From NCBI RefSeq assembly GCF_013019105.1, contig NZ_BLTE01000001.1, positions 124,001 to 188,000 on the forward strand: DNA of 64,000 nt, given 5' to 3'. The notes below the pieces were generated by a model that worked only from the letters and a program-made list of their open reading frames with translations, was not told the DNA's origin and made no database searches. Position numbers and translations under genes: made by a program. Below, piece by piece: positions 1-64,000 of the stretch (position 1 is its first letter; the number at the start of each line of letters is the position of its first letter). Source of the DNA: Fundidesulfovibrio magnetotacticus. GTDB lineage: Bacteria > Desulfobacterota > Desulfovibrionia > Desulfovibrionales > Desulfovibrionaceae.

Positions 1-332
1 GAATCCCCCACATCGTATGCGGCCTGCTTGCTTTCGCGGTCGGCCTGTTCCTGACCTACCTTTGGAGCCCGCTCGTCGTGGGCGTGTTCAAGGGGGCCGT
101 GCAGCCCATCGCGCTGATCATCGGCCTGCTCGCGCTGCTCTCGGTGGTCTTCGACAAGACCCAGTACAAGAAGATCAACCTCGTGGCGGCCGTTCTGCTT
201 CTGGCGGTGGGTGGATACGGGCTCTACGACGAATGGATCGCCACGAAGGATTTCTGCATCGGCTTTGCGCCCGTGCTTCTCGTGGGATTCGGTCTTCTGG
301 CCGTCATGCACGGGATCCGGAACCACAAATAA
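1..332 (+). CDS. mamI: MamI-like magnetosome membrane protein, 5' end missing
   Basis: The frame is open from base 3 to the TAA at 330-332 and enters from outside the window, so the true start is not visible. About 109 residues remain. They are almost entirely hydrophobic, with roughly four membrane segments. The first two (GLLAFAVGLFLTYLW and ALIIGLLALLSVV) resemble the two-helix MamI protein, which is known to be needed for magnetosome membrane formation in alphaproteobacteria. The second half (KINLVAAVLLLAVGGYGLY, then PVLLVGFGLLAVM) is an extra hairpin that the short MamI does not have. It lies 15 bases before mamQ, which fits a mam operon. The MamI name rests on remembered similarity of small hydrophobic helices and is tentative; a generic Mad membrane protein is the alternative. 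Confidence 0.55.
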   Translation, partial: IPHIVCGLLAFAVGLFLTYLWSPLVVGVFKGAVQPIALIIGLLALLSVVFDKTQYKKINLVAAVLLLAVGGYGLYDEWIATKDFCIGFAPVLLVGFGLLAVMHGIRNHK

Positions 333-347
333 TTCGCGAGACACTCC

Positions 348-1103
348 ATGGGTTCCAACCGCATATCCCGGATGATCGTGAAAGCGTACGGCAAGAAATT
401 CAATCTTGTCCAGCGCACCGAGCCATCCTCCAACAACTTCCAGCACTACTGGGACATGCTGGTTGAGCGCATCCCGCAGCTTGCGAACTACAAGTTTCAG
501 ATCATACTCGCCCTCACCTGCGGATCGCTGCTGCTGGCCTGCATCATCTACTTCAACATGCTCACCACCGCCGACCACGCCTGGCAACGCAGCGCGGGAC
601 AGGTTGAAGTGTTCATGCAGCGTCGCAACGACATTTCCATCAACCTCTCCAAGGCCGTGCAGGGTTACTCCGCCTACGAGCGGACGGTGATGACCGAGGT
701 CGTCAAACTGCGCAGCCTGATCCGCCCCGGCGACCTCAAAAGCGGCAAACTGGACGATGTGCTCAAAGGCATGCGGGAAAACCAGGCCGCGGTCGGCAAG
801 GACCCGGTCGCGGGCAAGGACGCCGCCGCCCTCATGGGCAGCATGGTCGGCCTGTTCGCGGTGGCTGAACAATACCCGGACCTGAAACTCTCCGCCAACT
901 TCCAGAGCCTTATGGCCGCCCTCATCGAAGTCGAGAAGGACCTCGCCCAGGAGCGCGTCAAGCTCAACGAGGCCATCTTCGCCTACGCCGAACTGACGGA
1001 CCACTTCCCTTCGCGCTATTTCGCGGCGCTCTTCGGCTTCAAGGCCCCCGATTATTTCAAGGCAACTCAGGACGCCAGGGCGCTTAACCCCGTGCAGTTC
1101 TAA
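348..1103 (+). CDS. mamQ: MamQ, LemA-family magnetosome protein
   Basis: This is a 251-residue protein with one membrane helix at about residues 50-70 followed by a LemA-type helical domain. The LemA signature is visible around RRNDISINLSKAVQGYSAYE (about 92-111). MamQ is the LemA-family member of magnetosome islands and in Magnetospirillum is required for making magnetosome membranes. The exact mechanism is unknown. The N-terminal 50 residues are charged and probably cytoplasmic, and the LemA bundle would face the magnetosome lumen or periplasm. The gene sits between a MamI-like gene and a membrane protein gene in a run of same-strand genes with gaps of only about 15 bases, so co-transcription is likely. 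Confidence 0.92.
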   Translation: MGSNRISRMIVKAYGKKFNLVQRTEPSSNNFQHYWDMLVERIPQLANYKFQIILALTCGSLLLACIIYFNMLTTADHAWQRSAGQVEVFMQRRNDISINLSKAVQGYSAYERTVMTEVVKLRSLIRPGDLKSGKLDDVLKGMRENQAAVGKDPVAGKDAAALMGSMVGLFAVAEQYPDLKLSANFQSLMAALIEVEKDLAQERVKLNEAIFAYAELTDHFPSRYFAALFGFKAPDYFKATQDARALNPVQF

Positions 1104-1120
1104 GACAACTCGAAAGCACC

Positions 1121-1621
1121 ATGTCGGAAGACACCTACCTTGACAGCCTCCCCATCTTCGGATGGGGCCCCATCCGCAAGAGGCTGGCCTATCTCGGCGT
1201 GTTCCTCTTCCTGTGCACGGTGTACGCGGTCAATTCCGACTACAACTTCGCTACGGGGAGCGGCAACCTGAGCATGGTGCTGTTTCTCGCGGCCAACGTG
1301 TACTTTCCGGTCAAGCGGATCGTTTTGCATTACAGGCTGAAGGGCACCCAGGAGATCATGCGCCAGCTTCTGATTTATCACATCTGGCTCAACACTTTCT
1401 CCTTCCTGGCTGCATGCGTGCATTGCTATGTTGCCCTGTGGGGCAACTTCTGGCTGATGGTTGCACTTTCACTTATGGGATTCCTGACTTTTTTTGGCTT
1501 TCTCATGTGGATCAAGTATCAGCCGAACAGAATGAAGAAAGGCATTTACATTTTGCATACGCAGCAGTTCCTGTTCTTCATCATGATTTTTGCAATGCTC
1601 AAAGGGCATTACGTCGTCTAA
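1121..1621 (+). CDS. Multi-helix membrane protein with paired histidines, Mad-type
   Basis: The 166-residue protein has about five hydrophobic helices (near 20-37, 48-63, 84-104, 109-130 and 143-161). Histidines 87 and 101 lie in one helix with 13 residues between them, and His146 and His163 flank the last helix. Such spacing is typical of b-heme ligands in cytochrome b561 and ferric-reductase-like membrane proteins, so a role in moving electrons across the magnetosome membrane is possible. No flavin or NAD domain is attached. Its place between mamQ and mamB points to one of the small 'mad' genes of deltaproteobacterial islands, but the number cannot be fixed from sequence alone. Function is inferred. 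Confidence 0.75.
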   Translation: MSEDTYLDSLPIFGWGPIRKRLAYLGVFLFLCTVYAVNSDYNFATGSGNLSMVLFLAANVYFPVKRIVLHYRLKGTQEIMRQLLIYHIWLNTFSFLAACVHCYVALWGNFWLMVALSLMGFLTFFGFLMWIKYQPNRMKKGIYILHTQQFLFFIMIFAMLKGHYVV

Positions 1622-1634
1622 CGAGGAGAAGTCC

Positions 1635-1763
1635 ATGGCGCTTATACACACCATAGGCATCCTGATCGGCCTTGGCACGTTGGTGGCCTCCGTGATTTTG
1701 TACAGGGGCGCCCACAACCTGGAGCAATCCATCCGGGACGAACTGAGCGACGTGGACGAGTAA
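1635..1763 (+). CDS. 42-residue single-helix microprotein
   Basis: ATG at 1635 follows a good ribosome-binding site (acgaggag at 1621-1628). The frame ends with TAA at 1761-1763, whose last A is the first base of the mamB start codon (TAATG), so translational coupling to mamB is likely. The peptide begins MALIHTIGILIGLGTLVASV, a single membrane helix, and ends in an acidic tail (RDELSDVDE). The good ribosome site, the exact overlap and the operon position argue that it is translated. No family is recognised. It may be a small partner of MamB or MamQ. Confidence 0.65.
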   Translation: MALIHTIGILIGLGTLVASVILYRGAHNLEQSIRDELSDVDE

Positions 1764-2647
1764 TGAAGTACAAAGCCTGCGAGCGTTGCTTCCGTTCCGT
1801 CGGAATGGTGAACATCATCGGAAACGTGATGATGATCGTGCTGAAGGCCTACCTTGGTGTGGTAGGCGGCAGCAAAGGTCTCATCGCGGACGCCATCCAT
1901 TCCGTGGCGGACCTTTTGGCTACCTTCGTCATGATCATCGGCATGCGCCTTTCGGCTCAAAAGCCCGACGAGGACTATCCGGACGGCTACGGCAAGACCG
2001 AATACATGATCGCGATCTGCATCTATCTGTTCCTTTTCGTGATCGGCCTCTACATCATGCACGACGGCTACGTGACCATCATCGAAAAGAAGATCGTGCA
2101 CCCGTGCTGGTTCGCGCTCTGGGGCGCTTTCTTCGCCATCGCCATCAACGAGTTGATGTTCCGCCAGAGCGTCTGCGCCGGAACACAGGCGGGCAGCCCT
2201 TCCATGATCGCCAAGGCCTGGGAGAGCCGCTCGGACGTTTACGCCTCCATCGCCGTGCTCATCGGCATCCTCGGGGCCATGATGGGCTTTTCCTGGATGG
2301 ACCCTCTGGCTGCGCTGATCGTTGGCGTTGTCATCATCAAACTGTGCATCGAGTCCATCTACGAATCCGTGCTGAAGCTCATGGACCAGGCGGCAGAGGG
2401 CGACGAACCCGACGAGGCCAGGGCCGCCATCGAGAAGGAACTGCCCGAGGCGGCGTTGCACAAGCTCGTGGCGCGAGAACTCGGCCCCGTGCTCGACATG
2501 AGAATCTGGCTGGCCATCGACCCCGCCATGACCATGGAAGAGGCCGAAGCCCTCAAGGCCAAGGCCGAACGGGTGATCCGGGCCGCCGTCAAACGCAACA
2601 AGATGAAGCTTTCCGTCAATCTGGTTCCCGCCGGGAGCGAAGGGTAG
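1763..2647 (+). CDS. mamB: MamB, cation diffusion facilitator of the magnetosome membrane
   Basis: This 294-residue CDF transporter has the expected six-helix domain and a C-terminal cytoplasmic metal-sensing domain (about 215-290). The helix-2 signature GLIADAIHSVAD gives His46 and Asp50, and the helix-5 stretch AWESRSD gives Glu154 and Asp158. These are the four positions of the CDF transport site, so the site looks intact although one carboxylate is Glu rather than Asp. The region INELMFRQSVCAG matches MamB closely. MamB moves ferrous iron into the magnetosome and helps form the vesicle. Start overlaps the preceding microprotein by one base. A second CDF gene in the window (10959-11885) lacks this site. 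Confidence 0.95.
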   Translation: MKYKACERCFRSVGMVNIIGNVMMIVLKAYLGVVGGSKGLIADAIHSVADLLATFVMIIGMRLSAQKPDEDYPDGYGKTEYMIAICIYLFLFVIGLYIMHDGYVTIIEKKIVHPCWFALWGAFFAIAINELMFRQSVCAGTQAGSPSMIAKAWESRSDVYASIAVLIGILGAMMGFSWMDPLAALIVGVVIIKLCIESIYESVLKLMDQAAEGDEPDEARAAIEKELPEAALHKLVARELGPVLDMRIWLAIDPAMTMEEAEALKAKAERVIRAAVKRNKMKLSVNLVPAGSEG

Positions 2648-2651
2648 AGTC

Positions 2652-3863
2652 ATGAAGCAATATGAAAATGATTTCTGCATGAAGCAGTTCAAGCCCGCCA
2701 TCGCCGTCATGGCCGCGCTCGTCATCGTGATTGTCGGCTGGACGCTGTGGAGGCTATGCCCTGGCTCGTTCATCACCTACACTCCCGTTCCCGCCGGGAA
2801 GCAGCAGCCCGCACTGGCGGCCGCCAAGACCCCCATGGGACCGCCCATCGACGTCAACACCAAGATGACCCACGCCGATTGGGGCAACTGCAACAAATGC
2901 CATGTCACCACCGGCGCCGCGGGTCCCGTCTCCAAGGTGATGACCGGGCCTCCCGTCATCATTTCGCAGAAGGCCACCCACAAGTACTGGGGCAACTGCA
3001 TGCTCTGCCACAAGGTGACAGACGGCTGGCAGGCCAACGGCAAGTGGATCGAGCCCAAGGCGGCCCCCGGCGCCGCCGCCAAGGCCGCAGGCCTTCCCTG
3101 GATGACCGCCGAGTCGCTGGGCCTGAGCGTGCAGCCCGTAACCGGGGCCATGATGGCCAAGTTCAGCCTTGCCAAGGAGGACGCCCTGCTCGTGCTCGAC
3201 GTGGCCCCCGGTTCGCTGGCCGAAAAGGCCGACTTTAAGCCCGGCGACGAGATCGTGCGGGTGGGCAAGTCCCCCACGGCCACCGTGTCCGCCTTTGAAG
3301 CCGCGCTCAACGACTTCGGCGCTGGCGACGACGTGAAGTTCGCGGTCTACACCGGCAAGAAATCGCGCAACATCATCATCACCCTGCCCAAGAACCTCGA
3401 TCCGCTTTTCAACCAGCCCTCGGCGCAGGCGAAGGCCGTGTCCCCCCAGGCCGGCCTCGCCGGGACGCCCTCTGCCATCGTGGCCCTGGCGGTGAACGGC
3501 TCCACATTGGATTCGCCCGTGGCGCAGCAGTTCGACAACGCGCCCTTCTTCGTGCTGGTGGACCAGGTGAACCGTTCCTACCGGTTCGAGGCCAACCCCA
3601 ACACGGGCCTTGCGGGACGCGGCGTTCAAACCAGTCAGCTCATGGCCAACCTGAAGGCGGGCGGCGTCATCGCGGGCGGATTCAGCCCGGACGCCACGGC
3701 GACGTTGGGCAACCTGCGTATCGTCACCTACCCCGGCGTCACCGGCACGGCCCGACAGGTGATCGAACTCTACCAGGCGGGTGCGCTGCGCGCCGCCCAA
3801 ATCCCTCAGGTCGCCCCGGCGCCTTCCGCTGGCGCTTCCGGCCGCACGGTTACCTTGTACTAG
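2652..3863 (+). CDS. Magnetochrome-PDZ-NifX fusion protein
   Basis: The 403-residue protein has one N-terminal helix (about 16-34), then two CXXCH heme-c motifs (CNKCH at 80-84, CMLCH at 116-120) in the spacing of the magnetochrome modules of MamE, MamP and MamT. A PDZ domain follows (about 155-255, with LDVAPGSLAEKADFKPGDEI as core). The last 110 residues (about 285-390) look like the NifX/NafY dinitrogenase-cofactor-binding fold, ending in VTGTARQVIELYQAGAL. MamP carries PDZ before magnetochrome and has no NifX domain, so the order here is different. The hemes suggest redox control of iron and the NifX part suggests iron or iron-sulfur handling. Both are inferences. The gene begins 5 bases after mamB. 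Confidence 0.85.
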   Translation: MKQYENDFCMKQFKPAIAVMAALVIVIVGWTLWRLCPGSFITYTPVPAGKQQPALAAAKTPMGPPIDVNTKMTHADWGNCNKCHVTTGAAGPVSKVMTGPPVIISQKATHKYWGNCMLCHKVTDGWQANGKWIEPKAAPGAAAKAAGLPWMTAESLGLSVQPVTGAMMAKFSLAKEDALLVLDVAPGSLAEKADFKPGDEIVRVGKSPTATVSAFEAALNDFGAGDDVKFAVYTGKKSRNIIITLPKNLDPLFNQPSAQAKAVSPQAGLAGTPSAIVALAVNGSTLDSPVAQQFDNAPFFVLVDQVNRSYRFEANPNTGLAGRGVQTSQLMANLKAGGVIAGGFSPDATATLGNLRIVTYPGVTGTARQVIELYQAGALRAAQIPQVAPAPSAGASGRTVTLY

Positions 3864-3894
3864 CCAGGACGAAGCCGTTGCAGGAGATGGTCTC

Positions 3895-5538
3895 ATGACA
3901 GACAGAGAAAGCCAGGAACCTCGGCACAACGCCGCGGACCCCCGAGAAATGCAGAAGGCGTTTCTCTGGGCGGGCGCGTTGATGTTCGTCTGCATACTGG
4001 CAATGCTTGTGATTCTCTTGAAGTTCACAGGCGTCGGTGCGCCCGGGAGCAAAAGCGGCGAAGACGGAACCGAGCTCAGACTGGCCGCGCAGGCAGCCGG
4101 ACAGGCGCAGCCCGCACACCAGATCATCACCCTCCCGTCCGGCCTGGGCAATCAGCAGATGCAGCTCATCGACACGCCCCTACCCTCGGGCTTTGGCAAC
4201 CAGCAGATGCAACTCATCGCCCAAAGCGGCGTGTACCTTGGCCTGGGCCTTTCCGACCTGCAGCCTACGCCCGGTCAGCAGTCTCCCGGCGGGGCTTACG
4301 TCACGACCGTCATCCCCGGCTCGCCGGGCCAGAAGGCCGGCATCGAGGTCGGCGACGTGCTGCTCTCCATCGACCGCACCGCGCTCATGACCCCGGCGGA
4401 TCTCGGCGGCATCCTCTCCGGAAAGCGCGCGGGCGACGTGATCAAGGCTGTCTACTCGCGCAACGGCGTCATCACGAGCGCCCACATCACCCTTGCCAAC
4501 GTTCCCCTCGGGGCCTCGGTGGGCGACCCCGGCGATTCGGTGTGGCTGGGCGCAGACATCCAGAACATCGACGCGATCATACGCATCCAGTTCAACCTTC
4601 CCGACGCTAACGGCGTCATCGTAAGCTACGTGGCGCCGCGGTCTCCGGCCGAAACGGCCGGCCTCGCCACGGGCGACGTCATCAAACGCATAGGCGAGAC
4701 GCGCATCAGCGACGTCAAGCAGCTCTCCGGAATCATCGCCAAGAGCGCACCGGGCCAGCAACTGCGCATGGTGGTCGAACGCGGCGCAAAGCCCATGAAC
4801 GTCACCGTGACCTTGTCGCGGCGGCCTCCCCCGCCTGCGGTGGTGCCCATGGTCGCCCCGCCGGACATCACCATCGAGGCCACCTGGATCGGCATGGGCA
4901 CGGCGGAACTCACCGGCAAGGACGTTTCGGCCCTGGGGCTCCCCCCCGGCACCAAGGGCATCCTGGTCACCGACGTGGAAGGCCGGGCCATGGCCGCTGG
5001 TTTCCAGAGCGGCGACGTGATCCTGGCGGTCAACAACGTGCCCACCCCGACCATGGACGCCTTCGTCGGCGCGGCCAGCCAGCAAGCCGGCGCCGTGGCG
5101 GAGATACTTCGCGCGGGAAAGCACATGTTCCTTTCCGTGCCGCCTCCGGGCTTCACGGCGCAGGGCACGCAGCTCAACGCCGGAACCAACCAGAAGTTCC
5201 AGCAGGTCGCGGCCACGCGACCGGCCATGGTGGGCGTGCTGGTCCAGCACAAGACCGTGGACTCGGCCGTGGGCTCCGAAGGCGTGAGCAACGGCCTCAT
5301 CATCGTGGACGAGGCCAGGCGCACCTACGCCATCGTGGAGCTCAAGCGCGACAGCATGCTGCCCCCCCTGCTGCAGCAGCTGGGCGTGGCGGCGCTCATC
5401 TGCGCCGACGTGACGCCCCAGACGGCCAACGTGCTGAACAGCTCGCGCATCGCCGTGTACAGCGGGGTTTCAGGAACCGTTCTCGGCGCCGTCAACCTCT
5501 ACGAGCAGCAGGGCCTGGTCCCCTACGGCGGCAAATAG
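3895..5538 (+). CDS. Triple-PDZ membrane protein with NifX-like C-terminus
   Basis: I take the ATG at 3895, preceded by aggaga at 3882-3887. An upstream in-frame start would run into the preceding gene. The 547-residue protein has one helix (about 22-43), a low-complexity stretch with a near-perfect duplicated peptide (PSG-x-GNQQMQLI at about 81-92 and 97-108), and three PDZ domains (about 110-205, 215-315 and 335-425). The C-terminal domain (about 435-540) resembles the NifX-like end of the gene before it. No CXXCH motif is present, so unlike its neighbour it should not bind heme c. PDZ domains in MamE and MamP act in protein sorting and crystal maturation; this protein may be a periplasmic scaffold. 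Confidence 0.82.
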   Translation: MTDRESQEPRHNAADPREMQKAFLWAGALMFVCILAMLVILLKFTGVGAPGSKSGEDGTELRLAAQAAGQAQPAHQIITLPSGLGNQQMQLIDTPLPSGFGNQQMQLIAQSGVYLGLGLSDLQPTPGQQSPGGAYVTTVIPGSPGQKAGIEVGDVLLSIDRTALMTPADLGGILSGKRAGDVIKAVYSRNGVITSAHITLANVPLGASVGDPGDSVWLGADIQNIDAIIRIQFNLPDANGVIVSYVAPRSPAETAGLATGDVIKRIGETRISDVKQLSGIIAKSAPGQQLRMVVERGAKPMNVTVTLSRRPPPPAVVPMVAPPDITIEATWIGMGTAELTGKDVSALGLPPGTKGILVTDVEGRAMAAGFQSGDVILAVNNVPTPTMDAFVGAASQQAGAVAEILRAGKHMFLSVPPPGFTAQGTQLNAGTNQKFQQVAATRPAMVGVLVQHKTVDSAVGSEGVSNGLIIVDEARRTYAIVELKRDSMLPPLLQQLGVAALICADVTPQTANVLNSSRIAVYSGVSGTVLGAVNLYEQQGLVPYGGK

Positions 5539-5540
5539 GA

Positions 5541-7730
5541 ATGTCCGCCCGGGTTTTCGTTTTCCTGCTGCTTGCGGCGTGGCTCGCTGCCGCGTCGGCG
5601 CACGCGGCCCCGGGCGGCAAGCCTGGCAACCTCGCGGAGCTGCAGGACGCCATCACGCGAAGCGTGGCGGCCAACAAGGACTCCGTCGTCAGCGTCAAGG
5701 CCCGCAAAAAGGCCGCGACCCAGGGCGGAGGCGAAATCTGGTACGAAAGCATAGGAACGGGTGTCGTAGTGGACGAGCGCGGTTACATCCTGACAAACTC
5801 CCACGTCGTGCGCGGCGGGGAGGGCATCCTTGCGGGCTTCTGGCGGCAAGGGGCTCAGGAGGTTGCCGCAGTGATCGTGGACGAAGACCCCCAGCTGGAC
5901 CTGGCGCTGCTGCGCGTCACCCCGCCCGTCGACCTGCGCAAGGCCGTGTTCGGCGATTCCACCCGCCTCGCCCAGGGTGACTGGGTGGTGGCCCTGGGCT
6001 GCCCGCTCGGATACGAATTCTCGGCAAGCTTCGGCATCATAAGCGCCCTGCAGCGCGACCTGAGCATCGACGGCGTGGCCTACAGGAACATGCTCCAGAC
6101 CGACGCCGACATCAACCAGGGCAACAGCGGCGGCCCGCTCCTCGATCTGAACGGCAGGATCGCCGGCATCAACGTGGCCATCTACTCGCCCGACAACGCC
6201 TATACGGGCGTGGGCTTCGTCATCCCCGCCAACAAGGCCCGCAATTTCGTCTCGCAGACCGTGGGCGTGGTTTCAGCCATCCCCGCAGCGCAGGTGACCC
6301 CCGCCCTCCCGGCCATGCCTGCGCCTGTCCTGCCCCAGGTTCAACCGAATCCTCAGAGGCTGTCGGCGCAGCCCGACCAATCGGTTGCGCAGCTTCCGTC
6401 GGCGCAAGCAACGCCTGAAGCACCCGCTCCCGCCACGACGCCGCAGCCGGGCGGAGCCCCGGGCCAATGGACCGCACTGCCCGCCGCGCAGACCGCTGTC
6501 GCGCAGCCGCAGACAGGCGCGGCTTCCACGCCGAGCCCCACGGCGCAGGACCAGTGGACCCCGCTGCCCGACGCCCAGCAGGGCCCGAGCCAATCCACGG
6601 TCCAGCAGGCTCCGGCGCCTGCTGCACCCCTGCAGCAGGCGGCCGCGCAGGCTCCCGCCGCCCCGGCGGCCGACCCGGCCAAGCTCCTGCCCCTGGACGT
6701 GACCAAAAAGATGCCCAAGGACGCCACCCACAAGGACTACCCTCCTTGCGCCACCTGCCACGTGGTCACCAAGAAAAGCGTGGTGAACATCAACAAGCCC
6801 ATGCCGCATCCGCAGCTCGGCTCCTGCTCCACCTGCCACGACATCATCCAGGAAAAAGTGGCCCAAGGCCCCGTGACCGTAGCCTGGGAACGGGTGATCG
6901 AGCGCGTTCCCGCGGCATCGTGGGTTCCCGCATCGCACGTGTCCGCCTGCCTGTGGCTTCTCCTGGCCGCTCTGGCCGCCATGGCCATCCGGCTCGACCC
7001 CGGCCTCCTGGGTGTTCCGACGCTTCTTCTCATGGGCTACGACGTGGTCACTGCCATCCAGGCGGGTCTCGCGCTGTCGGCCGCGACCGGCCTGGTCGCC
7101 ATGCTGCGCTCAGGCGTGAAGGGCATGATCGACCTGCGCCTGATCGGAGCCGTTGCTCCGCTGGCCATCTTGTTCGCCTTCGCAGGCGGCATCGGCCTTC
7201 GCTTCCTGCCCGGGCAGACCATCCCGATGGCTCTTGCGGCCGTGCTCATGGCGACCGCGCTCCTGCAACTCTCCGACTTGCGCCTGGCCTCTGCACTGGC
7301 CGGGAAGGACGCGGGCGGGCTGGCTTGGCGCAAAACGTGCGACGGCCACGAATACGCCGTCGGCCTGGGCATGTGCGCTCTCATCACCATGCCTGCGGCA
7401 CTGGCGGGCGCCATGACCGGCACCGGGGGAGTCTGGCTGTTCATGCCGCTCTTCGTCACGGTGTTCAGAACGCCGATGCCCATGGCTGAGGCCGCAAGCT
7501 CGGTTCTCGCCGTGTGCGTGGGCCTCGCGGGCTTGCTCGGCGCGTCCATCGGCACGGCGCAGCCCTCCTTGCCCTTGCTTGGGGCGGTGGCCTGCGCCGC
7601 GGCCACAGGGGCGCTGGCGGGCCTTGTTTCAGGCACCTTCCGGCATGGCCGGGCCGCGCGCCTGTGCGGCTTCACCCTGCTCGTTTTCGCCGCGCTTGGC
7701 CTCACGGCGCGGATCATGGGTTACCTATGA
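5541..7730 (+). CDS. mamEO: MamE-MamO fusion: serine protease, magnetochrome and TauE-like membrane domain
   Basis: The 729-residue protein starts with a signal peptide or anchor (1-22). A trypsin/DegP-like protease domain follows, with the full triad His88 (TNSHVV), Asp120 (QLDLALL) and Ser196 (GNSGGP). A long Pro/Ala/Gln-rich linker (about 245-380) contains two W-x-x-LP motifs (QWTALP and QWTPLP). Two heme-c motifs come next (CATCH 403-407, CSTCH 429-433), then about eight helices of the TauE/SafE type (about 455-729), the C-terminal domain of MamO. In Magnetospirillum the MamE protease and MamO transporter parts are separate proteins; here they are one chain. The protease should activate crystal-growth factors. 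It starts 2 bases after the preceding stop. Confidence 0.92.
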   Translation: MSARVFVFLLLAAWLAAASAHAAPGGKPGNLAELQDAITRSVAANKDSVVSVKARKKAATQGGGEIWYESIGTGVVVDERGYILTNSHVVRGGEGILAGFWRQGAQEVAAVIVDEDPQLDLALLRVTPPVDLRKAVFGDSTRLAQGDWVVALGCPLGYEFSASFGIISALQRDLSIDGVAYRNMLQTDADINQGNSGGPLLDLNGRIAGINVAIYSPDNAYTGVGFVIPANKARNFVSQTVGVVSAIPAAQVTPALPAMPAPVLPQVQPNPQRLSAQPDQSVAQLPSAQATPEAPAPATTPQPGGAPGQWTALPAAQTAVAQPQTGAASTPSPTAQDQWTPLPDAQQGPSQSTVQQAPAPAAPLQQAAAQAPAAPAADPAKLLPLDVTKKMPKDATHKDYPPCATCHVVTKKSVVNINKPMPHPQLGSCSTCHDIIQEKVAQGPVTVAWERVIERVPAASWVPASHVSACLWLLLAALAAMAIRLDPGLLGVPTLLLMGYDVVTAIQAGLALSAATGLVAMLRSGVKGMIDLRLIGAVAPLAILFAFAGGIGLRFLPGQTIPMALAAVLMATALLQLSDLRLASALAGKDAGGLAWRKTCDGHEYAVGLGMCALITMPAALAGAMTGTGGVWLFMPLFVTVFRTPMPMAEAASSVLAVCVGLAGLLGASIGTAQPSLPLLGAVACAAATGALAGLVSGTFRHGRAARLCGFTLLVFAALGLTARIMGYL

Positions 7731-8608
7731 AGCCACTTCGCAACAATACCGTCCGAAATCTCTTCTGGCCCGGCCTCTTCATGCTGGCGCTGCTGGTTTC
7801 CATGCTCGCCAGCAACATCGCGGTGTTTCAAAACGCGCCACCACTGCTGCCCACCCCCGCGGCACCCATCCAGATGTCGGCCGGAACCGCCCCGCAGCAG
7901 GCCATGCCGCAGGTCCAGGTCCCAGCGCCACAGCTTGAGGCCCACCGCGCGGTGCAGGAGGACGTCAGCCAGGTCATCGCGGCAGTCATGCCCGCCGTCG
8001 TCAGCGTGAGCAGACCCGGACAGGCGCAGGACGCGCAACCCGCGGGGCCGGTCACCTACCTGACGCCCGGCGGCAACCCGGCCGCTCCGGCTGGCTCCGG
8101 CATCGTGGTGGACGAGCGCGGCTACGTGCTGACCACGTTCCAGTCGGTGGGCAAGGCGAGCGTGGTCAAGGTGACTGTCTTCTCCGGCTCGCAAAAGGAG
8201 TACCTGGCCGATGTCGTGGGCATCGACTCCACTTGCGACCTGGCGCTTCTGAAGGTTCGCGCCAACAAGATGTTCGCCGCCGTGCCCCTCGGCAACTCCG
8301 ACGCCGTAAACGTGGGCGACATCGTTTTCGCCGTGGGCAATCCCTTCGGCTTCACTGGAACGGTGACCATGGGCATCGTCAGCAGCGCCAGCCGCCAGGT
8401 GACCATCCAGGGCGTTCGCTACCCCGACCTGATCCAGACCGACGCGGCCATCAACGACGGCAACAACGGCGGCCCTCTCATCAACATCAGGGGCGAGGTC
8501 GTCGGGGTGAACATGGCGACGCTCATGCCGGACCACAAGTACTCCGGAATCGGCTTCGCCGCCCCCATCAACAATGCTGCCAACCTTCTCTCGGGAAGGA
8601 CTCGCTGA
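7727..8608 (+). CDS. Catalytically dead DegP-like protease homologue, MamO-like
   Basis: ATG at 7727 overlaps the stop of the preceding gene (ATGA), the usual coupled arrangement. The 293-residue protein has one helix (about 12-34), a Pro/Gln linker and a trypsin-like domain close to that of its neighbour. The His of the triad is replaced by Gln139 (LTTFQSV in place of TNSHVV) and the nucleophile Ser by Asn247 (GNNGGP in place of GNSGGP). Asp171 remains. It therefore cannot be a serine protease. MamO of Magnetospirillum is also known as a protease fold repurposed for metal binding and MamE activation, and the same role is the best guess. No TauE or PDZ part is attached. Confidence 0.85.
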   Translation: MKPLRNNTVRNLFWPGLFMLALLVSMLASNIAVFQNAPPLLPTPAAPIQMSAGTAPQQAMPQVQVPAPQLEAHRAVQEDVSQVIAAVMPAVVSVSRPGQAQDAQPAGPVTYLTPGGNPAAPAGSGIVVDERGYVLTTFQSVGKASVVKVTVFSGSQKEYLADVVGIDSTCDLALLKVRANKMFAAVPLGNSDAVNVGDIVFAVGNPFGFTGTVTMGIVSSASRQVTIQGVRYPDLIQTDAAINDGNNGGPLINIRGEVVGVNMATLMPDHKYSGIGFAAPINNAANLLSGRTR

Positions 8609-8617
8609 GGACTGGCC

Positions 8618-8731
8618 ATGGCGCGAAGGACACTGTTCATCATCGCCGCGACGGCAAGCCTGACCCTGCTGTTTCTCGGCGCCTGGCGCGGTGAATTCAG
8701 GGAGATCTGGTTCAACGGTTCAACCCTCTGA
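8618..8731 (+). CDS. 37-residue single-helix microprotein
   Basis: The ATG at 8618 follows gagga at 8607-8611 with 6 bases of spacing and lies directly downstream of the pseudoprotease gene. The peptide is MARRTLFIIAATASLTLLFL followed by a short amphipathic tail (GAWRGEFREIWFNGSTL). It has a basic N-terminus and one membrane helix. No family is recognised. It fits the pattern of microproteins inside this operon (compare 1635-1763), but the evidence is only the ribosome site, composition and position. Confidence 0.5.
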   Translation: MARRTLFIIAATASLTLLFLGAWRGEFREIWFNGSTL

Positions 8732-8742
8732 CTGGCCTGTCT

Positions 8743-8759
8743 CGGACTGGGCTAGTCCG
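8743..8759 (+). other. Small hairpin in an intercistronic leader
   Basis: CGGACT and AGTCCG form a 6-bp stem around GGGCT. A second small stem (CCCC-GAGA-GGGG) follows before the ribosome site of the gene at 8823. The two sit in the only gap of about 90 bases in this part of the operon. They could adjust RNA stability or translation of the next gene. There is no T-tract, so this is not an intrinsic terminator. Confidence 0.35.
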
Positions 8760-8822
8760 AAAACAGGCGGAAGCGAGCGCAACCGATCCCCGAGAGGGGA
8801 AAGACAACGAGGATACGGTCAT

Positions 8823-9284
8823 ATGGGAATCCTGAAAGAAATTGAAAGCACGGTGAAGAACCTGGAAGCCTACCTGGGCGTGAAAACGTCCACTCTGGCC
8901 GCCTTCGGCGGTTCGGTGGCCCTGGTGGCCCTGGTCTCCACCGCTGCCTACTGGGGCGTGTACGGATTCGGCCACTGGAAGAACGAAATGAGCGTGGCCA
9001 ACAAGATCATGCTGGCGGCAACTGCCCAGCCCCTGGCCGGACAGCCCGTCCCGGGGCGGCCCGCTCCCCAGGCAGGCCAGACCGCCCTGCAGGCCGCGCC
9101 CTCCCAGGCCGGACAATATGTCTGCAACACGCACGGCGTGGTTGGCCTGCCCCGCGTGGGCGCCAACGGTCAGCCCGTGTGCCCCATTTGCGGACAGACC
9201 ATGCAGTTCCGCTGCCTGCCCACCGCAGGCGCCCAGCAACCCTCTCCTCCCGCAGCCGCAACGGTAGCTGCGTGGGCTGGCTGA
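8823..9284 (+). CDS. Single-helix protein with a C-terminal Cys/His metal-binding ribbon
   Basis: ATG at 8823 follows gagga at 8809 and lies beyond the leader hairpins. The frame is open further upstream but without a good site. The 153-residue protein has an amphipathic N-terminus (1-20), one helix (about 25-50), a Pro/Gln/Ala linker and a compact ribbon with Cys101, His104, Cys120 and Cys123 (YVCNTHG then CPICGQTM). That pattern resembles the heavy-metal-binding ribbon found on copper ATPases (YxCPMHP...CPxCGM). A diverged copy lies at 36881-37255. The ribbon would face the magnetosome lumen or periplasm and could bind iron. It is a Mad-type protein without an assigned function. Confidence 0.8.
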   Translation: MGILKEIESTVKNLEAYLGVKTSTLAAFGGSVALVALVSTAAYWGVYGFGHWKNEMSVANKIMLAATAQPLAGQPVPGRPAPQAGQTALQAAPSQAGQYVCNTHGVVGLPRVGANGQPVCPICGQTMQFRCLPTAGAQQPSPPAAATVAAWAG

Positions 9285-9354
9285 GGCGGTCCTGCCGGCC
9301 AGGTTGGCCAGCAAACCACCGTTCGCTAGTTTCTTTTGTTGATGTGAGGAAAGC

Positions 9355-10203
9355 ATGCAGTTGCCGCAGTTACGAACGTTCATCCAGGCCGCCAGCGCCA
9401 TTTTGAGCAACGGATACGTTGGCTCCCTGGTCACGCGCTACGTGAACACCAATCAATTGAAAGGTGTATGCGTTCCGTATCTCAACTGCTATGCATGCCC
9501 GTCTGCTCTGTATTCGTGTCCGATCGGCACGCTGCAACATTTCATGGCCATACGTAGCGTGCCCTACATGTTGCTCGGCATGATCGGGCTGGTGGGAGCC
9601 ATCACCGGACGCATGGCCTGCGGTTGGGCCTGCCCGTTCGGCTTCTTCCAAGAGTTGCTGCACCGCTTCCCATCGCCCAAATTCCAGATTCCCCGCGCAT
9701 TCAGGCACGTGAAGTGGGCCGTGCTGGCCGTGACCGTGCTTTTCGTGCCATGGCTCACGGCCTCGACGCTCTTTTGCAAGCTCTGCCCGGCGGGTGGCCT
9801 CCTTGCCGCGGTGCCCTGGGTGGCGTGGAATCCCGTCAATCCGTTCACCGGCGCACCGGTCTTGCCTGTGGCGCCCGACATCCAGTATGTAGCGGTCGTA
9901 CTCGGCGTGGCGGCGTTCCTGGTTGCGTTCGTGTTCGTGAAACGCATATTCTGCAAGATGTTCTGCCCTATGGGAGCGATTCTCGCGCTGTTCAACAGCA
10001 TAAGTTTCGTCAGGCTCGAAATGTCGCCCGACTGCGACGACTGCTCCGCCTGCAACGCGAGTTGCCCCATGGACCTGGACGTGCCAGTGGAGCTCAACTC
10101 CACAGAGTGCATCCGCTGTTTCGAATGCACCAAGTGCGGCCATGTAAAGATTGTCACTTCGCTCAACGCCCGGAGCCGGTCGGATGCAGAAATCGTATCG
10201 TAG
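9355..10203 (+). CDS. NapH/CcoG-type membrane iron-sulfur protein
   Basis: The 282-residue protein has four to five helices and three Cys motifs of the NapH/NosR/CcoG family at their ends (CGWACPFGFFQE about 89-100, CKLCPAG 141-147, CKMFCPMG 200-207). Two [4Fe-4S] ferredoxin motifs follow (Cys227-230-233-237 and Cys252-255-258-261). The N-terminus has four more cysteines (39, 45, 48, 55). Such proteins pass electrons between quinols or ferredoxin and periplasmic or heme partners. With magnetochrome proteins encoded beside it, an electron path that sets the Fe(II)/Fe(III) ratio for magnetite is plausible. A ferredoxin-like protein is part of published mad gene lists (I recall Mad6), but the number is not assigned here. 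The ATG follows gaggaaagc. Confidence 0.87.
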   Translation: MQLPQLRTFIQAASAILSNGYVGSLVTRYVNTNQLKGVCVPYLNCYACPSALYSCPIGTLQHFMAIRSVPYMLLGMIGLVGAITGRMACGWACPFGFFQELLHRFPSPKFQIPRAFRHVKWAVLAVTVLFVPWLTASTLFCKLCPAGGLLAAVPWVAWNPVNPFTGAPVLPVAPDIQYVAVVLGVAAFLVAFVFVKRIFCKMFCPMGAILALFNSISFVRLEMSPDCDDCSACNASCPMDLDVPVELNSTECIRCFECTKCGHVKIVTSLNARSRSDAEIVS

Positions 10204-10585
10204 CGTGCCCGGCGGCCAGAACACCTTCATAGCGATCGGGGTCGTGTTCCTGATTCTTCTGGCCGTGGTCTTCTTCGTGCTGCACAAGAGCACCAGCAAG
10301 CCGCAAAGCCCGCAGGCCATGGTCGCCGCGGCGGTGTCGGATTGGTTCTCGCCAGCGCCCAGGGAGTGGCAACCGGGCATGGGGCCTCAGCCGCTCATCT
10401 ACCATCCCGCGGCGCAGCAGCAGCTGGTGTGGGAGCCCCTCCCCGGTTCGCCGCAGGCTCAGAAACCCAAATTCGAGACAGGATGGCGGGCCTTGCCCGG
10501 CCAGCAGCCTGCCGCGCCGAACGTGCCCGGAACGCCTGGGACGCCAGGAAACGGGATACGTGCCTACACGGGCCCGGTGCAATGA
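10184..10585 (+). CDS. Single-helix protein with a proline-rich W-x-x-LP tail
   Basis: I choose ATG at 10184, which overlaps the previous gene by 20 bases and gives a basic N-terminus before the helix. The 133-residue protein has one helix (about 16-34) and then a Pro/Gln/Gly-rich tail with two W-x-x-LP motifs (VWEPLPG and GWRALPG). The same short motif occurs in the MamEO linker and in the cytochrome at 37852-38409. This is the shape of an adaptor displaying linear motifs in the magnetosome lumen or periplasm. No enzymatic domain is visible. Probably one of the small mad genes. Confidence 0.72.
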   Translation: MQKSYRSVPGGQNTFIAIGVVFLILLAVVFFVLHKSTSKPQSPQAMVAAAVSDWFSPAPREWQPGMGPQPLIYHPAAQQQLVWEPLPGSPQAQKPKFETGWRALPGQQPAAPNVPGTPGTPGNGIRAYTGPVQ

Positions 10586-10680
10586 AGACAGGAGCTCTGG
10601 TCGCGCACAGCGCCTACGCGGTTCATGCGGCGTGAGCCGAGCAGTTTTCGAGAAGAGCGCATTGATCGACGGAGACAAAG

Positions 10681-10953
10681 ATGCTGAGAACCGTTTTGAC
10701 AGTCTTAGCCACCGTACTCGGTGTGCTATTCACCCTGAACAACTTCGACCACGTCCAGGTGCATTTGCTCATGGGCAAGGCCGTGGAGATCAGGGTGATT
10801 TTTCTCATCTTCATCTCCTTCGGCCTGGGCTTCATCGTGAGGCATTTCATAGGCATTTCGCGGGAGGAAGAGCTGAAGCGGCGTCTCTTGCTCATGCGGA
10901 GCAGGAAGAAGAAGGACTCCTCCGGCGACAACCTGTTTGACGAATTCGAGTAG
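10681..10953 (+). CDS. MamL-like LapA/DUF1049 two-helix membrane protein
   Basis: The 90-residue protein begins MLRTVLTVLATVLGVLFTLN, then has a short loop (NFDHVQVHLLMGKAVEIRV), a second helix (about 39-56) and a strongly basic segment (KRRLLLMRSRKKK). This is the layout of the LapA (DUF1049) family and of MamL, a two-helix protein with a basic tail that is essential for magnetosome membrane formation in Magnetospirillum. Unlike short MamL, the tail here ends acidic (DNLFDEFE). It lies 5 bases before the second CDF gene. The MamL assignment is by architecture and context only. Confidence 0.72.
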   Translation: MLRTVLTVLATVLGVLFTLNNFDHVQVHLLMGKAVEIRVIFLIFISFGLGFIVRHFIGISREEELKRRLLLMRSRKKKDSSGDNLFDEFE

Positions 10954-10958
10954 CCATC

Positions 10959-11885
10959 ATGAAAGATTCGTATTGCTCCGTTTGCATGCAAAAAGCCGCC
11001 TGGTACTCCATCTGGGCAAGCCTCCTCCTCGCGCTGCTGCAGACGCTTGTCGGCTTCGTTGCCGGGAGCACGGCATGCCTTGCCATCGCCATACAATCTG
11101 TATCGAACATTATCTCGTCGTTTAGCATCATCATCACCCAGAAGGTGACCGCCAAGGAAGCAGACGAGCATTTTCCATTCGGTTACGGCAAGGCTGAATA
11201 CATCGCCGCGGGATTCACCTGCATCATCTTTGCCGTGGTCACGCTTGCCATAACCTGGATAGCCGTGAAACAGTTCATGAACGCCCCTGCGGCGCTCATG
11301 GACTTCTCCCCTTTCCTGGTTGCGGTCGCCTCCATCATCGGAAACGAGATATTGTACCATTACCTGCGCTGCGTGGCCGTCCACGCCAAGAGCCCCGCCA
11401 TCATGGCCAACGCCATGGCCAACCGCGCCGACTCCTACGCGGCGGGCGTGGTGGCCGTGTGTTCGCTTGGCGCTTGGTGGGGTCTGCCCAGGCTCGACGC
11501 GGTGGCCACGCTGGTGGTGGCGCTGCTCATCGGCCGCGTACTCTACAAGGTGTTCCTCGACGCCTTGGCCGGCCTCCTCGACAAGTCGGTCAACGGAGCG
11601 TATGAACATAAAATCTACGAACTCGCCCACGGCGTGCCCGGCGTGGGGCTCGTGAACTCACTCAAGACCCATCGCACGGGGCGCAAGGTCAAAGCCGAAC
11701 TCGAAATCCTCGTGGAGCGTTCCAAGACGGTCCAGGAGGCGTACGCCATAGCCGAAGGTGTACGCACGAAGCTTGCGGCTTCGCTTGCTGACCTCGATGA
11801 TGTCGTTGTCGTATTCAAAACCGGAAAACTCGGCGCTTGCTGTAAATCTGCCGGAAGCTCCCAGCCGGCAGGGGAGATGATATGA
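10959..11885 (+). CDS. mamM: Second CDF-family protein, MamM-like, with a degenerate transport site
   Basis: The 308-residue protein aligns with MamB without gaps through the first 160 residues, including PFGYGKAEY, the GNEILYHYLRC stretch and SPAIMANAMANRADS. The four metal ligands of MamB (His46, Asp50, Glu154, Asp158) become Gln46, Asn50, Ala154 and Asp158, so the transport site has lost three of four ligands. Asp43 is also Ile. The C-terminal metal-sensing domain is present (about 210-290) and a short tail contains CC (GACCKSAG). MamM of Magnetospirillum stabilises MamB. This protein may keep that stabilising role without transporting iron. It overlaps the next gene by 4 bases (ATGA). Confidence 0.85.
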   Translation: MKDSYCSVCMQKAAWYSIWASLLLALLQTLVGFVAGSTACLAIAIQSVSNIISSFSIIITQKVTAKEADEHFPFGYGKAEYIAAGFTCIIFAVVTLAITWIAVKQFMNAPAALMDFSPFLVAVASIIGNEILYHYLRCVAVHAKSPAIMANAMANRADSYAAGVVAVCSLGAWWGLPRLDAVATLVVALLIGRVLYKVFLDALAGLLDKSVNGAYEHKIYELAHGVPGVGLVNSLKTHRTGRKVKAELEILVERSKTVQEAYAIAEGVRTKLAASLADLDDVVVVFKTGKLGACCKSAGSSQPAGEMI

Positions 11886-12283
11886 GTTCCAAAGCCGATT
11901 GCCTCAACTGCGCCATCAGGGGTTACAGCCCCGAGGTTTGCGCCCTGCATCTGCGCATGGCCAAAGGCGGCGAGGACATGGACGCAACGACCAAAACCTG
12001 CGGCTCGTGCGCGCAGGGCAATTCCAGGAACCACCTGGGCAAAACCCTTGCCGCCGGCGCCTGCGTGGGCATGGTGGCCTCGGTGGCGGGGCTCGGCGCG
12101 GCGGTGGCGGTGGGCGTCAAGGGCGTCATCGAAACCGTGCTGGCCGCCAAGCTCGTAGCGGGAATGGGCATTGCCGGAGCCGCCACTTCGGCCGCCATCA
12201 AAAACAAAGCGGACAAGCAGGACGGCAAGGGCAACGGCCACCTGGGCTATTCGGTGCCGATTCTCTACGTCAAGGAGGAATAA
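11882..12283 (+). CDS. Small Gly/Ala-rich membrane protein with an N-terminal Cys4-type motif
   Basis: The 133-residue protein starts with a Cys motif (CLNCAIRGYSPEVCALH, residues 7-23) that could form a zinc or iron site (C-x2-C and C-x2-H). Two more cysteines follow (CGSC, about 40-43), then a Gly/Ala/Val-rich hairpin (about 55-105) and a charged tail. The glycine-rich hairpin recalls MamC/Mms-type crystal-surface proteins, although no direct homology is claimed. A second copy with the same GYSPE-CALH motif is at 38450-38848. It starts inside the stop of the CDF gene and is followed 3 bases later by the next gene, so it belongs to the operon. Confidence 0.75.
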   Translation: MSSKADCLNCAIRGYSPEVCALHLRMAKGGEDMDATTKTCGSCAQGNSRNHLGKTLAAGACVGMVASVAGLGAAVAVGVKGVIETVLAAKLVAGMGIAGAATSAAIKNKADKQDGKGNGHLGYSVPILYVKEE

Positions 12284-12286
12284 GCC

Positions 12287-12640
12287 ATGAACGACTTCAC
12301 CTCTGATTACGAAGCCAGGAAGAATGAAATCCGCCTCCGCAACGGCTCTGCCTCCTTCAAACGGGCAAAGCGCTGCGACGACGATCTCATCCCGCTCGAC
12401 GACCTCGAAAAACCACGCCAGGTGGGGGTCATGGACGTGCTCAACCTCGGCTCCAAAGTCGTCATCGGCACGGGCGTCGGCCTGCTGGCCGGCGTGGCCA
12501 CCATCGCCATCGTGGCCAGCGCGGGCGAACTCATCCTCGCCGGCGCCGTGACCAAAGTCGCGGGAGTGGTCGGCGGGGCCATGGGTCTGTCGCTGGGCCT
12601 TGGCTCAATGAAGAAGAAAACCCCCGCGCGGGTGGAGTAG
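12287..12640 (+). CDS. Small membrane protein with a YEARK motif
   Basis: The 117-residue protein starts after an excellent ribosome site (aaggagg). It opens with a charged cytoplasmic-looking segment containing DYEARKNEIRLRNGS (about 7-21), then a Gly/Ala/Val-rich hairpin of two helices (about 53-105), ending basic. The motif Y-E-A-R-K-x-x-I-R-x-R recurs in the protein at 34370-34807, so the two are paralogues. The family is not recognised beyond being a Mad-type accessory protein. The glycine-rich helices suggest close helix packing or self-association in the magnetosome membrane. Confidence 0.72.
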   Translation: MNDFTSDYEARKNEIRLRNGSASFKRAKRCDDDLIPLDDLEKPRQVGVMDVLNLGSKVVIGTGVGLLAGVATIAIVASAGELILAGAVTKVAGVVGGAMGLSLGLGSMKKKTPARVE

Positions 12641-12646
12641 CCCCCT

Positions 12647-12913
12647 ATGCGTACGGTTCTCGCGCGCGGCGCGGGCGCGAAATGCAAGCAGTGCGACACG
12701 GCCATGGACATCATCCAGGCCGACAAGTTCGACAAGAAGTGGGCCTACGGCACCATCGCCTTCGGCGCGCTGTTCACGCTTTTCGGCGGCCTGTTTCTGG
12801 GGATCATCATCGTTGTTGCAGGAATCTACATGGCGGGCGCCAAGGAGACCATCAGCTGCTGCACGCGTTGCGGCTACTACTTCAAGACCCGCTACGGGGA
12901 CCTTGATCCGTGA
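12647..12913 (+). CDS. Two-helix protein with split zinc-ribbon cysteines
   Basis: The 88-residue protein has CKQC at residues 13-16 and CCTRC at about 71-75, on either side of a hydrophobic hairpin (about 33-63). If both ends face the cytoplasm the four cysteines could close one metal site, as in zinc-ribbon membrane proteins. It is the last + strand gene of the biomineralisation run and overlaps by 32 bases, tail to tail, the convergent ferredoxin gene. No specific family is recognised. Confidence 0.68.
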   Translation: MRTVLARGAGAKCKQCDTAMDIIQADKFDKKWAYGTIAFGALFTLFGGLFLGIIIVVAGIYMAGAKETISCCTRCGYYFKTRYGDLDP

Positions 12914-13307
12914 TGGTTATGGCGTTCATGATGCACAATTTTTTGCACTCACCACAACCGAGACATCTTTCCGGGTCGACACGACATGCAGCGCCTACAA
13001 GCAGACCACCTCTTTTGTATAGGATGGCTTCCTGTGGGCAGTGCAAGAGACACGTTTTACATGCTGCGCAAATGTTAGGTTCAATTTGAGCAATTCTCTT
13101 GATCTTTTTCCCCTTCGCCGGGGGCCTGATCCCGTTGGGGTCTTCGATTGCACCTTTCGGACAGGAACTGAAGCACGTTCCGCATTCTGTGCAGAACAGG
13201 CTCTCGATGTGATGCTGCTGCTTGCGCTCTCCACTAATGGCGTGTTCAGGGCATTTTTTCGCGCAAGCGCCGCAGCCGACGCAGTCGGATGTGATCGTGT
13301 AGGGCAT
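12882..13307 (-). CDS. Polyferredoxin with four [4Fe-4S] motifs
   Basis: The 141-residue protein carries 16 cysteines in four complete C-x2-C-x2-C-x3-C motifs (starting at Cys9, Cys39, Cys80 and Cys115), so it should bind four [4Fe-4S] clusters. There is no signal peptide or membrane helix, so it is a soluble cytoplasmic electron carrier. It faces the opposite way from the magnetosome operon and diverges from feoB with about 90 bases between starts, a natural place for a shared iron-responsive promoter. It could deliver electrons to the NapH-like protein at 9355 or to a ferric reductase. Its partners are inferred. Confidence 0.9.
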   Translation of the reverse strand: MPYTITSDCVGCGACAKKCPEHAISGERKQQHHIESLFCTECGTCFSSCPKGAIEDPNGIRPPAKGKKIKRIAQIEPNICAACKTCLLHCPQEAILYKRGGLLVGAACRVDPERCLGCGECKKLCIMNAITITDQGPRSGS

Positions 13308-13399
13308 GATGACCGTATGTCGTCGAATTGCTTGGATGAAGCGAGAAGAATTGTTCTTTCGTCTACTTGGTATTCTTATTCATGGATGTCGGATTGTCA

Positions 13400-15325
13400 A
13401 TGAGCAATGCAACACAAGCCAGACGGGCGGTCATCCTGGGCCTGCCCAACAGCGGCAAGAGCCATCTTTTCACACGCCTGACGGGACGCTATGCCGAAGT
13501 GGCCAATGCACCCCTCACCACCATCGATCTCAACGAAGCACCAATCACAGGTGAGGGAAGGTATTCGACCCTCGTCGACACACCGGGCATCTACACACTC
13601 TTTGGAGACGACGACAGCCTTGGCTGCATCCGCAAAGCACTCAGTTCTCCTCGCCCCGACGTCATCCTTTTCTGTATCGACGCCAACAGGCTCAAGCAGT
13701 CGCTGGGCCTCGCCCTTGAGGTCGCAACGCTGGGCCTGCCCACCGTGTATTCGTTGAACATGCTCGACGAAGCGAGCCGTAACGGCCTCCACATCGACAT
13801 TGAGGCCCTCAAACGTACGCTGCAGGCCCCCGTGGCCACGATTTCCGGCAAAAACGGCAACGGAATCGCCGGACTTCTCGACAGGGCCAGATCCGCCGTC
13901 CCCGACGGCGTGCGGCACACCCGCTCACTGCGCCAGGCGCTCTCGACCGTCCTCGAGGCCATGCCGTCGGGCGTCGCCTACCCCGAAGCCGAAGCGCACG
14001 CCCTGTTGCTGTCCGGCACGGGCGGTTGCCGCTTCGGGTGTTCTCCTGGAGTGAACCCGGACGAACCGCTGCGGCAGACCCTCGGGGACGTCAGGCGTAC
14101 CATGCGCGGAGACCCAGGCGTCAAACTTCGCGCGGCCTGGCACGCCTGGCTGGATGGTTGTTTCAAACGCGTCGCGCGCAGGAGCCCCCCGCCAGCAAAC
14201 GCCGCCCTGAGCCATCTTGGGCACCTTTGCCGCTCGGTGACGGCCGGGCCGCTCATATTGATAATGATTCTGTATATTACCTTCAAGTTAGTGGTGGACG
14301 GCGCCAATGCCATTGCCGAGGCAATGAACAACCACCTCTGGCAACCGGTGCACGATGCCCTTCAAGCTGTTCTGCCCACGGGATTCTGGACCGAGCTTCT
14401 GATCGGGGATTACGGCATGCTCTCCATGGGCGTGGCGAATGCATTGCTTACGGTCGTGCCCATCCTTACTGTTTTCTACTTTATTTTCAACACACTGGAA
14501 GAGATCGGCTACCTTCCGAACCTCTCGGTGCTCACGCGCAGGCTCCTGGGCAAGCTTGGGCTCGGCAGCAGCGCCATCATGCCGCTTGTCCTGGGCTTCG
14601 GATGCAAGACCATGGCCACCCTCACCGCAAAGACGATCGCGTCGCCCAGAGAGCGGTTCATCACCATCTTCCTTGTCGCCTTCGCCATTCCCTGCGCCGG
14701 CCAGATGGGGCTCAACATGAGCATCGTCGGCAGGATGGGATGGGGCGCCTTCATCATTTCCAGCGTGTGGCTTCTTGCCGTCGAACTGCTGGCCGGACTG
14801 GGGCTCAACCGGTTCCTGAAGCAAAAGGAAACCCTTGATCCCTTCATTCTGCAACTCCCCCCCATTCGGGTTCCTTCACTTGCCGTCATCGCCAAAAAGA
14901 CGTTCATGAAGGTCTGGACCTTCATCAAGGAATCCCTCGGGGTTTTCATTCTCGCAGCGCTGTTTCTGTTCAGCATCGATGCCGTGGGCATTCTCGACAA
15001 ACTCAAGACCTGGCTCGCCCCGGTACTGGAGCATGCTTTGGGTCTCCCCGCCTCCATGGTGGACGCTCTCATCCTGCTGCTTGCACGGCATGAAGCTGCC
15101 GCCGCGCTCATCATCGATCTGATTCGCAAGGGTGAGTTGAACTACAATCAAAGCATCGTCGCCGTCACCCTGACGACCATGTTTGCACCATGCTTTGCGA
15201 ACGTAATGGCGATATCGAAAGTATTGAGCGTGCGCGATGCGGCTTTGATTTTCATGGCCGTCAACATTTGCGCCCTCGCCGCTTCTGCTTCGCTCAATAC
15301 GCTCTTGCGTCTCTTCGGAGGATGA
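13400..15325 (+). CDS. feoB: FeoB-like ferrous iron transporter
   Basis: From ATG 13400 the protein has 641 residues. Starts at 13367 and 13382 are also possible and none has a strong ribosome site. The N-terminal GTPase has G1 GLPNSGKS, G3 VDTPG and G4 NMLD. The C-terminal half holds two Gate-type repeats and a core of about eight helices. The first gate reads LGFGCKTMATLTAKTI where usual FeoB has a GCNVPA type sequence, and the second has FAIPCAGQMGL, so the pore-lining residues are unusual. FeoB proteins inside magnetosome islands supply iron for magnetite; in mad lists a FeoB-like protein is included. The regulator gene follows after 1 base. Confidence 0.92.
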   Translation: MSNATQARRAVILGLPNSGKSHLFTRLTGRYAEVANAPLTTIDLNEAPITGEGRYSTLVDTPGIYTLFGDDDSLGCIRKALSSPRPDVILFCIDANRLKQSLGLALEVATLGLPTVYSLNMLDEASRNGLHIDIEALKRTLQAPVATISGKNGNGIAGLLDRARSAVPDGVRHTRSLRQALSTVLEAMPSGVAYPEAEAHALLLSGTGGCRFGCSPGVNPDEPLRQTLGDVRRTMRGDPGVKLRAAWHAWLDGCFKRVARRSPPPANAALSHLGHLCRSVTAGPLILIMILYITFKLVVDGANAIAEAMNNHLWQPVHDALQAVLPTGFWTELLIGDYGMLSMGVANALLTVVPILTVFYFIFNTLEEIGYLPNLSVLTRRLLGKLGLGSSAIMPLVLGFGCKTMATLTAKTIASPRERFITIFLVAFAIPCAGQMGLNMSIVGRMGWGAFIISSVWLLAVELLAGLGLNRFLKQKETLDPFILQLPPIRVPSLAVIAKKTFMKVWTFIKESLGVFILAALFLFSIDAVGILDKLKTWLAPVLEHALGLPASMVDALILLLARHEAAAALIIDLIRKGELNYNQSIVAVTLTTMFAPCFANVMAISKVLSVRDAALIFMAVNICALAASASLNTLLRLFGG

Positions 15326-15326
15326 C

Positions 15327-16058
15327 ATGCACGCCCAGGATGAATGCCTTGAAAAGCTTTGGATAATGTGCGAAAAAGGTGAAGACGACCTTGACACGTT
15401 CGTGCGTATGATGGGTTCCGATTACATTGAGGGCATGCTGTCAGATTTGCAAGCGGCGGGTTTGGCATCAATCACCCAAAGCGGTCGACGCATCTCCCTG
15501 ACCAAAAGCGGGTCGGAACGGGCAAAACACATCATCCGCGCGCACCGGATCGGAGAACGGCTTCTCTACGATGTTTTTGGAGGCAACTTCGAGGACGGCG
15601 CATGCGAATTCGAACACACCCACTCGACAGAGCTTGTGGATGGGCTTTGCACGCTGCTTGGGCATCCCACCAAGTGCCCGCACGGCAATCCCATTCCACC
15701 GGGCAACTGCTGCAACAACTTCACCACGGCAGTACGTCATGCCGTCGCGCCGTTGAAGGCGATTGCGATCGGTGAAATGGCCAAGGTCGCCTACATCGAC
15801 TGCCGCGATAACCGCTGCCTCTTCAAACTCAACGGTTTCCAGATCCGCCCCGGGGTGGAAATCACCTTGAGGCAGCTTGCACCTTGCGTCGTCGTGGAGT
15901 GCGAGGGTTCGAGCGTGGCGCTTGACGACACCATCGCGGATTCCATCCGCGTATGGACGAGCAACGGCAACGGGCATGTGGCCGAAACAGAGCACGCCCC
16001 GCCCAAGCGGAAACGCAGCCTGCTGCGCAGGATCGGGTCCCGGTTGGCGGGCCGCTAG
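15327..16058 (+). CDS. DtxR/IdeR-type metal-dependent regulator with a FeoA-like domain
   Basis: The ATG sits 5 bases after ggagga. The 243-residue protein has a winged helix (about 1-65, with LTKSGSERAKHIIRAHRIGE), a dimerisation and metal-binding domain (about 65-140, with ACEFEHTHSTELVDGL and CPHGNPIP, matching the ligand positions of DtxR and MntR), and a FeoA/SH3-like domain (about 145-220). The C-terminus is basic. Such proteins repress iron uptake genes when Fe(II) is bound. As the gene directly follows feoB it probably controls feoB and perhaps the magnetosome operons. A third domain ending in RKRSLLRRIGSRLAGR is unusual for the family. Confidence 0.88.
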   Translation: MHAQDECLEKLWIMCEKGEDDLDTFVRMMGSDYIEGMLSDLQAAGLASITQSGRRISLTKSGSERAKHIIRAHRIGERLLYDVFGGNFEDGACEFEHTHSTELVDGLCTLLGHPTKCPHGNPIPPGNCCNNFTTAVRHAVAPLKAIAIGEMAKVAYIDCRDNRCLFKLNGFQIRPGVEITLRQLAPCVVVECEGSSVALDDTIADSIRVWTSNGNGHVAETEHAPPKRKRSLLRRIGSRLAGR

Positions 16059-16089
16059 GTTCCGGCCGGGTATTACGTCAACGAGCATC

Positions 16090-16656
16090 ATGGGGGCAGA
16101 CATGACGCATTGCCAGGATGTCGACACCGACTTCGGAGGATACTCCCGGGCGCTGGCCGCCTACACCGGCATGAAGGCCGGAAGCTATTTCGTGCGAAGC
16201 GGCCGCTTCGTGGGGCGCGGCACCCGGGAATCGGCCGCGGCCCTGGCCCAGGCCGGCAAGCTGATGCTGGCCTCCGTGGAATACGGGGGCATGGTTTCGG
16301 CCAGCCTGGTCAAGCGTGGCGGCCAGGCCACGGGCGATTGCGTCTGCCGCCTGTTCACGCCGGTAGCCAACGCGGCCACGGCTCCATTCCGGGCAATCCA
16401 CAACACGGTGGGGCGCATGTTTTCATCCGAATCAAAGGCACAGGATTCCAAGACCCTGCACGAAATCGTCGAACGGCTCTCCCGGATCGAAGAGCGCCTG
16501 GGCAGGATCGAGGAGCAGGGCGTCCGCGCTGTCGTCGCCCCCGTCCGCGCCGAAGCGCCGAAGCCGGAGACCAAGAAGCTCAGCAAGGACCGGCAGGCCT
16601 TCCTGCGCGCCCTGGTGAACGAGAATCTGGCCATCCGCAAAGAATCAGGCAAGTGA
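16090..16656 (+). CDS. Unrecognised protein with C-terminal coiled coil
   Basis: Start is uncertain: ATG 16090 or ATG 16102, the latter preceded by ggggg. The protein of about 185 residues has an N-terminal Gly/Ala-rich amphipathic region and a heptad-like stretch (HEIVERLSRIEERLGRIEEQ, about 121-140) followed by a basic tail. No membrane helix is certain. It lies 24 bases upstream of mamK, so it probably belongs to the cytoskeletal operon and may interact with the filament or the vesicles. Confidence 0.65.
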   Translation: MGADMTHCQDVDTDFGGYSRALAAYTGMKAGSYFVRSGRFVGRGTRESAAALAQAGKLMLASVEYGGMVSASLVKRGGQATGDCVCRLFTPVANAATAPFRAIHNTVGRMFSSESKAQDSKTLHEIVERLSRIEERLGRIEEQGVRAVVAPVRAEAPKPETKKLSKDRQAFLRALVNENLAIRKESGK

Positions 16657-16680
16657 CGCTATCCCCAAGGAGTTGAGGCT

Positions 16681-17736
16681 ATGAGCAACCTGAAAGTTTT
16701 GAACGTCGGAATCGACCTGGGGACGTCGCGCAGCGTGATCGCCTGCGACAACGGCGTCAGGACGTTCGTGCCGAGTTACGTGGGCTACCCCAAGGACATG
16801 GTTTCGCGCAAGCTCATCGGCAAGGACGTGGTGTTCGGCCTGGACGCGCTGAAAAACCGGCTGGCCCTGGACGTGCGCAGACCCTTCGAAAAGGGCATGA
16901 TCAAATATTCCAACATGCAGGACGTGAACGCCGCCGAGTTCGAGACCTACAAGAAAGTGGCGCACGACCTGCTGAGCCACCTCATCGACCTCGTGAAGGC
17001 CGAGGAGAACGGCCCCGTGTCCGTGCGGGCGGTGCTCGGCGCGCCCGCGCTGGCAAGCACGCAGAACAAGAAGCTCCTCGTGGAGATCGCGCGCGACATC
17101 GTCGACGACGTGCTCATCGCCTCCGAGCCCTTCGCCGTGGCCTACGGCCTGGGCATCCTGAGCAACGCCCTCATCGTGGACATCGGAGCGGGCACCATCG
17201 ACCTGTGCCGCATGCAGGGCTCCATCCCCACCGAGGACGACCAGATCACCCTCACCCGCGCGGGCGACCACATCGACGAAGTGTTCATGCGCGAGATCAA
17301 GCTGCGCCATCCCGAGGTGGACATCACCCTCAACATGGTCAAGCAGATCAAGGAAAACAACTCCACCATCTCCGACAAGGGCGAGTGCGTGGTGGCCATG
17401 CTGCCCATCAAAGGCAAGCCGACCCCCGTGGACGTGACCGAAGAACTCCTGATCGCCTGCCGCTCCATCGTTCCCGACGTTGTCGAGGCCATCCGTGTGC
17501 TCATCGCCTCCTTCGATCCCGAATTCCAGAGCCTGATGAAGGAGAACGTCATCCTTGCGGGCGGCGGCAGCCAGATCGGCGGCCTGGCTCGCGAAATCGA
17601 GAAGTTCATGCAGGAAAACCTGGGCTACGGGAAGGTCATCAAGGCCGAGGAGCCACTGTTCGCCGGCGCTAACGGCGGTCTCATGCTCTGCAAGGACATG
17701 CCCAACGAATTCTGGGACGAGCTCAAGAACAAGTAG
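16681..17736 (+). CDS. mamK: MamK, actin-like magnetosome filament protein
   Basis: The 351-residue protein is a clear actin/MreB-fold ATPase. Phosphate-1 is GIDLGTSRS (about 10-18), phosphate-2 is VDIGAGTIDL (about 166-175) with its catalytic-site Asp intact, and the adenosine motif is LAGGGSQIGG (about 295-304). GAPALAST and SEPFAVAYG are also typical. MamK polymerises into filaments that align and segregate magnetosome chains. A second, divergent actin-like gene lies 7 kb downstream. The start follows aaggag with normal spacing. Confidence 0.95.
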   Translation: MSNLKVLNVGIDLGTSRSVIACDNGVRTFVPSYVGYPKDMVSRKLIGKDVVFGLDALKNRLALDVRRPFEKGMIKYSNMQDVNAAEFETYKKVAHDLLSHLIDLVKAEENGPVSVRAVLGAPALASTQNKKLLVEIARDIVDDVLIASEPFAVAYGLGILSNALIVDIGAGTIDLCRMQGSIPTEDDQITLTRAGDHIDEVFMREIKLRHPEVDITLNMVKQIKENNSTISDKGECVVAMLPIKGKPTPVDVTEELLIACRSIVPDVVEAIRVLIASFDPEFQSLMKENVILAGGGSQIGGLAREIEKFMQENLGYGKVIKAEEPLFAGANGGLMLCKDMPNEFWDELKNK

Positions 17737-17782
17737 CAACCGGCCCTTCGCGGCCGCCAAAGAGCCTACAAAGGAGAACGAC

Positions 17783-18124
17783 ATGCAGGATTCGACCAAG
17801 TACCACACCCTGGAGCATCTGGGCGATATCGTCGTGGAGAGGATCGAGGCTGCCCTGGAGTGGCTCCAGCGCTCCACCAAAGGCGTCTCCCTGACCTATC
17901 GCATCCATTGCATGGAAAAGGACCGCGAGGCCTCCTACGCGCGCATCGGCAGGCGCACCGTGTCCCTGCGCAAGCGCCAGCCCGCCAATGAACTCTTCAG
18001 CGACGAAGACATGGCGAGCCTCCTGGCCGAATTCGACGAAGTGGACGCCGAGCTCTCCCGCGCCAAGGCCGAGCGTGAGGCCAGGCTCTACCCCAACTAC
18101 GCCGCCCAGGAACAGGCCGTCTAG
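17783..18124 (+). CDS. Small helical protein downstream of mamK
   Basis: ATG 17783 follows aaggag. The 113-residue soluble protein is mainly charged and helical, with a C-terminal heptad-like stretch (FDEVDAELSRAKAEREARL). A central basic segment (RIGRRTVSLRKRQ) may be structured. No family is recognised. Its position between mamK and a series of coiled-coil genes suggests a filament-binding or positioning role. Confidence 0.7.
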   Translation: MQDSTKYHTLEHLGDIVVERIEAALEWLQRSTKGVSLTYRIHCMEKDREASYARIGRRTVSLRKRQPANELFSDEDMASLLAEFDEVDAELSRAKAEREARLYPNYAAQEQAV

Positions 18125-18189
18125 GCGGTTCGCCCACCAGCGGCTGAGCGCGTTGGCGGACCGAGACCCACTGGAGCCCCGAGGACACG

Positions 18190-19116
18190 ATGCCCGATGC
18201 AACGTTGACGAACGGAAAGCTGTTGCTGGCGACCGACAGCAGTGAGCTTCTGGACAGGCTGATCGGCCTTCTGGCCCCCTGCGCCGTGCTGGACACGGCC
18301 CTCGGGGTCCGGGAGGCCGCCGCCCTGGCCGAAAACGAGCGCTACGACGCCGCCGTATGGGCCTTCCCCCCGGGGGACGGGCTCGCGGCGCGCCTGGCGG
18401 CATTGGCCCACGACGGAGGCTCGGGGCAGGACGCGGCCGCGCTCGCGGAGATCCGGCGCATCCTGGAGGCCCACGCGCGCGACATGTTCGGCGCGCCCGC
18501 CCAGCCGGACATCCAGAGCGACGCCGACGACCTCGCCACCCGGATTGGCGCGCTCGTGGAAGAGAAGGTGGGCCAGTCCCTGGAAGCCCTCATCCAGGCC
18601 GAGCAGGAGGCGGAGCGCTTCGAGAAGGGGCTGCGGGAAGCCATCGCCCAGGCCGAAGCGGCCAGACAGGAGACCGAAGCGGAACGCGCGGCGGCCCAGC
18701 GCGCCCGGGCCGAGTCCGAACGGCTGGCACGCGAACTCGAGGCGCAGCGCAAGGCCATGGACGAAGCCGCGGCCGGCAACGAGCAGGCCCAGGCCTCCCT
18801 GCGGGAGGCCCTGCGCGCCAGCCGCTCCGACCTCGATGCCGCGCTGCGCTCGGCCCACGAGCAACAGGCCGGCATCCTGAGCGCTCGCCAGGAGGCCGAG
18901 GAACTGCGCCGCAAGTTCGCCCAGGCCGAAGCGGAGAAGAAAAGCCTGCGTGAAGCGGCGGACACGCTGCGCGCCGAACTGGCCGTGCGAGGCCGCGAGG
19001 CCGAAGCGGCGCTCTCCAGGGCCGTCGGGGAACGGGATGCGCTGCGCAGGCAGCTTTCCGAGGCACAATCGCGCCTGGACGCCCTCCAGGCCCAGTGGGA
19101 ACAAATCGTACGGTAG
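18190..19116 (+). CDS. Coiled-coil protein with a receiver-like N-terminus
   Basis: The start follows gagga at 18181. The first 80 residues have alternating beta/alpha hydrophobicity (KLLLATDSSELLDRLIGLL, then YDAAVWAFPP) like a degenerate response-regulator receiver, but no clear phospho-acceptor Asp is present. From about 115 to 305 the protein is one long Ala/Glu/Arg coiled coil. It ends RLDALQAQWEQIVR, and almost the same C-terminal peptide closes the coiled-coil protein at 27473-28030. No transmembrane helix. It is likely a structural component of the magnetosome chain machinery (mad20-mad30 type). Confidence 0.75.
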   Translation: MPDATLTNGKLLLATDSSELLDRLIGLLAPCAVLDTALGVREAAALAENERYDAAVWAFPPGDGLAARLAALAHDGGSGQDAAALAEIRRILEAHARDMFGAPAQPDIQSDADDLATRIGALVEEKVGQSLEALIQAEQEAERFEKGLREAIAQAEAARQETEAERAAAQRARAESERLARELEAQRKAMDEAAAGNEQAQASLREALRASRSDLDAALRSAHEQQAGILSARQEAEELRRKFAQAEAEKKSLREAADTLRAELAVRGREAEAALSRAVGERDALRRQLSEAQSRLDALQAQWEQIVR

Positions 19117-19125
19117 GACGCGCCC

Positions 19126-20172
19126 GTGAAGCCAGAACAGCCACTCCCCCCGGACGACTCCCTGCGCGAGCGCTGCCAGACGCTGCGCGACGCCCTGTCC
19201 GAACTGCGCTCGACGCTCGAACTGTTGCGCGGCCGCACCGACGGGTTCCGGGAGAAAATCCGCGGGGCGAACCGCGAGCGGGCGGTGGCCAAGCGGGAAA
19301 TCAGCCTCCTGCGAGACGGCATCTTCCAGGTGAGCGCCGTGCTGCGCGGCGTGGAGGCACGCTTCGCGCATCTGAAGCCGCGCCTGGCCGAAGCCACCAG
19401 CGAGCGCGAGGCGCTGCTCGAGAGCCGCGCCTCCCTGGCCGGGCGGCTCAAGGAATTGCGGACGGGCCACGAGGCCGCGCGGGAGCGCCTGGACAGCCTG
19501 CGCGCCCGCATGGATGCCGACGGGGCGGCCGTGGCCCTGCTCGAACCCCAGGTGGCCGCCTGCAAGGCCCGGTTTCCCTCGGGCCTGGACGACGGACAGT
19601 TCCGCTCGGAACGTTTTCTGGAAGAAGCCATGGCCCTGCTCCGGCGTGAGGAGGAGGCACGGCGCGAGATGTCCCTGGCGCTCGAGGAGAACGGCGAAAT
19701 CGCGCGCGCCAAAGAAGACCTCGGCCGCCGCGTCGAGGAGGCCGGGCGGATTGTGGAGCGGGAGTTCGCCTGCAAAACGTTCCTGCAGAGGCGCTCGGAG
19801 TTGAACGCCGTGCACGGCAGGCTGGAAGAAGTCCTGGTCAGGACCGAGTCCTCGGTCGAACAGACATGGGAGAACGCCGCCATGCGCAGGCAGGCCATCC
19901 AGGACATCCGCCGGAGCATCCAGGAATTGCGCGCGGTCGAGCAGGGCAAGTCCCAGGCCGTGGCAGCCTTTCTGGCGCTCAAGGAGGCCACCGACATGGA
20001 GAAGTTCATGCAGGAGAAGGCGCAGGCCGAGGCGGAGGAGGCCCGCGCGGGGCTGGATGCCCTTCTGCGGCATCATGCCGTGCTCCAGCGCCGGCGCATG
20101 CTCTCGCAAAAGATGCTGGCCGCGATCCGGGACGCGTCGGGTCCAGCGCCTGACGCAGCGGAGGCCATGTGA
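19126..20172 (+). CDS. Long coiled-coil protein
   Basis: The start is GTG at 19126, 9 bases after the previous stop. The 348-residue protein is soluble and almost all charged helix, with heptads from about residue 12 to 330 and few breaks. Two cysteines lie mid-chain. No enzymatic motif is visible. The stop overlaps the GTG of the next gene, so translation is coupled. The assignment as a magnetosome cytoskeletal component is by context. Confidence 0.72.
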   Translation: MKPEQPLPPDDSLRERCQTLRDALSELRSTLELLRGRTDGFREKIRGANRERAVAKREISLLRDGIFQVSAVLRGVEARFAHLKPRLAEATSEREALLESRASLAGRLKELRTGHEAARERLDSLRARMDADGAAVALLEPQVAACKARFPSGLDDGQFRSERFLEEAMALLRREEEARREMSLALEENGEIARAKEDLGRRVEEAGRIVEREFACKTFLQRRSELNAVHGRLEEVLVRTESSVEQTWENAAMRRQAIQDIRRSIQELRAVEQGKSQAVAAFLALKEATDMEKFMQEKAQAEAEEARAGLDALLRHHAVLQRRRMLSQKMLAAIRDASGPAPDAAEAM

Positions 20173-21323
20173 AATTTTCCAACGACAGGGTGCTGCGCGT
20201 CCTTGAGGACGTCAAGGCGCGGATGGCCCTGCGCGACGAACGCGCGAAGCTCGCGGCCGAGGCCTGGCAACTTTCCCGGGAAGTGGAATACCTCTCCGAT
20301 CAGGTGGAGGTCCAGCTCGCGGAACACGCGGCCCTGGCGGCCCAGGCCAGGGACATCGACGGCGAGCTGGAGGAACTGCGCGCGGCCGTGCTCCGCCTGC
20401 GCGGGGAACATGCGGCGCTGCCCGGGCACGCCGATGCCCAGGCTCTGGAACAGGGCGTTCGGGAGAAGTACGAGGCCCTGCCCGCCATCGAAAGCGAGAT
20501 CGAGGCGTTGCGCGTCGAAACGGAGGCCATGCGGGGTGAGATCGCCGGGCTGGAGGCGCATGCGCTGGAGACCGACACCCTCCTCCGGGAACTCGAGCCG
20601 CAGGCGGATCGCCTCGCCGCGCGCCGGGAACGCCTCGGCGAGGAAAGGGCTCTGCTGTCCGGCGTGTGCGAGGCCCTCGACTCCTGGATCTCCAGCGCGC
20701 CCCAGGATGGGACGGCCCCCCTCTCCGACAGCTCCGCCTCGGCATTTCTGGAAGAGCTTGCCCGGCGCGCCGACTCCCGGGAGCGGGAGCTCGCCGGACT
20801 GCGTTCCGCCAACCAGGCCCTGACTCTGGAAAAGGAGAAGCTCGCCCGGCAGCTTGAGGCGCTTAAACGCCAGATTACGGGGAGCGCAACGAACCTCGCG
20901 GACCAGAACCTGGATGCCCTGGAGCGGGACGTCGCGACATTGCTCGACAGGAACAAGGAGCTGCGCGAACACCTCCAGGCCGCACGGGTGAGCGAACTCA
21001 AGGAGGCCAAGGAAACCCTGGCCACCGAGGAGGCCGAATTCGCCGCCGCCCAGAAGGACCTGCTCCAGGCCCGCCTGCGCATGGACGACATCGAGGAAGC
21101 CTCGCGCGAGCTCTATGCGCGAGACGACCCCGCCGCCGTGCTCCTCGGCCTGCAGGCCGAGACCCTGGCAATCCAAAGACATCGCCGGGCGACGTCCGGC
21201 GTTGCCGAAGCCATGACGCTCGCCGCGCGGCATGCCGCGCAAACCAACGAAACGCTCGAGGCGCAGATCGAAAGGCTGCGCTCGGCCATAAGCGCCCTCG
21301 GAATCGCCGCCTACGGAGCGTAG
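20169..21323 (+). CDS. Long coiled-coil protein
   Basis: GTG at 20169 overlaps the preceding TGA (GTGA). The 384-residue protein begins MKFSNDRVLRVLEDVKARMA and is a coiled coil to about residue 310, then a globular-looking helical tail (about 315-384, ARDDPAAVLLGLQAETLAIQ). No membrane helix or catalytic motif. It is the third in a run of coiled-coil genes and probably forms a complex with its neighbours. Confidence 0.72.
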   Translation: MKFSNDRVLRVLEDVKARMALRDERAKLAAEAWQLSREVEYLSDQVEVQLAEHAALAAQARDIDGELEELRAAVLRLRGEHAALPGHADAQALEQGVREKYEALPAIESEIEALRVETEAMRGEIAGLEAHALETDTLLRELEPQADRLAARRERLGEERALLSGVCEALDSWISSAPQDGTAPLSDSSASAFLEELARRADSRERELAGLRSANQALTLEKEKLARQLEALKRQITGSATNLADQNLDALERDVATLLDRNKELREHLQAARVSELKEAKETLATEEAEFAAAQKDLLQARLRMDDIEEASRELYARDDPAAVLLGLQAETLAIQRHRRATSGVAEAMTLAARHAAQTNETLEAQIERLRSAISALGIAAYGA

Positions 21324-21401
21324 CGGCAGGCCCAGGCGTGAACACGGACCAGGACGGCCGGCGCGCATTTCGCCCGAGCCATCCCAACCAAGGAGAAGAC
21401 G

Positions 21402-22940
21402 ATGACCTCGACGCAAAGACATGGTGTCCTCGGTGGCGTCGCTTTTGTCTTGAACACCACCGGCAGGGGCGTCGCCAAAGGGCTTGAGGCCGCGACGGGC
21501 CTCTTCGGGTCTTTCGGCAGCGTGTTCGATGGCGCGGCCGGCATGGTGAAGGGTTTCAGCCTGCCCAAGATCTCGCTGCCCGGCTCTGCGGCCGCCGCAG
21601 TTCGCAAGCGCATCAAGGAGTGCGAGGCCGTCATCCAGGAGCGCTACCTGGAAATCGGCAGGCAGAGCGCCAGCGGCGACACCGACGACGCCCAGCGCAA
21701 GGACGCCATCCTCAAGCTGATCGAGGACGTGCGCGAATTCGAGCGCGAAATCAGCCGTCTGCGCGGCGGCCTGGCCGAAATGGACAGGCGCGAGGCCGCC
21801 CAGCCCGCCCCCTGCAAGCGCCCTGCCCGCAAGGCGATGAGCCAGGCCCAGGCCCAGAAGGAACTGGCCCTGGCCATCCGCATGGCCCTGGACGGCGGGT
21901 CCTTCGCGGACAGCTCCGCCAAGGCGATGTTCAAGAAGGTGGCCGAAGATCTGCTGGACGAAGAGCCCGAGGTGCGCATCCTGGCCGCATCGGAACTCGG
22001 CAAGATGGGCGGCCCCGGCAGCGTGGGCGTGCTGGTCGCCGCGGCGCGCCTGGGCGACCCCGACCTCACCATGGAGGCCCTGAACGCCCTGAGCGGCGTG
22101 GACGATCCTGCCGCCCTGGACGTGTTCAAGGATTCCACCACGCACCCCAAATTCGGCGTGCGCCTGATCAGCCTGCGCGGGGTTTACAAGATGGCCCCCG
22201 AGGACGAAGCGGCCCCGGTGCTCATCGGATCGCTCTCCGACGAACACCCCGAGGTGCGCCGCACCGTGGCCGCCTACCTGGGCTGGAAGGACTTCCCCGG
22301 CGCGGTGACCGCCCTGCTCCAGTGCCTGCGCGACGAAGACGCCAACGTGCGCAAGAGCGTGGTGGGGGCCTTGGCCGCCCTGCGCGACGAGACCGCCGTG
22401 CCCGGCCTCATCCAGACCCTGGCCGACGAGAGCCTGGAGATTCGCGAAAAGGCTCTGGAAGCCATCCGGGGAATCACCGGCAAGTCCGTGCAGTTCGACC
22501 TCTCCGCCACCGGCGCGGAGCAGGACCGCGCCATCGCCTCCTTGCTGGAGAAATGGGCCGGCCAGTCCATCGCGTCCGAAGAAGCCGCCCCCCCCGCCCC
22601 GCCCGTGGCGGAAGCGGCCCCCGCTAGTCCTGAGGCGGCGTCCGAACCCGTCCAGGAGGTCCCGGCGGCCGATCCCATCCAGGCCGAAACCGTCTCCGAA
22701 GCCGTCGCCCCTGCTCAGGAAGCCCGCCCCGAACCCGTCGCCCAGCAGGAATTCGGCCTCCCCGAGCCCGTCGAATGGGACGGCGCGGCCCCGGGCGGCG
22801 CAGTTTCCGTCGATCCGGACACCATCAAGGACCTCAACAAGGCCGACCTCATGGCCCTGTGCGAGAAGCTGGGCATCGAGTGCGATCCCAAGCTGAACAA
22901 GGCCGAAATCCGGAAGCTGCTCCTCGGGAACGCGGGATGA
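21402..22940 (+). CDS. HEAT-repeat protein with a SAP-like C-terminal domain
   Basis: ATG 21402 follows aaggag. The 512-residue protein has a Gly/Ala/Phe-rich N-terminus (about 8-60) that could touch membrane, a short coiled coil (about 65-130) and four to five PBS/HEAT-like repeats (about 175-365; repeated units such as EPEVRILAASELGKMG, HPEVRRTVAAYLG and DANVRKSVVGALAALRD). An acidic Pro/Ala/Glu linker follows (about 380-455). The last 35 residues (DLNKADLMALCEKLGIECDP then NKAEIRKLLL) look like a SAP/HeH-type helical domain, usually a nucleic-acid or protein-binding module. It is probably an adaptor between filaments and vesicles. Confidence 0.82.
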   Translation: MTSTQRHGVLGGVAFVLNTTGRGVAKGLEAATGLFGSFGSVFDGAAGMVKGFSLPKISLPGSAAAAVRKRIKECEAVIQERYLEIGRQSASGDTDDAQRKDAILKLIEDVREFEREISRLRGGLAEMDRREAAQPAPCKRPARKAMSQAQAQKELALAIRMALDGGSFADSSAKAMFKKVAEDLLDEEPEVRILAASELGKMGGPGSVGVLVAAARLGDPDLTMEALNALSGVDDPAALDVFKDSTTHPKFGVRLISLRGVYKMAPEDEAAPVLIGSLSDEHPEVRRTVAAYLGWKDFPGAVTALLQCLRDEDANVRKSVVGALAALRDETAVPGLIQTLADESLEIREKALEAIRGITGKSVQFDLSATGAEQDRAIASLLEKWAGQSIASEEAAPPAPPVAEAAPASPEAASEPVQEVPAADPIQAETVSEAVAPAQEARPEPVAQQEFGLPEPVEWDGAAPGGAVSVDPDTIKDLNKADLMALCEKLGIECDPKLNKAEIRKLLLGNAG

Positions 22941-23518
22941 ACGCCCAGGAGATCAACGGCCCCGACGACCTTCCACTTTCCGGCGATGCCGGGGGCTCGA
23001 CAGCCCCCGGCCCGTCCGGGGAGTCGGGCCAACCGGACCCGGCTGTCCTGGCGGCCGAGCTCAAGGCCGTGCGCCTGCTCCTGGAAGAGCGCAACCGCGA
23101 ACTCTCAGCCCTGATGGCCAAGGAGGACGCCCTGCGCCGCGAACTTCGGGAGAAACGCTCCGCCGAGCACGCGGCCATGGAGGAACTCGCGTTCCTGACC
23201 CGCGAGCAGGCGCGCCAGGACAACGCCTGGCAAGCCGCCTCCGCCGAGCTCGAGGACAACGTGCTGGAGATCGAAAAAGGGGCTCGCCGCCTGGAGTTCG
23301 CTCGAGGGGAACTGGAAGCGCTGGACCGTCAGCTGGAATCCCGGATCGGCGACCTGCCGGAGCTTGTCAGCTGCAAGAACGACCTGGAAGACAGGATCAG
23401 CCAGGCCACGGCGCAGTTCGGCGACATCATGGAGCGACTGAGCAGCGCCGCCAAGGGCTTCAAACTCTCCTACTACCAGAGACGAAGCCAACTGCGGGGG
23501 AAACATGCCGCCTATTGA
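22937..23518 (+). CDS. Coiled-coil protein
   Basis: ATG 22937 overlaps the preceding stop (ATGA). The 193-residue protein has a flexible Gly/Pro/Ser-rich N-terminus (1-35), then continuous heptads (about 38-165), and ends with a basic stretch (KLSYYQRRSQLRGKHAAY). No known domain. It overlaps the next gene by 14 bases in another frame. Confidence 0.7.
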   Translation: MNAQEINGPDDLPLSGDAGGSTAPGPSGESGQPDPAVLAAELKAVRLLLEERNRELSALMAKEDALRRELREKRSAEHAAMEELAFLTREQARQDNAWQAASAELEDNVLEIEKGARRLEFARGELEALDRQLESRIGDLPELVSCKNDLEDRISQATAQFGDIMERLSSAAKGFKLSYYQRRSQLRGKHAAY

Positions 23519-24209
23519 CACCAGCATCAAGGAACACCTGAACGCCCTGCTCGACAGGGGCAAGGGAGCGGGCGCAGCCAAGGCCCCGGCCGCCTCCCCG
23601 GTCTCCACGGCGCTGCAGCGCGACGGCGCCTCCGTCGATTTCGAGAATGTGATCGCGGAGATGCTGGGCGCCATTCAGGACATGGAAACCCAGCTCTCCT
23701 CAGTCCTTGAAATCAACACGCTGCTCGAGACCGACCTGAACCAGGCCAAGGAGCGCATCCGCGAACTGCGACAGGAACGCGAGAAACTCCTCTCCACCAT
23801 CGCGCGCCTTGAGGAGGAGATGCCCTCCAAGCGCGAGTTGCAGATGGTCATCGACCAGTTGATCGAGGAGCGCAGCGACGCCGAAATCACCATCCGCGAC
23901 CTGCGACGCCGCGACGAGCAGGTGGGGGCGGTTCTCAAGGGCCTGCAGGACGCACAACGCGCCCTGGAAGACTCCCGCGCGCAGTTGCAGAGCGAACTCG
24001 CCGCCGTCGAAGTCCGCCTCGAAGCGGCCCTCAAGGATTGCGGCAAGCTCGAAACCAGGAACCGGGCGCTGGAAGAAAAGAACGCCGCCAACGCCGCCGC
24101 CATCAAGGAGCTGGAAGCAGACCTGCGCATGGCCCTGGACGAAAGATTCCGCCTTTCCATCGAACTCGACGAAACACGCCGGGCCCTGGCCGCCATGCAG
24201 GGGCGCTAG
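23505..24209 (+). CDS. Coiled-coil protein
   Basis: The 234-residue protein has a short disordered N-terminus and then uninterrupted coiled coil (about 45-230), with regular Leu/Ile at heptad positions (INTLLETDLNQAKERIRELR). The start overlaps the preceding gene by 14 bases, so translational coupling is likely. No membrane segment or enzymatic motif. Confidence 0.7.
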   Translation: MPPIDTSIKEHLNALLDRGKGAGAAKAPAASPVSTALQRDGASVDFENVIAEMLGAIQDMETQLSSVLEINTLLETDLNQAKERIRELRQEREKLLSTIARLEEEMPSKRELQMVIDQLIEERSDAEITIRDLRRRDEQVGAVLKGLQDAQRALEDSRAQLQSELAAVEVRLEAALKDCGKLETRNRALEEKNAANAAAIKELEADLRMALDERFRLSIELDETRRALAAMQGR

Positions 24210-24248
24210 CCCGGCCCGGCGAAAGCACAAGGAAACGAGGTCAACCCC

Positions 24249-24755
24249 ATGTCCGGCGAGCACGAGCCCAGCCTGAACGGCCGCACGGAACGGTTTCTCC
24301 CCGAGGCCGCCACGCTCCTGCGCGAGATCGAACGCTCCCGCGAGGTGCTGGCCGACCTCGACGCCGCAGCCAGCGCCTGCGCGGACAGGATCGCCGCGCT
24401 GCGTGACGAATCCCGCCGCGTCGACCGCAATCTGGGCCTGCTCGGCGAGCGCCGGAACGCCCTGATGGAAGCCATCGGCGAGGCCCGCCGCCGCGCGTGC
24501 GACGCCCGGGCCGAAGCGCAGGCCAGCTCCGCGCTCAAGGCGGCCATTCTCTCCGACCTGCGGGAGTTGCAGGCCGAGCGGGAGCGGGTTGTCGCCAAGC
24601 TCGCGTCCATCAAGGACGGCCTCAAGCGCATCGAGTCTGAAAAAACCGGCATCATGCCCGTGGGCAAGCGGCAATCCGAACTGCTGGGCAAGGCCCACTC
24701 CCTGATCAAGGAAGCCCACAACCGCATGGAGCTTTCCATCATCCTGAACAAGTAA
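24249..24755 (+). CDS. Short coiled-coil protein preceding the second actin gene
   Basis: ATG 24249 follows gaggtc. The 168-residue protein is helical and charged throughout, with heptads at about 18-135 and a Lys-rich end. Its place immediately before the Mad28-type actin gene makes it a candidate binding partner of that filament. No family is recognised. Confidence 0.7.
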   Translation: MSGEHEPSLNGRTERFLPEAATLLREIERSREVLADLDAAASACADRIAALRDESRRVDRNLGLLGERRNALMEAIGEARRRACDARAEAQASSALKAAILSDLRELQAERERVVAKLASIKDGLKRIESEKTGIMPVGKRQSELLGKAHSLIKEAHNRMELSIILNK

Positions 24756-24759
24756 TCCC

Positions 24760-24780
24760 GGAGCGGCCCAGCGCCGCTCC
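24760..24780 (+). other. Intercistronic hairpin before the second actin gene
   Basis: GGAGCGGC and GCCGCTCC form a perfect 8-bp stem with a 5-base loop, 5 bases after the stop of the coiled-coil gene and 20 bases before the actin start. There is no T-tract. It may protect RNA ends or tune expression of the two halves of the operon. Confidence 0.4.
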
Positions 24781-24800
24781 CTGCCCAGGAGGATCCGTCC

Positions 24801-25991
24801 ATGGCCGACAACAACGACTCCGAGAACATCTTCGAGCGCAAGGACCGCCTTGCCGACGCCGAATCGACCGTGGGTGCCCCGGTGAATTGGGGGTCGTCCG
24901 TTCCTGGCGACCAGAGCCTCGAAGCGGCCATCGCCGCCTCGCAGAAGCCCTCGGTGAACCAGCACATCGACGGCATCGACCAGGCCGAGCGCCCCAGCGG
25001 CCCCGTGGGCCTCGACGTGGGCACCAGCCGCATCGTGGCCGCGCAGAACATGCGCAACCACATCCACATCACCGAGCAGGTGAACGCCTTCTTCACCATC
25101 CCCATCTCGAAATTTTCCAGGCGCATCCTGCAAAACCACGAGATCATGTTCTTCGAGCGCGGCGACCAGTTCTGCATCGTGGGCTCGTCGGCCGACAACT
25201 TCGCCAACACCTTCAACACCAGCTCCCGAAGGCCCATCCAGGGCGGCCTCCTGAGCCCGGCCGAGAAGGACGGCATCAGCGTCGTCCAGGCCGTGGTCAA
25301 CACCCTCATCCAGAAGCCCAAACGCTTCGGCGAAACCATCTGCTACGGCATCCCCGGCGAACCGGTGGACGGGCAGGCGGCGGCAGGGAAAGTGACCTAC
25401 CACGAGCAGGTCATCAAGATGTTCCTGCAAAACCTCGGCTACACGCCCATCTCCATCAACGAAGGCATGGCCACCGTGCTCTCCGAACTCGGGCAGGACG
25501 ACTACACCGGCATCGGCATCAGCATGGGCGGCGGCATGTGCAACGTGTGCCTCTCCTACCTGTCTTTCCCGGTGATCACATTCAGCATCCAGGCCGCTGG
25601 CGACTACATCGACACCATGACCGGCCAGGCCGTGGGCGAGCCCGCCACCAAGATCAAGTTCATCAAGGAAGAGGAACTCGACCTCTCCCGCGAAGCGGGC
25701 GACATGGTGCAGACCGCCCTGCACATCTACTACGACGCCGTCATCCACAAGCTCCTGCACAGCCTGCAGCGCGTGCTGGCCGCGTCCGACAAGCTGCCCA
25801 AGATCGCCAAGCCCATTCCCATCGTGCTCTCGGGCGGCACGGCCATGCCCAAGGGCTGCGTGAACAAGTTCCGCAAGGTGCTCGACACCGTTTCGCTGCC
25901 CATCGCCGTCTCCGACGTGCGCCTGGCGGCGGACCCCCTGCACACCACCGCGCGCGGCGCGCTCATCATGGCCATGAGCGAGTCCGCCTAG
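24801..25991 (+). CDS. mad28: Mad28-type second actin-like protein
   Basis: The 396-residue protein has a disordered N-terminal extension of about 68 residues and then an actin fold. Phosphate-1 is GLDVGTSRI (70-78), the connect segment is INEGMATVL, and the adenosine motif is VLSGGTAMPKG. The phosphate-2 loop reads GISMGGGMCNV, where actin-like ATPases normally have DxGGGT; the Asp is replaced by Ser and the Thr by Met. It is clearly different from the MamK at 16681. Deltaproteobacterial islands are known to carry such a second actin, named Mad28, and the name is given on that basis. It may form its own filament or cap MamK. Confidence 0.8.
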   Translation: MADNNDSENIFERKDRLADAESTVGAPVNWGSSVPGDQSLEAAIAASQKPSVNQHIDGIDQAERPSGPVGLDVGTSRIVAAQNMRNHIHITEQVNAFFTIPISKFSRRILQNHEIMFFERGDQFCIVGSSADNFANTFNTSSRRPIQGGLLSPAEKDGISVVQAVVNTLIQKPKRFGETICYGIPGEPVDGQAAAGKVTYHEQVIKMFLQNLGYTPISINEGMATVLSELGQDDYTGIGISMGGGMCNVCLSYLSFPVITFSIQAAGDYIDTMTGQAVGEPATKIKFIKEEELDLSREAGDMVQTALHIYYDAVIHKLLHSLQRVLAASDKLPKIAKPIPIVLSGGTAMPKGCVNKFRKVLDTVSLPIAVSDVRLAADPLHTTARGALIMAMSESA

Positions 25992-26003
25992 GACGCGAAA
26001 CCC

Positions 26004-26033
26004 GGCCGCGCCTTCACGCCCGAAGGCGCGGCC
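26004..26033 (+). terminator. Strong hairpin after the second actin gene
   Basis: GGCCGCGCCTTC and GAAGGCGCGGCC form a perfect 12-bp stem with loop ACGCCC, 12 bases after the actin stop. The bases that follow (CTTCCCG) are not T-rich, so it is more likely a partial terminator or RNA-stabilising hairpin than a complete stop. It could lower expression of the following genes relative to the actin. Confidence 0.5.
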
Positions 26034-26053
26034 CTTCCCGAACCAACCACGCA

Positions 26054-26557
26054 ATGGACACAGGCTCCCCGATGCCCAGGCCGACCCATGTGGCCGTGTT
26101 TTCCCCTGACTTCGTGCGCGGCAACGTTCTCCTGCGACGCATCGCCAGGGACAACGCGGATGCGGCCCTGCACGACGCCCTGACCCCGCTGCGCAAGTCC
26201 CTGCGGGATGCCCGGCCCCGTGTCGTGGTTTTCGACGCCTCCGCCGCCTCGCCGGGCGAGCTGCGCGCCCTGCCCGAACTCTGCCATGAGCTTCCTCCCG
26301 GCTGCGAAGTCGTGGTGCTCGGCGCGTTGCCCGAAGGCTTCGGCCTCCCGGAAATGCGCGGGGTTGCCGCCGTCCTTCCGGGGGCGCTCGACCCGGAAGC
26401 CGTCGCCCTGGCGGTAAGCCACGTCTGCGCGCGCCCGGCGCCGACCGCGCGGCCCCCGGAAGCTGCGGAGCCTCCCTCCACCGGCACGGAACAACTGCGC
26501 GACGCGCCCGTTCGAGAAATCGAAGCCGACCTGCTGGCCTTCCTCAAACTGGATTAA
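26054..26557 (+). CDS. Receiver-like domain protein without phospho-acceptor
   Basis: Start is ATG 26054 or ATG 26072; neither has a strong ribosome site. The protein of 161-167 residues has beta/alpha alternation typical of CheY-like or septum-site proteins (HVAVFSPDFVRGNVLLRRIA, then RVVVFDASAA, then CEVVVLGAL). Asp in VVVFDAS is at the position of the acceptor but the surrounding acidic pocket (DD near the N-terminus) is missing. It lies 4 bases before a MinD-type ATPase gene, as pseudo-receivers often do next to MinD/CpaE ATPases (in CpaE they are fused). A targeting role for the ATPase is the best guess. Confidence 0.6.
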   Translation: MDTGSPMPRPTHVAVFSPDFVRGNVLLRRIARDNADAALHDALTPLRKSLRDARPRVVVFDASAASPGELRALPELCHELPPGCEVVVLGALPEGFGLPEMRGVAAVLPGALDPEAVALAVSHVCARPAPTARPPEAAEPPSTGTEQLRDAPVREIEADLLAFLKLD

Positions 26558-26561
26558 CGCC

Positions 26562-27476
26562 GTGACAGCACCCACACCAGCGATCATTGCCGTCATCGGA
26601 CCCAAAGGCGGGGTCGGCAAGAGCACCATTTCGGCCAATCTGGCCATCTGCCTGGCGCGCACGGGGGCGCGCGTCATCGCCGTGGACCTCGACCTCGGTT
26701 CTGCCAATCTCAACGTCCTGTTCGGGCTCAGGAACGTGCCCTGCACGCTGGACGATTTCCTGATGGGCAAGATTCCCGAACTGGATCAGGCCGTCCTTCC
26801 CACCGGCATCGAGGGGCTTTCGCTCATTTCCGGAGGCAACGTCCCCGGCATCGCCAGCCTTCCCTACCAGCGCAAGATCAAGCTCATGCGCCACCTGCGC
26901 AAACTCCCGTGCGACTATCTCCTGCTGGACCTCGCCGCGGGCGTCACCAACAACGTGGTCGATTTCGCCCTCATGGCCGGGAAAAGCCTCCTCGTCACCA
27001 CGCCCGACGTGCCCTCGCTCATGAGCCTCTACAGCTTCCTGAAAACCATGGTGTTCCGAAGAATGGCGCTGTACCTCAAGCAAGCCGGGGCCACGGAGAT
27101 CCTCGCGCTGCTTGAAATGGCCAAGGACGCCGAAAGCCACCCGGAGCTCAAAACCTTCGAGGCCCTGCTCGAACGCGCCCGTGCGGTGGACCCGCAGAAT
27201 GTCGAGAAGATGCGCCGCGTCAACGCGCGTTTCGCGCCCGTCACGCTGGTCAACAGGGCCTCGGGCGAGGCCGGGATCAAGGCCGGGGCCACCATCAACA
27301 AGCTGATGGAAAAATTTCTGAGCATCACCGTGCACGACATCATGACCGTGCGTGAAGACCCCGCCGTGACCAGGGCGGCCATGAAACTCAGGCCCGTGCT
27401 GATCGAGGAGCCCGGCTGCCCCTTCGGCAAGGACCTGCAAAGGGCTGCCGCGTTCATCGTGAACAAGGGGCTGTGA
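26562..27476 (+). CDS. MinD/ParA-type positioning ATPase
   Basis: The start is GTG at 26562. The 304-residue protein has a deviant Walker A (GPKGGVGKST, about 13-22), the switch AVDLDLGSANL (about 45-55) and a Walker B/switch II with YLLLDLAAGV (about 120-129), like MinD and FlhG. The second half is alpha-helical. Such ATPases position flagella, chromosomes, carboxysomes or chemoreceptors through membrane or DNA gradients. Inside a magnetosome operon it could set the position or partition of the chain. The stop overlaps the start of the next coiled-coil gene (GTGA), suggesting a direct partner. Confidence 0.85.
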   Translation: MTAPTPAIIAVIGPKGGVGKSTISANLAICLARTGARVIAVDLDLGSANLNVLFGLRNVPCTLDDFLMGKIPELDQAVLPTGIEGLSLISGGNVPGIASLPYQRKIKLMRHLRKLPCDYLLLDLAAGVTNNVVDFALMAGKSLLVTTPDVPSLMSLYSFLKTMVFRRMALYLKQAGATEILALLEMAKDAESHPELKTFEALLERARAVDPQNVEKMRRVNARFAPVTLVNRASGEAGIKAGATINKLMEKFLSITVHDIMTVREDPAVTRAAMKLRPVLIEEPGCPFGKDLQRAAAFIVNKGL

Positions 27477-28030
27477 CTGTTAAAAGCCTGAACCAGCATG
27501 CGCGAGGGGCCATGGAAGAAGACCACGCCACCGCACCATCGGAACATGAGTCGACACGTCAACCCGAGACGGCCTTGATTTCCGGCATCGTGTCCCGTCT
27601 TGCAGGCCAGAACCAGAGGCTGGCCCTGTTGATGGAACAGTTCGCCGTTGCGGAAGCCCAACGCCGGATGGTCTTTGAAGAGCGCATCTTCGAGCTGCGC
27701 TCCGTGGCCAGGCAGGCCCTCGATGAAAAGGATCGGCTCGAGCACGCCTCGGCCCGGTCCAAGGCCGAGCTGGCAGCCATGAGCGCCCAGGCCGCGCGCT
27801 TCGCCGACCGCGCCTCCCAATGCCAGGAGCGACTTGATGCGGCCCAGCGCGAGGTGGAAGTGCTCAAGCGGGAGCTCAACTCCTGCCGCGACAGGCTTGC
27901 CGATTCGGAGCGCGCGCGCCACGAGGCGCAGGACGCCCTGCGCTCCCAGCGGGAGGTCAACCAGGAGCTCAAACGCGACCTGGACCGCCTCCAGCGCCAA
28001 TGGCAGCAGATCATCGACCGGGACAGATAA
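27473..28030 (+). CDS. Coiled-coil partner of the MinD-type ATPase
   Basis: GTG at 27473 overlaps the ATPase stop; an internal ATG at 27512 is an alternative. The 185-residue protein has a polar N-terminus and a coiled coil (about 50-180). Its end, LDRLQRQWQQIIDRDR, repeats the C-terminal peptide of the coiled-coil protein at 18190-19116 (LDALQAQWEQIVR). A shared terminal peptide suggests that both dock to the same partner, for example the ATPase or a filament. Confidence 0.72.
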   Translation: MTVKSLNQHARGAMEEDHATAPSEHESTRQPETALISGIVSRLAGQNQRLALLMEQFAVAEAQRRMVFEERIFELRSVARQALDEKDRLEHASARSKAELAAMSAQAARFADRASQCQERLDAAQREVEVLKRELNSCRDRLADSERARHEAQDALRSQREVNQELKRDLDRLQRQWQQIIDRDR

Positions 28031-28054
28031 CCCCACGCCCGTACGGGAGGCGAC

Positions 28055-29701
28055 ATGTCGGCAACGGCGCCCAACGAACACGACGGCCCCGGGAATTTCT
28101 CCATATCCGGTCTTTCACGGCTCGCCGAGTCTCAGGAGCGGGTCCTTTCCCTGCTGGAGGCCACGGCTTCGCGGCTGGCCATGGTGGAGTTCGCCCCGGC
28201 CGCACCGGCCACGGACGAAGAGAAGGAACGGCTCCGCCAGGAGACGGAAACACTTGCCGCCGCCCTGGAGCAGGAGCGTCTGAGCGCCGCGCGGGACAAA
28301 GACGAGGCGCGGGAGCTGCTGCGCCAGGCCGAGCAGGCGCTGGAGCAGGCTGCCCTGGCGACGCAAGAGGAACGACGCCTGGCCGCTGAGCTGGCCCGGG
28401 AGCTCGAAGCGGCGCGCTCCATGCTCGAAGAGGCTCGCGCCGACGCGCTGCGGGCGCAGGGAGATCTGGATGCCCTGCGCGGGGAAATGAAACGCCTGGA
28501 AGACGATTTGTCACGGTCCGCGCCGATTCCCGAGAGCGAGGAGGCCAAGGCAGCTGAAAAGGCCCTGCTCGAAGAGTGCTCGCGCCTGGAATCCTCCCTT
28601 GAAGAGGAGCGGCGACGCGGTGAGCAGGCGCAGGCCCTGATAAGCACGCTGGCCGCCGAACGCGACGAGGCGCGGGAACGGCTCGCGCTGGCCGAGGAAC
28701 GCGCCCGCTCCGCTGAGACGCGCGTCCAGGAGTTTGGACGGCAGACACAGCAGCTGGAGGCGCGGGGACAAGAGCTGGAGGCGCTGCGGCTGGAACTGGA
28801 AGCGAGGCTGGCCGAAGCGTTGGCCGCTGGAGAACGGGCGACGCCTGTCTCCTCCAACGCGGACCAGGAGCAAACGTCTCACCGCACGGACGCCGCAGAC
28901 GCTTCCGGCGTGCGCTTCTGGAAAAGCTGCTGTCTGGGCCTGATGCTCGTGCTCGTGGTGGCTCTTTCCGCCCTCTGGGGGGACAGTGACCGTCAGAAAC
29001 CACCGTCGGCGGTCCAGCGTTCCGCGCCCGGCGAAGCCGCGCGGTCGCCTGGCGCGGACGACAAGGAACGCCCCGCGCCGCCCCGGCAGCACGCCATCGG
29101 GGAGGCCGTGCGGCCGGAACAGCCCGGCGAGCCCCGGGCCAAAGCGGAGCAGCAGACGTCGCCCCCTGCCCCTGCCGCGCCCGTTGCGTCCGGCGCGCCC
29201 GCTCCCGCGCCGCCGACGGTCCCGGCTCCTCCCGGGAAGGAAATCCTCTCCGCCGCCGCACCCGAGACCGCGCCGACAACCGGCCCTCCTCCTGCAGCTG
29301 CCCCTGCCCTTTTGCCCCAAGCGACGGCCGCAAAGCCCGAGGCCGCTGGGCCAGACCAGTTCAGCCTGCCCTTCCCTCCCGCCGCCGACGTTCTGAGCCC
29401 GGCCCAGAACAAGGACATCGCGGAACTGGTCAAAAAGGTCCTGGCCAAGCCACGCAAGGTCGTGCTCGTGCTGGGCTATGCCGACGCCCAGCCGCTGCGT
29501 GGAGTGCTCGCCAAGCGCTACCCGGACAACGTGGCCCTGGCCCAGGCCAGGGCTCTGGCCGTGGCCCGGGCCCTGGTGGCGGGCGGCGTTCCCGAGAAGC
29601 TGGTGACGGCCTGCGGAGTGGGCGCCGTACGCCCGTTGTCCTCCGGCCAGCCCGCGGCGGGCGGCCTGCTGGCCCGTCGGGCCGACGTGCTGGCCTGGTG
29701 A
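28055..29701 (+). CDS. Membrane-spanning coiled coil with OmpA-like peptidoglycan-binding domain
   Basis: The 548-residue protein has a long cytoplasmic coiled coil (about 20-275), one membrane helix (about 288-308), a Pro/Ala-rich periplasmic linker (about 310-440) and a C-terminal OmpA/MotB-like domain (about 445-548). The OmpA signature is recognisable: GYADAQPL holds the conserved Asp and NVALAQARALAVARALVAGG holds the conserved Arg of the peptidoglycan-binding motif. The layout would tie a cytoplasmic filament bundle to the cell wall. As the last gene of the actin/coiled-coil operon it is the obvious anchor for the magnetosome chain. The role is inferred; the domain order is seen. Confidence 0.85.
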   Translation: MSATAPNEHDGPGNFSISGLSRLAESQERVLSLLEATASRLAMVEFAPAAPATDEEKERLRQETETLAAALEQERLSAARDKDEARELLRQAEQALEQAALATQEERRLAAELARELEAARSMLEEARADALRAQGDLDALRGEMKRLEDDLSRSAPIPESEEAKAAEKALLEECSRLESSLEEERRRGEQAQALISTLAAERDEARERLALAEERARSAETRVQEFGRQTQQLEARGQELEALRLELEARLAEALAAGERATPVSSNADQEQTSHRTDAADASGVRFWKSCCLGLMLVLVVALSALWGDSDRQKPPSAVQRSAPGEAARSPGADDKERPAPPRQHAIGEAVRPEQPGEPRAKAEQQTSPPAPAAPVASGAPAPAPPTVPAPPGKEILSAAAPETAPTTGPPPAAAPALLPQATAAKPEAAGPDQFSLPFPPAADVLSPAQNKDIAELVKKVLAKPRKVVLVLGYADAQPLRGVLAKRYPDNVALAQARALAVARALVAGGVPEKLVTACGVGAVRPLSSGQPAAGGLLARRADVLAW

Positions 29702-29774
29702 GGCTTAGGGCGATCAGGTGCGACGCTGGGGAGCTCCGGGCCGACTATCCGGGAACGCCCCCGGCCGTGTGGGG

Positions 29775-30605
29775 TCAGTCCAGGGAGGCCACGGCGGACC
29801 GAACCGCCTGAGCGCCCCACTCCCGCTCAAGGCGGCGGATCATGAAGTGTCCGCGCGCCGTGCGCTGGTAGTGGTCCAGGAAGATGGCGTTGAGGGCGGC
29901 CCCGCCGATGGCCCCGGCCAGGGGGAGCGACTGCGCCAGGAACTTCTCCTCCAGCATCACTCCGAAACGTGGGGCGATGAACTCGACCATGCGCACAAGG
30001 GAGGGGCGTAGCGTGTTGCGCTGCGCGCCCGCCGCCATGTAGGTCAGGGCGGTGCGCACCTCCTGCGCGAAGAGCGAGCGAGTGGTGAAGTAACTGGCCA
30101 GAACGGGTTCGTCCGGGGCGTGATCGCCTTCCAGCCCGAAAACCTCGATGCAGGCCAGGCGTGCCTCGACGCGGCGCAGGTCCTCCCCGTGGTGCCTGGC
30201 CAGGGCGGCGATGGAGCGCAGCATGATCGAGGTCGAGACCGTTATTTCCACGGGAAGCGAAGCCAGGCCTCCGAAGCCGCCGATCCCTCCCGAAAGCATC
30301 ACGCCCCATTTGTGCAGGCGCGACTGATCGCTGCGCGCCTCCTCGTTCATGGTGTGGGAAATGACGTATTCGGAGAGCTTGAGCAGCGCACCGCGCGCCC
30401 CCTTGGCAATGGCGTCGCGCGCCTTGCGGGGCAGAAGGGCGTAGGCTTGGTCCACGGGCGTTCCAAGCGTGGTGAGGAAACGGTGGGACAGGCTGCGGTG
30501 CTCTAGCAGCGACCGGGCCGTGCGCAACTGCTCCATGGCCTGGGCGTCCAACGCCTCGCCCGGTCCCTTCCCGGACGCTACGGTGCGGACCGGTGGCGAA
30601 TCCAT
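29775..30605 (-). CDS. EcsC-family protein
   Basis: The 276-residue protein matches the EcsC family by its glycine-rich amphipathic segment (GGIGGFGGLASLPVEI, about 107-122), SIMLRSIAALARHHGED and the C-terminal GAIGGAALNAIFLDHY. EcsC proteins are membrane-associated and of unclear function. It converges with the OmpA-type gene at 29701 and is followed on the - strand by tauE and preceded by nothing upstream of its start except tauE's stop at 30628, so the three - strand genes kup, tauE, ecsC may be one unit read leftward. Confidence 0.8.
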   Translation of the reverse strand: MDSPPVRTVASGKGPGEALDAQAMEQLRTARSLLEHRSLSHRFLTTLGTPVDQAYALLPRKARDAIAKGARGALLKLSEYVISHTMNEEARSDQSRLHKWGVMLSGGIGGFGGLASLPVEITVSTSIMLRSIAALARHHGEDLRRVEARLACIEVFGLEGDHAPDEPVLASYFTTRSLFAQEVRTALTYMAAGAQRNTLRPSLVRMVEFIAPRFGVMLEEKFLAQSLPLAGAIGGAALNAIFLDHYQRTARGHFMIRRLEREWGAQAVRSAVASLD

Positions 30606-30627
30606 AGGCGTGCGCGGTCTCCAGGAA

Positions 30628-31524
30628 TCAGTAGTTGAAGAACATCAGCTTCACGCTGAGCACGATGAACACCGGAATGAGCAGGCGCAGCAACGTCTTG
30701 TCGCTGAAGCGCGGCGAGAGACGCGCCCCGATCTGTGCGCCCACGATGGTTCCAGCGGCCAGGCTCAGGGCCGTCTTGTAGGGCAGCGTGGTCGAATACA
30801 TGAGGGCGATCAGGGTGAAGCCGGAGTTGATGGCGGTGATGTAGTGCGAAGTGGCCGTGGCGATGTGCACGGGAAACTTGAGGATGTATACAAGCGCGGG
30901 AACCTGCATGAGCCCGCCGCCGATGCCGAGGAACGTGGAAAGCGCGCCGATAAGCGCCGTCACCGCCATGCCCAACGGCTCGTCCACGGTGTAGGCGAAG
31001 GTGTTTCCCTGGCGGTCGACGATGCGCCTGGATGCGGGCTTGCGCACTTCGTCGTCGGCCTCGGAGATGAACTCCGCTCCGAAGCTCAGGCGCGGCTTTC
31101 TGCCGCGCCGACGCAATTGTTTGAGTCCGCCGAAGAAGGGGCTGCTGCTGCGCGCGTCGGCGCTCACCGGCTTGGCGTAGATGTACAGGGCCAGAAGCAG
31201 CAGGAAGAACCCGAACAGGAACGAGAACACGTTCATGTGGATCCAGTGGATGGCCATGACGCTCGCGATGCCGCCCGGTATGGCCACAAGACCGAACTTG
31301 GTGCCGCTGGACATGTCCACCCGCCACTCGCGCATGTAGGCGATGGTGCCGGAGAGGGTGTTGCAAAAGATCGCGAGCACGGAGACGGCCACGAGCGTTG
31401 GCGTGTCGTAATGGTAGAACATGGCCAACACGGGCACGATGAGCGGCCCGCCGCCGATGCCCGCCAGCGTGCCGTAACACCCGACGAACAGCCCGAACAG
31501 GACCAAAGCGGCGATTTCAAGCAT
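30628..31524 (-). CDS. tauE: TauE/SafE-family membrane transporter
   Basis: I take the ATG at 31524, preceded on this strand by GGAGACGAGG; the frame stays open upstream into kup but without need. The 298-residue protein has about eight helices in two repeats, each with the family motif (GTLAGIGGGPLIVPVLAMF near residue 20, FLGIGGGLMQVPALVYIL near 190), and a long basic loop between them (about 120-165). The family exports sulfite, taurine-derived or other organic anions. A tauE gene is a known member of the Desulfovibrio magneticus magnetosome island. Substrate here is unknown. Confidence 0.88.
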   Translation of the reverse strand: MLEIAALVLFGLFVGCYGTLAGIGGGPLIVPVLAMFYHYDTPTLVAVSVLAIFCNTLSGTIAYMREWRVDMSSGTKFGLVAIPGGIASVMAIHWIHMNVFSFLFGFFLLLLALYIYAKPVSADARSSSPFFGGLKQLRRRGRKPRLSFGAEFISEADDEVRKPASRRIVDRQGNTFAYTVDEPLGMAVTALIGALSTFLGIGGGLMQVPALVYILKFPVHIATATSHYITAINSGFTLIALMYSTTLPYKTALSLAAGTIVGAQIGARLSPRFSDKTLLRLLIPVFIVLSVKLMFFNY

Positions 31525-31610
31525 GGACCAGACCTCGTCTCCAATCCTGGAAGCGTCGTTGCGCGTCGTTTTTGAGGCGAACGCATGCGCCCGAGCTTTC
31601 CGTAAAAAGC

Positions 31611-33635
31611 CTACTCCACATCGCCAGCCTCGGTGATCACGCGGGCTGCGGGGATGCCGAAAGAAGTGAACGCCGGGGGCTCCCCGCGAAAGAGCAGTCC
31701 GCCAACGGCGTCGAGAACATTCTCCCAGGGGCCATGCCCGGCCTTGGGGCGGCTCTGGCCTCCCAGGTAATAGACAAGGGCAGGGTCGTGCGGCACGCCG
31801 TGGCTCTCGGCCTCGTCGAGCAGCTCCGGCACGTTCGGGTGCTCCATGAATCCGTAGCGGGCCACGATCTGATGGACGCCCAGACCCAGGTGTCGCACGG
31901 CCAGACGCTTGCCCGCCTCCACCGTGGGGTCGCCGGTCCTGCGCAGGCACACGATCACGACGTTCTCATGCAGCACCCCGCGCTCCCCGAGAATATCCAC
32001 CAGGGACTTCGGGGTGTTGGCCGCCTCGACGCCCAAAAAGACCGCCGTGCCGGGAGCGCGTGCGAGCGCGATCTCGCCCAGGCGTCTCATGAACGTCTCA
32101 AGCGGGATGGAGCCCCTCGAAAGCGTCAGACGCCAATTGCCGTCCTGATGGCGCTTGCTGGCCAGCATGCACAGCATGGCCGCGCAGGCCGCCAGCAGGA
32201 CGAACCAGCCGCCGCTGACAACCTTGAGGAGGTTCGTGCCGAAAAAAAGCAGGTCCAGGATGAGGAATCCCGAGACCAGCGAGGCGGCGATCCACAGGGG
32301 CCACTTCCAGTTGCGGGTGATGACGAAGAAGTACAGACAGGTGGTCACCACCATGGTGCCCGTGACCGCGAGGCCGAACGCGCCGGCCATGTTGGCCGAC
32401 TCGCGGAAGGCGAACACAAGGAGAACGCTCGCGCACATCATGATGGTGTTGATGGCCGGTATGTAGATCTGGCCCGGAATGATCCAGGAAGTCCGCATGA
32501 CGCGCATCCTGGGCAGATAGTCGAGCAGGATGGCGTGGCGGGCGAGGGAGAACACCCCCGAAATCATGGCCTGCGAGGCGCAAATGGTGGCCATGGAGGC
32601 GAGCAGCACCATGGGGATGCGCAGCGCGCCGGGCACGATGCCGTAGAACGGGTTGGAGGCGATGGCCGGGTCGAGCAGAAGCCCGGCCCCCTGACCGAAA
32701 TAGTTGAGCGTGAGGGCGGGAAGCACGACCGAGAACCACGACACCCGGATGGGTTGCGCGCCGAAATGGCCCATGTCGGCATACAGGGCCTCGCATCCGG
32801 TGATGCACAGCACCACCGACCCGAGGACCGCGAACCCGGAAAGGCCGTGGCGGAACAGGAAATCCAGGGCGTGGTGCGGGGCCAGCGCCGCCAGCACCTC
32901 GGGCGCGCGCGCGATCTGTCCGATGCCGAGCAGGGCGATGGCGGCGAACCACGTGAGCATCACGGGGCCGAACAGCCGTCCGATGCCTCCCGTGCCGCGG
33001 CGCTGCAGGGCGTAAAGTCCCACAAGGATGGCCGCGGTGAGCGGCAACACCGCCGGACGCGCCACGTCGGTGGCGTACCCCAGGCCCTCCACCGCCGAAA
33101 GCACCGAGATGGCGGGCGTGATCATGCCGTCGCCGAAAAACAGCGCCGCGCCCGCAAGCGTGCACAGCACGATGAGCTTCATGGAACGGGCCGAGAAATG
33201 GTTGCCGTCCTTGCGCAGCAGGTTGAACAGCGCGAACAGCCCGCCCTCGCCCTTGTGGTCGGCGCGCATGATGAACAGCACGTATTTGAGAGTGACCACC
33301 AGCATGAGCGACCAGAACACCAGCGACAGCACGCCCAGGATGTTGGTCTCGCTCGGCGCGAAAGCTCCGTCGTGGAAGCAGGCCTTGATGGCGTAGAGCG
33401 GGCTTGTCCCTATGTCGCCGAAAACGACGCCCAGCGCGCCCAGGGCCAGGGCTGGGGTGAGCGCGCCAAGATCATGGCCCGCATGGCCGCCCACGACCCC
33501 AAGGGGGTCGCGCGCCGCCGGGTGCAGGCCGCGCATGGCGTAATTGCGCAGGAACCCGTCGACAAGAGGGTCGTTTGAAGGGGCTTGCCCGCGCGGAAGC
33601 CGCGCGCCGGAGGGGGGCGTCTTGGACATGTTCAA
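31611..33635 (-). CDS. kup: Kup potassium uptake transporter
   Basis: The 674-residue protein is a full-length KUP/HAK family carrier with 12 helices. Diagnostic motifs are LGALGVVFGDIGTSPLYAIK near residue 70, GEGGLFALFNLL, FFGDGMITPAISVLSAVEG and GCEALYADMGHFG. The C-terminal cytoplasmic domain is short. A kup gene is part of the D. magneticus magnetosome island; its role in biomineralisation is not settled. Read leftward with tauE after an 86-base gap. It has an extended N-terminus (about 55 residues) rich in Pro and Gly before the first helix. Confidence 0.96.
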   Translation of the reverse strand: MNMSKTPPSGARLPRGQAPSNDPLVDGFLRNYAMRGLHPAARDPLGVVGGHAGHDLGALTPALALGALGVVFGDIGTSPLYAIKACFHDGAFAPSETNILGVLSLVFWSLMLVVTLKYVLFIMRADHKGEGGLFALFNLLRKDGNHFSARSMKLIVLCTLAGAALFFGDGMITPAISVLSAVEGLGYATDVARPAVLPLTAAILVGLYALQRRGTGGIGRLFGPVMLTWFAAIALLGIGQIARAPEVLAALAPHHALDFLFRHGLSGFAVLGSVVLCITGCEALYADMGHFGAQPIRVSWFSVVLPALTLNYFGQGAGLLLDPAIASNPFYGIVPGALRIPMVLLASMATICASQAMISGVFSLARHAILLDYLPRMRVMRTSWIIPGQIYIPAINTIMMCASVLLVFAFRESANMAGAFGLAVTGTMVVTTCLYFFVITRNWKWPLWIAASLVSGFLILDLLFFGTNLLKVVSGGWFVLLAACAAMLCMLASKRHQDGNWRLTLSRGSIPLETFMRRLGEIALARAPGTAVFLGVEAANTPKSLVDILGERGVLHENVVIVCLRRTGDPTVEAGKRLAVRHLGLGVHQIVARYGFMEHPNVPELLDEAESHGVPHDPALVYYLGGQSRPKAGHGPWENVLDAVGGLLFRGEPPAFTSFGIPAARVITEAGDVE

Positions 33636-34016
33636 CGAGTGTCGGCGTTCCCTGCCCTCCTGCAGCGATGGCTGCGGCAGGCCAGAAGCGTTCGTGCTAT
33701 TTTTCTTTTTTCATTACCTAATTTTCTCCAGCAGTCAAGAATGCGCACGCCGGGCAAAGCGCTGGACTAGACGTGCCGGCATGCGCTTTTTGCCTTGCGC
33801 CCTCACGACGTAGTGTTTCGCCAGGGCGTGACAATGCGCTTTGGTCTGATTACCATGCTTCATGCCGGAACCATCTGACCATTCTCCAGCACATCTCCGC
33901 ATCAAGGCGGGCGACATGCCTGCCTGGCGCAGTTGCCGCAACACGCTTCATGCACAACCCGAACTTCCCCGGCGGCGTACGCTTGCCTTCCCGCCCAGGA
34001 TGCCTATGGTAGCTCC
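33636..34016. other. Intergenic region upstream of kup
   Basis: About 380 bases without a convincing gene between divergent kup and the small membrane protein at 34017. It contains an AT-rich block (33699-33730) that could hold the kup promoter; a TTGACT on the - strand (33738-33733) has no good -10 partner. No repeat or RNA structure stands out. Confidence 0.5.
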
Positions 34017-34223
34017 ATGAAAACAAACACCCTTCCATTTCTGGCGTTTCTTGGCGTCGAAAGCTGCCTGGGCCTCGTCATCCTTCTCAAGGTTGCCCCC
34101 GCCGCCATCAAGACGGGAAGCGTCCTGGCCGTCGCGGGAGCCATCGGAGCGGCCGTTCCCTGGAGCCTTGTGGCCGCGACCGGCCTGGCCGTCTGGCGAT
34201 TCGCGGCGTCACGCCGTGACTGA
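34017..34223 (+). CDS. Small two-helix membrane protein
   Basis: From ATG 34017 the product is 68 residues: MKTNTLPFLAFLGVESCLGL, then helix one, a short linker (PAAIKTGSVLAVAGAIGAAV) and helix two (WSLVAATGLAVWRFAAS), ending RRD. The ribosome site is weak. Size and layout resemble MamL or MamI-type small magnetosome proteins, but no direct match is claimed. It lies just before the Fur-box promoter of the secondary cluster, so it has its own upstream region. Confidence 0.55.
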   Translation: MKTNTLPFLAFLGVESCLGLVILLKVAPAAIKTGSVLAVAGAIGAAVPWSLVAATGLAVWRFAASRRD

Positions 34224-34292
34224 CGCCCGACACTCCTGATTTCCCCGGGCAAAACACCTTTTCAGACAAAGGGGGTGGTGTTTCCCCTAAAT

Positions 34293-34325
34293 GATATTGA
34301 CATTGATTCTCAATCCCACTAGAAG
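34293..34325 (+). promoter_or_regulatory. Sigma-70 promoter overlapped by a Fur box
   Basis: A perfect -35 (TTGACA, 34297-34302) is followed after 17 bases by TAGAAG (34320-34325). The stretch GATATTGACATTGATTCTC at 34293-34311 matches the 19-base Fur consensus GATAATGATAATCATTATC at 14 positions by hand count and covers the -35 and spacer. Binding of Fe-Fur would block the promoter. The first gene downstream starts at 34370 with a ggagg ribosome site. This is the clearest iron-control signal in the window. Confidence 0.72.
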
Positions 34326-34369
34326 GCGGCCATCCCCATCGGGGAGAATTTCCATCCCGGAGGTTCCTG

Positions 34370-34807
34370 ATGTTTCTTCAAGGCTCTTACCCCCCTGGCC
34401 TGGACAACCCGGCCGCCGCCTTCCAACATATGCCCCCCAACGCCCCGGTCCACCGCTTCGACATGGCCTCCTACGAAGCCCGCAAGGAGCAGATTCGCCA
34501 GCGGGCCTCCCTGCGGCGCGAGGCGGAAGCGGGCCCGACCGACCAGGCCCGGGAGGTCTTCCAGGCCGCCCTCAGAATCAGGAACGGGCGCAGCGCCAGG
34601 CGGCGCAGTATCGCCCTGGGAGTGTCCCTGGCCATCGGCGCGGCGGTGGTGCTTGCCCACCCCGCCACGCGCGGCGCGGCCATGGCCCTGGGGCGCACCC
34701 TGGGCGCGGCTCTCCCCGGAGGCATCGTCGGAGCGCTCGCGGACCACGTTTCCGTGCCCATCGTATCCAAAGGCCTGGCCCTGGCCGGTTTCGCCACGCC
34801 GTTGTAG
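34370..34807 (+). CDS. YEARK-motif membrane protein, second copy
   Basis: ATG 34370 follows cggagg. The 145-residue protein has a Pro-rich start, the motif SYEARKEQIRQRASLRREAE (about 33-52), which parallels DYEARKNEIRLRNG of the protein at 12287, and then two Ala/Gly-rich hydrophobic segments (about 84-105 and 110-143). It is the first gene behind the Fur-box promoter. Paralogy to a region-1 gene marks this stretch as magnetosome-related. Confidence 0.75.
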   Translation: MFLQGSYPPGLDNPAAAFQHMPPNAPVHRFDMASYEARKEQIRQRASLRREAEAGPTDQAREVFQAALRIRNGRSARRRSIALGVSLAIGAAVVLAHPATRGAAMALGRTLGAALPGGIVGALADHVSVPIVSKGLALAGFATPL

Positions 34808-34822
34808 AGGATCCGCAAGCAC

Positions 34823-35158
34823 ATGGCATCGCTTCACGTTCTCGAAAGGCCGACGGGGGCTCTTCCCGCGGCCCGCCGGTACGCGCCGCTGGACCTCGCG
34901 CCGGTGGTTTCACGCCCGGAATCCGCACCCCGGACCACCGCGCTCCCCGAGCAGGCGGTCCAGCCCCGGGGCGTCACCCGAAGGCAATGGCGCTCGGTCG
35001 CCAAGACCGCCCTGGGCGTGGGCCTGGGCGCGCTCGCCCTGACGGGCTTCGGCGGAAGCCGCGCCCTGAAGGTCCACACAGCCCTGGGCTTGGCCTTCGT
35101 GGCGCTGAGCCTCTGGCACGTCTCACTCTACAAGCCCCACAAGAAGAACTGCGCCTGA
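34823..35158 (+). CDS. Small membrane protein with histidines at helix ends
   Basis: The 111-residue protein has a disordered N-terminus (about 1-55), then two helices (about 62-78 and 84-102). His85 (KVHTALG), His99 (LWHVSLY) and His106 (KPHKKNC) flank or lie in the second helix. His85 and His99 have 13 residues between them, the spacing of b-heme ligands, and the HTALG...WHV pattern recalls short cytochrome-b-like domains. Heme binding is only a possibility. It follows the YEARK gene by 15 bases, behind the Fur-box promoter. Confidence 0.65.
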   Translation: MASLHVLERPTGALPAARRYAPLDLAPVVSRPESAPRTTALPEQAVQPRGVTRRQWRSVAKTALGVGLGALALTGFGGSRALKVHTALGLAFVALSLWHVSLYKPHKKNCA

Positions 35159-35356
35159 CCCCTGGCGCACCCGCCCCATCCCTCCTGCACGTCGCGGCCT
35201 CCCTGCCCGGGGGGGCCGCGTCGCGCGCCGTGCACGCCCCCAGCAATTCCGCCCGCTTCAGTACGGTTTGCCGCTTCCCCGCGCCGTATTCCGTTGGACG
35301 GCGCATTCATGCTACCTACCCCAGGGCGCATGCTCGCTCCCATCAAGGAATACACC

Positions 35357-36694
35357 ATGACCTTTCCCGGCCACATCCATTGCGACTCAATCATGGACAG
35401 CCTTGCCGACGGGGTTTTCACCGTCGACAAGGACTGGACCATCACCTTCTTCAACCGCGCTGCGGCGAACATCACCGGCATACCGGTCGAGCAGGCGGTC
35501 GGACGCAAATGCCGCGACGTGTTCCACTCCTCCATTTGCGACGGAGCTTGCGCCCTCAAGACGTGCATGGAGCAGAACCTCTCCATGACCAACAAATCCA
35601 TCCACATCGTCGGGCCGGACGGGAAGCGCATCCCGCTGTCCATCAGCGCCTCGCCCCTCAGAGACAAGGACGGACGTCTCATCGGCGGCGTCGAAACGTT
35701 CCGCGACCTTTCGGACATCTCGCTCATGCGCCGCCAGTTGCAGGGAGAGCGCACCCTGGAGGACATCATCACCCGCAGCCGGGGCATGACCCGCGTGCTG
35801 GACATCCTTCCGCGCATCGCCGCAAGCCGGACCTCGGTGCTGCTGCTTGGTGAATCCGGCACGGGAAAGGAGTTGGTCGCCAGGGCCATCCACAACATGA
35901 GCCCCCGCAAGAACGGGCCTTTCGTCACCGTCAACTGCGGCGCGCTGCCCGAAACGCTCATGGAATCTGAGCTGTTCGGCTACAAGAAGGGCGCCTTCAC
36001 CGACGCCAAAACCGATCACAAGGGGAAATTCCAGGCCGCCCACAAGGGAACGATCCTGCTCGACGAACTGGGCGACCTGCCCTACCGCCTGCAGGTGAAG
36101 CTGTTGCGCGTGCTGCAGGACATGATCGTGGAGCCCCTGGGCTCGTCCAACGCCGTTGCAGTGGACGTGCGGGTCATCGCTGCTACGAACCTTGACCTCG
36201 AAGCCATGGCCGCCGCGGGCCAGTTCCGCCAGGATCTCTTCTACAGGCTCAACGTGGCGAGAATCGCGCTGCCGTCCCTGCGCGAACGCCCTGAAGACAT
36301 CCCCTTGCTGGCCAGACATTTCATCGAACACTTCAACGCCGTCCAGGCCAGCCAGGTGGAGGGGCTCTCGGAAGACGTCACCTTCCTGCTGTTGCGCCAC
36401 AACTATCCCGGCAACGTCAGGGAACTGCGCAACATCCTGGAATACGCCACGCTTCTGCAGCACAAGGGATTCATCCAGGTCGAGCATCTGCCGGAGTATC
36501 TCCATCCCGACCCGCAGCAGCCGACGCTGACCCGCCCCGGCATGACCCTGCGGGAGATCAAGCGCCAGGCCGCGCTGCAAAGCATCAAGCGCAACGGTGG
36601 ACGCAAGATGGCGGCATGCCGCGAACTCGGCATCAGCAAGGACACCCTTCGCAGGATTCTCGGAGACGAACAGGCCCCACCTCAAGGCGCATAA
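35357..36694 (+). CDS. PAS-domain sigma-54-dependent transcriptional activator
   Basis: ATG 35357 follows aagga with 8 bases of spacing. The 445-residue protein has a PAS domain (about 10-120) with a Cys cluster ([20 protein letters not shown]), an AAA+ domain (Walker A GESGTGKE near 165, sigma-54 contact loop GAFTDA near 212 in place of GAFTGA, Walker B ILLDELGD, arginine finger region [10 protein letters not shown]) and a Fis-type helix-turn-helix ([18 protein letters not shown]). PAS domains with such cysteines are common in Desulfovibrio and may bind a metal cluster or sense redox state. A -24/-12 promoter lies about 90 bases downstream and is its likely target. Confidence 0.93.
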
Positions 36695-36784
36695 CGCGCC
36701 CGCCAGCGCATCAGACTGGACGTATTACGCGCCACCAATCCGCCCATCAAGCGCCAACCCCCTCTAATTCCAAGCAGGACGACC

Positions 36785-36800
36785 TGGCCCAATCCATGCA
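36785..36800 (+). promoter_or_regulatory. Sigma-54 -24/-12 promoter
   Basis: TGGCCCAATCCATGCA has GG at 36786-36787 and GC at 36798-36799 with exactly ten bases between, as sigma-54 needs. Transcription would start near 36811, downstream of an ATG at 36806, which supports the later ATG at 36881 as the true start of the next gene. The activator is encoded immediately upstream. Confidence 0.6.
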
Positions 36801-36880
36801 TTAGGATGAATTCGCCTCGCAACTGCGCAGGCGACGGAACTCTCCGGCTCCGTCAACCACAACGACAGGATTTGGGCATC

Positions 36881-37255
36881 ATGCTGGGCGAATCGTGGAG
36901 GATGTTCGAGGGCGCATCAGGAATCAGGGCGAAGCCGCTTCTGTATTTCTTTCTTGCGGCAGCCGGGGCGGCCCTGACTGCGACCGGAATCTACTGGGCC
37001 GTCTACGGCTACAAGCATTGGAACGGAGAAATGGCCGTGGCCGGGCGCATCCTGACCGCGGCGGCTTCCGTGCCGGTCCGCGCGCCCGCGCCTGCCGCAG
37101 GCACGGGCCAGTACGTGTGCCCCGTGCACGGCGCCGTGGGCATGCCCCGCTTCGACGCGGCCGGATTGCCGCGCTGCCCCGTCGGCGGGGAGGCCATGCA
37201 GTTTCGCGGCGCCGTGGTTGCGGGGGCTACCCCTGCGGCGTTCGCAGGCGGCTGA
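36881..37255 (+). CDS. Single-helix ribbon protein, second copy with a lost cysteine
   Basis: Of the in-frame starts I choose ATG 36881 because it aligns with the start of the paralogue at 8823 and lies downstream of the sigma-54 promoter. The 124-residue protein has one helix (about 21-43; IYWAVYGYKHWNGEMAVAGR parallels AYWGVYGFGHWKNEMSVANK) and the C-terminal ribbon YVCPVHGAVGMPR...CPVGGEAMQF. Compared with the paralogue, Cys80, His83 and Cys99 are kept but the fourth ligand (Cys123 there) is Gly102 here. Metal binding may be weakened or changed. Confidence 0.78.
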   Translation: MLGESWRMFEGASGIRAKPLLYFFLAAAGAALTATGIYWAVYGYKHWNGEMAVAGRILTAAASVPVRAPAPAAGTGQYVCPVHGAVGMPRFDAAGLPRCPVGGEAMQFRGAVVAGATPAAFAGG

Positions 37256-37264
37256 GGAGGCGGC

Positions 37265-37480
37265 ATGACTGGCCCGTCGGGCCAGACGACCCCAAACTCC
37301 TTCCGGCAGGTCGCGGCTGCTTCGCCCGCTCCCCAACTGGGCCAGAACGCCCAGGAGACCATGATCGACGCCACTCAGAACGGGAAAACCGCCAAGCCCG
37401 CCCCTGGCGGACAGGCCATGGGCCAGAACGCCAGGGAAACCATGCTGGATGCCGCCCAGGCAGCGTTCACGGGGGGCTGA
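37265..37480 (+). CDS. Small soluble protein with a duplicated GQNAxETM motif
   Basis: The 71-residue protein follows the ribbon gene by 9 bases (ribosome site gaggagg). It is polar and carries a repeated unit: LGQNAQETMIDATQ (about 25-38) and MGQNARETMLDAAQ (about 52-65). No membrane helix. The repeat could be a short binding motif that displays two equal faces. No family is recognised. Confidence 0.62.
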   Translation: MTGPSGQTTPNSFRQVAAASPAPQLGQNAQETMIDATQNGKTAKPAPGGQAMGQNARETMLDAAQAAFTGG

Positions 37481-37490
37481 GCCCGCCCCT

Positions 37491-37659
37491 AGACGGCCAG
37501 TTGGCCGTCTGAACTTGATGACAAACCCCGAAGCGGGGTTTGTGGGATACGCTTACGGGCGGCAAAGCCGCCCTGCTCCAGGCTGCGCTTCGCGCAGGGC
37601 TGCTGAAAAAGCCGCAAAGCCGACTTTATCAGCAGCCGCAGACGGCCAGTTGGCCGTCT
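37491..37659. repeat. Cluster of palindromes between two copies of a 20-bp palindrome
   Basis: AGACGGCCAGTTGGCCGTCT occurs at 37491-37510 and again at 37640-37659. Between them lie four more hairpins: 37521-37543 (10-bp stem ACAAACCCCG with loop AAG), 37557-37573 (GGGCGGC, loop AAA), 37583-37597 (CTGCGC, loop TTC) and 37599-37636 (GCTGCTGA paired with TCAGCAGC, extendable to 13 bp with one mismatch). No gene is required here. The whole could be a REP-like element, a terminator set or a structured RNA. Confidence 0.75.
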
Positions 37660-37851
37660 GAGCCCTGCCGTGATGGAAAATCGGCCGCCCCGGTGCAAAC
37701 GATCGCGCATGCGGCCAAGGATGGCGGCCCCGGGGCCGACCAGAGCGAAAAGGCGACGCGCCCTGCGTCGACACACCAGCCGCGAGCCGTAATGGCCCGC
37801 GCATGCGTAAAGGAAAGCCGCGTGGCGCAGCATGTTCGAGGCCGCAGGCCG

Positions 37852-38409
37852 ATGTCGTTCTTCAGCAACTCCTTCCTGCTTGTCTTCCTGATCGTTTCGG
37901 GCGCGCTCATGTCCATTTCGCTCATGATGTCGTCGAACGTGGGCGACAGCACGCCGCAAGCGGAGCTGGCGGCGGCGATGCGCCGCAAGCCGGGCTGGGT
38001 TCCCCTGCCCGGCAACCTTGGCCTGAAAACGGCTGCCGCGAGCAAAGTCTACTACGACCCCACCATCCGGGACATCATCCTTGCGGACTGTTCCTCCTGC
38101 CACGGTGGGGCCGTGCGCAACCTAATGGATTACGACAACCTGAACGCCTATGCGCAAAGCGGCATGCTCGAAGCCATGATCCAAGGTCCCATGGCCCAGT
38201 TCGCCGGAGCGGACGCATCAACCATTCTCGACTGGGTCGCCGCAGGCGCGCCGGAACATCCCGCAGGGGCAGCCGGAACGGCCCCCGCCGCCTGGCGCAG
38301 CCAGACCAGCCATCCGGGGGCCGTGCCGCATCAGGCGGGGCGGACGCCTGCTGGCGGCCAATCCGCCGCGACTCCGGGCGCCTCCACCGGCTGGCGGGCC
38401 CTCCCTTGA
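37852..38409 (+). CDS. Membrane-anchored monoheme c-type cytochrome with W-x-x-LP motifs
   Basis: I take ATG 37852, just before the membrane helix; the frame is open upstream through the palindromes. The 185-residue protein has an anchor helix (about 6-27), the motif GWVPLPG, one CXXCH (CSSCH, about 80-84) with ILADCSSCHGG and downstream MIQGPMAQFAG that supplies a possible Met ligand, then DWVAAGAPEHP typical of small cytochrome c domains. A Pro/Ala tail ends in GWRALP at the very C-terminus. The W-x-x-LP motif is shared with MamEO and the protein at 10184. It likely takes part in magnetosome redox chemistry. Confidence 0.82.
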   Translation: MSFFSNSFLLVFLIVSGALMSISLMMSSNVGDSTPQAELAAAMRRKPGWVPLPGNLGLKTAAASKVYYDPTIRDIILADCSSCHGGAVRNLMDYDNLNAYAQSGMLEAMIQGPMAQFAGADASTILDWVAAGAPEHPAGAAGTAPAAWRSQTSHPGAVPHQAGRTPAGGQSAATPGASTGWRALP

Positions 38410-38449
38410 GGCTCGCCCTTCCCTTTCACCCTTCCAATCAAAGACGTAC

Positions 38450-38848
38450 ATGAAATATCCTTCCATCTGCAAGAGTTGCGCGTACCAGGGATACAGTCCC
38501 GAGATTTGCGCCCTGCACCGCAAGCACCTCCAGAAACAGTCGGGCGAATGTGCGCGCGCGCCGCGCCCCGTCAAAGGCCGTTACGTCAGCGGAACGACGT
38601 TCGTGGCCGGAGTGTGCGCGGGCGTGCTGACCTCCGTGGTGGGCCTCTCGGTGGCCTGTCTGGCAGGGGTCAAGGCGCTGTGCGGCACGGCGGCTTCGGC
38701 CAAGCTGGTCACCGGCGCAGGCGCGGCAGGCGGCGTGACCGGTATGACGCTCAAAAAACGCCCGGCGCGCAGCAGCGCGAAAGGCACTTCGGTTGCTCCG
38801 CGGCACGGGTTTGACGACGAAGGGGAATTCCCCTGCCCTCCCCTGTGA
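38450..38848 (+). CDS. Cys-motif Gly/Ala-rich membrane protein, second copy
   Basis: The 132-residue protein opens with CKSCAYQGYSPEICALH, the same pattern as CLNCAIRGYSPEVCALH in the protein at 11882. A basic segment follows, then a Gly/Ala/Val hairpin (about 48-100) and a basic, then acidic tail. Paralogy is clear although the tails differ. Two lineages of the same Cys-site membrane protein within one magnetosome region suggest specialised versions, for example for crystal surface or vesicle membrane. Confidence 0.75.
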   Translation: MKYPSICKSCAYQGYSPEICALHRKHLQKQSGECARAPRPVKGRYVSGTTFVAGVCAGVLTSVVGLSVACLAGVKALCGTAASAKLVTGAGAAGGVTGMTLKKRPARSSAKGTSVAPRHGFDDEGEFPCPPL

Positions 38849-38917
38849 GGGTCCTTGGGCGTAGGACGTCTCGACGCACGCCCCCATCCTTCGGGAAAAC
38901 GCAACCGGGAGGTTCCC

Positions 38918-38983
38918 ATGCATGTGATGCTCATCCTGGCTGCCGCCGTGGTGGCATACCTGCTCTTTCGCAAGCTGTTCTGA
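38918..38983 (+). CDS. 21-residue hydrophobic microprotein
   Basis: ATG 38918 is preceded by a near-ideal ribosome site (gggagg, 6 bases upstream) and encodes MHVMLILAAAVVAYLLFRKL followed by F and a TGA. It is one membrane helix with a basic end, much like other single-helix regulatory peptides. It follows the Cys-motif gene by 69 bases. The strong site and clean composition support translation, but it has no recognisable relative. Confidence 0.5.
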   Translation: MHVMLILAAAVVAYLLFRKLF

Positions 38984-39095
38984 TCTGCGCGGCCGAAGAC
39001 GCCGGGATTCAAGAAGGGTATGGACGCTCCTTGCGGCTCTCGGGGCTGCCCCAAGTGCCGCCCCTGGCAAGCGGGCTCGTTCCGACGCAGCGGCG

Positions 39096-39611
39096 CTAGC
39101 CCAGCACCCGCATGAACGCGGCGGCCACCACGGACGCCGCCGCCAACCCCAGGGCCGCTCCGGCGAGCACATCCGTGAAGTGGTGCCTGAGCAGATAGAC
39201 CCTGCTTATCCCGACAAGAACGGCCAGGAAATACGCCGGGAGCGCCGCGCCGTCGATGCAGGCTGCGGCAGTGGCAGCAGCCATCCAGGCCCTGGCGGCG
39301 TGGTGCGAGGGAAAGGAGTACAGGTCCCAGGCCGCCCAGGCCCGAGGCTTCCTGGGCGAAGGCCTCGCCCGCCTGAAAAGACGGCGAAGGGCCACGATGA
39401 CGGGCAGCATGCATGCCTCGCCCGCGAGACAGCGCTGGGCCGCCTCGCCAAGATGCTCCCGGCCGAACAGGGCAAGCGTCGCGCACAGGGGCAGGAACAC
39501 GCTTGCGGACCCTGCGACGCTCGCGAAGCGCATGGCCGCGTCCAGCCATGGGCGGCGCAAACGATCGAGCAAGGTCAGAACCGCATCATCCAGGGCGGCG
39601 ACGCCCCGCAC
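39096..39611 (-). CDS. PAP2-family membrane phosphatase
   Basis: The likely start is GTG at 39611, two bases after the stop of the upstream kinase-like gene. The 171-residue protein has about five helices and the three PAP2 motifs: RLFRRARP (K/R-x6-RP type), SFPSHHAARA (PSGH type, here PSHH) and SRVYLLRHHFTD (SR-x5-H-x3-D). Such enzymes dephosphorylate phosphatidic acid, undecaprenyl pyrophosphate or similar lipids at the membrane. It probably forms an operon with the P-loop gene. Whether it belongs to magnetosome biology is unknown. Confidence 0.85.
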   Translation of the reverse strand: MRGVAALDDAVLTLLDRLRRPWLDAAMRFASVAGSASVFLPLCATLALFGREHLGEAAQRCLAGEACMLPVIVALRRLFRRARPSPRKPRAWAAWDLYSFPSHHAARAWMAAATAAACIDGAALPAYFLAVLVGISRVYLLRHHFTDVLAGAALGLAAASVVAAAFMRVLG

Positions 39612-39613
39612 GG

Positions 39614-40462
39614 CTAACGTCGCCCCCTGCCCGGCCTGCCGGTGAACACGCCTGCCTCGGTCAGCGCGTCCAGCAGTTCCCGGTCGAAGGCATGATACTT
39701 CAAATACGACGGGAAACCGCCGCGCCGCACGCCCTCCACGCACAGGAACAGGGCCTGTTCCTTCGACGCCCCGGACCAGTCGAGCCCGTTTGCGGCCACG
39801 GCCCCGCGGATATTCTCCATGTGGCGGAACCCTCCGGGCGGTCTGAGCTTGATCCGGCAGCGGTCCTGCACGACCTCGGCATCGCCCCCGACCAGGGCGA
39901 AAGCCCTGTCTCCGATGCGCTTGAGCAGTTCGAAGTCGAGAATTTCGAGGAGATACGCGCCCCGCTTTCGGCTGAGCACCCGCTCCATGGAGTCGGCGAC
40001 CGGCTCGTCGAGGTAGATGACGGCGTCGAAGGCGTCGATGTCCTGCGTTCGGATCAGGCGGTGATGTTCAAACACAGCTCCCGGACGTGAGAAATCAAGC
40101 GGGCGGTCGAGGTCGTGGTGGTCGAGGCAGATGGCGTTCATGCACAGCGCCTGCGCCAGAGCGGCGGCCAGGCTGCTTTTCCCGCTGCCCGGAGGCCCGT
40201 CCACGCCCAGGCGGCACGGCACGAGCCCGTGTCGGCGGAAGAGCTCCGCCAAGGCCCGGGCCGTCTGGACGGCCTGCACCGGGAGGGGCGCAGCCCCTTC
40301 GCAGGCTGGCGCGAGCCTGCCGAGCAGATGGTCGGCGTAGGCCCGCACCCCCGGCCTGCGCAGGCAATTCTTCAGGAACGACAGGCCCACTCCGACGCCC
40401 AACGCGGAAAGGCCCCCCATGCCGGAGACGAGCTTCAGCACATCCTTGGCCATATTTCCCAT
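39614..40462 (-). CDS. P-loop kinase-like protein
   Basis: I choose ATG 40462 with CCGAGG upstream. The 282-residue protein has an N-terminal hydrophobic segment (about 12-30), a Walker A (GVDGPPGSGKSSLAAALA, about 84-101) and a uridine-kinase-like layout with LDHHDLDRPLDFSRPG and a later VIYLDEPV. The C-terminal 70 residues are unassigned. It could phosphorylate a small molecule or be a nucleotide-binding membrane protein. It lies directly before the PAP2 phosphatase on the same strand. Confidence 0.75.
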   Translation of the reverse strand: MGNMAKDVLKLVSGMGGLSALGVGVGLSFLKNCLRRPGVRAYADHLLGRLAPACEGAAPLPVQAVQTARALAELFRRHGLVPCRLGVDGPPGSGKSSLAAALAQALCMNAICLDHHDLDRPLDFSRPGAVFEHHRLIRTQDIDAFDAVIYLDEPVADSMERVLSRKRGAYLLEILDFELLKRIGDRAFALVGGDAEVVQDRCRIKLRPPGGFRHMENIRGAVAANGLDWSGASKEQALFLCVEGVRRGGFPSYLKYHAFDRELLDALTEAGVFTGRPGRGRR

Positions 40463-40571
40463 GCCAGCCTCGGGGTGTTGCGACTGCAAGAGACGAAACC
40501 ACCTGCTTCACATATCCCATGGATGCGCCGCGCAGTCCGCAGCGACGGCCGGGAAGCAGGCCCGGGGGCCA

Positions 40572-40706
40572 TCACCAGCAGCCGCAGTCGCGGAAAAACA
40601 GAAAATTCAGGGCAGTCGCAACCAGAACCACCGCAAACAACGCAAATAGCCACTTGTTGCTGACACGCGAAACAGGAGCGCAACGCAAGGGCGTGAGCTT
40701 TTTCAT
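40572..40706 (-). CDS. 44-residue membrane microprotein ending in CGCW
   Basis: On the - strand ATG at 40706 opens a frame of 44 residues: a basic N-terminus (MKKLTPLRCAPVSR), one helix (WLFALFAVVLVATALNFLFF) and the tail RDCGCW. AGGGGGC precedes the start, close to it. It lies about 110 bases upstream of the kinase-like gene, reading the same way, so it may be the first gene of that small operon. No family is recognised. Confidence 0.45.
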   Translation of the reverse strand: MKKLTPLRCAPVSRVSNKWLFALFAVVLVATALNFLFFRDCGCW

Positions 40707-41180
40707 GCCCCCTACTCGCATGAATGCATTTTCGAGTCCAGGAAATCATTGCCGCAAGGATTCCCCAGGCGCTTGACCCTTGGCAAACTATTGCGAAAGT
40801 CCATCATCGGCTATCTATTCTTCGCGATGAAAGAGACTCGCATGATTCGGCAGCATGGATTCCCTGCATCCAGGACGGTAGCCAAGAGAGCCGGTGAGCC
40901 GTGCCCCTGGCGTCAGGGAACAGCAAACCGGACGTTGGCCCAGCCCCCGGGTGCCACCATCAAGAATTGAGTGGTCCGAAAAGAGCCGAGCAGGTCATTT
41001 GCGGATTGGACGCATGGAATCAAGCCGAGGATTCCTCGGGTCATGACCACACCGGTTACCGCCAAGCGGACCGGTAAAGCAGGAGCCCCAGGAGGGGGCG
41101 GCATTGCCAAAAGACAAGGCCGCCCCCTCCAAAAAATTCCGGGAAAATTTTCCTTTCCGGGACTGGATCGGTTTTGAGGC
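40707..41180. other. Intergenic region at the left border of the integrative element
   Basis: About 470 bases with no gene I can support. It holds a perfect 12-bp hairpin (GGAGGGGGCGGC 41091-41102 with GCCGCCCCCTCC 41119-41130). A-runs rather than T-runs follow it on the + strand, so it is not a standard terminator on either strand. Confidence 0.5.
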
Positions 41181-41224
41181 AAAAAGAAAGGGTTGCTGGC
41201 GGGACTAATATCCACCTGCAACCC
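41181..41224 (-). terminator. Displaced original terminator of the tRNA-Thr gene
   Basis: Read on the - strand, GGGTTGC and GCAACCC form a stem extended inward by GGTGG with CCGCC, followed by TTTCTTTTT. It lies 15 bases beyond the left 50-bp repeat, in the same relation as a terminator would to the tRNA 3' end. Before insertion it would have ended tRNA-Thr transcription. Confidence 0.65.
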
Positions 41225-41238
41225 ATTGATATTCTTTG

Positions 41239-41288
41239 TGGAGCCAGCGAGGGGACTCGAACCCCTGACCTGCTGATTACGAATCAGC
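41239..41288. repeat. Left attachment site (attL), 50-bp direct repeat
   Basis: These 50 bases are identical to 53095-53144, the 3' part of tRNA-Thr including the encoded CCA, T-arm and half of the anticodon arm. Outside the 50 bases the two flanks differ at once. This is the classic product of site-specific integration into a tRNA gene. Confidence 0.95.
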
Positions 41289-41403
41289 CTATCTATGCTT
41301 CACCCCACATCACGGGACTTCGCAAAAAGCGTTGACTACAGCCATTTCAAGGCCTAAATCTCTTCACGGGACTTCACCAGAAAACATCCCATTTCATCGT
41401 ATT

Positions 41404-41424
41404 TTGGGGGACAGATGGGGGACA
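41404..41424 (+). repeat. Left copy of a GGGGGACA tandem repeat near attL
   Basis: The core GGGGGACAGATGGGGGACA differs by one base from the copy at 53016-53036 near attR. Both copies point the same way. They sit 115 and 59 bases inside the attachment sites and may be arm-type binding sites for integrase or excisionase. CACGGGACTTC also occurs twice nearby (41311-41321 and 41365-41375). Confidence 0.6.
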
Positions 41425-41444
41425 GGGCGAAGGGAGGGTGCAAC

Positions 41445-42674
41445 ATGGGCCACCAGTGGGGCCAGACCAAACACGAAGGCGTCAGGTACCGTGAGCACCC
41501 GACCCGCAAGCACGGTGTCAGGCCTGACCAGTATTTCGCCATCCGCTACCGCGTGAACGGCAAGCGCCGGGAAGAAGGCCTTGGATGGGCAAGCCAGGGG
41601 TGGACGGCACAGAAAGCGGCCCTGGAGTTGGCCAAGCTCAAGGAGGCACACAGAACCGGCCAGGGAGCCTTCACGCTTTCCGAAAGGCGTGAACAGGCCT
41701 TGGAACAGCGGCAAGCCGAGGAAGAGGCCAAGGCCCAACAAGAGCGCGAGGGCGTGACCTTCGGCGCGGTCTTCCTGGGAACCTACCTGGAGCACGCCCA
41801 GGGCAACAAGAAGCCCAATTCCATCCGCACTGAAAAGACCCTCTTCGAAACCTGGATCAAGCCCACCATTGGCAGCGCTCCGCTCAAGGACGTGGCCCCC
41901 TTCCACCTGGAGAAGATCAAGAAGACGATGCGTACGGCCGGACGATCCGCCCGGAGCCAGGAATATGCCCTCGCCCTTGTCCGGCAGGTCTTCAACTTCG
42001 CCAAGGCGCACGACATTTATTCCGGCCCTTCCCCGGTGCAGAAGGTCAAGGCCCCCAAGGCGGACAACCGCCGCGTGCGCTTCCTGACCCATGAAGAGGC
42101 AGACGCCCTACTCGACGCCCTGAAAGCTCGCTCGCTTGATGTTTGGGGAACCGCCCTGCTCTCCCTCAACACCGGACTTCGGGCCGGGGAAGCCCTGGCC
42201 CTGACGTGGGCCGACGTGGATTTCGAACACGGCGTCCTGACCATCAAGGACACCAAGAGCGGACGCAACCGGCAAGTGCCCATGACCTCCGAAGTCCGGT
42301 CCATGCTGGAGGAGCGGCGAGGGGAAGCCAAGCCGGCCGAGCTCGTTTTCCCTGCGGAACGTGGCGAGCAGGCGGCCGCCATCTCGAAAACCTACGTCCG
42401 GACCGTGGCTGACCTGGGGCTCAACGCCGGGATCGAGGACGCCCGGCAAAAGGTGGTCTTCCACACCCTGCGCCACACGTGCGCGAGCTGGCTCGTGCAG
42501 AACGGCGTGCCCCTCATCACCGTGGGACGGCTCCTGGGGCACTCCACCATGGCCATGACCGAACGGTACAGCCACCTGGCCCCGGACCACTTCCGCCAGG
42601 CCGTGGACACCCTGGAGGCCGTCCGGCGCAAGAAGCCCGGCAAGGTGGTGAGCATCAACGGCGGCCCCGAATGA
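41445..42674 (+). CDS. int: Tyrosine recombinase (integrase)
   Basis: ATG 41445 has a strong ribosome site (ggagg, 7 bases upstream) and is preferred over an in-frame ATG at 41415. The 409-residue protein has an Arm-type DNA-binding N-terminus (about 1-100), a SAM-like core-binding domain (about 105-190) and the catalytic domain (about 205-395). The residues are Arg in NTGLRAGEAL, Lys in DTKSGRNR, His and Arg in HTLRHTCASW, His in LLGHS and Tyr in TERYSHL. It integrates the element at the tRNA-Thr site beside which it lies. Typical length for P4-type integrases. Confidence 0.96.
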   Translation: MGHQWGQTKHEGVRYREHPTRKHGVRPDQYFAIRYRVNGKRREEGLGWASQGWTAQKAALELAKLKEAHRTGQGAFTLSERREQALEQRQAEEEAKAQQEREGVTFGAVFLGTYLEHAQGNKKPNSIRTEKTLFETWIKPTIGSAPLKDVAPFHLEKIKKTMRTAGRSARSQEYALALVRQVFNFAKAHDIYSGPSPVQKVKAPKADNRRVRFLTHEEADALLDALKARSLDVWGTALLSLNTGLRAGEALALTWADVDFEHGVLTIKDTKSGRNRQVPMTSEVRSMLEERRGEAKPAELVFPAERGEQAAAISKTYVRTVADLGLNAGIEDARQKVVFHTLRHTCASWLVQNGVPLITVGRLLGHSTMAMTERYSHLAPDHFRQAVDTLEAVRRKKPGKVVSINGGPE

Positions 42675-42683
42675 ACCGCCCCC

Positions 42684-42706
42684 TTGACTATGCACTAAAA
42701 ATTAGT
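42684..42706 (+). promoter_or_regulatory. Promoter-operator of the toxin-antitoxin pair
   Basis: TTGACT (42684-42689) is a good -35 and is followed by the palindrome ACTAAAAATTAGT (42694-42706), 12 bases before the toxin start. Toxin-antitoxin operons are usually autorepressed at such palindromes by the antitoxin. The -10 is unclear. Confidence 0.5.
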
Positions 42707-42717
42707 ACAGGTGTTCC

Positions 42718-42996
42718 ATGGCGTGGACGGTGAAACTCTCCGGGAAGGCCGAAAAGGGCATCAAACGCCTGCCCCTCGCCGTCCAGAAAGCCCTTGTGCT
42801 CCTCTTGCAGGACATGGAGGACGGCGGCCCCGTGCGCGGGAACTGGCCCAACTATTCTAAGCTGGGCGCGGGGCGTCATCACTGCCACCTGAAGAAGGGA
42901 CGGCCCACCTATGTGGCCGTCTGGGAGGAGCGCGCCGGGCACGTGCGCCTGATCGAGGTGACTTATGCTGGAACACACGAAAAAGCCCCCTACTGA
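42718..42996 (+). CDS. RelE/HigB-family toxin
   Basis: The 92-residue basic protein has the RelE/ParE fold features: AEKGIKRLPLAVQKALVLLL, then a central NYSKLGAGRHHCHLKKGRPT and the strand YVAVWEERAGHVRLIEVTYA. RelE-type toxins cut mRNA at the ribosome. It precedes and overlaps by 32 bases an XRE-type antitoxin, the toxin-first order of HigBA. It may stabilise the element. Family level is firm; the cellular target is inferred. Confidence 0.85.
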   Translation: MAWTVKLSGKAEKGIKRLPLAVQKALVLLLQDMEDGGPVRGNWPNYSKLGAGRHHCHLKKGRPTYVAVWEERAGHVRLIEVTYAGTHEKAPY

Positions 42997-43327
42997 CAAC
43001 GTGGTCCTGAGCTTCACCGGCCCGGCCGCCATGAAGGAAGAGGCGGTCAAGCGACTCGTGGCCCTTGGCTTCTCCGTGCGGGAGGATGCTGACTCCATCC
43101 CCTGGCGGGAGGCCTTCCCCTTCAAGGACCAGGAGTTGCCGGGCGTGTTCCTGTCCGGGGCGCGCTACCGCGAGGGCTTGACCCAGGAGGCCTTGTCCAA
43201 GGCAGCGGGCATTCCCCGTAGGCACATCTCCGAGATGGAGAACGGCAAGCGGCCCATTGGGAAGCAGAACGCCCGCAGGCTGGGGGAAGCCCTCAACGTG
43301 GACCCGAAACGGTTTTTGACGGCATAG
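42965..43327 (+). CDS. XRE-family antitoxin
   Basis: The 120-residue protein has an N-terminal half without a known fold and a C-terminal helix-turn-helix (YREGLTQEALSKAAGIPRRH then ISEMENGKRPIGKQNARRLG). It overlaps the toxin gene, as in HigA-type antitoxins, and should bind both toxin and the palindrome at 42694. The DNA-binding domain is at the C-terminus. Confidence 0.86.
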   Translation: MLEHTKKPPTDNVVLSFTGPAAMKEEAVKRLVALGFSVREDADSIPWREAFPFKDQELPGVFLSGARYREGLTQEALSKAAGIPRRHISEMENGKRPIGKQNARRLGEALNVDPKRFLTA

Positions 43328-43364
43328 GAGCTTTCCTCGGGGAGGCAACCCGTTGGTATCACAG

Positions 43365-43431
43365 GCTTGCCCGACAGGATTCAAACCTGTGACCTACCGA
43401 TTATCAGGCCGGTGCTGACCTCAGCTGCCAT
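43365..43431 (-). pseudogene. Degenerate tRNA-Ile-like sequence
   Basis: On the - strand a perfect T-arm (ACAGG-TTTGAAT-CCTGT, 43390-43374) follows a 5-base variable loop and an anticodon loop CTGATAA that would carry GAT (Ile). The anticodon stem does not pair (CCGGC against TCGGT), apparently through a one-base change and an insertion, and the D-arm is incomplete. It looks like a decayed tRNA or an old attachment-site remnant inside the element. Confidence 0.45.
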
Positions 43432-43580
43432 CGACCGGAAGCCCAACACCGTGCGGCGCGTGCTAGCGGGCCAGTAGCCACGATTTCCCCGGCTAGAGGC
43501 GGCCTCATGAACCGCCCCGAAAAGGGTGGACCTCCCTCCATCCCTGCCGGGGGTTTCAAAAGGGAGAACCGGGAGGGGGC

Positions 43581-44279
43581 ATGTTCAAGCCTAGATGGTT
43601 GTCTTCGAATTACGCGACACAGCTATACGACATTAGTATCAATGAGGCCGTTCTGCTGATCTACAAAGGTCTTCCTGTATATGACCTAGATGGTGTGCGG
43701 GTAGTCGAACACCCTCGGCTTCTCGACACCTATGAACAAGAACCGGAATATGCCTCAACAGTTCTTGGATCAGGAATGCTAAAGATCCTCGACACGGGCT
43801 ACCTATCTGACACTTCTTCTCGATATTACAAATTTTGCGACGACAGATTTTACAGTGACCTGCGAAGAGGCTTATACAAATTTAAGACTAAAGAGATGGA
43901 ATCATTTGCAGGCTTCAACACATCATCAAAAGACGCCACCACAATTCAATCTGAACAACGATCAACCGGCCAATCTTGCGAGGACACCCCTCAACACGAG
44001 CACAAGGCAAAGCGAAAACATACACGCGGAGCCGTCACACAAGCACAGGCTGCTGCTCTGTGCCAAGTGAGCGTGCGTCTATTCCAGGAATGGGAAGCGG
44101 GGCGGAACGCTCCAGAAGGATTTCCAGGGCGATCCGATGCCATGGTGTTGACCGCGTGGGCAAATACTTATCAAGGAAGACAAAAACTGAAGGAAGCTGC
44201 CATCAGCATGAGCCGGGCCACGTCCATGGACCCGAGGCACCTTGAAAACATGTCCGATGAGGATTCCCCCTGGGGATAG
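43581..44279 (+). CDS. AT-richer hypothetical protein with a helix-turn-helix-like end
   Basis: The 232-residue protein follows gggaggg. The first 110 residues have no recognised fold (MFKPRWLSSNYATQLYDISI start). A charged linker leads to a C-terminal segment (about 150-205) with AVTQAQAAALCQVSVRLFQE that looks like a small DNA-binding domain. Its base composition is clearly more AT-rich than the neighbours, which marks recent acquisition. It may be a phage-type regulator or defence cargo. Confidence 0.6.
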   Translation: MFKPRWLSSNYATQLYDISINEAVLLIYKGLPVYDLDGVRVVEHPRLLDTYEQEPEYASTVLGSGMLKILDTGYLSDTSSRYYKFCDDRFYSDLRRGLYKFKTKEMESFAGFNTSSKDATTIQSEQRSTGQSCEDTPQHEHKAKRKHTRGAVTQAQAAALCQVSVRLFQEWEAGRNAPEGFPGRSDAMVLTAWANTYQGRQKLKEAAISMSRATSMDPRHLENMSDEDSPWG

Positions 44280-44329
44280 GCAACCCGCACGAAACACGCA
44301 TGCGAAAATTTATTTTCGCCCTGTAATTT

Positions 44330-44362
44330 AAGAGGCTTGCATGTTTGCAGGCCTCTTTTATT
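44330..44362 (+). terminator. Rho-independent terminator
   Basis: AAGAGGCTTGC and GCAGGCCTCTT form an 11-bp stem (one G-U pair) with loop ATGTTT, followed by TTATTA. It lies 51 bases after the hypothetical gene and before the next ribosome site, so it closes that transcription unit. Confidence 0.8.
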
Positions 44363-44423
44363 ACGCACGGAATACGCACTTTCAGCTTTTGGGCAAGAAC
44401 TTCATACACGAAGGAGAATGCCC

Positions 44424-44669
44424 ATGAATCCCATCATCGATCGTCTGCGCGCCGAACTCCCACCGACCTTCGCCCGAACTGCCGTTCCCAAGCTGACCGG
44501 TGAAATCATCTCTGCCGGGACCCTCGCCAATGAGGACAGCCGGGGTACTGGTCCTGCGGGCGTCTTCTACATGGGCCGCCGGGCCGTGTACGAACGCGAA
44601 GCCTTCCTCGCATGGCTCGAAGCCAAGCTGACCCGCGCCAAGGCCAAACCGGTCAACAGGGCCGCGTAG
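44424..44669 (+). CDS. Small AlpA/excisionase-like protein
   Basis: ATG 44424 follows aaggag. The 81-residue basic protein contains KLTGEIISAGTLANEDSRGT and MGRRAVYEREAFLAWLEAKL, a layout like the winged-helix AlpA/Xis proteins of satellites in which a short helix-turn-helix recognises DNA and the final helix is E-x-F-x-x-W-L. It is the first gene of the replication operon and could act as excisionase or as an operon activator. Confidence 0.65.
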   Translation: MNPIIDRLRAELPPTFARTAVPKLTGEIISAGTLANEDSRGTGPAGVFYMGRRAVYEREAFLAWLEAKLTRAKAKPVNRAA

Positions 44670-44678
44670 GGGGCCGCC

Positions 44679-44942
44679 ATGCGCAAGCGCACCACGCCCC
44701 CTCGCTGTGACCAGGAGGTGAGCCTTCAGGCCCGCGTCTCTGCCGAAGCGCTGATCGTCCACCACCTTAACCCGCTGTTGCATGGCCGTCAGGAGCTTGC
44801 CGCTCGCATCGAGGCGTTGCGGACCGAGGGCGAGGCGTCCAACGCCGAAACAATGGCGCTCCTGTGCCTCGAATCCGCATACCGGGACGGCCTCAAGCTG
44901 CTTCGCTGGGTTCTGACCCCCTGCAAGGAGCCGATCCAGTGA
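44679..44942 (+). CDS. Hypothetical small protein of the element
   Basis: The 87-residue soluble protein is helical and mildly basic (ALIVHHLNPLLHGRQELAAR in the middle). It overlaps the following gene by 4 bases, so it belongs to the replication operon. No family is recognised. Confidence 0.6.
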   Translation: MRKRTTPPRCDQEVSLQARVSAEALIVHHLNPLLHGRQELAARIEALRTEGEASNAETMALLCLESAYRDGLKLLRWVLTPCKEPIQ

Positions 44943-45184
44943 GCGCCAAAGGAAAGGCCCCCTTCGCCGTGCCGGGCGTCGGGGACCTGAAGAAAAAGGC
45001 GCGTTGGCTCCACCTACACGTCCGCGCCTGGCTGGGCAAGCGTCTGCGCCGGTTCTACCTGCGCCAGTTGCACAGGCACTACGCCCGGTGCGTTCACCGC
45101 CCATTCGACCGGCAGGCATCGGCCAAGCTGGACGCGGCCCTGTTCCTCCTGGAAGCCGAAGCGTCGGAGGGGGCTGAAGGATGA
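44939..45184 (+). CDS. Hypothetical basic protein of the element
   Basis: GTG 44939 overlaps the previous stop (GTGA). The 81-residue protein is very basic in the middle (LGKRLRRFYLRQLHRHYARC), then helical and acidic. It overlaps the primase gene by 4 bases. It may bind DNA or RNA. No family is recognised. Confidence 0.6.
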   Translation: MSAKGKAPFAVPGVGDLKKKARWLHLHVRAWLGKRLRRFYLRQLHRHYARCVHRPFDRQASAKLDAALFLLEAEASEGAEG

Positions 45185-47361
45185 CCGCCCCCCGGATCGA
45201 CTTCGAGCGCGTCAACGCCGCCGCGCTGTCCTGCCTGCCGGGGCTCTTGTGCCAGTGGCTGCCCGGCGGCCACATCAACGGCCCCGAGTTTGTGGCCGGG
45301 AGCCTCCAGGGTGAATCGGGCCGGTCCCTGAGCGTCAACCTGAACACGGGCATTTGGCGCGACTTCGCCGGGGACTTGGGCGGCTCCGATCCTGTTTCGC
45401 TCTTCGCGGCCCTGCACGGCCTCAAGATGGGCGAAGCGGCCCGGAGGCTGGCCGGGGAGCTTGGCGTTGATCCTGGAGGCAATGGGGCCTGTCCCCGGCC
45501 GCAGGCGCAGGCCAAGCCCAAGCCCGCCGATGACTGGCGGCCCATCCTGCCCGTGCCCGACGATGCCCCCGCGCCGGACTTTAACCACTTCCGCCACGGC
45601 CAGCCGGTGGCGCATTGGACCTATCGCGACGATCAAGGCCGGGTGCTGGGCTACGTGTGCCGGTTCGAGCCCGAGCAGGGGCGCAAGGAGGTCGTGCCGT
45701 TCACTTTCTGCCAAGGGCCGGAAGGACGGCGCTCCTGGCGCTTCAAGAGCTTTGCGGACCCGCGCCCGCTCTACGCGCTGGATCGGCTAGCCGGGGCCAA
45801 GCCTGACGCTCCGGTCCTCCTGGTGGAAGGAGAGAAAACGGCGGACGCCGCCGCGCGACTCCTGCCCGGGGCCGTGTGCATGACCTGGCCGGGAGGCTCC
45901 AAGGCCGTGGGCAAGGCGGACTTCACGCCCCTGAAGGGCCGTCGCGTGGCCATCTGGCCCGATGCGGACAAGCCGGGGCTGGACGCTGCGCAGGCGGTTG
46001 CCGCCAGGCTAAAGGAGGCCGGGGCCGGGGAGGTGTCGGTCATCACCCCGCCGGACGGCGTTGCCGAAGGCTGGGACTTGGCCGACGCGGAGGCCGAAGG
46101 CTGGCCCCCGGAGCGAGCCAAGGAGCACATCCGGGCGGGCAAGGCGCAAGCCCAAGGTCGGGCCTTCCGGTTCCTGCCCCTGGCTGACCTCCTGAGCGCC
46201 CCCAGGCCCACGAAGTGGCTCGTGCGCGGTCACCTGGAGGCCGGATGCCTCGCGGCGCTCATCGGTGAGCCTGGGAGCATGAAGAGCTTCCTGGCGATAG
46301 ACCTAGGGCTTTGCATCGCGTCCGGCACGCCATGGCACGGCCACGCCATCCCGAACCCCGGCCCGGTGTTCTACCTGGCGGGCGAGGGCTTCCACGGCCT
46401 GGGCAAGCGGGTCAAGGCGTGGATCACGGCCCACGGGGCGGACCCGGCCGCCGTTCCGTTCTTCGTCTCAAGCGCCCCGGCGCAACTCCTGGACGCGGCC
46501 CACGCGCGCGAGGTGGCGGACGCCGTTGCCTCCCTTGCGGAGCAACACGGCCCGCCCCGGTTCGTGGTGGTGGACACGCTCAACCGCAACTTCGGGCCCG
46601 GAGACGAGAACAGCAGCGCGGACATGACCGCCTTCGTCGCGGCCCTGGACACGCTGAAGGCCCGCTTCGGCTGCGCGGTGTACGTGGTGCATCACAGCGG
46701 CCTCCAGGACAGGGGACGCGGGCGCGGATCGTCCGTGCTCCGGGCGGCCCTGGATTTCGAGTACATCCTGACGGCCAAGGATGGCGTCCGGGTTCTCTCC
46801 TGCTCCAAGAGCAAGGACCACGAACCGCCCCAGCCCCTGGCCTTCGAGCCGGAAGAAGTGGGCACGGGCTGGACCGATCCGGAAGACCTCCAGGAGATCA
46901 CGTCTTGCGTCCTGCGCCTCACGGACATGCCCGAGGAGGACCGCCGGGCCGAGCTGTCCGGGGCCAAGCGGGTTGCCCTGGACGCCCTCCGAGAGGCCTG
47001 TGAAGCGGCGGGCGGGCCAGTTTGTTCGGACGACTGGAAGCGGGCGGCCTACGCGAACGAAATTTCCAGTTCCGAGAACGCCAACGCCAGACGCCAGGCA
47101 TTTTTCAAAGCCCGAAAGACTCTTGAGGCGGCCCGTCTTGTCCAAGAAGTGGATGGGCTTTGGTCACCCGTTGAAAGCGTTACCAGCGTTACCAATCGTT
47201 ACCAAGTAACGCCGGGTACAAAAGGGAAAGCGTTACCAACCGTTACCCCCCTCTTTAGAGGGGGTAACATGGTAACGCCTCCCCGTACCGTAACGCCTCG
47301 TGCCGATGGTCCTGAAGGGAAAGAACTTGAAAACCCCTTCGAGGAGGTCTCCCGTGGTTGA
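45181..47361 (+). CDS. Primase-helicase with TOPRIM and RepA-like AAA domain
   Basis: The 726-residue protein has an N-terminal domain like primase zinc-binding modules (SVNLNTGIWRDFAGDLGGSD, about 57-76), a TOPRIM domain (LLVEGEKTADAA and VAIWPDADKPG, about 215-270) and an AAA_25/RepA-type helicase (Walker A GEPGSMKSF near 364, Walker B FVVVDTLNRN near 462, VVHHSG sensor). A Val-Thr-rich tail follows. This is the P4-alpha style replication protein: it would recognise the origin, unwind it and make primers. The 3' end of the gene contains the iteron-like repeats described separately. Confidence 0.9.
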   Translation: MTAPRIDFERVNAAALSCLPGLLCQWLPGGHINGPEFVAGSLQGESGRSLSVNLNTGIWRDFAGDLGGSDPVSLFAALHGLKMGEAARRLAGELGVDPGGNGACPRPQAQAKPKPADDWRPILPVPDDAPAPDFNHFRHGQPVAHWTYRDDQGRVLGYVCRFEPEQGRKEVVPFTFCQGPEGRRSWRFKSFADPRPLYALDRLAGAKPDAPVLLVEGEKTADAAARLLPGAVCMTWPGGSKAVGKADFTPLKGRRVAIWPDADKPGLDAAQAVAARLKEAGAGEVSVITPPDGVAEGWDLADAEAEGWPPERAKEHIRAGKAQAQGRAFRFLPLADLLSAPRPTKWLVRGHLEAGCLAALIGEPGSMKSFLAIDLGLCIASGTPWHGHAIPNPGPVFYLAGEGFHGLGKRVKAWITAHGADPAAVPFFVSSAPAQLLDAAHAREVADAVASLAEQHGPPRFVVVDTLNRNFGPGDENSSADMTAFVAALDTLKARFGCAVYVVHHSGLQDRGRGRGSSVLRAALDFEYILTAKDGVRVLSCSKSKDHEPPQPLAFEPEEVGTGWTDPEDLQEITSCVLRLTDMPEEDRRAELSGAKRVALDALREACEAAGGPVCSDDWKRAAYANEISSSENANARRQAFFKARKTLEAARLVQEVDGLWSPVESVTSVTNRYQVTPGTKGKALPTVTPLFRGGNMVTPPRTVTPRADGPEGKELENPFEEVSRG
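47178..47297 (+). repeat. Iteron-like CGTTACC repeats, candidate replication origin
   Basis: CGTTACC occurs at 47178, 47187, 47197, 47231 and 47241, with 9-10 base spacing inside each group. Inverted copies (GTAACG at 47206, GGTAACG at 47271, GTAACG at 47290) follow. A hairpin (CCCCCTCT-TT-AGAGGGGG, 47247-47264) extended by GTTAC/GTAAC lies in the middle. The stretch codes for the Val-Thr-rich tail of the primase-helicase, so coding bias is an alternative. Direct and inverted arrays beside a P4-type Rep gene suggest an origin. Confidence 0.6.
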
Positions 47362-47668
47362 CCTCTTCACCCCCTGGAAGACTCCGAAGGGTAATCGGTT
47401 CCTCCTGGCCCCGCCCCCCTGGACCCGTGACACGCTCCTCCTGTGGGACGCGGCCCGCGACGTGTGGGACTGGCCCGATGACCTGGCCGTGTTGCCCCCC
47501 ATGGACGCGCGGGACTTCCTGGAGCGCGCGGAGAACGCTCACTTCCGCCACGGGTTCTACGTCCTGCCCGGATGGCGAGGGTTGCACCTCCCGAAGACAT
47601 GCCCTGCCGGGGTGGCCCTGGATCTTCAGGCCTGTTTCCTCGCGTCCAGCTACGGGGGGGGCCGATGA
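47354..47668 (+). CDS. Hypothetical protein of the element
   Basis: I choose GTG 47354, which has gaggagg 7 bases upstream; it overlaps the primase gene by 8 bases. The 104-residue protein is Trp- and Pro-rich (MVDLFTPWKTPKGNRFLLAP start) with a compact C-terminal half (RHGFYVLPGWRGLHLPKTC). It overlaps the nuclease gene by 4 bases. No family is recognised. Confidence 0.6.
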   Translation: MVDLFTPWKTPKGNRFLLAPPPWTRDTLLLWDAARDVWDWPDDLAVLPPMDARDFLERAENAHFRHGFYVLPGWRGLHLPKTCPAGVALDLQACFLASSYGGGR

Positions 47669-48201
47669 ACGCCGCGACCCTGTCCCTGGTGGTCGATACC
47701 CGCGAACAGGCCCCCTACGGGTTCGAGCGCTTCCCCGGAGTGGAGCTCGTCCGCGCCGGACTCCCCACTGGCGATTACAGCCTTGCCGGGCACGAATCCC
47801 GCGCCGCCATCGAGCGCAAGTCCCTGGATGACCTCATCGGCTGTCTGACGACGGGCCGCGAACGCTTCGAGCGCGAGTTGGAGCGCGCCCGCGCCCTGGA
47901 CTGCTTTGCCGTGGTGGTCGAGGCGTCCATGGAGGACGTGGCCCGGGGGCGTTTCACGTCCCGGATGAATCCCCACGCGGCGCTCCAATCGGTGCTGGCC
48001 TTCCAGGTCCGCTACGGCTGCCCCTTCGTGTGGGCGGGCTCCAGGCGCGGCGGGGAGTACGTCACGTTCTGGATGCTCCAGAAGTTCCAGCGCGAGCACG
48101 AGGCCCGGCAGGATGAGGCTCAGGCCGTGGCGGAGCTTGAGGAAATCGGGCGATGCAGAGGCGGGAAAAAGCCCAAGCGACAGGAAGCGAAGCATGTCTG
48201 A
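47665..48201 (+). CDS. ERCC4/XPF-type nuclease
   Basis: ATG 47665 overlaps the previous stop. The 178-residue protein shows the ERCC4 nuclease core: LVVDTREQAPYGFER, GDYSLAG, then AAIERKSLDDLIGCLTTGRE with the E-R-K catalytic motif, and a helical tail that ends basic (GKKPKRQEAKHV). Such small nucleases in phages and islands cut branched or single-strand-containing DNA during replication or recombination. Confidence 0.85.
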   Translation: MNAATLSLVVDTREQAPYGFERFPGVELVRAGLPTGDYSLAGHESRAAIERKSLDDLIGCLTTGRERFERELERARALDCFAVVVEASMEDVARGRFTSRMNPHAALQSVLAFQVRYGCPFVWAGSRRGGEYVTFWMLQKFQREHEARQDEAQAVAELEEIGRCRGGKKPKRQEAKHV

Positions 48202-48658
48202 AAAAGCAAAAGAGAAGCAGAGGAAGGCCCCTGCGACGGCGTTCAAGCCGGGCCAGTCGGGGAACCCCAGTGGCAAGCCCAAAGGGTGCCGGGCCAAAGC
48301 CACCATGGCCGTGCTGGCGCTTCTGGATGGCGAAGCCGAGGCCCTGACCCGCAAGGCAGTGGAGAAGGCCCTGGAAGGCGACATAACGGCGCTTCGCCTG
48401 TGCCTGGAACGCTTGGCCCCGCCCCGAAAGGACTCCCCCGTCACCTTGGCCGGGCTGCCCAAGATCGAGGGCGCGGCGGACCTTCCCAAAGCGACGGCTA
48501 CGATCCTGGAGGCCGTGGCCCGAGGCGACATCACCCCCAGCGAGGGACAGGCCCTTGCCGGGCTCGTGGAAGGGCACCGCAAGGCCCTGGAGACAGCGGA
48601 ACTCGAAGCGAGGGTTGCGGCCCTGGAGACGAACCTGAAAGACGGAGGATCACGATGA
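48194..48658 (+). CDS. DUF5681-type phage protein, first copy
   Basis: The 154-residue protein starts with a basic segment containing FKPGQSGNPSGKPKG, the DUF5681 signature, then helices with LAPPRKDSPVTLAGLPKIEG and ends in a short coiled coil. DUF5681 proteins are common in phages, often near terminase genes, with unknown function. A second copy is at 49239-49697 with long identical stretches. Confidence 0.78.
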   Translation: MSEKAKEKQRKAPATAFKPGQSGNPSGKPKGCRAKATMAVLALLDGEAEALTRKAVEKALEGDITALRLCLERLAPPRKDSPVTLAGLPKIEGAADLPKATATILEAVARGDITPSEGQALAGLVEGHRKALETAELEARVAALETNLKDGGSR

Positions 48659-49002
48659 GCACGAACCTCAAGAACCGCGTCGGCAAGATCGTGGAGCGCA
48701 TGGGCGACCTCTCCGACCCCGTGGAGGCGTTCAAGGCCAAGGCGCGGGCAATGACTCACGAGGAGCTTCGCGCCGCCCTCCGTGACGCCATGCTCGCCAA
48801 CGGGTATGACCCGAGCCTTCCCCATGACGAGGCCCTTGCAGCGCACATCGCCAGGCTGGAGGCCGAAGCTGAAACGAAGACGCCCGAGGAACAGGAGGTT
48901 GCCAGGCAGCTTGTTGACGTGGTGCGCCGACAGGCGGACAGCATCGCGCGCCTCTTCCCGGAGTCGCCAAGAAGCGATGCGGTCGGGAACGACGCGGCAT
49001 GA
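48655..49002 (+). CDS. Hypothetical helical protein, first copy of a pair
   Basis: ATG 48655 overlaps the previous stop and has ggagg upstream. The 115-residue protein begins MSTNLKNRVGKIVERMGDLS, like the 60-residue product at 49694 (MSTKNRFGARIKKLEENTA). It is charged and helical. It forms a two-gene unit with the DUF5681 gene before it; the unit is duplicated downstream. Confidence 0.65.
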   Translation: MSTNLKNRVGKIVERMGDLSDPVEAFKAKARAMTHEELRAALRDAMLANGYDPSLPHDEALAAHIARLEAEAETKTPEEQEVARQLVDVVRRQADSIARLFPESPRSDAVGNDAA

Positions 49003-49199
49003 ACCCGGCGCGCTGGATCATAAACGGCGAGCCCATGGGCGGCGGCTGCGGCGGCTGCCGTCCGGGTTGTGCTGAGGTCTGCGAGGCCTGCCCCTGTCGG
49101 GAGGCCAGAGAATTGCGCCAGGATGCCCCACAGTCAATCCTGGAGGTGAAAGACTCAGTGCGGCGTGCGAACGGCCAGGGCGCGGCCATGACGAAATGA
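48999..49199 (+). CDS. Small Cys-rich protein
   Basis: The 66-residue protein overlaps the previous gene by 4 bases and has seven cysteines close together in GGCGGCRPGCAEVCEACPC (about 15-33), enough for one or two metal sites. The rest is polar. No family is recognised. It sits between the two DUF5681 units. Confidence 0.5.
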   Translation: MNPARWIINGEPMGGGCGGCRPGCAEVCEACPCREARELRQDAPQSILEVKDSVRRANGQGAAMTK

Positions 49200-49238
49200 G
49201 CGCAAACAATACGCGAATGGAGATGAGGAGGATGGCGA

Positions 49239-49697
49239 ATGTCTGACAAAGCACTGAAACCAGCACGTAAACCGCCCGCCACGGCCTGGAAGCCGGGCCA
49301 GTCTGGGAATCCCAAGGGCAGGGCACAGGGGAGCAGGAACAGGGCCACGCTGGCGGCGCAAGCCCTGATCGACGGCCAAGCGGACGCCTTGATGGCGAAA
49401 GCCCTTGAGATGGCCCTGGCCGGTGACGCCCCGGTGCTCAAGGCCATGCTGGACCGGTTGTGCCCGCCCCGGAAGGATTCACCCGTCACCCTGGCGGGGC
49501 TTCCCAAGATCGAGGGCGCGGCGGACCTGCCCAAGGTCACATCCACGATCCTGGAGGCCGTGGCGCGCGGCGACATCACCCCTAGCGAGGGCCAGGCCCT
49601 GACCGGGCTCGTGGAGGGCCACCGCAAGGCCCTGGAGGCGGCGGACTTTGAGAAACGGCTTTCAACTTTGGAAGGTCAAATGGGAGGTACGAGATGA
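49239..49697 (+). CDS. DUF5681-type phage protein, second copy
   Basis: The 152-residue protein repeats the first copy: WKPGQSGNPKGRAQG at the N-terminus and PPRKDSPVTLAGLPKIEGAA and ARGDITPSEGQAL further on, almost unchanged. The N-terminal third and the tail have diverged. The duplication includes the following small gene, so the unit was copied as two genes. Confidence 0.78.
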   Translation: MSDKALKPARKPPATAWKPGQSGNPKGRAQGSRNRATLAAQALIDGQADALMAKALEMALAGDAPVLKAMLDRLCPPRKDSPVTLAGLPKIEGAADLPKVTSTILEAVARGDITPSEGQALTGLVEGHRKALEAADFEKRLSTLEGQMGGTR

Positions 49698-49876
49698 GCA
49701 CCAAGAACAGATTCGGAGCGCGTATCAAAAAGCTGGAAGAGAACACTGCCAACCGCAAGCCCGTCCTGATCTGGATCGAGCCTGACGAGAACGCGGAGGC
49801 GGCCGCGAGGCGGTATTTGAGCGAGCACCCGGAGGACGCGGGCCGGGAAGTGCTGTGCCTCTCCTGGTGTGGATGA
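49694..49876 (+). CDS. Hypothetical short protein, second copy of a pair
   Basis: ATG 49694 overlaps the previous stop. The 60-residue product resembles the start of the 115-residue protein at 48655 and then differs (KPVLIWIEPDENAEAAARRY), ending LCLSWCG. DUF5681 genes are often followed by such short proteins. Function unknown. Confidence 0.55.
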   Translation: MSTKNRFGARIKKLEENTANRKPVLIWIEPDENAEAAARRYLSEHPEDAGREVLCLSWCG

Positions 49877-50307
49877 ACCGGGGCCTTATCGTTTAGTCGC
49901 CCAGGTGAACCCGGCAGGGGTAATGGCCTGTCCGGGCCTACGCACCCCGAGCCTTCGCGTACTCGTCTCGGGGTGGGAGCTGGGCGTCCCGATGAACCCA
50001 AGAAACGCTTCCAACCGTCACGGCTATGCAACAGGGAGTCCAGCGAACCATGGAGGCGGCTCAGGCTCCTCGCTTGGGATTCGGCAACCTCTCACCAGCG
50101 GCGTCCCATTGCGTCAAGCAGCGGCAAGGCGTCCAGCGGGAGGGCTGGCCCGTGCGGGTTCGGTTGGGGCAATGTCATCGTGACCGCATCGAGGGCAGGC
50201 TGGGTACATGGCGCGAGGATGGCCGAGGTGTTGGCGTTCGTCAACGGGCGCAAAAAAGCCCAGCCACTCACGTGAGCAGCCGGGCCGGGAAGTCGCTGGG
50301 GGTGAGT
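49877..50307. other. Region without a supported gene
   Basis: About 430 bases in which only frames of roughly 100 residues exist, all with poor ribosome sites and low-complexity products. A small decayed gene is possible. No structure, repeat or terminator stands out. Confidence 0.45.
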
Positions 50308-51441
50308 CTAGTTGGCTTGCTTCATCTTACGCCGCCGCATGAAGGCCGCGCCAGCCGCACCGATGCCCATGAGGAGCATGGTGGATGGTTCTGGGGTGGC
50401 GGTAGGATTTGGGTCCTCAACGGGCGTTGCAAGGAAGGCATGCCACTCGCCGTTCATGGTTCTCCCTTGTCCGACAATCTGTCCACGTTCGTTGATGTCA
50501 AAGGCCCAGTTGAGTGACATAAATTCGCTTTTGCCAGTAACCAAAGATATTAAGCTGTACATCGTGTTGTCTTCATAGAGGTAAGCTGATGAGTCACCAG
50601 GAATAAAGCTTGTACCAACTACTGAATTTTTATTGTTAACCCCAAGTGCTACTCCGAGACCAAGATCTGTATATGACCCGTTGCCATATATGAATCCATG
50701 CTGCAGCCTGTCGTCAAATTTTTCACCAAATCTTCCAACTATAACGTTCGCATCATTTACACCAAGCGCACGACTATGACCTGGTAAGGCTAAATACTCT
50801 GAGGTCGTCCCGTCATAGACAAAGGCGCGAGTGCGTTGCCACCCATCGACTATTTCTTCTGTTGCGATCATGCCAACGGCAACGTCGTTATTGTTTATAG
50901 AGAATGCTTCTCCGCCAAATCCTGAAAGAGTGCTTAACATTTTGAAGCTAGACCCATCGCTGACAAATGGCATCTGGTATACAGGATTATTTTCAAAGTG
51001 CATTGCACCTGTGTAGTGTCCGCTGTCATTGACGGAATTAATCCGAGAGTCTGAATAAGTGTTGACACCGTTTAAATTTATATTGGTCAATATTCCTGTT
51101 GCTGAGTTGTACAAAAAGTTTCCATACCCAGAGACTGAGTTGTTTTCAATTACTCCATAGTTCCCGGAAACAATCCCGCTATTATTAATAGATGTTGCTT
51201 GGCCATAATAATCTCCTGCCCCAACACTTATGATTGAGTACACGCCGCCGCTGTATACAAATGGGAGGGGAGAATTACCTGGGCTTGTATTTAGACTCCC
51301 AACCACACGCCCCGAATCGTTAATGCTGACGGCATACCCTCGTCCGAGATCCTGTACGGTGTAGTTGGAGGTTGCAAAGGCGATCGACGGTAATGCGACC
51401 AGGATTATTAGGATCACGGCATCTAGGGAACGCCTAGGCAT
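50308..51441 (-). CDS. Secreted HAF-repeat protein with PEP-CTERM sorting signal
   Basis: ATG at 51441 follows AGGAGAT. The 377-residue protein has a signal peptide (1-23) and repeated HAF-type units with I-N-x-x-G-x-V-V-G patterns (SINDSGRVVGS, SINNSGIVSGN, GVNDANVIVGRF, DINERGQIVGQG), which form an extracellular beta-propeller-like domain. The C-terminus is a PEP-CTERM signal: TPEPSTMLLMGIGAAGAAFM followed by RRRK. Such proteins are processed by exosortase in exopolysaccharide-making bacteria. Composition is AT-richer than the host, so it is transferred cargo. An exosortase is not in the window. Confidence 0.85.
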   Translation of the reverse strand: MPRRSLDAVILIILVALPSIAFATSNYTVQDLGRGYAVSINDSGRVVGSLNTSPGNSPLPFVYSGGVYSIISVGAGDYYGQATSINNSGIVSGNYGVIENNSVSGYGNFLYNSATGILTNINLNGVNTYSDSRINSVNDSGHYTGAMHFENNPVYQMPFVSDGSSFKMLSTLSGFGGEAFSINNNDVAVGMIATEEIVDGWQRTRAFVYDGTTSEYLALPGHSRALGVNDANVIVGRFGEKFDDRLQHGFIYGNGSYTDLGLGVALGVNNKNSVVGTSFIPGDSSAYLYEDNTMYSLISLVTGKSEFMSLNWAFDINERGQIVGQGRTMNGEWHAFLATPVEDPNPTATPEPSTMLLMGIGAAGAAFMRRRKMKQAN

Positions 51442-51578
51442 GGGGATCTCCTAAAACGAAATGTTATGTGGAGCGATCATGCAAAATGTGTTCACTCGGT
51501 CATAGTGAATGATATCATATGGTTGCGAACACGCGGGGCGCATTGACCGTTCCAGTCGTAAACTTAAGCGACAGCCAA

Positions 51579-51606
51579 GTGTAAGCCTTCGTTCCAAGGC
51601 TTACAC
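51579..51606. other. Perfect hairpin upstream of the PEP-CTERM gene
   Basis: GTGTAAGCCTT and AAGGCTTACAC form an 11-bp stem with loop CGTTCC. No T-tract follows on either strand. It lies 138 bases beyond the start of the PEP-CTERM gene, between it and the small gene at 51729, and could be a bidirectional hairpin or an operator. Confidence 0.5.
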
Positions 51607-51728
51607 GTTATCGTCGGGCGACGGCTTCCGGGAGGGGCCTTGGTTGGGTAAGCTTGATCCGTTCAGGTCAGATTGACGTTGGCAGCGAGGTCGTCATGTC
51701 CGTACGAGGGCAGACTGGGAACACGAAT

Positions 51729-51947
51729 CTACTTCCACCATGACATGCGCCGGTTGAGTTTTTGCCAACGGGACTCCTGATCCAGGCACCTGTGCCGTAG
51801 TTCATCTTTAAGACCAGCCCGTTCCCAACAATCTTGCGTGGACAAACTGATAAATAGATCACCCCGCTCATGCGCGATTGAATTAAGAAACGAGTTAATC
51901 AGCACTAGCACACAGACGGCTGCCAGTATTGGACCGACATAGCGCAT
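51729..51947 (-). CDS. Small protein with an N-terminal signal anchor
   Basis: The 72-residue protein starts MRYVGPILAAVCVLVLINSF, a signal anchor or uncleaved signal, followed by a polar region with two Cys and many charged residues, ending RMSWWK. Codon use is mixed. It lies 11 bases downstream of the gene at 51959 on the same strand. No family is recognised. Confidence 0.4.
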   Translation of the reverse strand: MRYVGPILAAVCVLVLINSFLNSIAHERGDLFISLSTQDCWERAGLKDELRHRCLDQESRWQKLNRRMSWWK

Positions 51948-51958
51948 ACCCGCCTCGC

Positions 51959-52519
51959 TTACGGCTTGTTGGGTTCTTGGGTTGCCAACTGCACTCCAAT
52001 TCCATCAGCCACATCCGAAGCCACCTCGCGCCAAACTTCGACGGAATGATTCATGGCCGAGCGCATGGATTTCGCCAGAGGAGGACCACCCAGGGTGGCA
52101 GTTTGAAGCGTTGCTAACTTAGCGAAAACTGCACGGGCCTCCTGGGGAGATCTTGCAGCAAGATCTACTAAAACGAGCCGGGTGCGATCCTTTGTGGCGA
52201 AAATCCGTGAGAGGAATGGTTCGTCGCTTGGGCCGACGACACCAAAACGTCCATTCCCGTTGGAGAACTTTCCACCACCTAACTGCTTCTTGAGTTTTGC
52301 CCAGCTAATGAGAAACGTTCGACTCATGAAGCCGAGCGGCACAGTACCGGCCGTGTTGGCTACATGGGTTAAGGGTGACCATGGGTCATCACCCTTGAGG
52401 ATGGAGTTTAAGGATCTGCGCCAAACCTTGGCCGGGGTCAGAAGATGACGTAGCTTTAGCCGATTGTGAACAGCCTTCAATCTGGCTGGACGCCGTTGCT
52501 GAACAGCATGGGCAAGCAT
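51959..52519 (-). CDS. Hypothetical protein of the element
   Basis: The frame of 186 residues is open on the - strand. The N-terminal third is basic (ARLKAVHNRLKLRHLLTPAK) and the rest looks globular (RLVLVDLAARSPQEARAVFA). Internal starts are possible. No family is recognised. It and the gene at 51729 may be a two-gene cargo unit. Confidence 0.45.
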   Translation of the reverse strand: MLAHAVQQRRPARLKAVHNRLKLRHLLTPAKVWRRSLNSILKGDDPWSPLTHVANTAGTVPLGFMSRTFLISWAKLKKQLGGGKFSNGNGRFGVVGPSDEPFLSRIFATKDRTRLVLVDLAARSPQEARAVFAKLATLQTATLGGPPLAKSMRSAMNHSVEVWREVASDVADGIGVQLATQEPNKP

Positions 52520-52542
52520 TTTCTCCTCCAGAGTCTATCTCC

Positions 52543-52755
52543 ATGCCAGCCAGATACGCAACGCCCAAGCGGTGGTCAACGGCCTTGGCCCGGTTCCTCA
52601 ACCTGACGAATTTCGAGGACTTCGCCGCCAGCTACCTGAAAGACGCCAAGGAACAGCTTTGCCGCGTCGGGAAGGCAATCCGCGAGATGCCCGAAGGCCC
52701 GGCCCCGGACCAAGACTTCCCAGAGCATCTACGTGTGCAGAAGGCCAGGGCGTGA
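52543..52755 (+). CDS. Possible small protein at the right end of the element
   Basis: The 70-residue frame begins MPARYATPKRWSTALARFLN and is acidic at the end. The ribosome site is weak. It may be the remnant of a longer gene. No family is recognised. Confidence 0.35.
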   Translation: MPARYATPKRWSTALARFLNLTNFEDFAASYLKDAKEQLCRVGKAIREMPEGPAPDQDFPEHLRVQKARA

Positions 52756-53015
52756 CCGCGCCCAAACTGGCCGATCCAGGCACGGCGTAAAAACGACGCT
52801 GACCGAACGCTCGGACGGCCCGTCTCTCACCTGGAGGCGGGCCGTTGCTCGTTTCCCGCCCCGTTGGCGTGGCCGCGAAACGACACCAAGAGGTCACCAC
52901 TACGCGCGAGGGGCGGCGGTAGGGGAAGGTAGGTCAAAACAAACTCGTGGACAGGAGACCAGGAGGAGGATTGGCGGAAAAAGTTTCACCCGATTTCACC
53001 CCGTATAATCTGAGA

Positions 53016-53036
53016 TTGGGGGACAGGTGGGGGACA
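53016..53036 (+). repeat. Right copy of a GGGGGACA tandem repeat near attR
   Basis: The core GGGGGACAGGTGGGGGACA matches the left copy at 41404-41424 with one change and the same orientation. Its place just inside attR supports a role in integration or excision. Confidence 0.6.
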
Positions 53037-53050
53037 AAATGCGCCCAACG

Positions 53051-53086
53051 AAAAAGGGCTCCAAGGCATGAAACCCTGGAACCCTT
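53051..53086 (-). terminator. Terminator of tRNA-Thr supplied by the element
   Basis: On the - strand AAGGG-T-TCCA-GGG pairs with CC-T-TGGA-G-CCCTT across loop TTTCATG, followed by TTT. It begins 9 bases beyond the tRNA 3' end and lies inside the element. It replaces the original terminator now at 41181-41224. Confidence 0.7.
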
Positions 53087-53094
53087 ATCATCTC

Positions 53095-53144
53095 TGGAGC
53101 CAGCGAGGGGACTCGAACCCCTGACCTGCTGATTACGAATCAGC
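53095..53144. repeat. Right attachment site (attR), 50-bp direct repeat
   Basis: Identical to 41239-41288. It forms the 3' two thirds of the intact tRNA-Thr gene, so insertion restored the tRNA. Confidence 0.95.
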
Positions 53145-53170
53145 TGCTCTACCAACTGAGCTACGCTGGC
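53095..53170 (-). tRNA. tRNA-Thr (anticodon CGT)
   Basis: Read on the - strand the 76 bases fold into a complete tRNA: acceptor stem GCCAGCG with CGCTGGC, D-arm with AGCTCAGTTGGTAGAGC, anticodon arm GCTGA-TTCGTAA-TCAGC with CGT in the loop (Thr, codon ACG), T-arm with GGTTCGAGTCC and an encoded CCA. It is the integration target of the element to its left. Confidence 0.97.
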
Positions 53171-53229
53171 GTCGGGCAAAAAGGCATATTAGGCGCAATA
53201 CGCCTCCAAGTCAACTGGATCGAACGTCT

Positions 53230-55836
53230 TCAGCGCATGATGGTTTCCAGGCGTTCCTCGAGCTGCTTTTCCAAGGGGAGGGGTGTCGCCTCTTCGCCCC
53301 GGCGGTCCACGGCCGAGGACAGGATCGCCGACGCTTCCGCGCGCTCCAGCCGGCCCTCCGGGCGGATCGAAACGTATCGTTCGAGCAGCCCCTGGGCGTT
53401 CAGCGGCGCGCCCGACAGCAACTGGCGCTCCGAGACACGCGCCCCCATGAAATAATTCCGGCCCGCAATGTAATGCAGCATGGGTTTGTCGAGCGTCTGC
53501 ACCGGCCCGGTCAGTGCGGGGAGCGGGAATTCCCGGCCCAGAAGCGCCTCCAGGGAGCAGATCCCCGCCTCCGCCAGCGACGCGCGCACGCCGGGCGACG
53601 CCGCCCACAGCGCTCCCGCCGCTGTTACCCCGGGGGCCAGATCCTCCCGTGAAGCCAGGAGAAGCAGGTCGTTCGCCTGGGTCATGAACACCCGAACGCA
53701 GGGGAACCGCTCCCGCAGGGTGGAGATCACGGTCCCGAGCACCTGGGCCGAGGCATCGTGGACGTGGACCCACTGCGCGAACACTCCGCCCGGAGCCAGG
53801 CACTGGTCGGCCAGGCGGTAGAACTCCCTAGAAAAGAGAGCGTCCACGCCCAGAACCCAGGGATTGCTCGGCTCGGAGACGATCAGGTCCCACTGGTCCG
53901 CGGAGCGCGCCAGGATGCGGAAGGCGTCGCCGTGCAGCAGGCGATGCCTGGGCTCCCTATGAACGCCCCCGGTGAACGCTGCGAAAAGCGGAAGCGCCTT
54001 GATGACCGAGGAGGAGATTTCCGCCGTTTCGATGGAAGACGCGTCCGCATACCGCGCAAGCTCCCCGGAGGTCACGCCCGTGCCCAGGCCGATCACCAGC
54101 GACCGGCCGCGAGAGGGTGCGAGAAGCGCCGGAATGTGCGCCAGCAGGCGCAAAGTGGACATGTCCGCCACCGTGGAGGAGTCGGACTTGCCGTTGACGA
54201 ACACCGCAAGGGGTTGTTCGGAATGCCAGATTTGCCGAGGAGCGCGCAGCACGGACGCCGTGCCTTCCGGACCGTCCTCCTGGAAGAGACGCTCCACGCC
54301 GTCGTGAAATTCATCAAAGAACGTCTTGGGCGAAACACAGGAGGACGCCAGGGGCATTTGCAAACGGAACGTGCCCATCATGAAGCGCTGGGCATCGTAC
54401 CCCGGCGCGGCGGGGATCAGGGCGAGGGCGGCAAGTGCGGCCAGGCCCGTGGTCAGCCGCGTGCGCGGGCCCAGCTCCCTTGCGGCAAGCCAGGCCCCGG
54501 CCAGGGACAGCACGGCGCAAAGCAGATAGATCTGCCCGTTGTTCAACAGCGGATGCAGGAGGATTCCCGCCGCGAGACTCCCCGTGAGGTTGCCCACCGT
54601 GTTTGCGCAAAGGATGCGCCCCGAAAGGCTGCCCACCGTGGCCAGATCGCTGCGCAGGCGGTTGAACACCAGGGGCACGGCCGCCCCGATGAGCAGGGCG
54701 GGCCCCCCCGCCGCCAGCGAAAGGGCTGCGAATCCGGCGGCCTGGCAGGCCCAGAAACCGGCGAGGTCCGGCGCGAAGAGCAGGCGCAGGCGGTGCGCCC
54801 AGTAAGGCCAGGTGTCCAGCGATGGAAACAGCAGGAGCAGCAGGGCCGCGATGGCCATCTGGTTGAGCCAGACAGCGCGCGTCCCCAGCCGGGCGAATCG
54901 GCCAGCGAGGAGCGCGCCCGCCGCGATGGCCAGCACGAACATCCCCACCACCATGGTGAAGGCGTAGGCCGAGCCGCCCGACGAAAGGGCCACGAAGCGC
55001 ACCAGCACGTTTTCCAGCCCCATGGACTGGAAGCCGTTGAGAAACGCCAGCCCCATCAGGGCGAACCCCAGGCCGCGCCCGGGAGAGGACGGCGACGGCG
55101 GCCCCGCTCCCGGGCCGCCCTCCTCGTCCAGCGAGCGCCCACCGGAGGAGGCAGAGGCGGCGACGCTCGCGGCGGTCCCGGCCTGAACGGGGTCGCGCGC
55201 CAGGGCGAACCACGCGGCGGCCAGCAGATTGAGCGACGCGGCCAAGACCAACGTGCCGGGCAGCCCCAGCTCGGGCACGGCCACATACCCCGCGGCCACC
55301 GCACCCAGGAAGGCTCCGGCGGTGTTCACGCCGTAGACCCTGGCATGCACCGCACCGGAGGTCGCCACGTCGCGGCTGAGGGCCTGGGTGAGCAAGGGTG
55401 CGGTGGCGCCCATGCACACCGTGGGCGGCCCCACCAGCACCGCCGCCAGGGCGAGCCCTTGCAGGGCCAGGCCCCAGGGAGGCGTGAGCGACAACCCGGC
55501 CGAGGCCTGCTCCACGGCGGCGAACAGGGCGGGAAAGGCCAGGCACCACAACCCGATGAAGCCCTCTGCTAGTGCGTAGGCTTTGTAGGGGTTCCGCACG
55601 CGCTGAGCCAGGCGGCCGAAGGCCCGGTAACCCAGGGAGAGCCCGCCCAGGAAGGCGGCCAGCACCACGGCCGTTGCCGAGGCGTCGCCGCCCAGGAGGC
55701 GGGCCAGGTAACGCTGCCAGACAATCTGGTCCATCATGGCGGCCGCGCCGGTGGCGAACACCAGCGCGCAGACCACGGGGGGCACCGCGACCGGACGCGG
55801 CGGAGCGCCAGGGAACGTCCGCCGGGGCCGCGCCAC
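53230..55836 (-). CDS. Membrane protein fused to a spermidine-synthase-like domain
   Basis: The start is GTG at 55836. The 868-residue protein has two blocks of membrane helices (about 15-215 and 255-470, MFS-like) separated by a Gly/Ser/Pro loop, then a soluble Rossmann methyltransferase-like domain (about 560-760) with VIGLGTGVTSGELARY as nucleotide motif and IVSEPSNPWVLG as the spermidine-synthase-type active-site loop. The conserved Asp of aminopropyl transfer is Glu here. Such fusions are common in Deltaproteobacteria, with unknown substrate. It forms an operon with the small gene upstream. Confidence 0.85.
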   Translation of the reverse strand: MARPRRTFPGAPPRPVAVPPVVCALVFATGAAAMMDQIVWQRYLARLLGGDASATAVVLAAFLGGLSLGYRAFGRLAQRVRNPYKAYALAEGFIGLWCLAFPALFAAVEQASAGLSLTPPWGLALQGLALAAVLVGPPTVCMGATAPLLTQALSRDVATSGAVHARVYGVNTAGAFLGAVAAGYVAVPELGLPGTLVLAASLNLLAAAWFALARDPVQAGTAASVAASASSGGRSLDEEGGPGAGPPSPSSPGRGLGFALMGLAFLNGFQSMGLENVLVRFVALSSGGSAYAFTMVVGMFVLAIAAGALLAGRFARLGTRAVWLNQMAIAALLLLLFPSLDTWPYWAHRLRLLFAPDLAGFWACQAAGFAALSLAAGGPALLIGAAVPLVFNRLRSDLATVGSLSGRILCANTVGNLTGSLAAGILLHPLLNNGQIYLLCAVLSLAGAWLAARELGPRTRLTTGLAALAALALIPAAPGYDAQRFMMGTFRLQMPLASSCVSPKTFFDEFHDGVERLFQEDGPEGTASVLRAPRQIWHSEQPLAVFVNGKSDSSTVADMSTLRLLAHIPALLAPSRGRSLVIGLGTGVTSGELARYADASSIETAEISSSVIKALPLFAAFTGGVHREPRHRLLHGDAFRILARSADQWDLIVSEPSNPWVLGVDALFSREFYRLADQCLAPGGVFAQWVHVHDASAQVLGTVISTLRERFPCVRVFMTQANDLLLLASREDLAPGVTAAGALWAASPGVRASLAEAGICSLEALLGREFPLPALTGPVQTLDKPMLHYIAGRNYFMGARVSERQLLSGAPLNAQGLLERYVSIRPEGRLERAEASAILSSAVDRRGEEATPLPLEKQLEERLETIMR

Positions 55837-55838
55837 GC

Positions 55839-56132
55839 TCAGGCCCTGCCGTGGATGGTGGGGGCAAGATCTCCGATGAGGGCCGTCACGCCGTCAACCT
55901 CGCCGTGGGACTGCTTGTAGGCGTCGAGCAGCGGCACGAGAGTCGAGTAGTTGCGCTGGATGAAATAGTAGTCGTAGAGGCGCGCGTCCATGTAGGACTT
56001 GAGGAAGGAGATGGACAACTCGCCGGGACTGGCGACCTTGCGGCGCTTCCAGGTGCAGTAGTCGTGCAGCCAGCGCCGGGTCTCGTCGTCGATGTTGTCG
56101 ATGAGGAACCGTTTTGTCGCGTCGTCGGCCAT
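55839..56132 (-). CDS. Small hypothetical protein upstream of the spermidine-synthase-like gene
   Basis: I choose ATG 56132, since longer versions have Arg-rich, non-genic starts. The 97-residue protein is soluble and helical, with aromatic residues (SYMDARLYDYYFIQRNYSTL). It ends 2 bases before the next gene, so the two are co-transcribed. No family is recognised. Confidence 0.65.
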   Translation of the reverse strand: MADDATKRFLIDNIDDETRRWLHDYCTWKRRKVASPGELSISFLKSYMDARLYDYYFIQRNYSTLVPLLDAYKQSHGEVDGVTALIGDLAPTIHGRA

Positions 56133-56529
56133 GGGTCCGCTTGCCGTTGGGGTTGAGGCGATGCGCGCTTCCCGCCTCTTGGACAGATAGCGCCCAACGC
56201 GCCGGGACGCAAGGAGCGAGGCGCGCGCCATGGGGCACGCCCCTCTCCCGGACAGGCTGGGCGCGCCCTCAACACCCCTTGTTTCGAGAAATTTCGCACG
56301 AACTCCGCACGGCGCCGAGCGCCCTGCCGGGAGACGCCCCTGCTTGCGCGCAACACACGTTGACGCCTGCAACATCCTTTGCACGTCCGGTCGCGCCAGA
56401 ATCCAAGCCGATCCACGCTCCGCCCCTGGGGTCCGCGTCAACTTTCGTTGCTGCCCGGGCCAAACCCTCAGGCAGTTGACGATTTCATCAATACCTTAGA
56501 ATAACTCAACAAGTTTGCCATCCGCTTCC

Positions 56530-56545
56530 TGGCACACCCCCTGCT
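56530..56545 (+). promoter_or_regulatory. Sigma-54 promoter of the sulfide:quinone-oxidoreductase-like operon
   Basis: TGGCACACCCCCTGCT has GG (56531-56532) and GC (56543-56544) ten bases apart and matches TGGCAC-N5-TTGC except for one base. It lies 90 bases before the start at 56635. The rest of the 500-base gap (56133-56634) holds no gene I can support. Confidence 0.68.
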
Positions 56546-56634
56546 TTATGGGCTTCGTGGATTGGGGACTCCCCCGGGACGCCTGGGGAATACGTCGAAC
56601 CTAGGTTCAAACCAATTGAAGGAGCCGTTAGGTC

Positions 56635-57870
56635 ATGAAAAAGCTTGTGATTCTTGGAGCCGGCGCCGGCGGTTGCATAATCGCCAACAAGATGCGCCAG
56701 AAGCTGGACGAGAAAGAGTGGAAGATCACCATCATCGACCGCAACACGGTCAACCACTACCAGCCCGGCTGGCTGTTCGTGCCCTTCGGCATCTATGACA
56801 TCAAGGACTGCATCCGTCCCCTGTCCAGCTTCATCCCCAAGGGCGTGGACTTCGTCAACGAGGAGATCACCAACGTCGACCCCGTCGGCAAGGTGATCAC
56901 CACCACCAACGGCAAGCACGACTACGACTGGATCGTGGTGGCCACCGGCTGCCGCATCATGCCCGACGAGATCGAAGGCATGATGGACGGCTGGAAGAAG
57001 AACATCCACGACTTCTACACCCCCAACGGCGCGGTGGACCTGGCCCACAAGCTGGCCCGGTTCGAGAAGGGCAAGATCTGCCTGAACATCGCCGAAATGC
57101 CCATCAAGTGCCCGGTGGCCCCCCTGGAGTGGCTGTTCCTGGCCGACTGGTTCTTCTCCTTGGAAGGCACCCGCCACAACATCGAGATCGAGCTGGTCAC
57201 CCCGCTCACGGGCGCGTTCACCAAGCCCGTGGCCGCCTCCATCCTGGGCAAAATCTGTGAAGAAAAGAACATCAAGATCGTGCCCAACTTCGAAATCGCC
57301 GCCGTGGACGCCGAGCGCGGCGTCATGGAATCCATGAAGGGCGACGAGGTGGAGTTCGACCTGCTCGTGGCCATTCCGCCCAACTTCGGCTCCCAGGTGA
57401 TCATCGACTCCGACATCGGCGACCCCATGGGCTACATGAAGACCGACCACCACACCCTGAAATCGCCCGACTACGAGAACATGTACATCCTGGGCGACGC
57501 CACCAACGTGCCGACCTCCAAGGCCGGCTCCGTGACCCACTTCGAGGCCGACGTGCTGGTGGAAAACCTGCACCGCGACATCGAAGGCCTGGCCCCCCGC
57601 CCCGAGTTCGACGGCCACTCCAACTGCTTCATCGTCACCGGTTACGAAAAGGCCGCCCTCATCGACTTCAACTACAAGGTCGAGCCGCTGCCGGGCAAGT
57701 ATCCGTTCCCCGGCATCGGGCCCTTCGGCCTGCTGGAAGAGTCCTACATGAACTACTGGGGCAAGATGATGTTCAAGTGGGTCTACTTCAACCTCATGCT
57801 CAAGGGTAAGGACCTGCCCCTCGAACCCCAGATGTTCATGGCCGGCAAGAAGCGCCCCGGCAAGTTCTAG
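56635..57870 (+). CDS. Sulfide:quinone-oxidoreductase-like flavoprotein
   Basis: The 411-residue protein has an N-terminal FAD Rossmann motif (VILGAGAGGCIIANKM), the central VVATGCRIMPDE, a conserved CPVAPLEWLF segment with one Cys at about 160, and the FAD ribityl motif ILGDATNVPTSKAGS. It lacks some of the other Cys of classical SQR, so it may be a divergent SQR that oxidises sulfide or a persulfide and reduces quinone. No membrane helix; such enzymes bind by a C-terminal amphipathic helix (MNYWGKMMFKWVYFNLMLKG). The DUF1641 gene follows after 11 bases, as often seen. Confidence 0.88.
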   Translation: MKKLVILGAGAGGCIIANKMRQKLDEKEWKITIIDRNTVNHYQPGWLFVPFGIYDIKDCIRPLSSFIPKGVDFVNEEITNVDPVGKVITTTNGKHDYDWIVVATGCRIMPDEIEGMMDGWKKNIHDFYTPNGAVDLAHKLARFEKGKICLNIAEMPIKCPVAPLEWLFLADWFFSLEGTRHNIEIELVTPLTGAFTKPVAASILGKICEEKNIKIVPNFEIAAVDAERGVMESMKGDEVEFDLLVAIPPNFGSQVIIDSDIGDPMGYMKTDHHTLKSPDYENMYILGDATNVPTSKAGSVTHFEADVLVENLHRDIEGLAPRPEFDGHSNCFIVTGYEKAALIDFNYKVEPLPGKYPFPGIGPFGLLEESYMNYWGKMMFKWVYFNLMLKGKDLPLEPQMFMAGKKRPGKF

Positions 57871-57881
57871 GAGCGGTCATC

Positions 57882-58529
57882 ATGAGCAAAGAGGACCTCA
57901 TACTCGAAAAACTCGGCAAGATCGAAGCCGAGCTGGCCGTGATGCGCGAGGCCAGGGAGCCCATGGACGACCTGATTCGGGACCTGAACCCGATCATGAA
58001 GCAGGCTCTCTATGTGATGGTCAACGAATTCAAGGACGTGGAGGACAGCTTCCAGCTGGAAGACGTGATGCCTCTCGTCAAGAAAGTCCTGGTCAACGTG
58101 AAGAACCTGACCTGGGCACTGGAAGCGCTCGAAACCATCATCGACATGTGGCACACCATGGAGCCCATGATGAAGAGCGCCCTGCACAACACCGTGCGCT
58201 ACCTGGGCACCCTGGAGCAGCGGGGCGTGTTCAGAACCTACGAGGCCATGCTCGAGGTGCGCGCCAAGGTGGCCCAGCACTACGGGCCGGAAGACATCGA
58301 GGCCATGGGCGACAGCTTCGTCACCCTGCTGGGCCTGCTCAAGAAGATGTCCAACCCCGAGATGCTGGCGCTGCTCGAGAAGATCACCGACATGCCCGCC
58401 AACATCGACCTGGCCAACGCCAAGCCGGTGGGCATGTTCGGCGTCGTGGGCGCCCTGTCCGACTCCGAGGTCAAGAACGGCATCGGCGTGGCCATGGAGA
58501 TGGTCAAGGCCCTGGGCAAGCTGAAGTAA
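57882..58529 (+). CDS. DUF1641 protein
   Basis: The 215-residue soluble protein is all-helical, with a leading coiled-coil-like segment (ILEKLGKIEAELAVMREARE) and a conserved core LDLANAKPVGMFGVVGALSD-like end (about 180-205), typical of DUF1641. The family occurs next to SQR or formate dehydrogenase genes and is thought to be an accessory. It is the second gene of the sigma-54-driven operon. Confidence 0.85.
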   Translation: MSKEDLILEKLGKIEAELAVMREAREPMDDLIRDLNPIMKQALYVMVNEFKDVEDSFQLEDVMPLVKKVLVNVKNLTWALEALETIIDMWHTMEPMMKSALHNTVRYLGTLEQRGVFRTYEAMLEVRAKVAQHYGPEDIEAMGDSFVTLLGLLKKMSNPEMLALLEKITDMPANIDLANAKPVGMFGVVGALSDSEVKNGIGVAMEMVKALGKLK

Positions 58530-58566
58530 CAACCAAGCGGCGCGGCCGCGAAAACGCGAGGTAGCT

Positions 58567-58923
58567 ATGGCCAAGAAGATACTCATCATTGACGACGACC
58601 CCGAGATCATCTCCTATCTCAAGGACGTCTTCGAGGAAGCCGGCTATGACACCGTGGGCGCCAAGAACGGCGTCGAGGGCCTGGAAATGGCCCAGGTGCA
58701 CAAGCCCGACCTCATCACCCTGGACATGGACATGCCCGCGCGCGGCGGCACGCTCTTCTACGTGAAGCTGCGCCAGGAGCCCATGCTGGCCGAAATCCCG
58801 GTGATCGTGATCTCCGGCGTGGGCCCCCGCCCCCCGGTTCTCACCAAGAACGTTCCCGTGCTCACCAAGCCGGTGGACACGGAGAAGACCCTCAAGCTGG
58901 TCAAGGAAATGATCGGCGACTAA
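58567..58923 (+). CDS. Single-domain response regulator
   Basis: The 118-residue protein is a CheY-type receiver with Asp9-Asp10-Asp11, phospho-acceptor Asp53 (DLITLDMDMPARGG), and the conserved Lys in VLTKPVD. There is no output domain, so it must act by protein contact. It ends the SQR operon and is followed by a strong terminator, with kinase genes just beyond. Confidence 0.92.
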   Translation: MAKKILIIDDDPEIISYLKDVFEEAGYDTVGAKNGVEGLEMAQVHKPDLITLDMDMPARGGTLFYVKLRQEPMLAEIPVIVISGVGPRPPVLTKNVPVLTKPVDTEKTLKLVKEMIGD

Positions 58924-58964
58924 CCCTCTAACCGACGGGCCGCAGCCCGGGACAACGATCCGCG

Positions 58965-59006
58965 AGACGCGGGCCTGACCCCACCCCAGGCCCGCGTCTT
59001 CGTTTG
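58965..59006 (+). terminator. Strong rho-independent terminator
   Basis: AGACGCGGGCCTG and CAGGCCCGCGTCT form a perfect 13-bp stem around ACCCCACCC, followed by TCGTTT. It lies 42 bases after the response-regulator stop and separates the SQR operon from the kinase genes. Confidence 0.85.
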
Positions 59007-59139
59007 CGCGCCCGGCCGGGCAATCCCTCCCGCCGCGCTCCGCTATCCCAACGCACGGTTGCCGACGGCCTCCCCTCGGGGTATGGTTCCTCCCGGGGGG
59101 CGCGCATTCTCCGAATGCATGCCGCAAGAAGGAGCGACC

Positions 59140-61056
59140 ATGTCCGAAAAAGTCATGCTCGTGGACGACGAGGACGCCATCCGCGAAATCCTCGGGCTCT
59201 CCATCGCCGACCTGGGCTACGAGGTGCACACCGCCGCCAACGGCCCCGAGGCCCTGGAGGCGCTGGACGTGTTCCGGCCCGCCATCGTGCTCACCGACAT
59301 CAAGATGCCCGGCATGGACGGCATCGAACTCCTCGGGCGCATCAAGGCCCACAACCCGGACATCGAGGTGATCATGATCTCCGGCCACGGAGACATGGAC
59401 CTCGTGGTCCAGAGCCTCCAGCGGGAGGCCCTGGACTTCATCACCAAGCCCATCCGGGACGAGCTGCTCATCAGCGCCCTCAAGCGCGCCGCCGAAAAGA
59501 TCTCCATGCGCCGCCAGCTGCGCGAGCACACCCAGAACCTGGAGCGCATCGTCAAGGAGAAGTCCGCCAAGCTCGTGGAGCTGGAACGCCAGCTGGCCGT
59601 GGGCCAGGTGGTGGAGGGCCTCTCCTCGGCCATGCGCTGCCTTGCCGAGACCTGCGACGAGGGCATGGGCTACTTCAACGAGCTGCCCTGCTTCATCTCC
59701 ATCCACAACCGCTACCTGGAGGTGGTGGCCGTCAACCAGCTCTACGGCGAACGTCTGGGCATGATGGTGGGCAAGAACTCCTGGGAGGTCTATTCGGGGC
59801 GCCACGGCAGCGGCAACGCCTGCCCCGTGGCCAAGACCATCGAGGAAGGCAAGGGCCAGCGCAGCCGCGAAACCCTGTTGGACGCCCAGGGCAACGACGT
59901 TCCCGTGATCGTGCACACCGCCCCCATCCTGAACAAGGACGGCATGGTGGAGCTGGTGATCGAAATGAGCGTGGACGTCACCGAGGTGGAGCGCCTCCAG
60001 GAGGAGCTTCGCCACGCCCGCGAGAAGTTCATGCGCCTCTTCGACGCCGTGCCCTGCACCATCGAGGTGGTGGACCGCGAGCACAACATCGTGGAAGCAA
60101 ACCGCCGCTTCCGCCAGGACTTCGGCGAGACGCGCGGCGGCAAATGCTTCGAGCTCTTCAAGCACCGCGAGGACCCCTGCCAGGAGTGCCCCATCACCCT
60201 CACCTTCGAGGACGGCCAGTCCCACCAGTGGGAAACCGCCGTGACCACACGCGACGGCCAGCAGCGCATCGTGCTCATCCAGACGGCGCCCGTGCACGGC
60301 GAAACCGGCGAGATCGAGCAGGTGATGGAGATCTCCACCGACATCACCCAGATCCGCCAGCTCCAGGACCACCTCACCTCCCTGGGCCTGATGCTCGGGT
60401 CCATGTCCCACGGCGTGAAGGGCCTGCTCACCTCCCTGGACGGAGGCGTCTACAAGGTGGACGCCGGGCTGCGCAGGGACGACCCAGAGCGCCTGCGCCA
60501 GGGCTGGGCCATCGTCAAGGACAAGATCGGGCGCATCCGCAAGATGGTGCTGGACATCCTCTACTACGCCAAGTCCCGCGAGAGCGAGTTCCAGACCGTG
60601 GACCTGGCCGCCTTCGCCGGAGACCTGGCCGCCATCATCGAACCCAAGGCCTCCCAGAAGGGCGTGGGCTTTCTCCTGGAGGCCGCTCCCGGGCTGGGAG
60701 AGGCGGACCTGGACGAGACCGCCATGTCCGCCGCCCTGGTGAACTTCCTGGAAAACGCCGTGGACGCCTGCACCGAGGACGACGCCAAACCCCACCACGA
60801 GGTGGTACTGGCCGTGAGCGCCCAGGAAGGGAAGATCCGCTTCGAGATCCGCGACGACGGCATGGGCATGGACCAGGAAACCCGCGAGAAGATGTTCAGC
60901 CTGTTCTTCTCCTCCAAGGGCTCGCGCGGCACCGGCCTGGGGCTCTTCATCTCCAACCAGGTGGTGGAGCGCCACGGCGGGACCATCGCCGTGGACTCCG
61001 AATTCGGGCGCGGCACCTCCATCGTGGTGACCATTCCGCGCCGCCAGGACGGGTAG
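59140..61056 (+). CDS. Response-regulator/PAS/histidine-kinase hybrid
   Basis: ATG 59140 follows aaggag. The 638-residue soluble protein has an N-terminal receiver (Asp10-Glu11-Asp12; acceptor Asp53 in VLTDIKMPGMDG), a coiled coil, two PAS domains (about 180-300 and 310-425) with Cys pairs (for example CFELFKHREDPCQECPIT), an H-box-like helix (GSMSHGVKGLLTS) and a C-terminal ATPase (NFLENAVDAC, DDGMGMD, GTGLGLFISNQV). A receiver in front of a kinase suggests a phosphorelay. No membrane helix, so the signal is cytoplasmic. Confidence 0.9.
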   Translation: MSEKVMLVDDEDAIREILGLSIADLGYEVHTAANGPEALEALDVFRPAIVLTDIKMPGMDGIELLGRIKAHNPDIEVIMISGHGDMDLVVQSLQREALDFITKPIRDELLISALKRAAEKISMRRQLREHTQNLERIVKEKSAKLVELERQLAVGQVVEGLSSAMRCLAETCDEGMGYFNELPCFISIHNRYLEVVAVNQLYGERLGMMVGKNSWEVYSGRHGSGNACPVAKTIEEGKGQRSRETLLDAQGNDVPVIVHTAPILNKDGMVELVIEMSVDVTEVERLQEELRHAREKFMRLFDAVPCTIEVVDREHNIVEANRRFRQDFGETRGGKCFELFKHREDPCQECPITLTFEDGQSHQWETAVTTRDGQQRIVLIQTAPVHGETGEIEQVMEISTDITQIRQLQDHLTSLGLMLGSMSHGVKGLLTSLDGGVYKVDAGLRRDDPERLRQGWAIVKDKIGRIRKMVLDILYYAKSRESEFQTVDLAAFAGDLAAIIEPKASQKGVGFLLEAAPGLGEADLDETAMSAALVNFLENAVDACTEDDAKPHHEVVLAVSAQEGKIRFEIRDDGMGMDQETREKMFSLFFSSKGSRGTGLGLFISNQVVERHGGTIAVDSEFGRGTSIVVTIPRRQDG

Positions 61057-61062
61057 CCCGCA

Positions 61063-63360
<2,298 letters not shown>

Positions 63361-63513
63361 CCGGACCCGGCCCCGCCTGCCGTTCCACGGCCGGTTCGTT
63401 CGCGCCTGCGCCATCGCGCGCGTGCTTTCCCCGCATGCAAAACGGGCCGGGCTTGCCCCGCGCGCCCGTCGCCCGGCGGCCTGCCACATCCGGTGTACAG
63501 TGTCACTGCTGTT

Positions 63514-63544
63514 TTGACTGAATCAGAAAACTGTCAAGTATATG
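63514..63544 (+). promoter_or_regulatory. Possible promoter and operator of the last gene
   Basis: TTGACT (63514-63519) is a good -35, and TATATG (63539-63544) a weak -10 at 19 bases. TTGAC and GTCAA (63514 and 63533) form an inverted repeat, and GTATATGCTTATAC is palindromic. The region 63361-63623 otherwise holds no gene. Confidence 0.35.
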
Positions 63545-63623
63545 CTTATACATATCTTTTCGCTTGCTTCCATTCGGTACAAGCTATAGGTTGCACGCGA
63601 TTGCCGATTTGCAGGAGGCTTTG

Positions 63624-63923
63624 ATGATCACTCATCGGGATGTTACGTGCCTGAACAAACTGGCCCCCCTGGCCCAACTCCTGGAGATGCTCGGGGGTAT
63701 CGAACAGCCCGCCGTGCGCACCCCGGAGGTCTTCCTGGCCATGTCGCGCGATGTCTGGCGCGTTTACTGGTTCCTGAGCGCACGCCTGGGCGACGAACTC
63801 CTGGCCCACTCCGGCGCGCCCTGCGACGACGCCTACTTCGCCGCCCTCGAACGCCGGGTGGAACAAGCCCTGGAGCGCGACCACGCCTGCCTCCCCGGCG
63901 AACACTGCCGCCGCTGTGAATGA
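63624..63923 (+). CDS. Small hypothetical protein with Cys/His C-terminus
   Basis: ATG 63624 has a near-perfect ribosome site (gcaggagg). The 99-residue protein is helical (LAPLAQLLEMLGGIEQPAVR) and ends in DHACLPGEHCRRCE, a C-x6-C-x2-C set with His that could bind metal. No family is recognised. The last 77 bases of the window contain no further gene. Confidence 0.65.
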   Translation: MITHRDVTCLNKLAPLAQLLEMLGGIEQPAVRTPEVFLAMSRDVWRVYWFLSARLGDELLAHSGAPCDDAYFAALERRVEQALERDHACLPGEHCRRCE

Positions 63924-64000
63924 CCCTCGTCAATATTCCCCATTGCATACTACGAGCACCAGCTGTCCGCCCACGCGACGCCACGGCGCGCGTCCGGCCG

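Follow-up and report, generated by a model that had tools for sequence, protein, structure and literature searches.

How do deep-branching magnetotactic bacteria fasten a magnetic chain for turning the cell, place it, and share it at division? Bearing on these questions is a run of 14 genes, all on one strand, in the window (the whole stretch of 64,000 nucleotides of Fundidesulfovibrio magnetotacticus DNA that was analysed), which we read, at even chances, as encoding the machinery that organises the magnetosome chain in a deep-branching magnetotactic bacterium, extended by a switch and an anchor (Table 1). The genes are separated by at most 78 bases, and neighbours overlap at 4 of the 13 junctions. 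A sequence-only reading had described the run as a complete operon with many overlapping start and stop codons; overlaps do exist but at these four junctions only, and the term complete is not upheld, because genes on the same strand continue upstream of the run and scans for promoters (0 vs. a shuffle mean of 0.6) and terminators (12 vs. 12.9) were no better than shuffles and are uninformative. The parts that it had named (MamK, a second actin, a HEAT-repeat protein, a pseudo-receiver, an ATPase, and an OmpA protein) are all present where it had placed them. Of its approximately nine coiled coils, seven stood: using a crude home-made heptad measure in which each protein was compared with 100 shuffles of itself, cc131, cc133, cc135, Mad25, Mad26, cc141, and the OmpA protein exceeded all shuffles while Mad10 and cc132 did not (the cc labels were coined in the present analysis).

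Table 1 Features of the gene run, in positions of the window.
Feature	Position	Strand	Basis
mamK, magnetosome actin	16681..17736	+	NCBIfam MamK 465.6 bits, cut-off 400; 72-74% identity in three other clusters
mad10	17783..18124	+	Name taken from published gene order
cc131, coiled coil	18190..19116	+	Heptad measure above all 100 shuffles
cc132, helix-rich	19126..20172	+	Heptad measure not above shuffles
cc133, coiled coil	20169..21323	+	Heptad measure
mad23, HEAT-repeat protein	21402..22940	+	Pfam HEAT_2 91.1 bits; 42-44% identity in three other clusters
cc135, coiled coil	22937..23518	+	Heptad measure
mad25, coiled coil	23505..24209	+	Published gene order; heptad measure
mad26, coiled coil	24249..24755	+	Published gene order; heptad measure
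mad28, second actin, Pfam Volactin	24801..25991	+	265.6 bits, curated cut-off 35; 69-73% identity in three other clusters
Perfect 12-bp hairpin, no T run, between mad28 and pseudo-receiver gene	26004..26033	+	
Pseudo-receiver gene, no published name, conserved C-terminal tail	26054..26557	+	Alignment A4 (28 rows); model pLDDT 86, receiver fold
mad29, FleN/FlhG/MinD-type ATPase without membrane tail	26562..27476	+	Last gene of published cluster; structure comparison
cc141, coiled coil, first gene of proposed anchor pair	27473..28030	+	Heptad measure
Coiled coil-membrane helix-OmpA protein, proposed wall anchor	28055..29701	+	OmpA domain E 2.4e-14; heptad measure

Seven of the 14 genes already have names, i.e. 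mamK, mad10, mad23, mad25, mad26, mad28, and mad29, the last being the MinD-type gene; mad genes were reportedly defined in a 2013 paper. The first six are present in the order of a mad cluster, and the order from mamK to mad28, followed by the pseudo-receiver gene and mad29, is common to the window and RS-1. According to the available part of PMC7951924, the published cluster of strain FSS-1, the strain that the window matches, spans 29.486 kb from mamI-1 to mad29, has the same genes as the window up to mad29, and has as its last base the end of the ATPase stop codon at 27476. In RS-1, six of the seven named genes were among the 2025 chain-gene deletions, which targeted actins and coiled-coil proteins (PMC12748827, available sections): MamK spaces subchains, Mad28 holds the chain at the inner curve, and Mad10, Mad20, Mad23, Mad25, and Mad26 gather crystals into subchains, roles that rest on data from RS-1 and not from the present strain. 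The suggestion that the run is a distinct system is not supported as a discovery, because the cluster of this strain is published up to mad29, half of the 14 genes have names, and six of these have been deleted in RS-1. In the available parts of the FSS-1 and RS-1 papers, the pseudo-receiver gene is unnamed, mad29 untested, and the OmpA protein undescribed; the literature searched yielded no experiments on any of the three proteins, no mechanism or role for Mad29 in the accessible texts on mad29 and magnetosomes, and, in a search of the papers themselves, no paper that ties OmpA to mad magnetosome genes. The gene set, which aligns the magnetic crystals in the cell, is thus largely known already; a putative ATP-driven switch and a probable cell-wall anchor, lying beside the known parts, recur in related magnetic bacteria.

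Judged by family score, the magnetosome actin Mad28 belongs in the volactin family; it lies far above the family cut-off (Table 1) and outside the MamK model (23.9 bits vs. a cut-off of 400). Volactin itself is a Haloferax actin (PMC10869688, available part), whereas Mad28 is bacterial and encoded within a magnetosome cluster. Among the matches listed, papers on volactin and papers on mad28 did not overlap, and a sequence search returned no solved structure related to Mad28. Mad28-like actins also occur in genomes whose fetched flanks contain none of the other magnetosome genes queried. Mad28 binds membrane unaided and, therefore, an OmpA anchor would be unnecessary for membrane attachment.

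To place mad29 in relation to its neighbours, linkage was counted over 37 close loci, out of 80 of the 116 relatives found (L113-L155 lay outside this analysis, L113 and L114 being used in the tree); L080 and L082 come from one genome, L090 and L096 from another, and the genomes G124 and G205 recur as L076 and L106. At 29 of the 37 loci mad29 has mad28, the pseudo-receiver gene, or both as linked partners, with mad28 just upstream in 25 of these 29 (two of the 25 being fragments). Across 297 genomes of the order, mad28 and a close mad29 are found in the same four, which belong to four genera, while five congeners have neither; profiles A1 and A6 include the four top-scoring genomes, so that their lead is inflated. 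The proposal that the ATPase belongs with the actin is borne out by these counts, and because the four genomes with mad28 are the four with close mad29, the condition that would have made the ATPase a chance neighbour, occurrence mostly in non-magnetotactic relatives, fails for this gene. The idea that mad29 occurs in magnetotactic bacteria only was rejected, as L081, L088, L095, and L108-L110 lie in genomes without a mamK match, as do two linked loci, L077 and L080; conversely, mamK, mad28, and a pseudo-receiver gene occur in G634 without a close mad29. In the mad29 tree, the main clade (97/95) takes in five of the eight unlinked rows, and L108-L110 branch next. We conclude that mad28 makes up a conserved block together with the pseudo-receiver gene and mad29, undescribed in the accessible parts of the literature examined, and that membership of Mad29 and the pseudo-receiver in the chain system is well supported.

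The pseudo-receiver had no significant match in Pfam; the predicted structure has a receiver fold (structure searches with Foldseek and VIA-align). In alignment A4, S17, R22, and D61 are each kept in 27 of the 28 rows, and L160 and L164 of the tail in all 28. The acid pair is replaced (S17), no row has Lys in column 110, and Asp61 is kept; the product is, as modelled, a receiver fold without the catalytic set. A4 omits 10 of the 37 loci: L085, where the start of the contig apparently truncates the pseudo-receiver, and L079, L081, L088-L090, L095, and L108-L110, where no pseudo-receiver was found adjoining mad29. It also omits those of RS-1 and G634, both of which have the tail, the former with extra residues beyond it.

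Mad29 carries a MinD/ParA-type domain, and its nucleotide motifs are invariant in all 20 rows of alignment A5, hand-chosen from the window and the 37 loci. It had been assigned to a MinD gradient system, an assignment that is not supported: Mad29 falls far below the cut-offs of the curated MinD models (78.5 vs. 212.9 bits and 100.9 vs. 201.75 bits), lies nearest to FleN and FlhG, and ends before the MinD tail. Specifically, its model matched FleN (Z 31.5), FlhG (Z 29.6), archaeal MinD (Z 27.7), and McdA (6nop; Z 23.7), the first two scores placing it in the FlhG/FleN fold, and it shares fold and nucleotide motifs with FleN, FlhG, and MinD ATPases. Mad29 aligns with FleN to its last residue (243 of 304 residues aligned), which leaves an extra block of about 55-60 residues. 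E. coli MinD has ~270 residues, and the Mad29 model stops where MinD residue 250 aligns, with no C-terminal membrane tail past the core. FlhG has an N-terminal activator motif; Mad29, in which the first strand starts from residue 7, does not.

Our working hypothesis is that the pseudo-receiver protein and Mad29 would be the two halves of an ATP-dependent switch that places the Mad28 scaffold. On binding ATP, Mad29 would dimerise, as do FleN, FlhG, and MinD; it lacks a membrane tail of its own, and the pseudo-receiver may tether or gate it, while the conserved tail helix of the pseudo-receiver would dock on Mad28 or another scaffold protein. The best structural match also suggests a different role, because FleN is the antiactivator of the sigma-54 activator FleQ: Mad29 could be a FleN-like regulator that, together with the pseudo-receiver, restrains a sigma-54 activator and sets magnetosome gene expression with no direct role in positioning. 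The window has a PAS-sigma-54 activator 8 kb downstream, and G205 has one 2 kb past mad29 (69% identity); an activator is within the flank at five of the eight unlinked mad29 loci (L081, L088, L090, L109, and L110), directly upstream of the ATPase in the last two. However, a sigma-54-domain match is near only three of the 29 linked loci (L082, L084, and L106) and absent from the fetched RS-1 stretch, and the constant neighbours of linked mad29 are the actin and the pseudo-receiver. We regard this regulatory role as rather unlikely and retain the placement switch.

Beyond the switch, we infer that the last two genes may provide the scaffold with a hold on the wall. In the cytoplasm, the coiled coil of the anchor would join the Mad coiled-coil network; its helix would span the inner membrane and its OmpA domain would hold peptidoglycan, by which the magnetic torque of the chain would pass to the cell body. 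A conserved Asp and Arg of OmpA domains have a role in peptidoglycan binding, and both are invariant in six of six aligned domains. The proposed wall anchor is not universal: a coiled coil-membrane helix-OmpA protein recurs in the RS-1 island and on three further contigs that bear clusters (G205, G691, and G695), but within the fetched flanks of the 37 mad29 loci it was present at one, L112 on G691. Like MotB-like and other such proteins, it combines one membrane helix with an OmpA domain; its long coiled coil precedes the helix, whereas, of outsiders in the order, the best three have it after the helix or lack it, and, among the matches listed, the OmpA proteins that score next-best in the order have other topologies. 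The coiled coils of all five proteins exceeded 100 shuffles. The small partner gene at the position of cc141 was not alignable across species, and in RS-1, G205, and L112 its product was not above shuffles.

A system made up of the known mad genes alone, with the last two genes as chance neighbours and the OmpA protein serving a general envelope role, is unlikely: OmpA domains are common (at least 240 of the 297 genomes match the profile at E 1e-14, with at most 15 candidates scored per genome), the published FSS-1 cluster ends at mad29, and 36 of the 37 mad29 flanks lack the anchor, but the rare domain order is found in or beside five clusters at differing positions, including directly after mad29 in L112 and after kup in RS-1, and short, weak N-terminal matches (RS-1/G205, E 0.08-0.1; window/G205, E 0.03) favour a link. 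Membership of the anchor in the chain system is less well supported than that of Mad29 and the pseudo-receiver. Among candidates for further anchors, the long OmpA frame of L170 and the OmpA proteins of L168 and L169 were rejected as other kinds of protein, and a profile built from six OmpA domains detected no such anchor in the mad29 flanks fetched from Nitrospirota.

Taken together, the parts may compose an organelle-positioning machine in which the volactin-type actin Mad28 would be placed by an ATPase switch with a separate pseudo-receiver and the scaffold fastened to peptidoglycan through a torque-carrying coiled coil-membrane helix-OmpA protein; we consider this composite possible, if doubtful, the roles of the two switch proteins and of the OmpA protein being inferred. 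As in McdA carboxysome positioning, a ParA/MinD-type ATPase accompanies an organelle. The 2025 review PMC13052382, in its available part, treats ATPase-based and actin-based positioning separately, whereas here both gene types lie in one run; if true, the composite would join the two in one organelle system. In RS-1, which has genetics, the candidates are the pseudo-receiver gene with mad29, and the OmpA gene that follows kup. The accessible parts of the papers examined do not describe the conserved block, the likeness of Mad29 to FleN and FlhG without a MinD tail, or the recurring coiled coil-membrane helix-OmpA protein.

CpaE/TadZ pilus-placement proteins likewise unite a pseudo-receiver and a MinD-type ATPase, and CpaE receivers made up nine of the top 50 Foldseek rows for the pseudo-receiver. 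That the pair is a split member of this family was rejected, as FleN and MinD are closer to the ATPase, the receiver-profile matches (best 60 of 83) are ordinary receivers, and none of 50 VIA-align rows for the pseudo-receiver is CpaE. CpaE/TadZ is kept as a functional analogy, in that the pair may work like it. CpaE/TadZ is also missing from 50 VIA-align rows for Mad29, an observation of no excluding weight. CpaE/TadZ is one chain, whereas receiver and ATPase are two proteins in the window and at each of the 25 loci that have the complete gene order.

Fourteen genes lie on the + strand between mamK (starting at 16681) and a gene for an OmpA-type protein (ending at 29701), with no intergenic gap longer than 78 bases and with overlaps at four of the 13 junctions. 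Domain searches confirmed MamK, HEAT repeats, a second actin, a MinD/ParA-type ATPase and an OmpA domain in this run, and seven of its proteins scored as coiled coils above 100 of 100 shuffles by a crude heptad measure. The same-strand run that the sequence-only reading had called a complete operon is real, but its completeness is not established because a gene matching mad11 (by gene order) and a DtxR/FeoA-type gene precede it on the same strand and convergent EcsC-, TauE- and Kup-type genes follow it. A perfect 12-bp hairpin with no T run (26004-26033), between mad28, encoding the second actin, and the pseudo-receiver gene, might set the actin-to-ATPase dosage; the corresponding gaps of other species were also folded, without a shuffle control.

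In the available part of PMC7951924, the magnetosome cluster of strain FSS-1 measures 29.486 kb from mamI-1 to mad29. Adding 29,486 bases to the start of a MamI-like ORF at contig position C1:121991 leads to C1:151476, i.e. window position 27476. Because the published length runs exactly to the final nucleotide of the ATPase gene (26562-27476), the window stems from FSS-1 or a twin strain, and this gene is the already named mad29. The cluster as such is already known; the two genes that follow mad29 in the run fall outside it as published in that part, and the locus numbers there imply one gene more between mad28 and mad29 than found here. A hypothetical gene adjoining mad28 and mad29 is mentioned in the accessible text of PMC9376291. 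For strain RS-1, the portions of PMC12748827 at hand report deletions of mamK, mad10, mad20, mad23, mad25, mad26 and mad28, with Mad10, Mad20, Mad23, Mad25 and Mad26 gathering crystals into subchains, MamK spacing the subchains and Mad28 holding the chain on the inner curve; Mad28 also binds liposomes and, in E. coli, tracks curvature (PMC12713370, in part). The terms "mad29" and "OmpA" are absent from the main texts of both papers, and the literature searched held no account of the conserved pseudo-receiver, of Mad29 as a FleN-like ATPase that lacks a tail and is linked to the actin, or of a recurring coiled coil-TM-OmpA protein.

The mamK-to-mad29 order is kept in RS-1 and two further genomes (G205 and G124), where Mad29 is 57-62% identical. 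A pattern-seeded scan with an alignment of four Mad29 rows gave 116 relatives in GTDB species genomes, and among the 80 loci kept, 37 were close (35-62% identity), the rest being at most 28% identical over long alignments or short matches. mad28 and/or the pseudo-receiver gene is linked to mad29 in 29 of these 37: mad28 lies just upstream in 25 (two as fragments) with the pseudo-receiver gene in between, downstream at locus L079, and with the pseudo-receiver gene a few kb away on the opposite strand at L083, while the pseudo-receiver gene is upstream of mad29 at L085 and L100. Sources include Desulfamplus magnetovallimortis, Ca. Magnetobacterium casense, Ca. Magnetominusculus xianensis and one Nitrospinota genome. 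mamK is present in the genomes of two of the eight unlinked loci (L089 and L090) and had no match in those of the other six (L081, L088, L095 and L108-L110); the genomes of linked L077 and L080, both MAGs, also lack a mamK match. In genome G634, mamK, mad28 and the pseudo-receiver gene are present without a close mad29, and in G301 the pseudo-receiver gene was not found beside mad28. In one MAG without a mamK match (B25_G16; L080 and L082), mad28 occurs twice in fragmentary form, next to pseudo-receiver and mad29 genes that are intact.

Among 297 Desulfovibrionales genomes, mad28 exceeds the family cut-off in four (nine at E 0.001), and the mad29 profile reaches 567-583 bits in the same four, scores inflated because the profile was built from them, and 166 bits in a fifth. 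A single-sequence search of 24 genomes gave the same picture (57-61% full-length identity in three, at most 38% over a comparable stretch elsewhere). The four genomes belong to four genera, of which five congeners have neither gene. This shared distribution argues against the ATPase being a chance neighbour common in non-magnetotactic relatives.

Mad29 keeps its nucleotide motifs unchanged in all 20 aligned rows, and its model (pLDDT 89) is, among the matches listed, nearest to FleN (Z 31.5) and FlhG (29.6), then MinD. Approximately 55-60 Mad29 residues have no FleN counterpart and are probably the helices between 150 and 222. In contrast to MinD, the Mad29 chain stops with the core and has no MinD-like tail, which argues against the MinD-type membrane gradient of the sequence-only reading. 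A tree places linked Mad29 together with five unlinked relatives in a single clade (97/95), next to which L108-L110 branch. At L109 and L110 the gene immediately upstream of the Mad29-like ATPase encodes an NtrC-type regulator that has a receiver domain, an arrangement that may be an older setting of this ATPase family.

The pseudo-receiver model (pLDDT 86) has a receiver fold and a separate tail helix; Spo0F and other receivers lead the VIA-align matches listed (Z 15.8), and CpaE pseudo-receivers make up nine of the top 50 Foldseek rows. Across 28 aligned rows the acid pair is replaced and column 110 holds no Lys, S17, R22 and D61 are each kept in 27, and tail leucines 160 and 164 are present in all, following a variable linker. 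As the tail is kept in G634, where a close mad29 is missing, it may pair with Mad28 or a different scaffold protein.

The protein encoded by the last gene of the run combines a predicted cytoplasmic coiled coil with a single membrane helix (near residue 291), a linker rich in Pro and an OmpA domain, and copies of this candidate wall anchor occur elsewhere.

Copies of the coiled coil-TM-OmpA protein in other genomes (G) and fetched loci (L)
Source	Residues	Position	Architecture or setting
G172 (RS-1)	1002	about C2:4613789-4616797	same architecture
G205	684		same architecture
L112	about 530		right after mad29, small gene between, as in window
G695	524		on cluster's contig, beside mamE-like gene
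G124	cut by contig end		on another contig

The five complete proteins, the window's among them, all pass as coiled coils on the heptad measure; of the small genes 5' of the anchors, which are not alignable to one another, only the window's does. In a control over the 297 genomes, the OmpA profile scored, among the matches listed, 150-173 bits for the four genomes with mad28, which are all rows of the profile model, and no more than 101 in the others; other topologies were seen at the three next-best places examined. Two published RS-1 stop mutations (mamQ codon 65 and mad2 codon 37) reproduce in G172 at the stated bases, and because G172 is, therefore, RS-1, its copy lies within the published magnetosome island (4607747-4689778). 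Because PMC12748827, in the part available, reports no predicted membrane helix in any RS-1 coiled-coil magnetosome protein, this protein seems to have been left out of that count.

In the most likely mechanism, for which we infer the functions of the ATPase and the anchor, the pseudo-receiver and Mad29 would form an ATP-dependent switch for placing the Mad28 scaffold, which the products of the last two genes would tie to the wall; that one machine organizes the chain is plausible. As the main alternative, Mad29 would act as a FleN-like regulator. A PAS-sigma-54 activator gene lies 8 kb downstream in the window and, in G205, 2 kb past mad29; among the mad29 loci, five of the eight unlinked but only three of the 29 linked have an activator nearby.

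A small STAS (anti-sigma antagonist-like) gene, not present in the window, lies near mad28 or the anchor gene in 10 of 48 sources searched (L018, L048, L076, L078, L084, L086, L087, L100, L112 and L165), one being the query's own. Mad28-like actins occur at L041-L045 (54-60% identical; G548, G485, G528, G586 and G437) and, more weakly (37-48%), at L047, L049 and L051; the fetched flanks of these eight loci held no match to other window queries except MinD-like ones in L049. Mad28 may, thus, be older or wider in occurrence than magnetosomes. G485 (L171), G437 (L172), G528 and G586 carry MamK-like genes in pairs, with 39-44% identity to the MamK of the window and far from the Mad28-like gene, possibly a two-actin system outside magnetotaxis.
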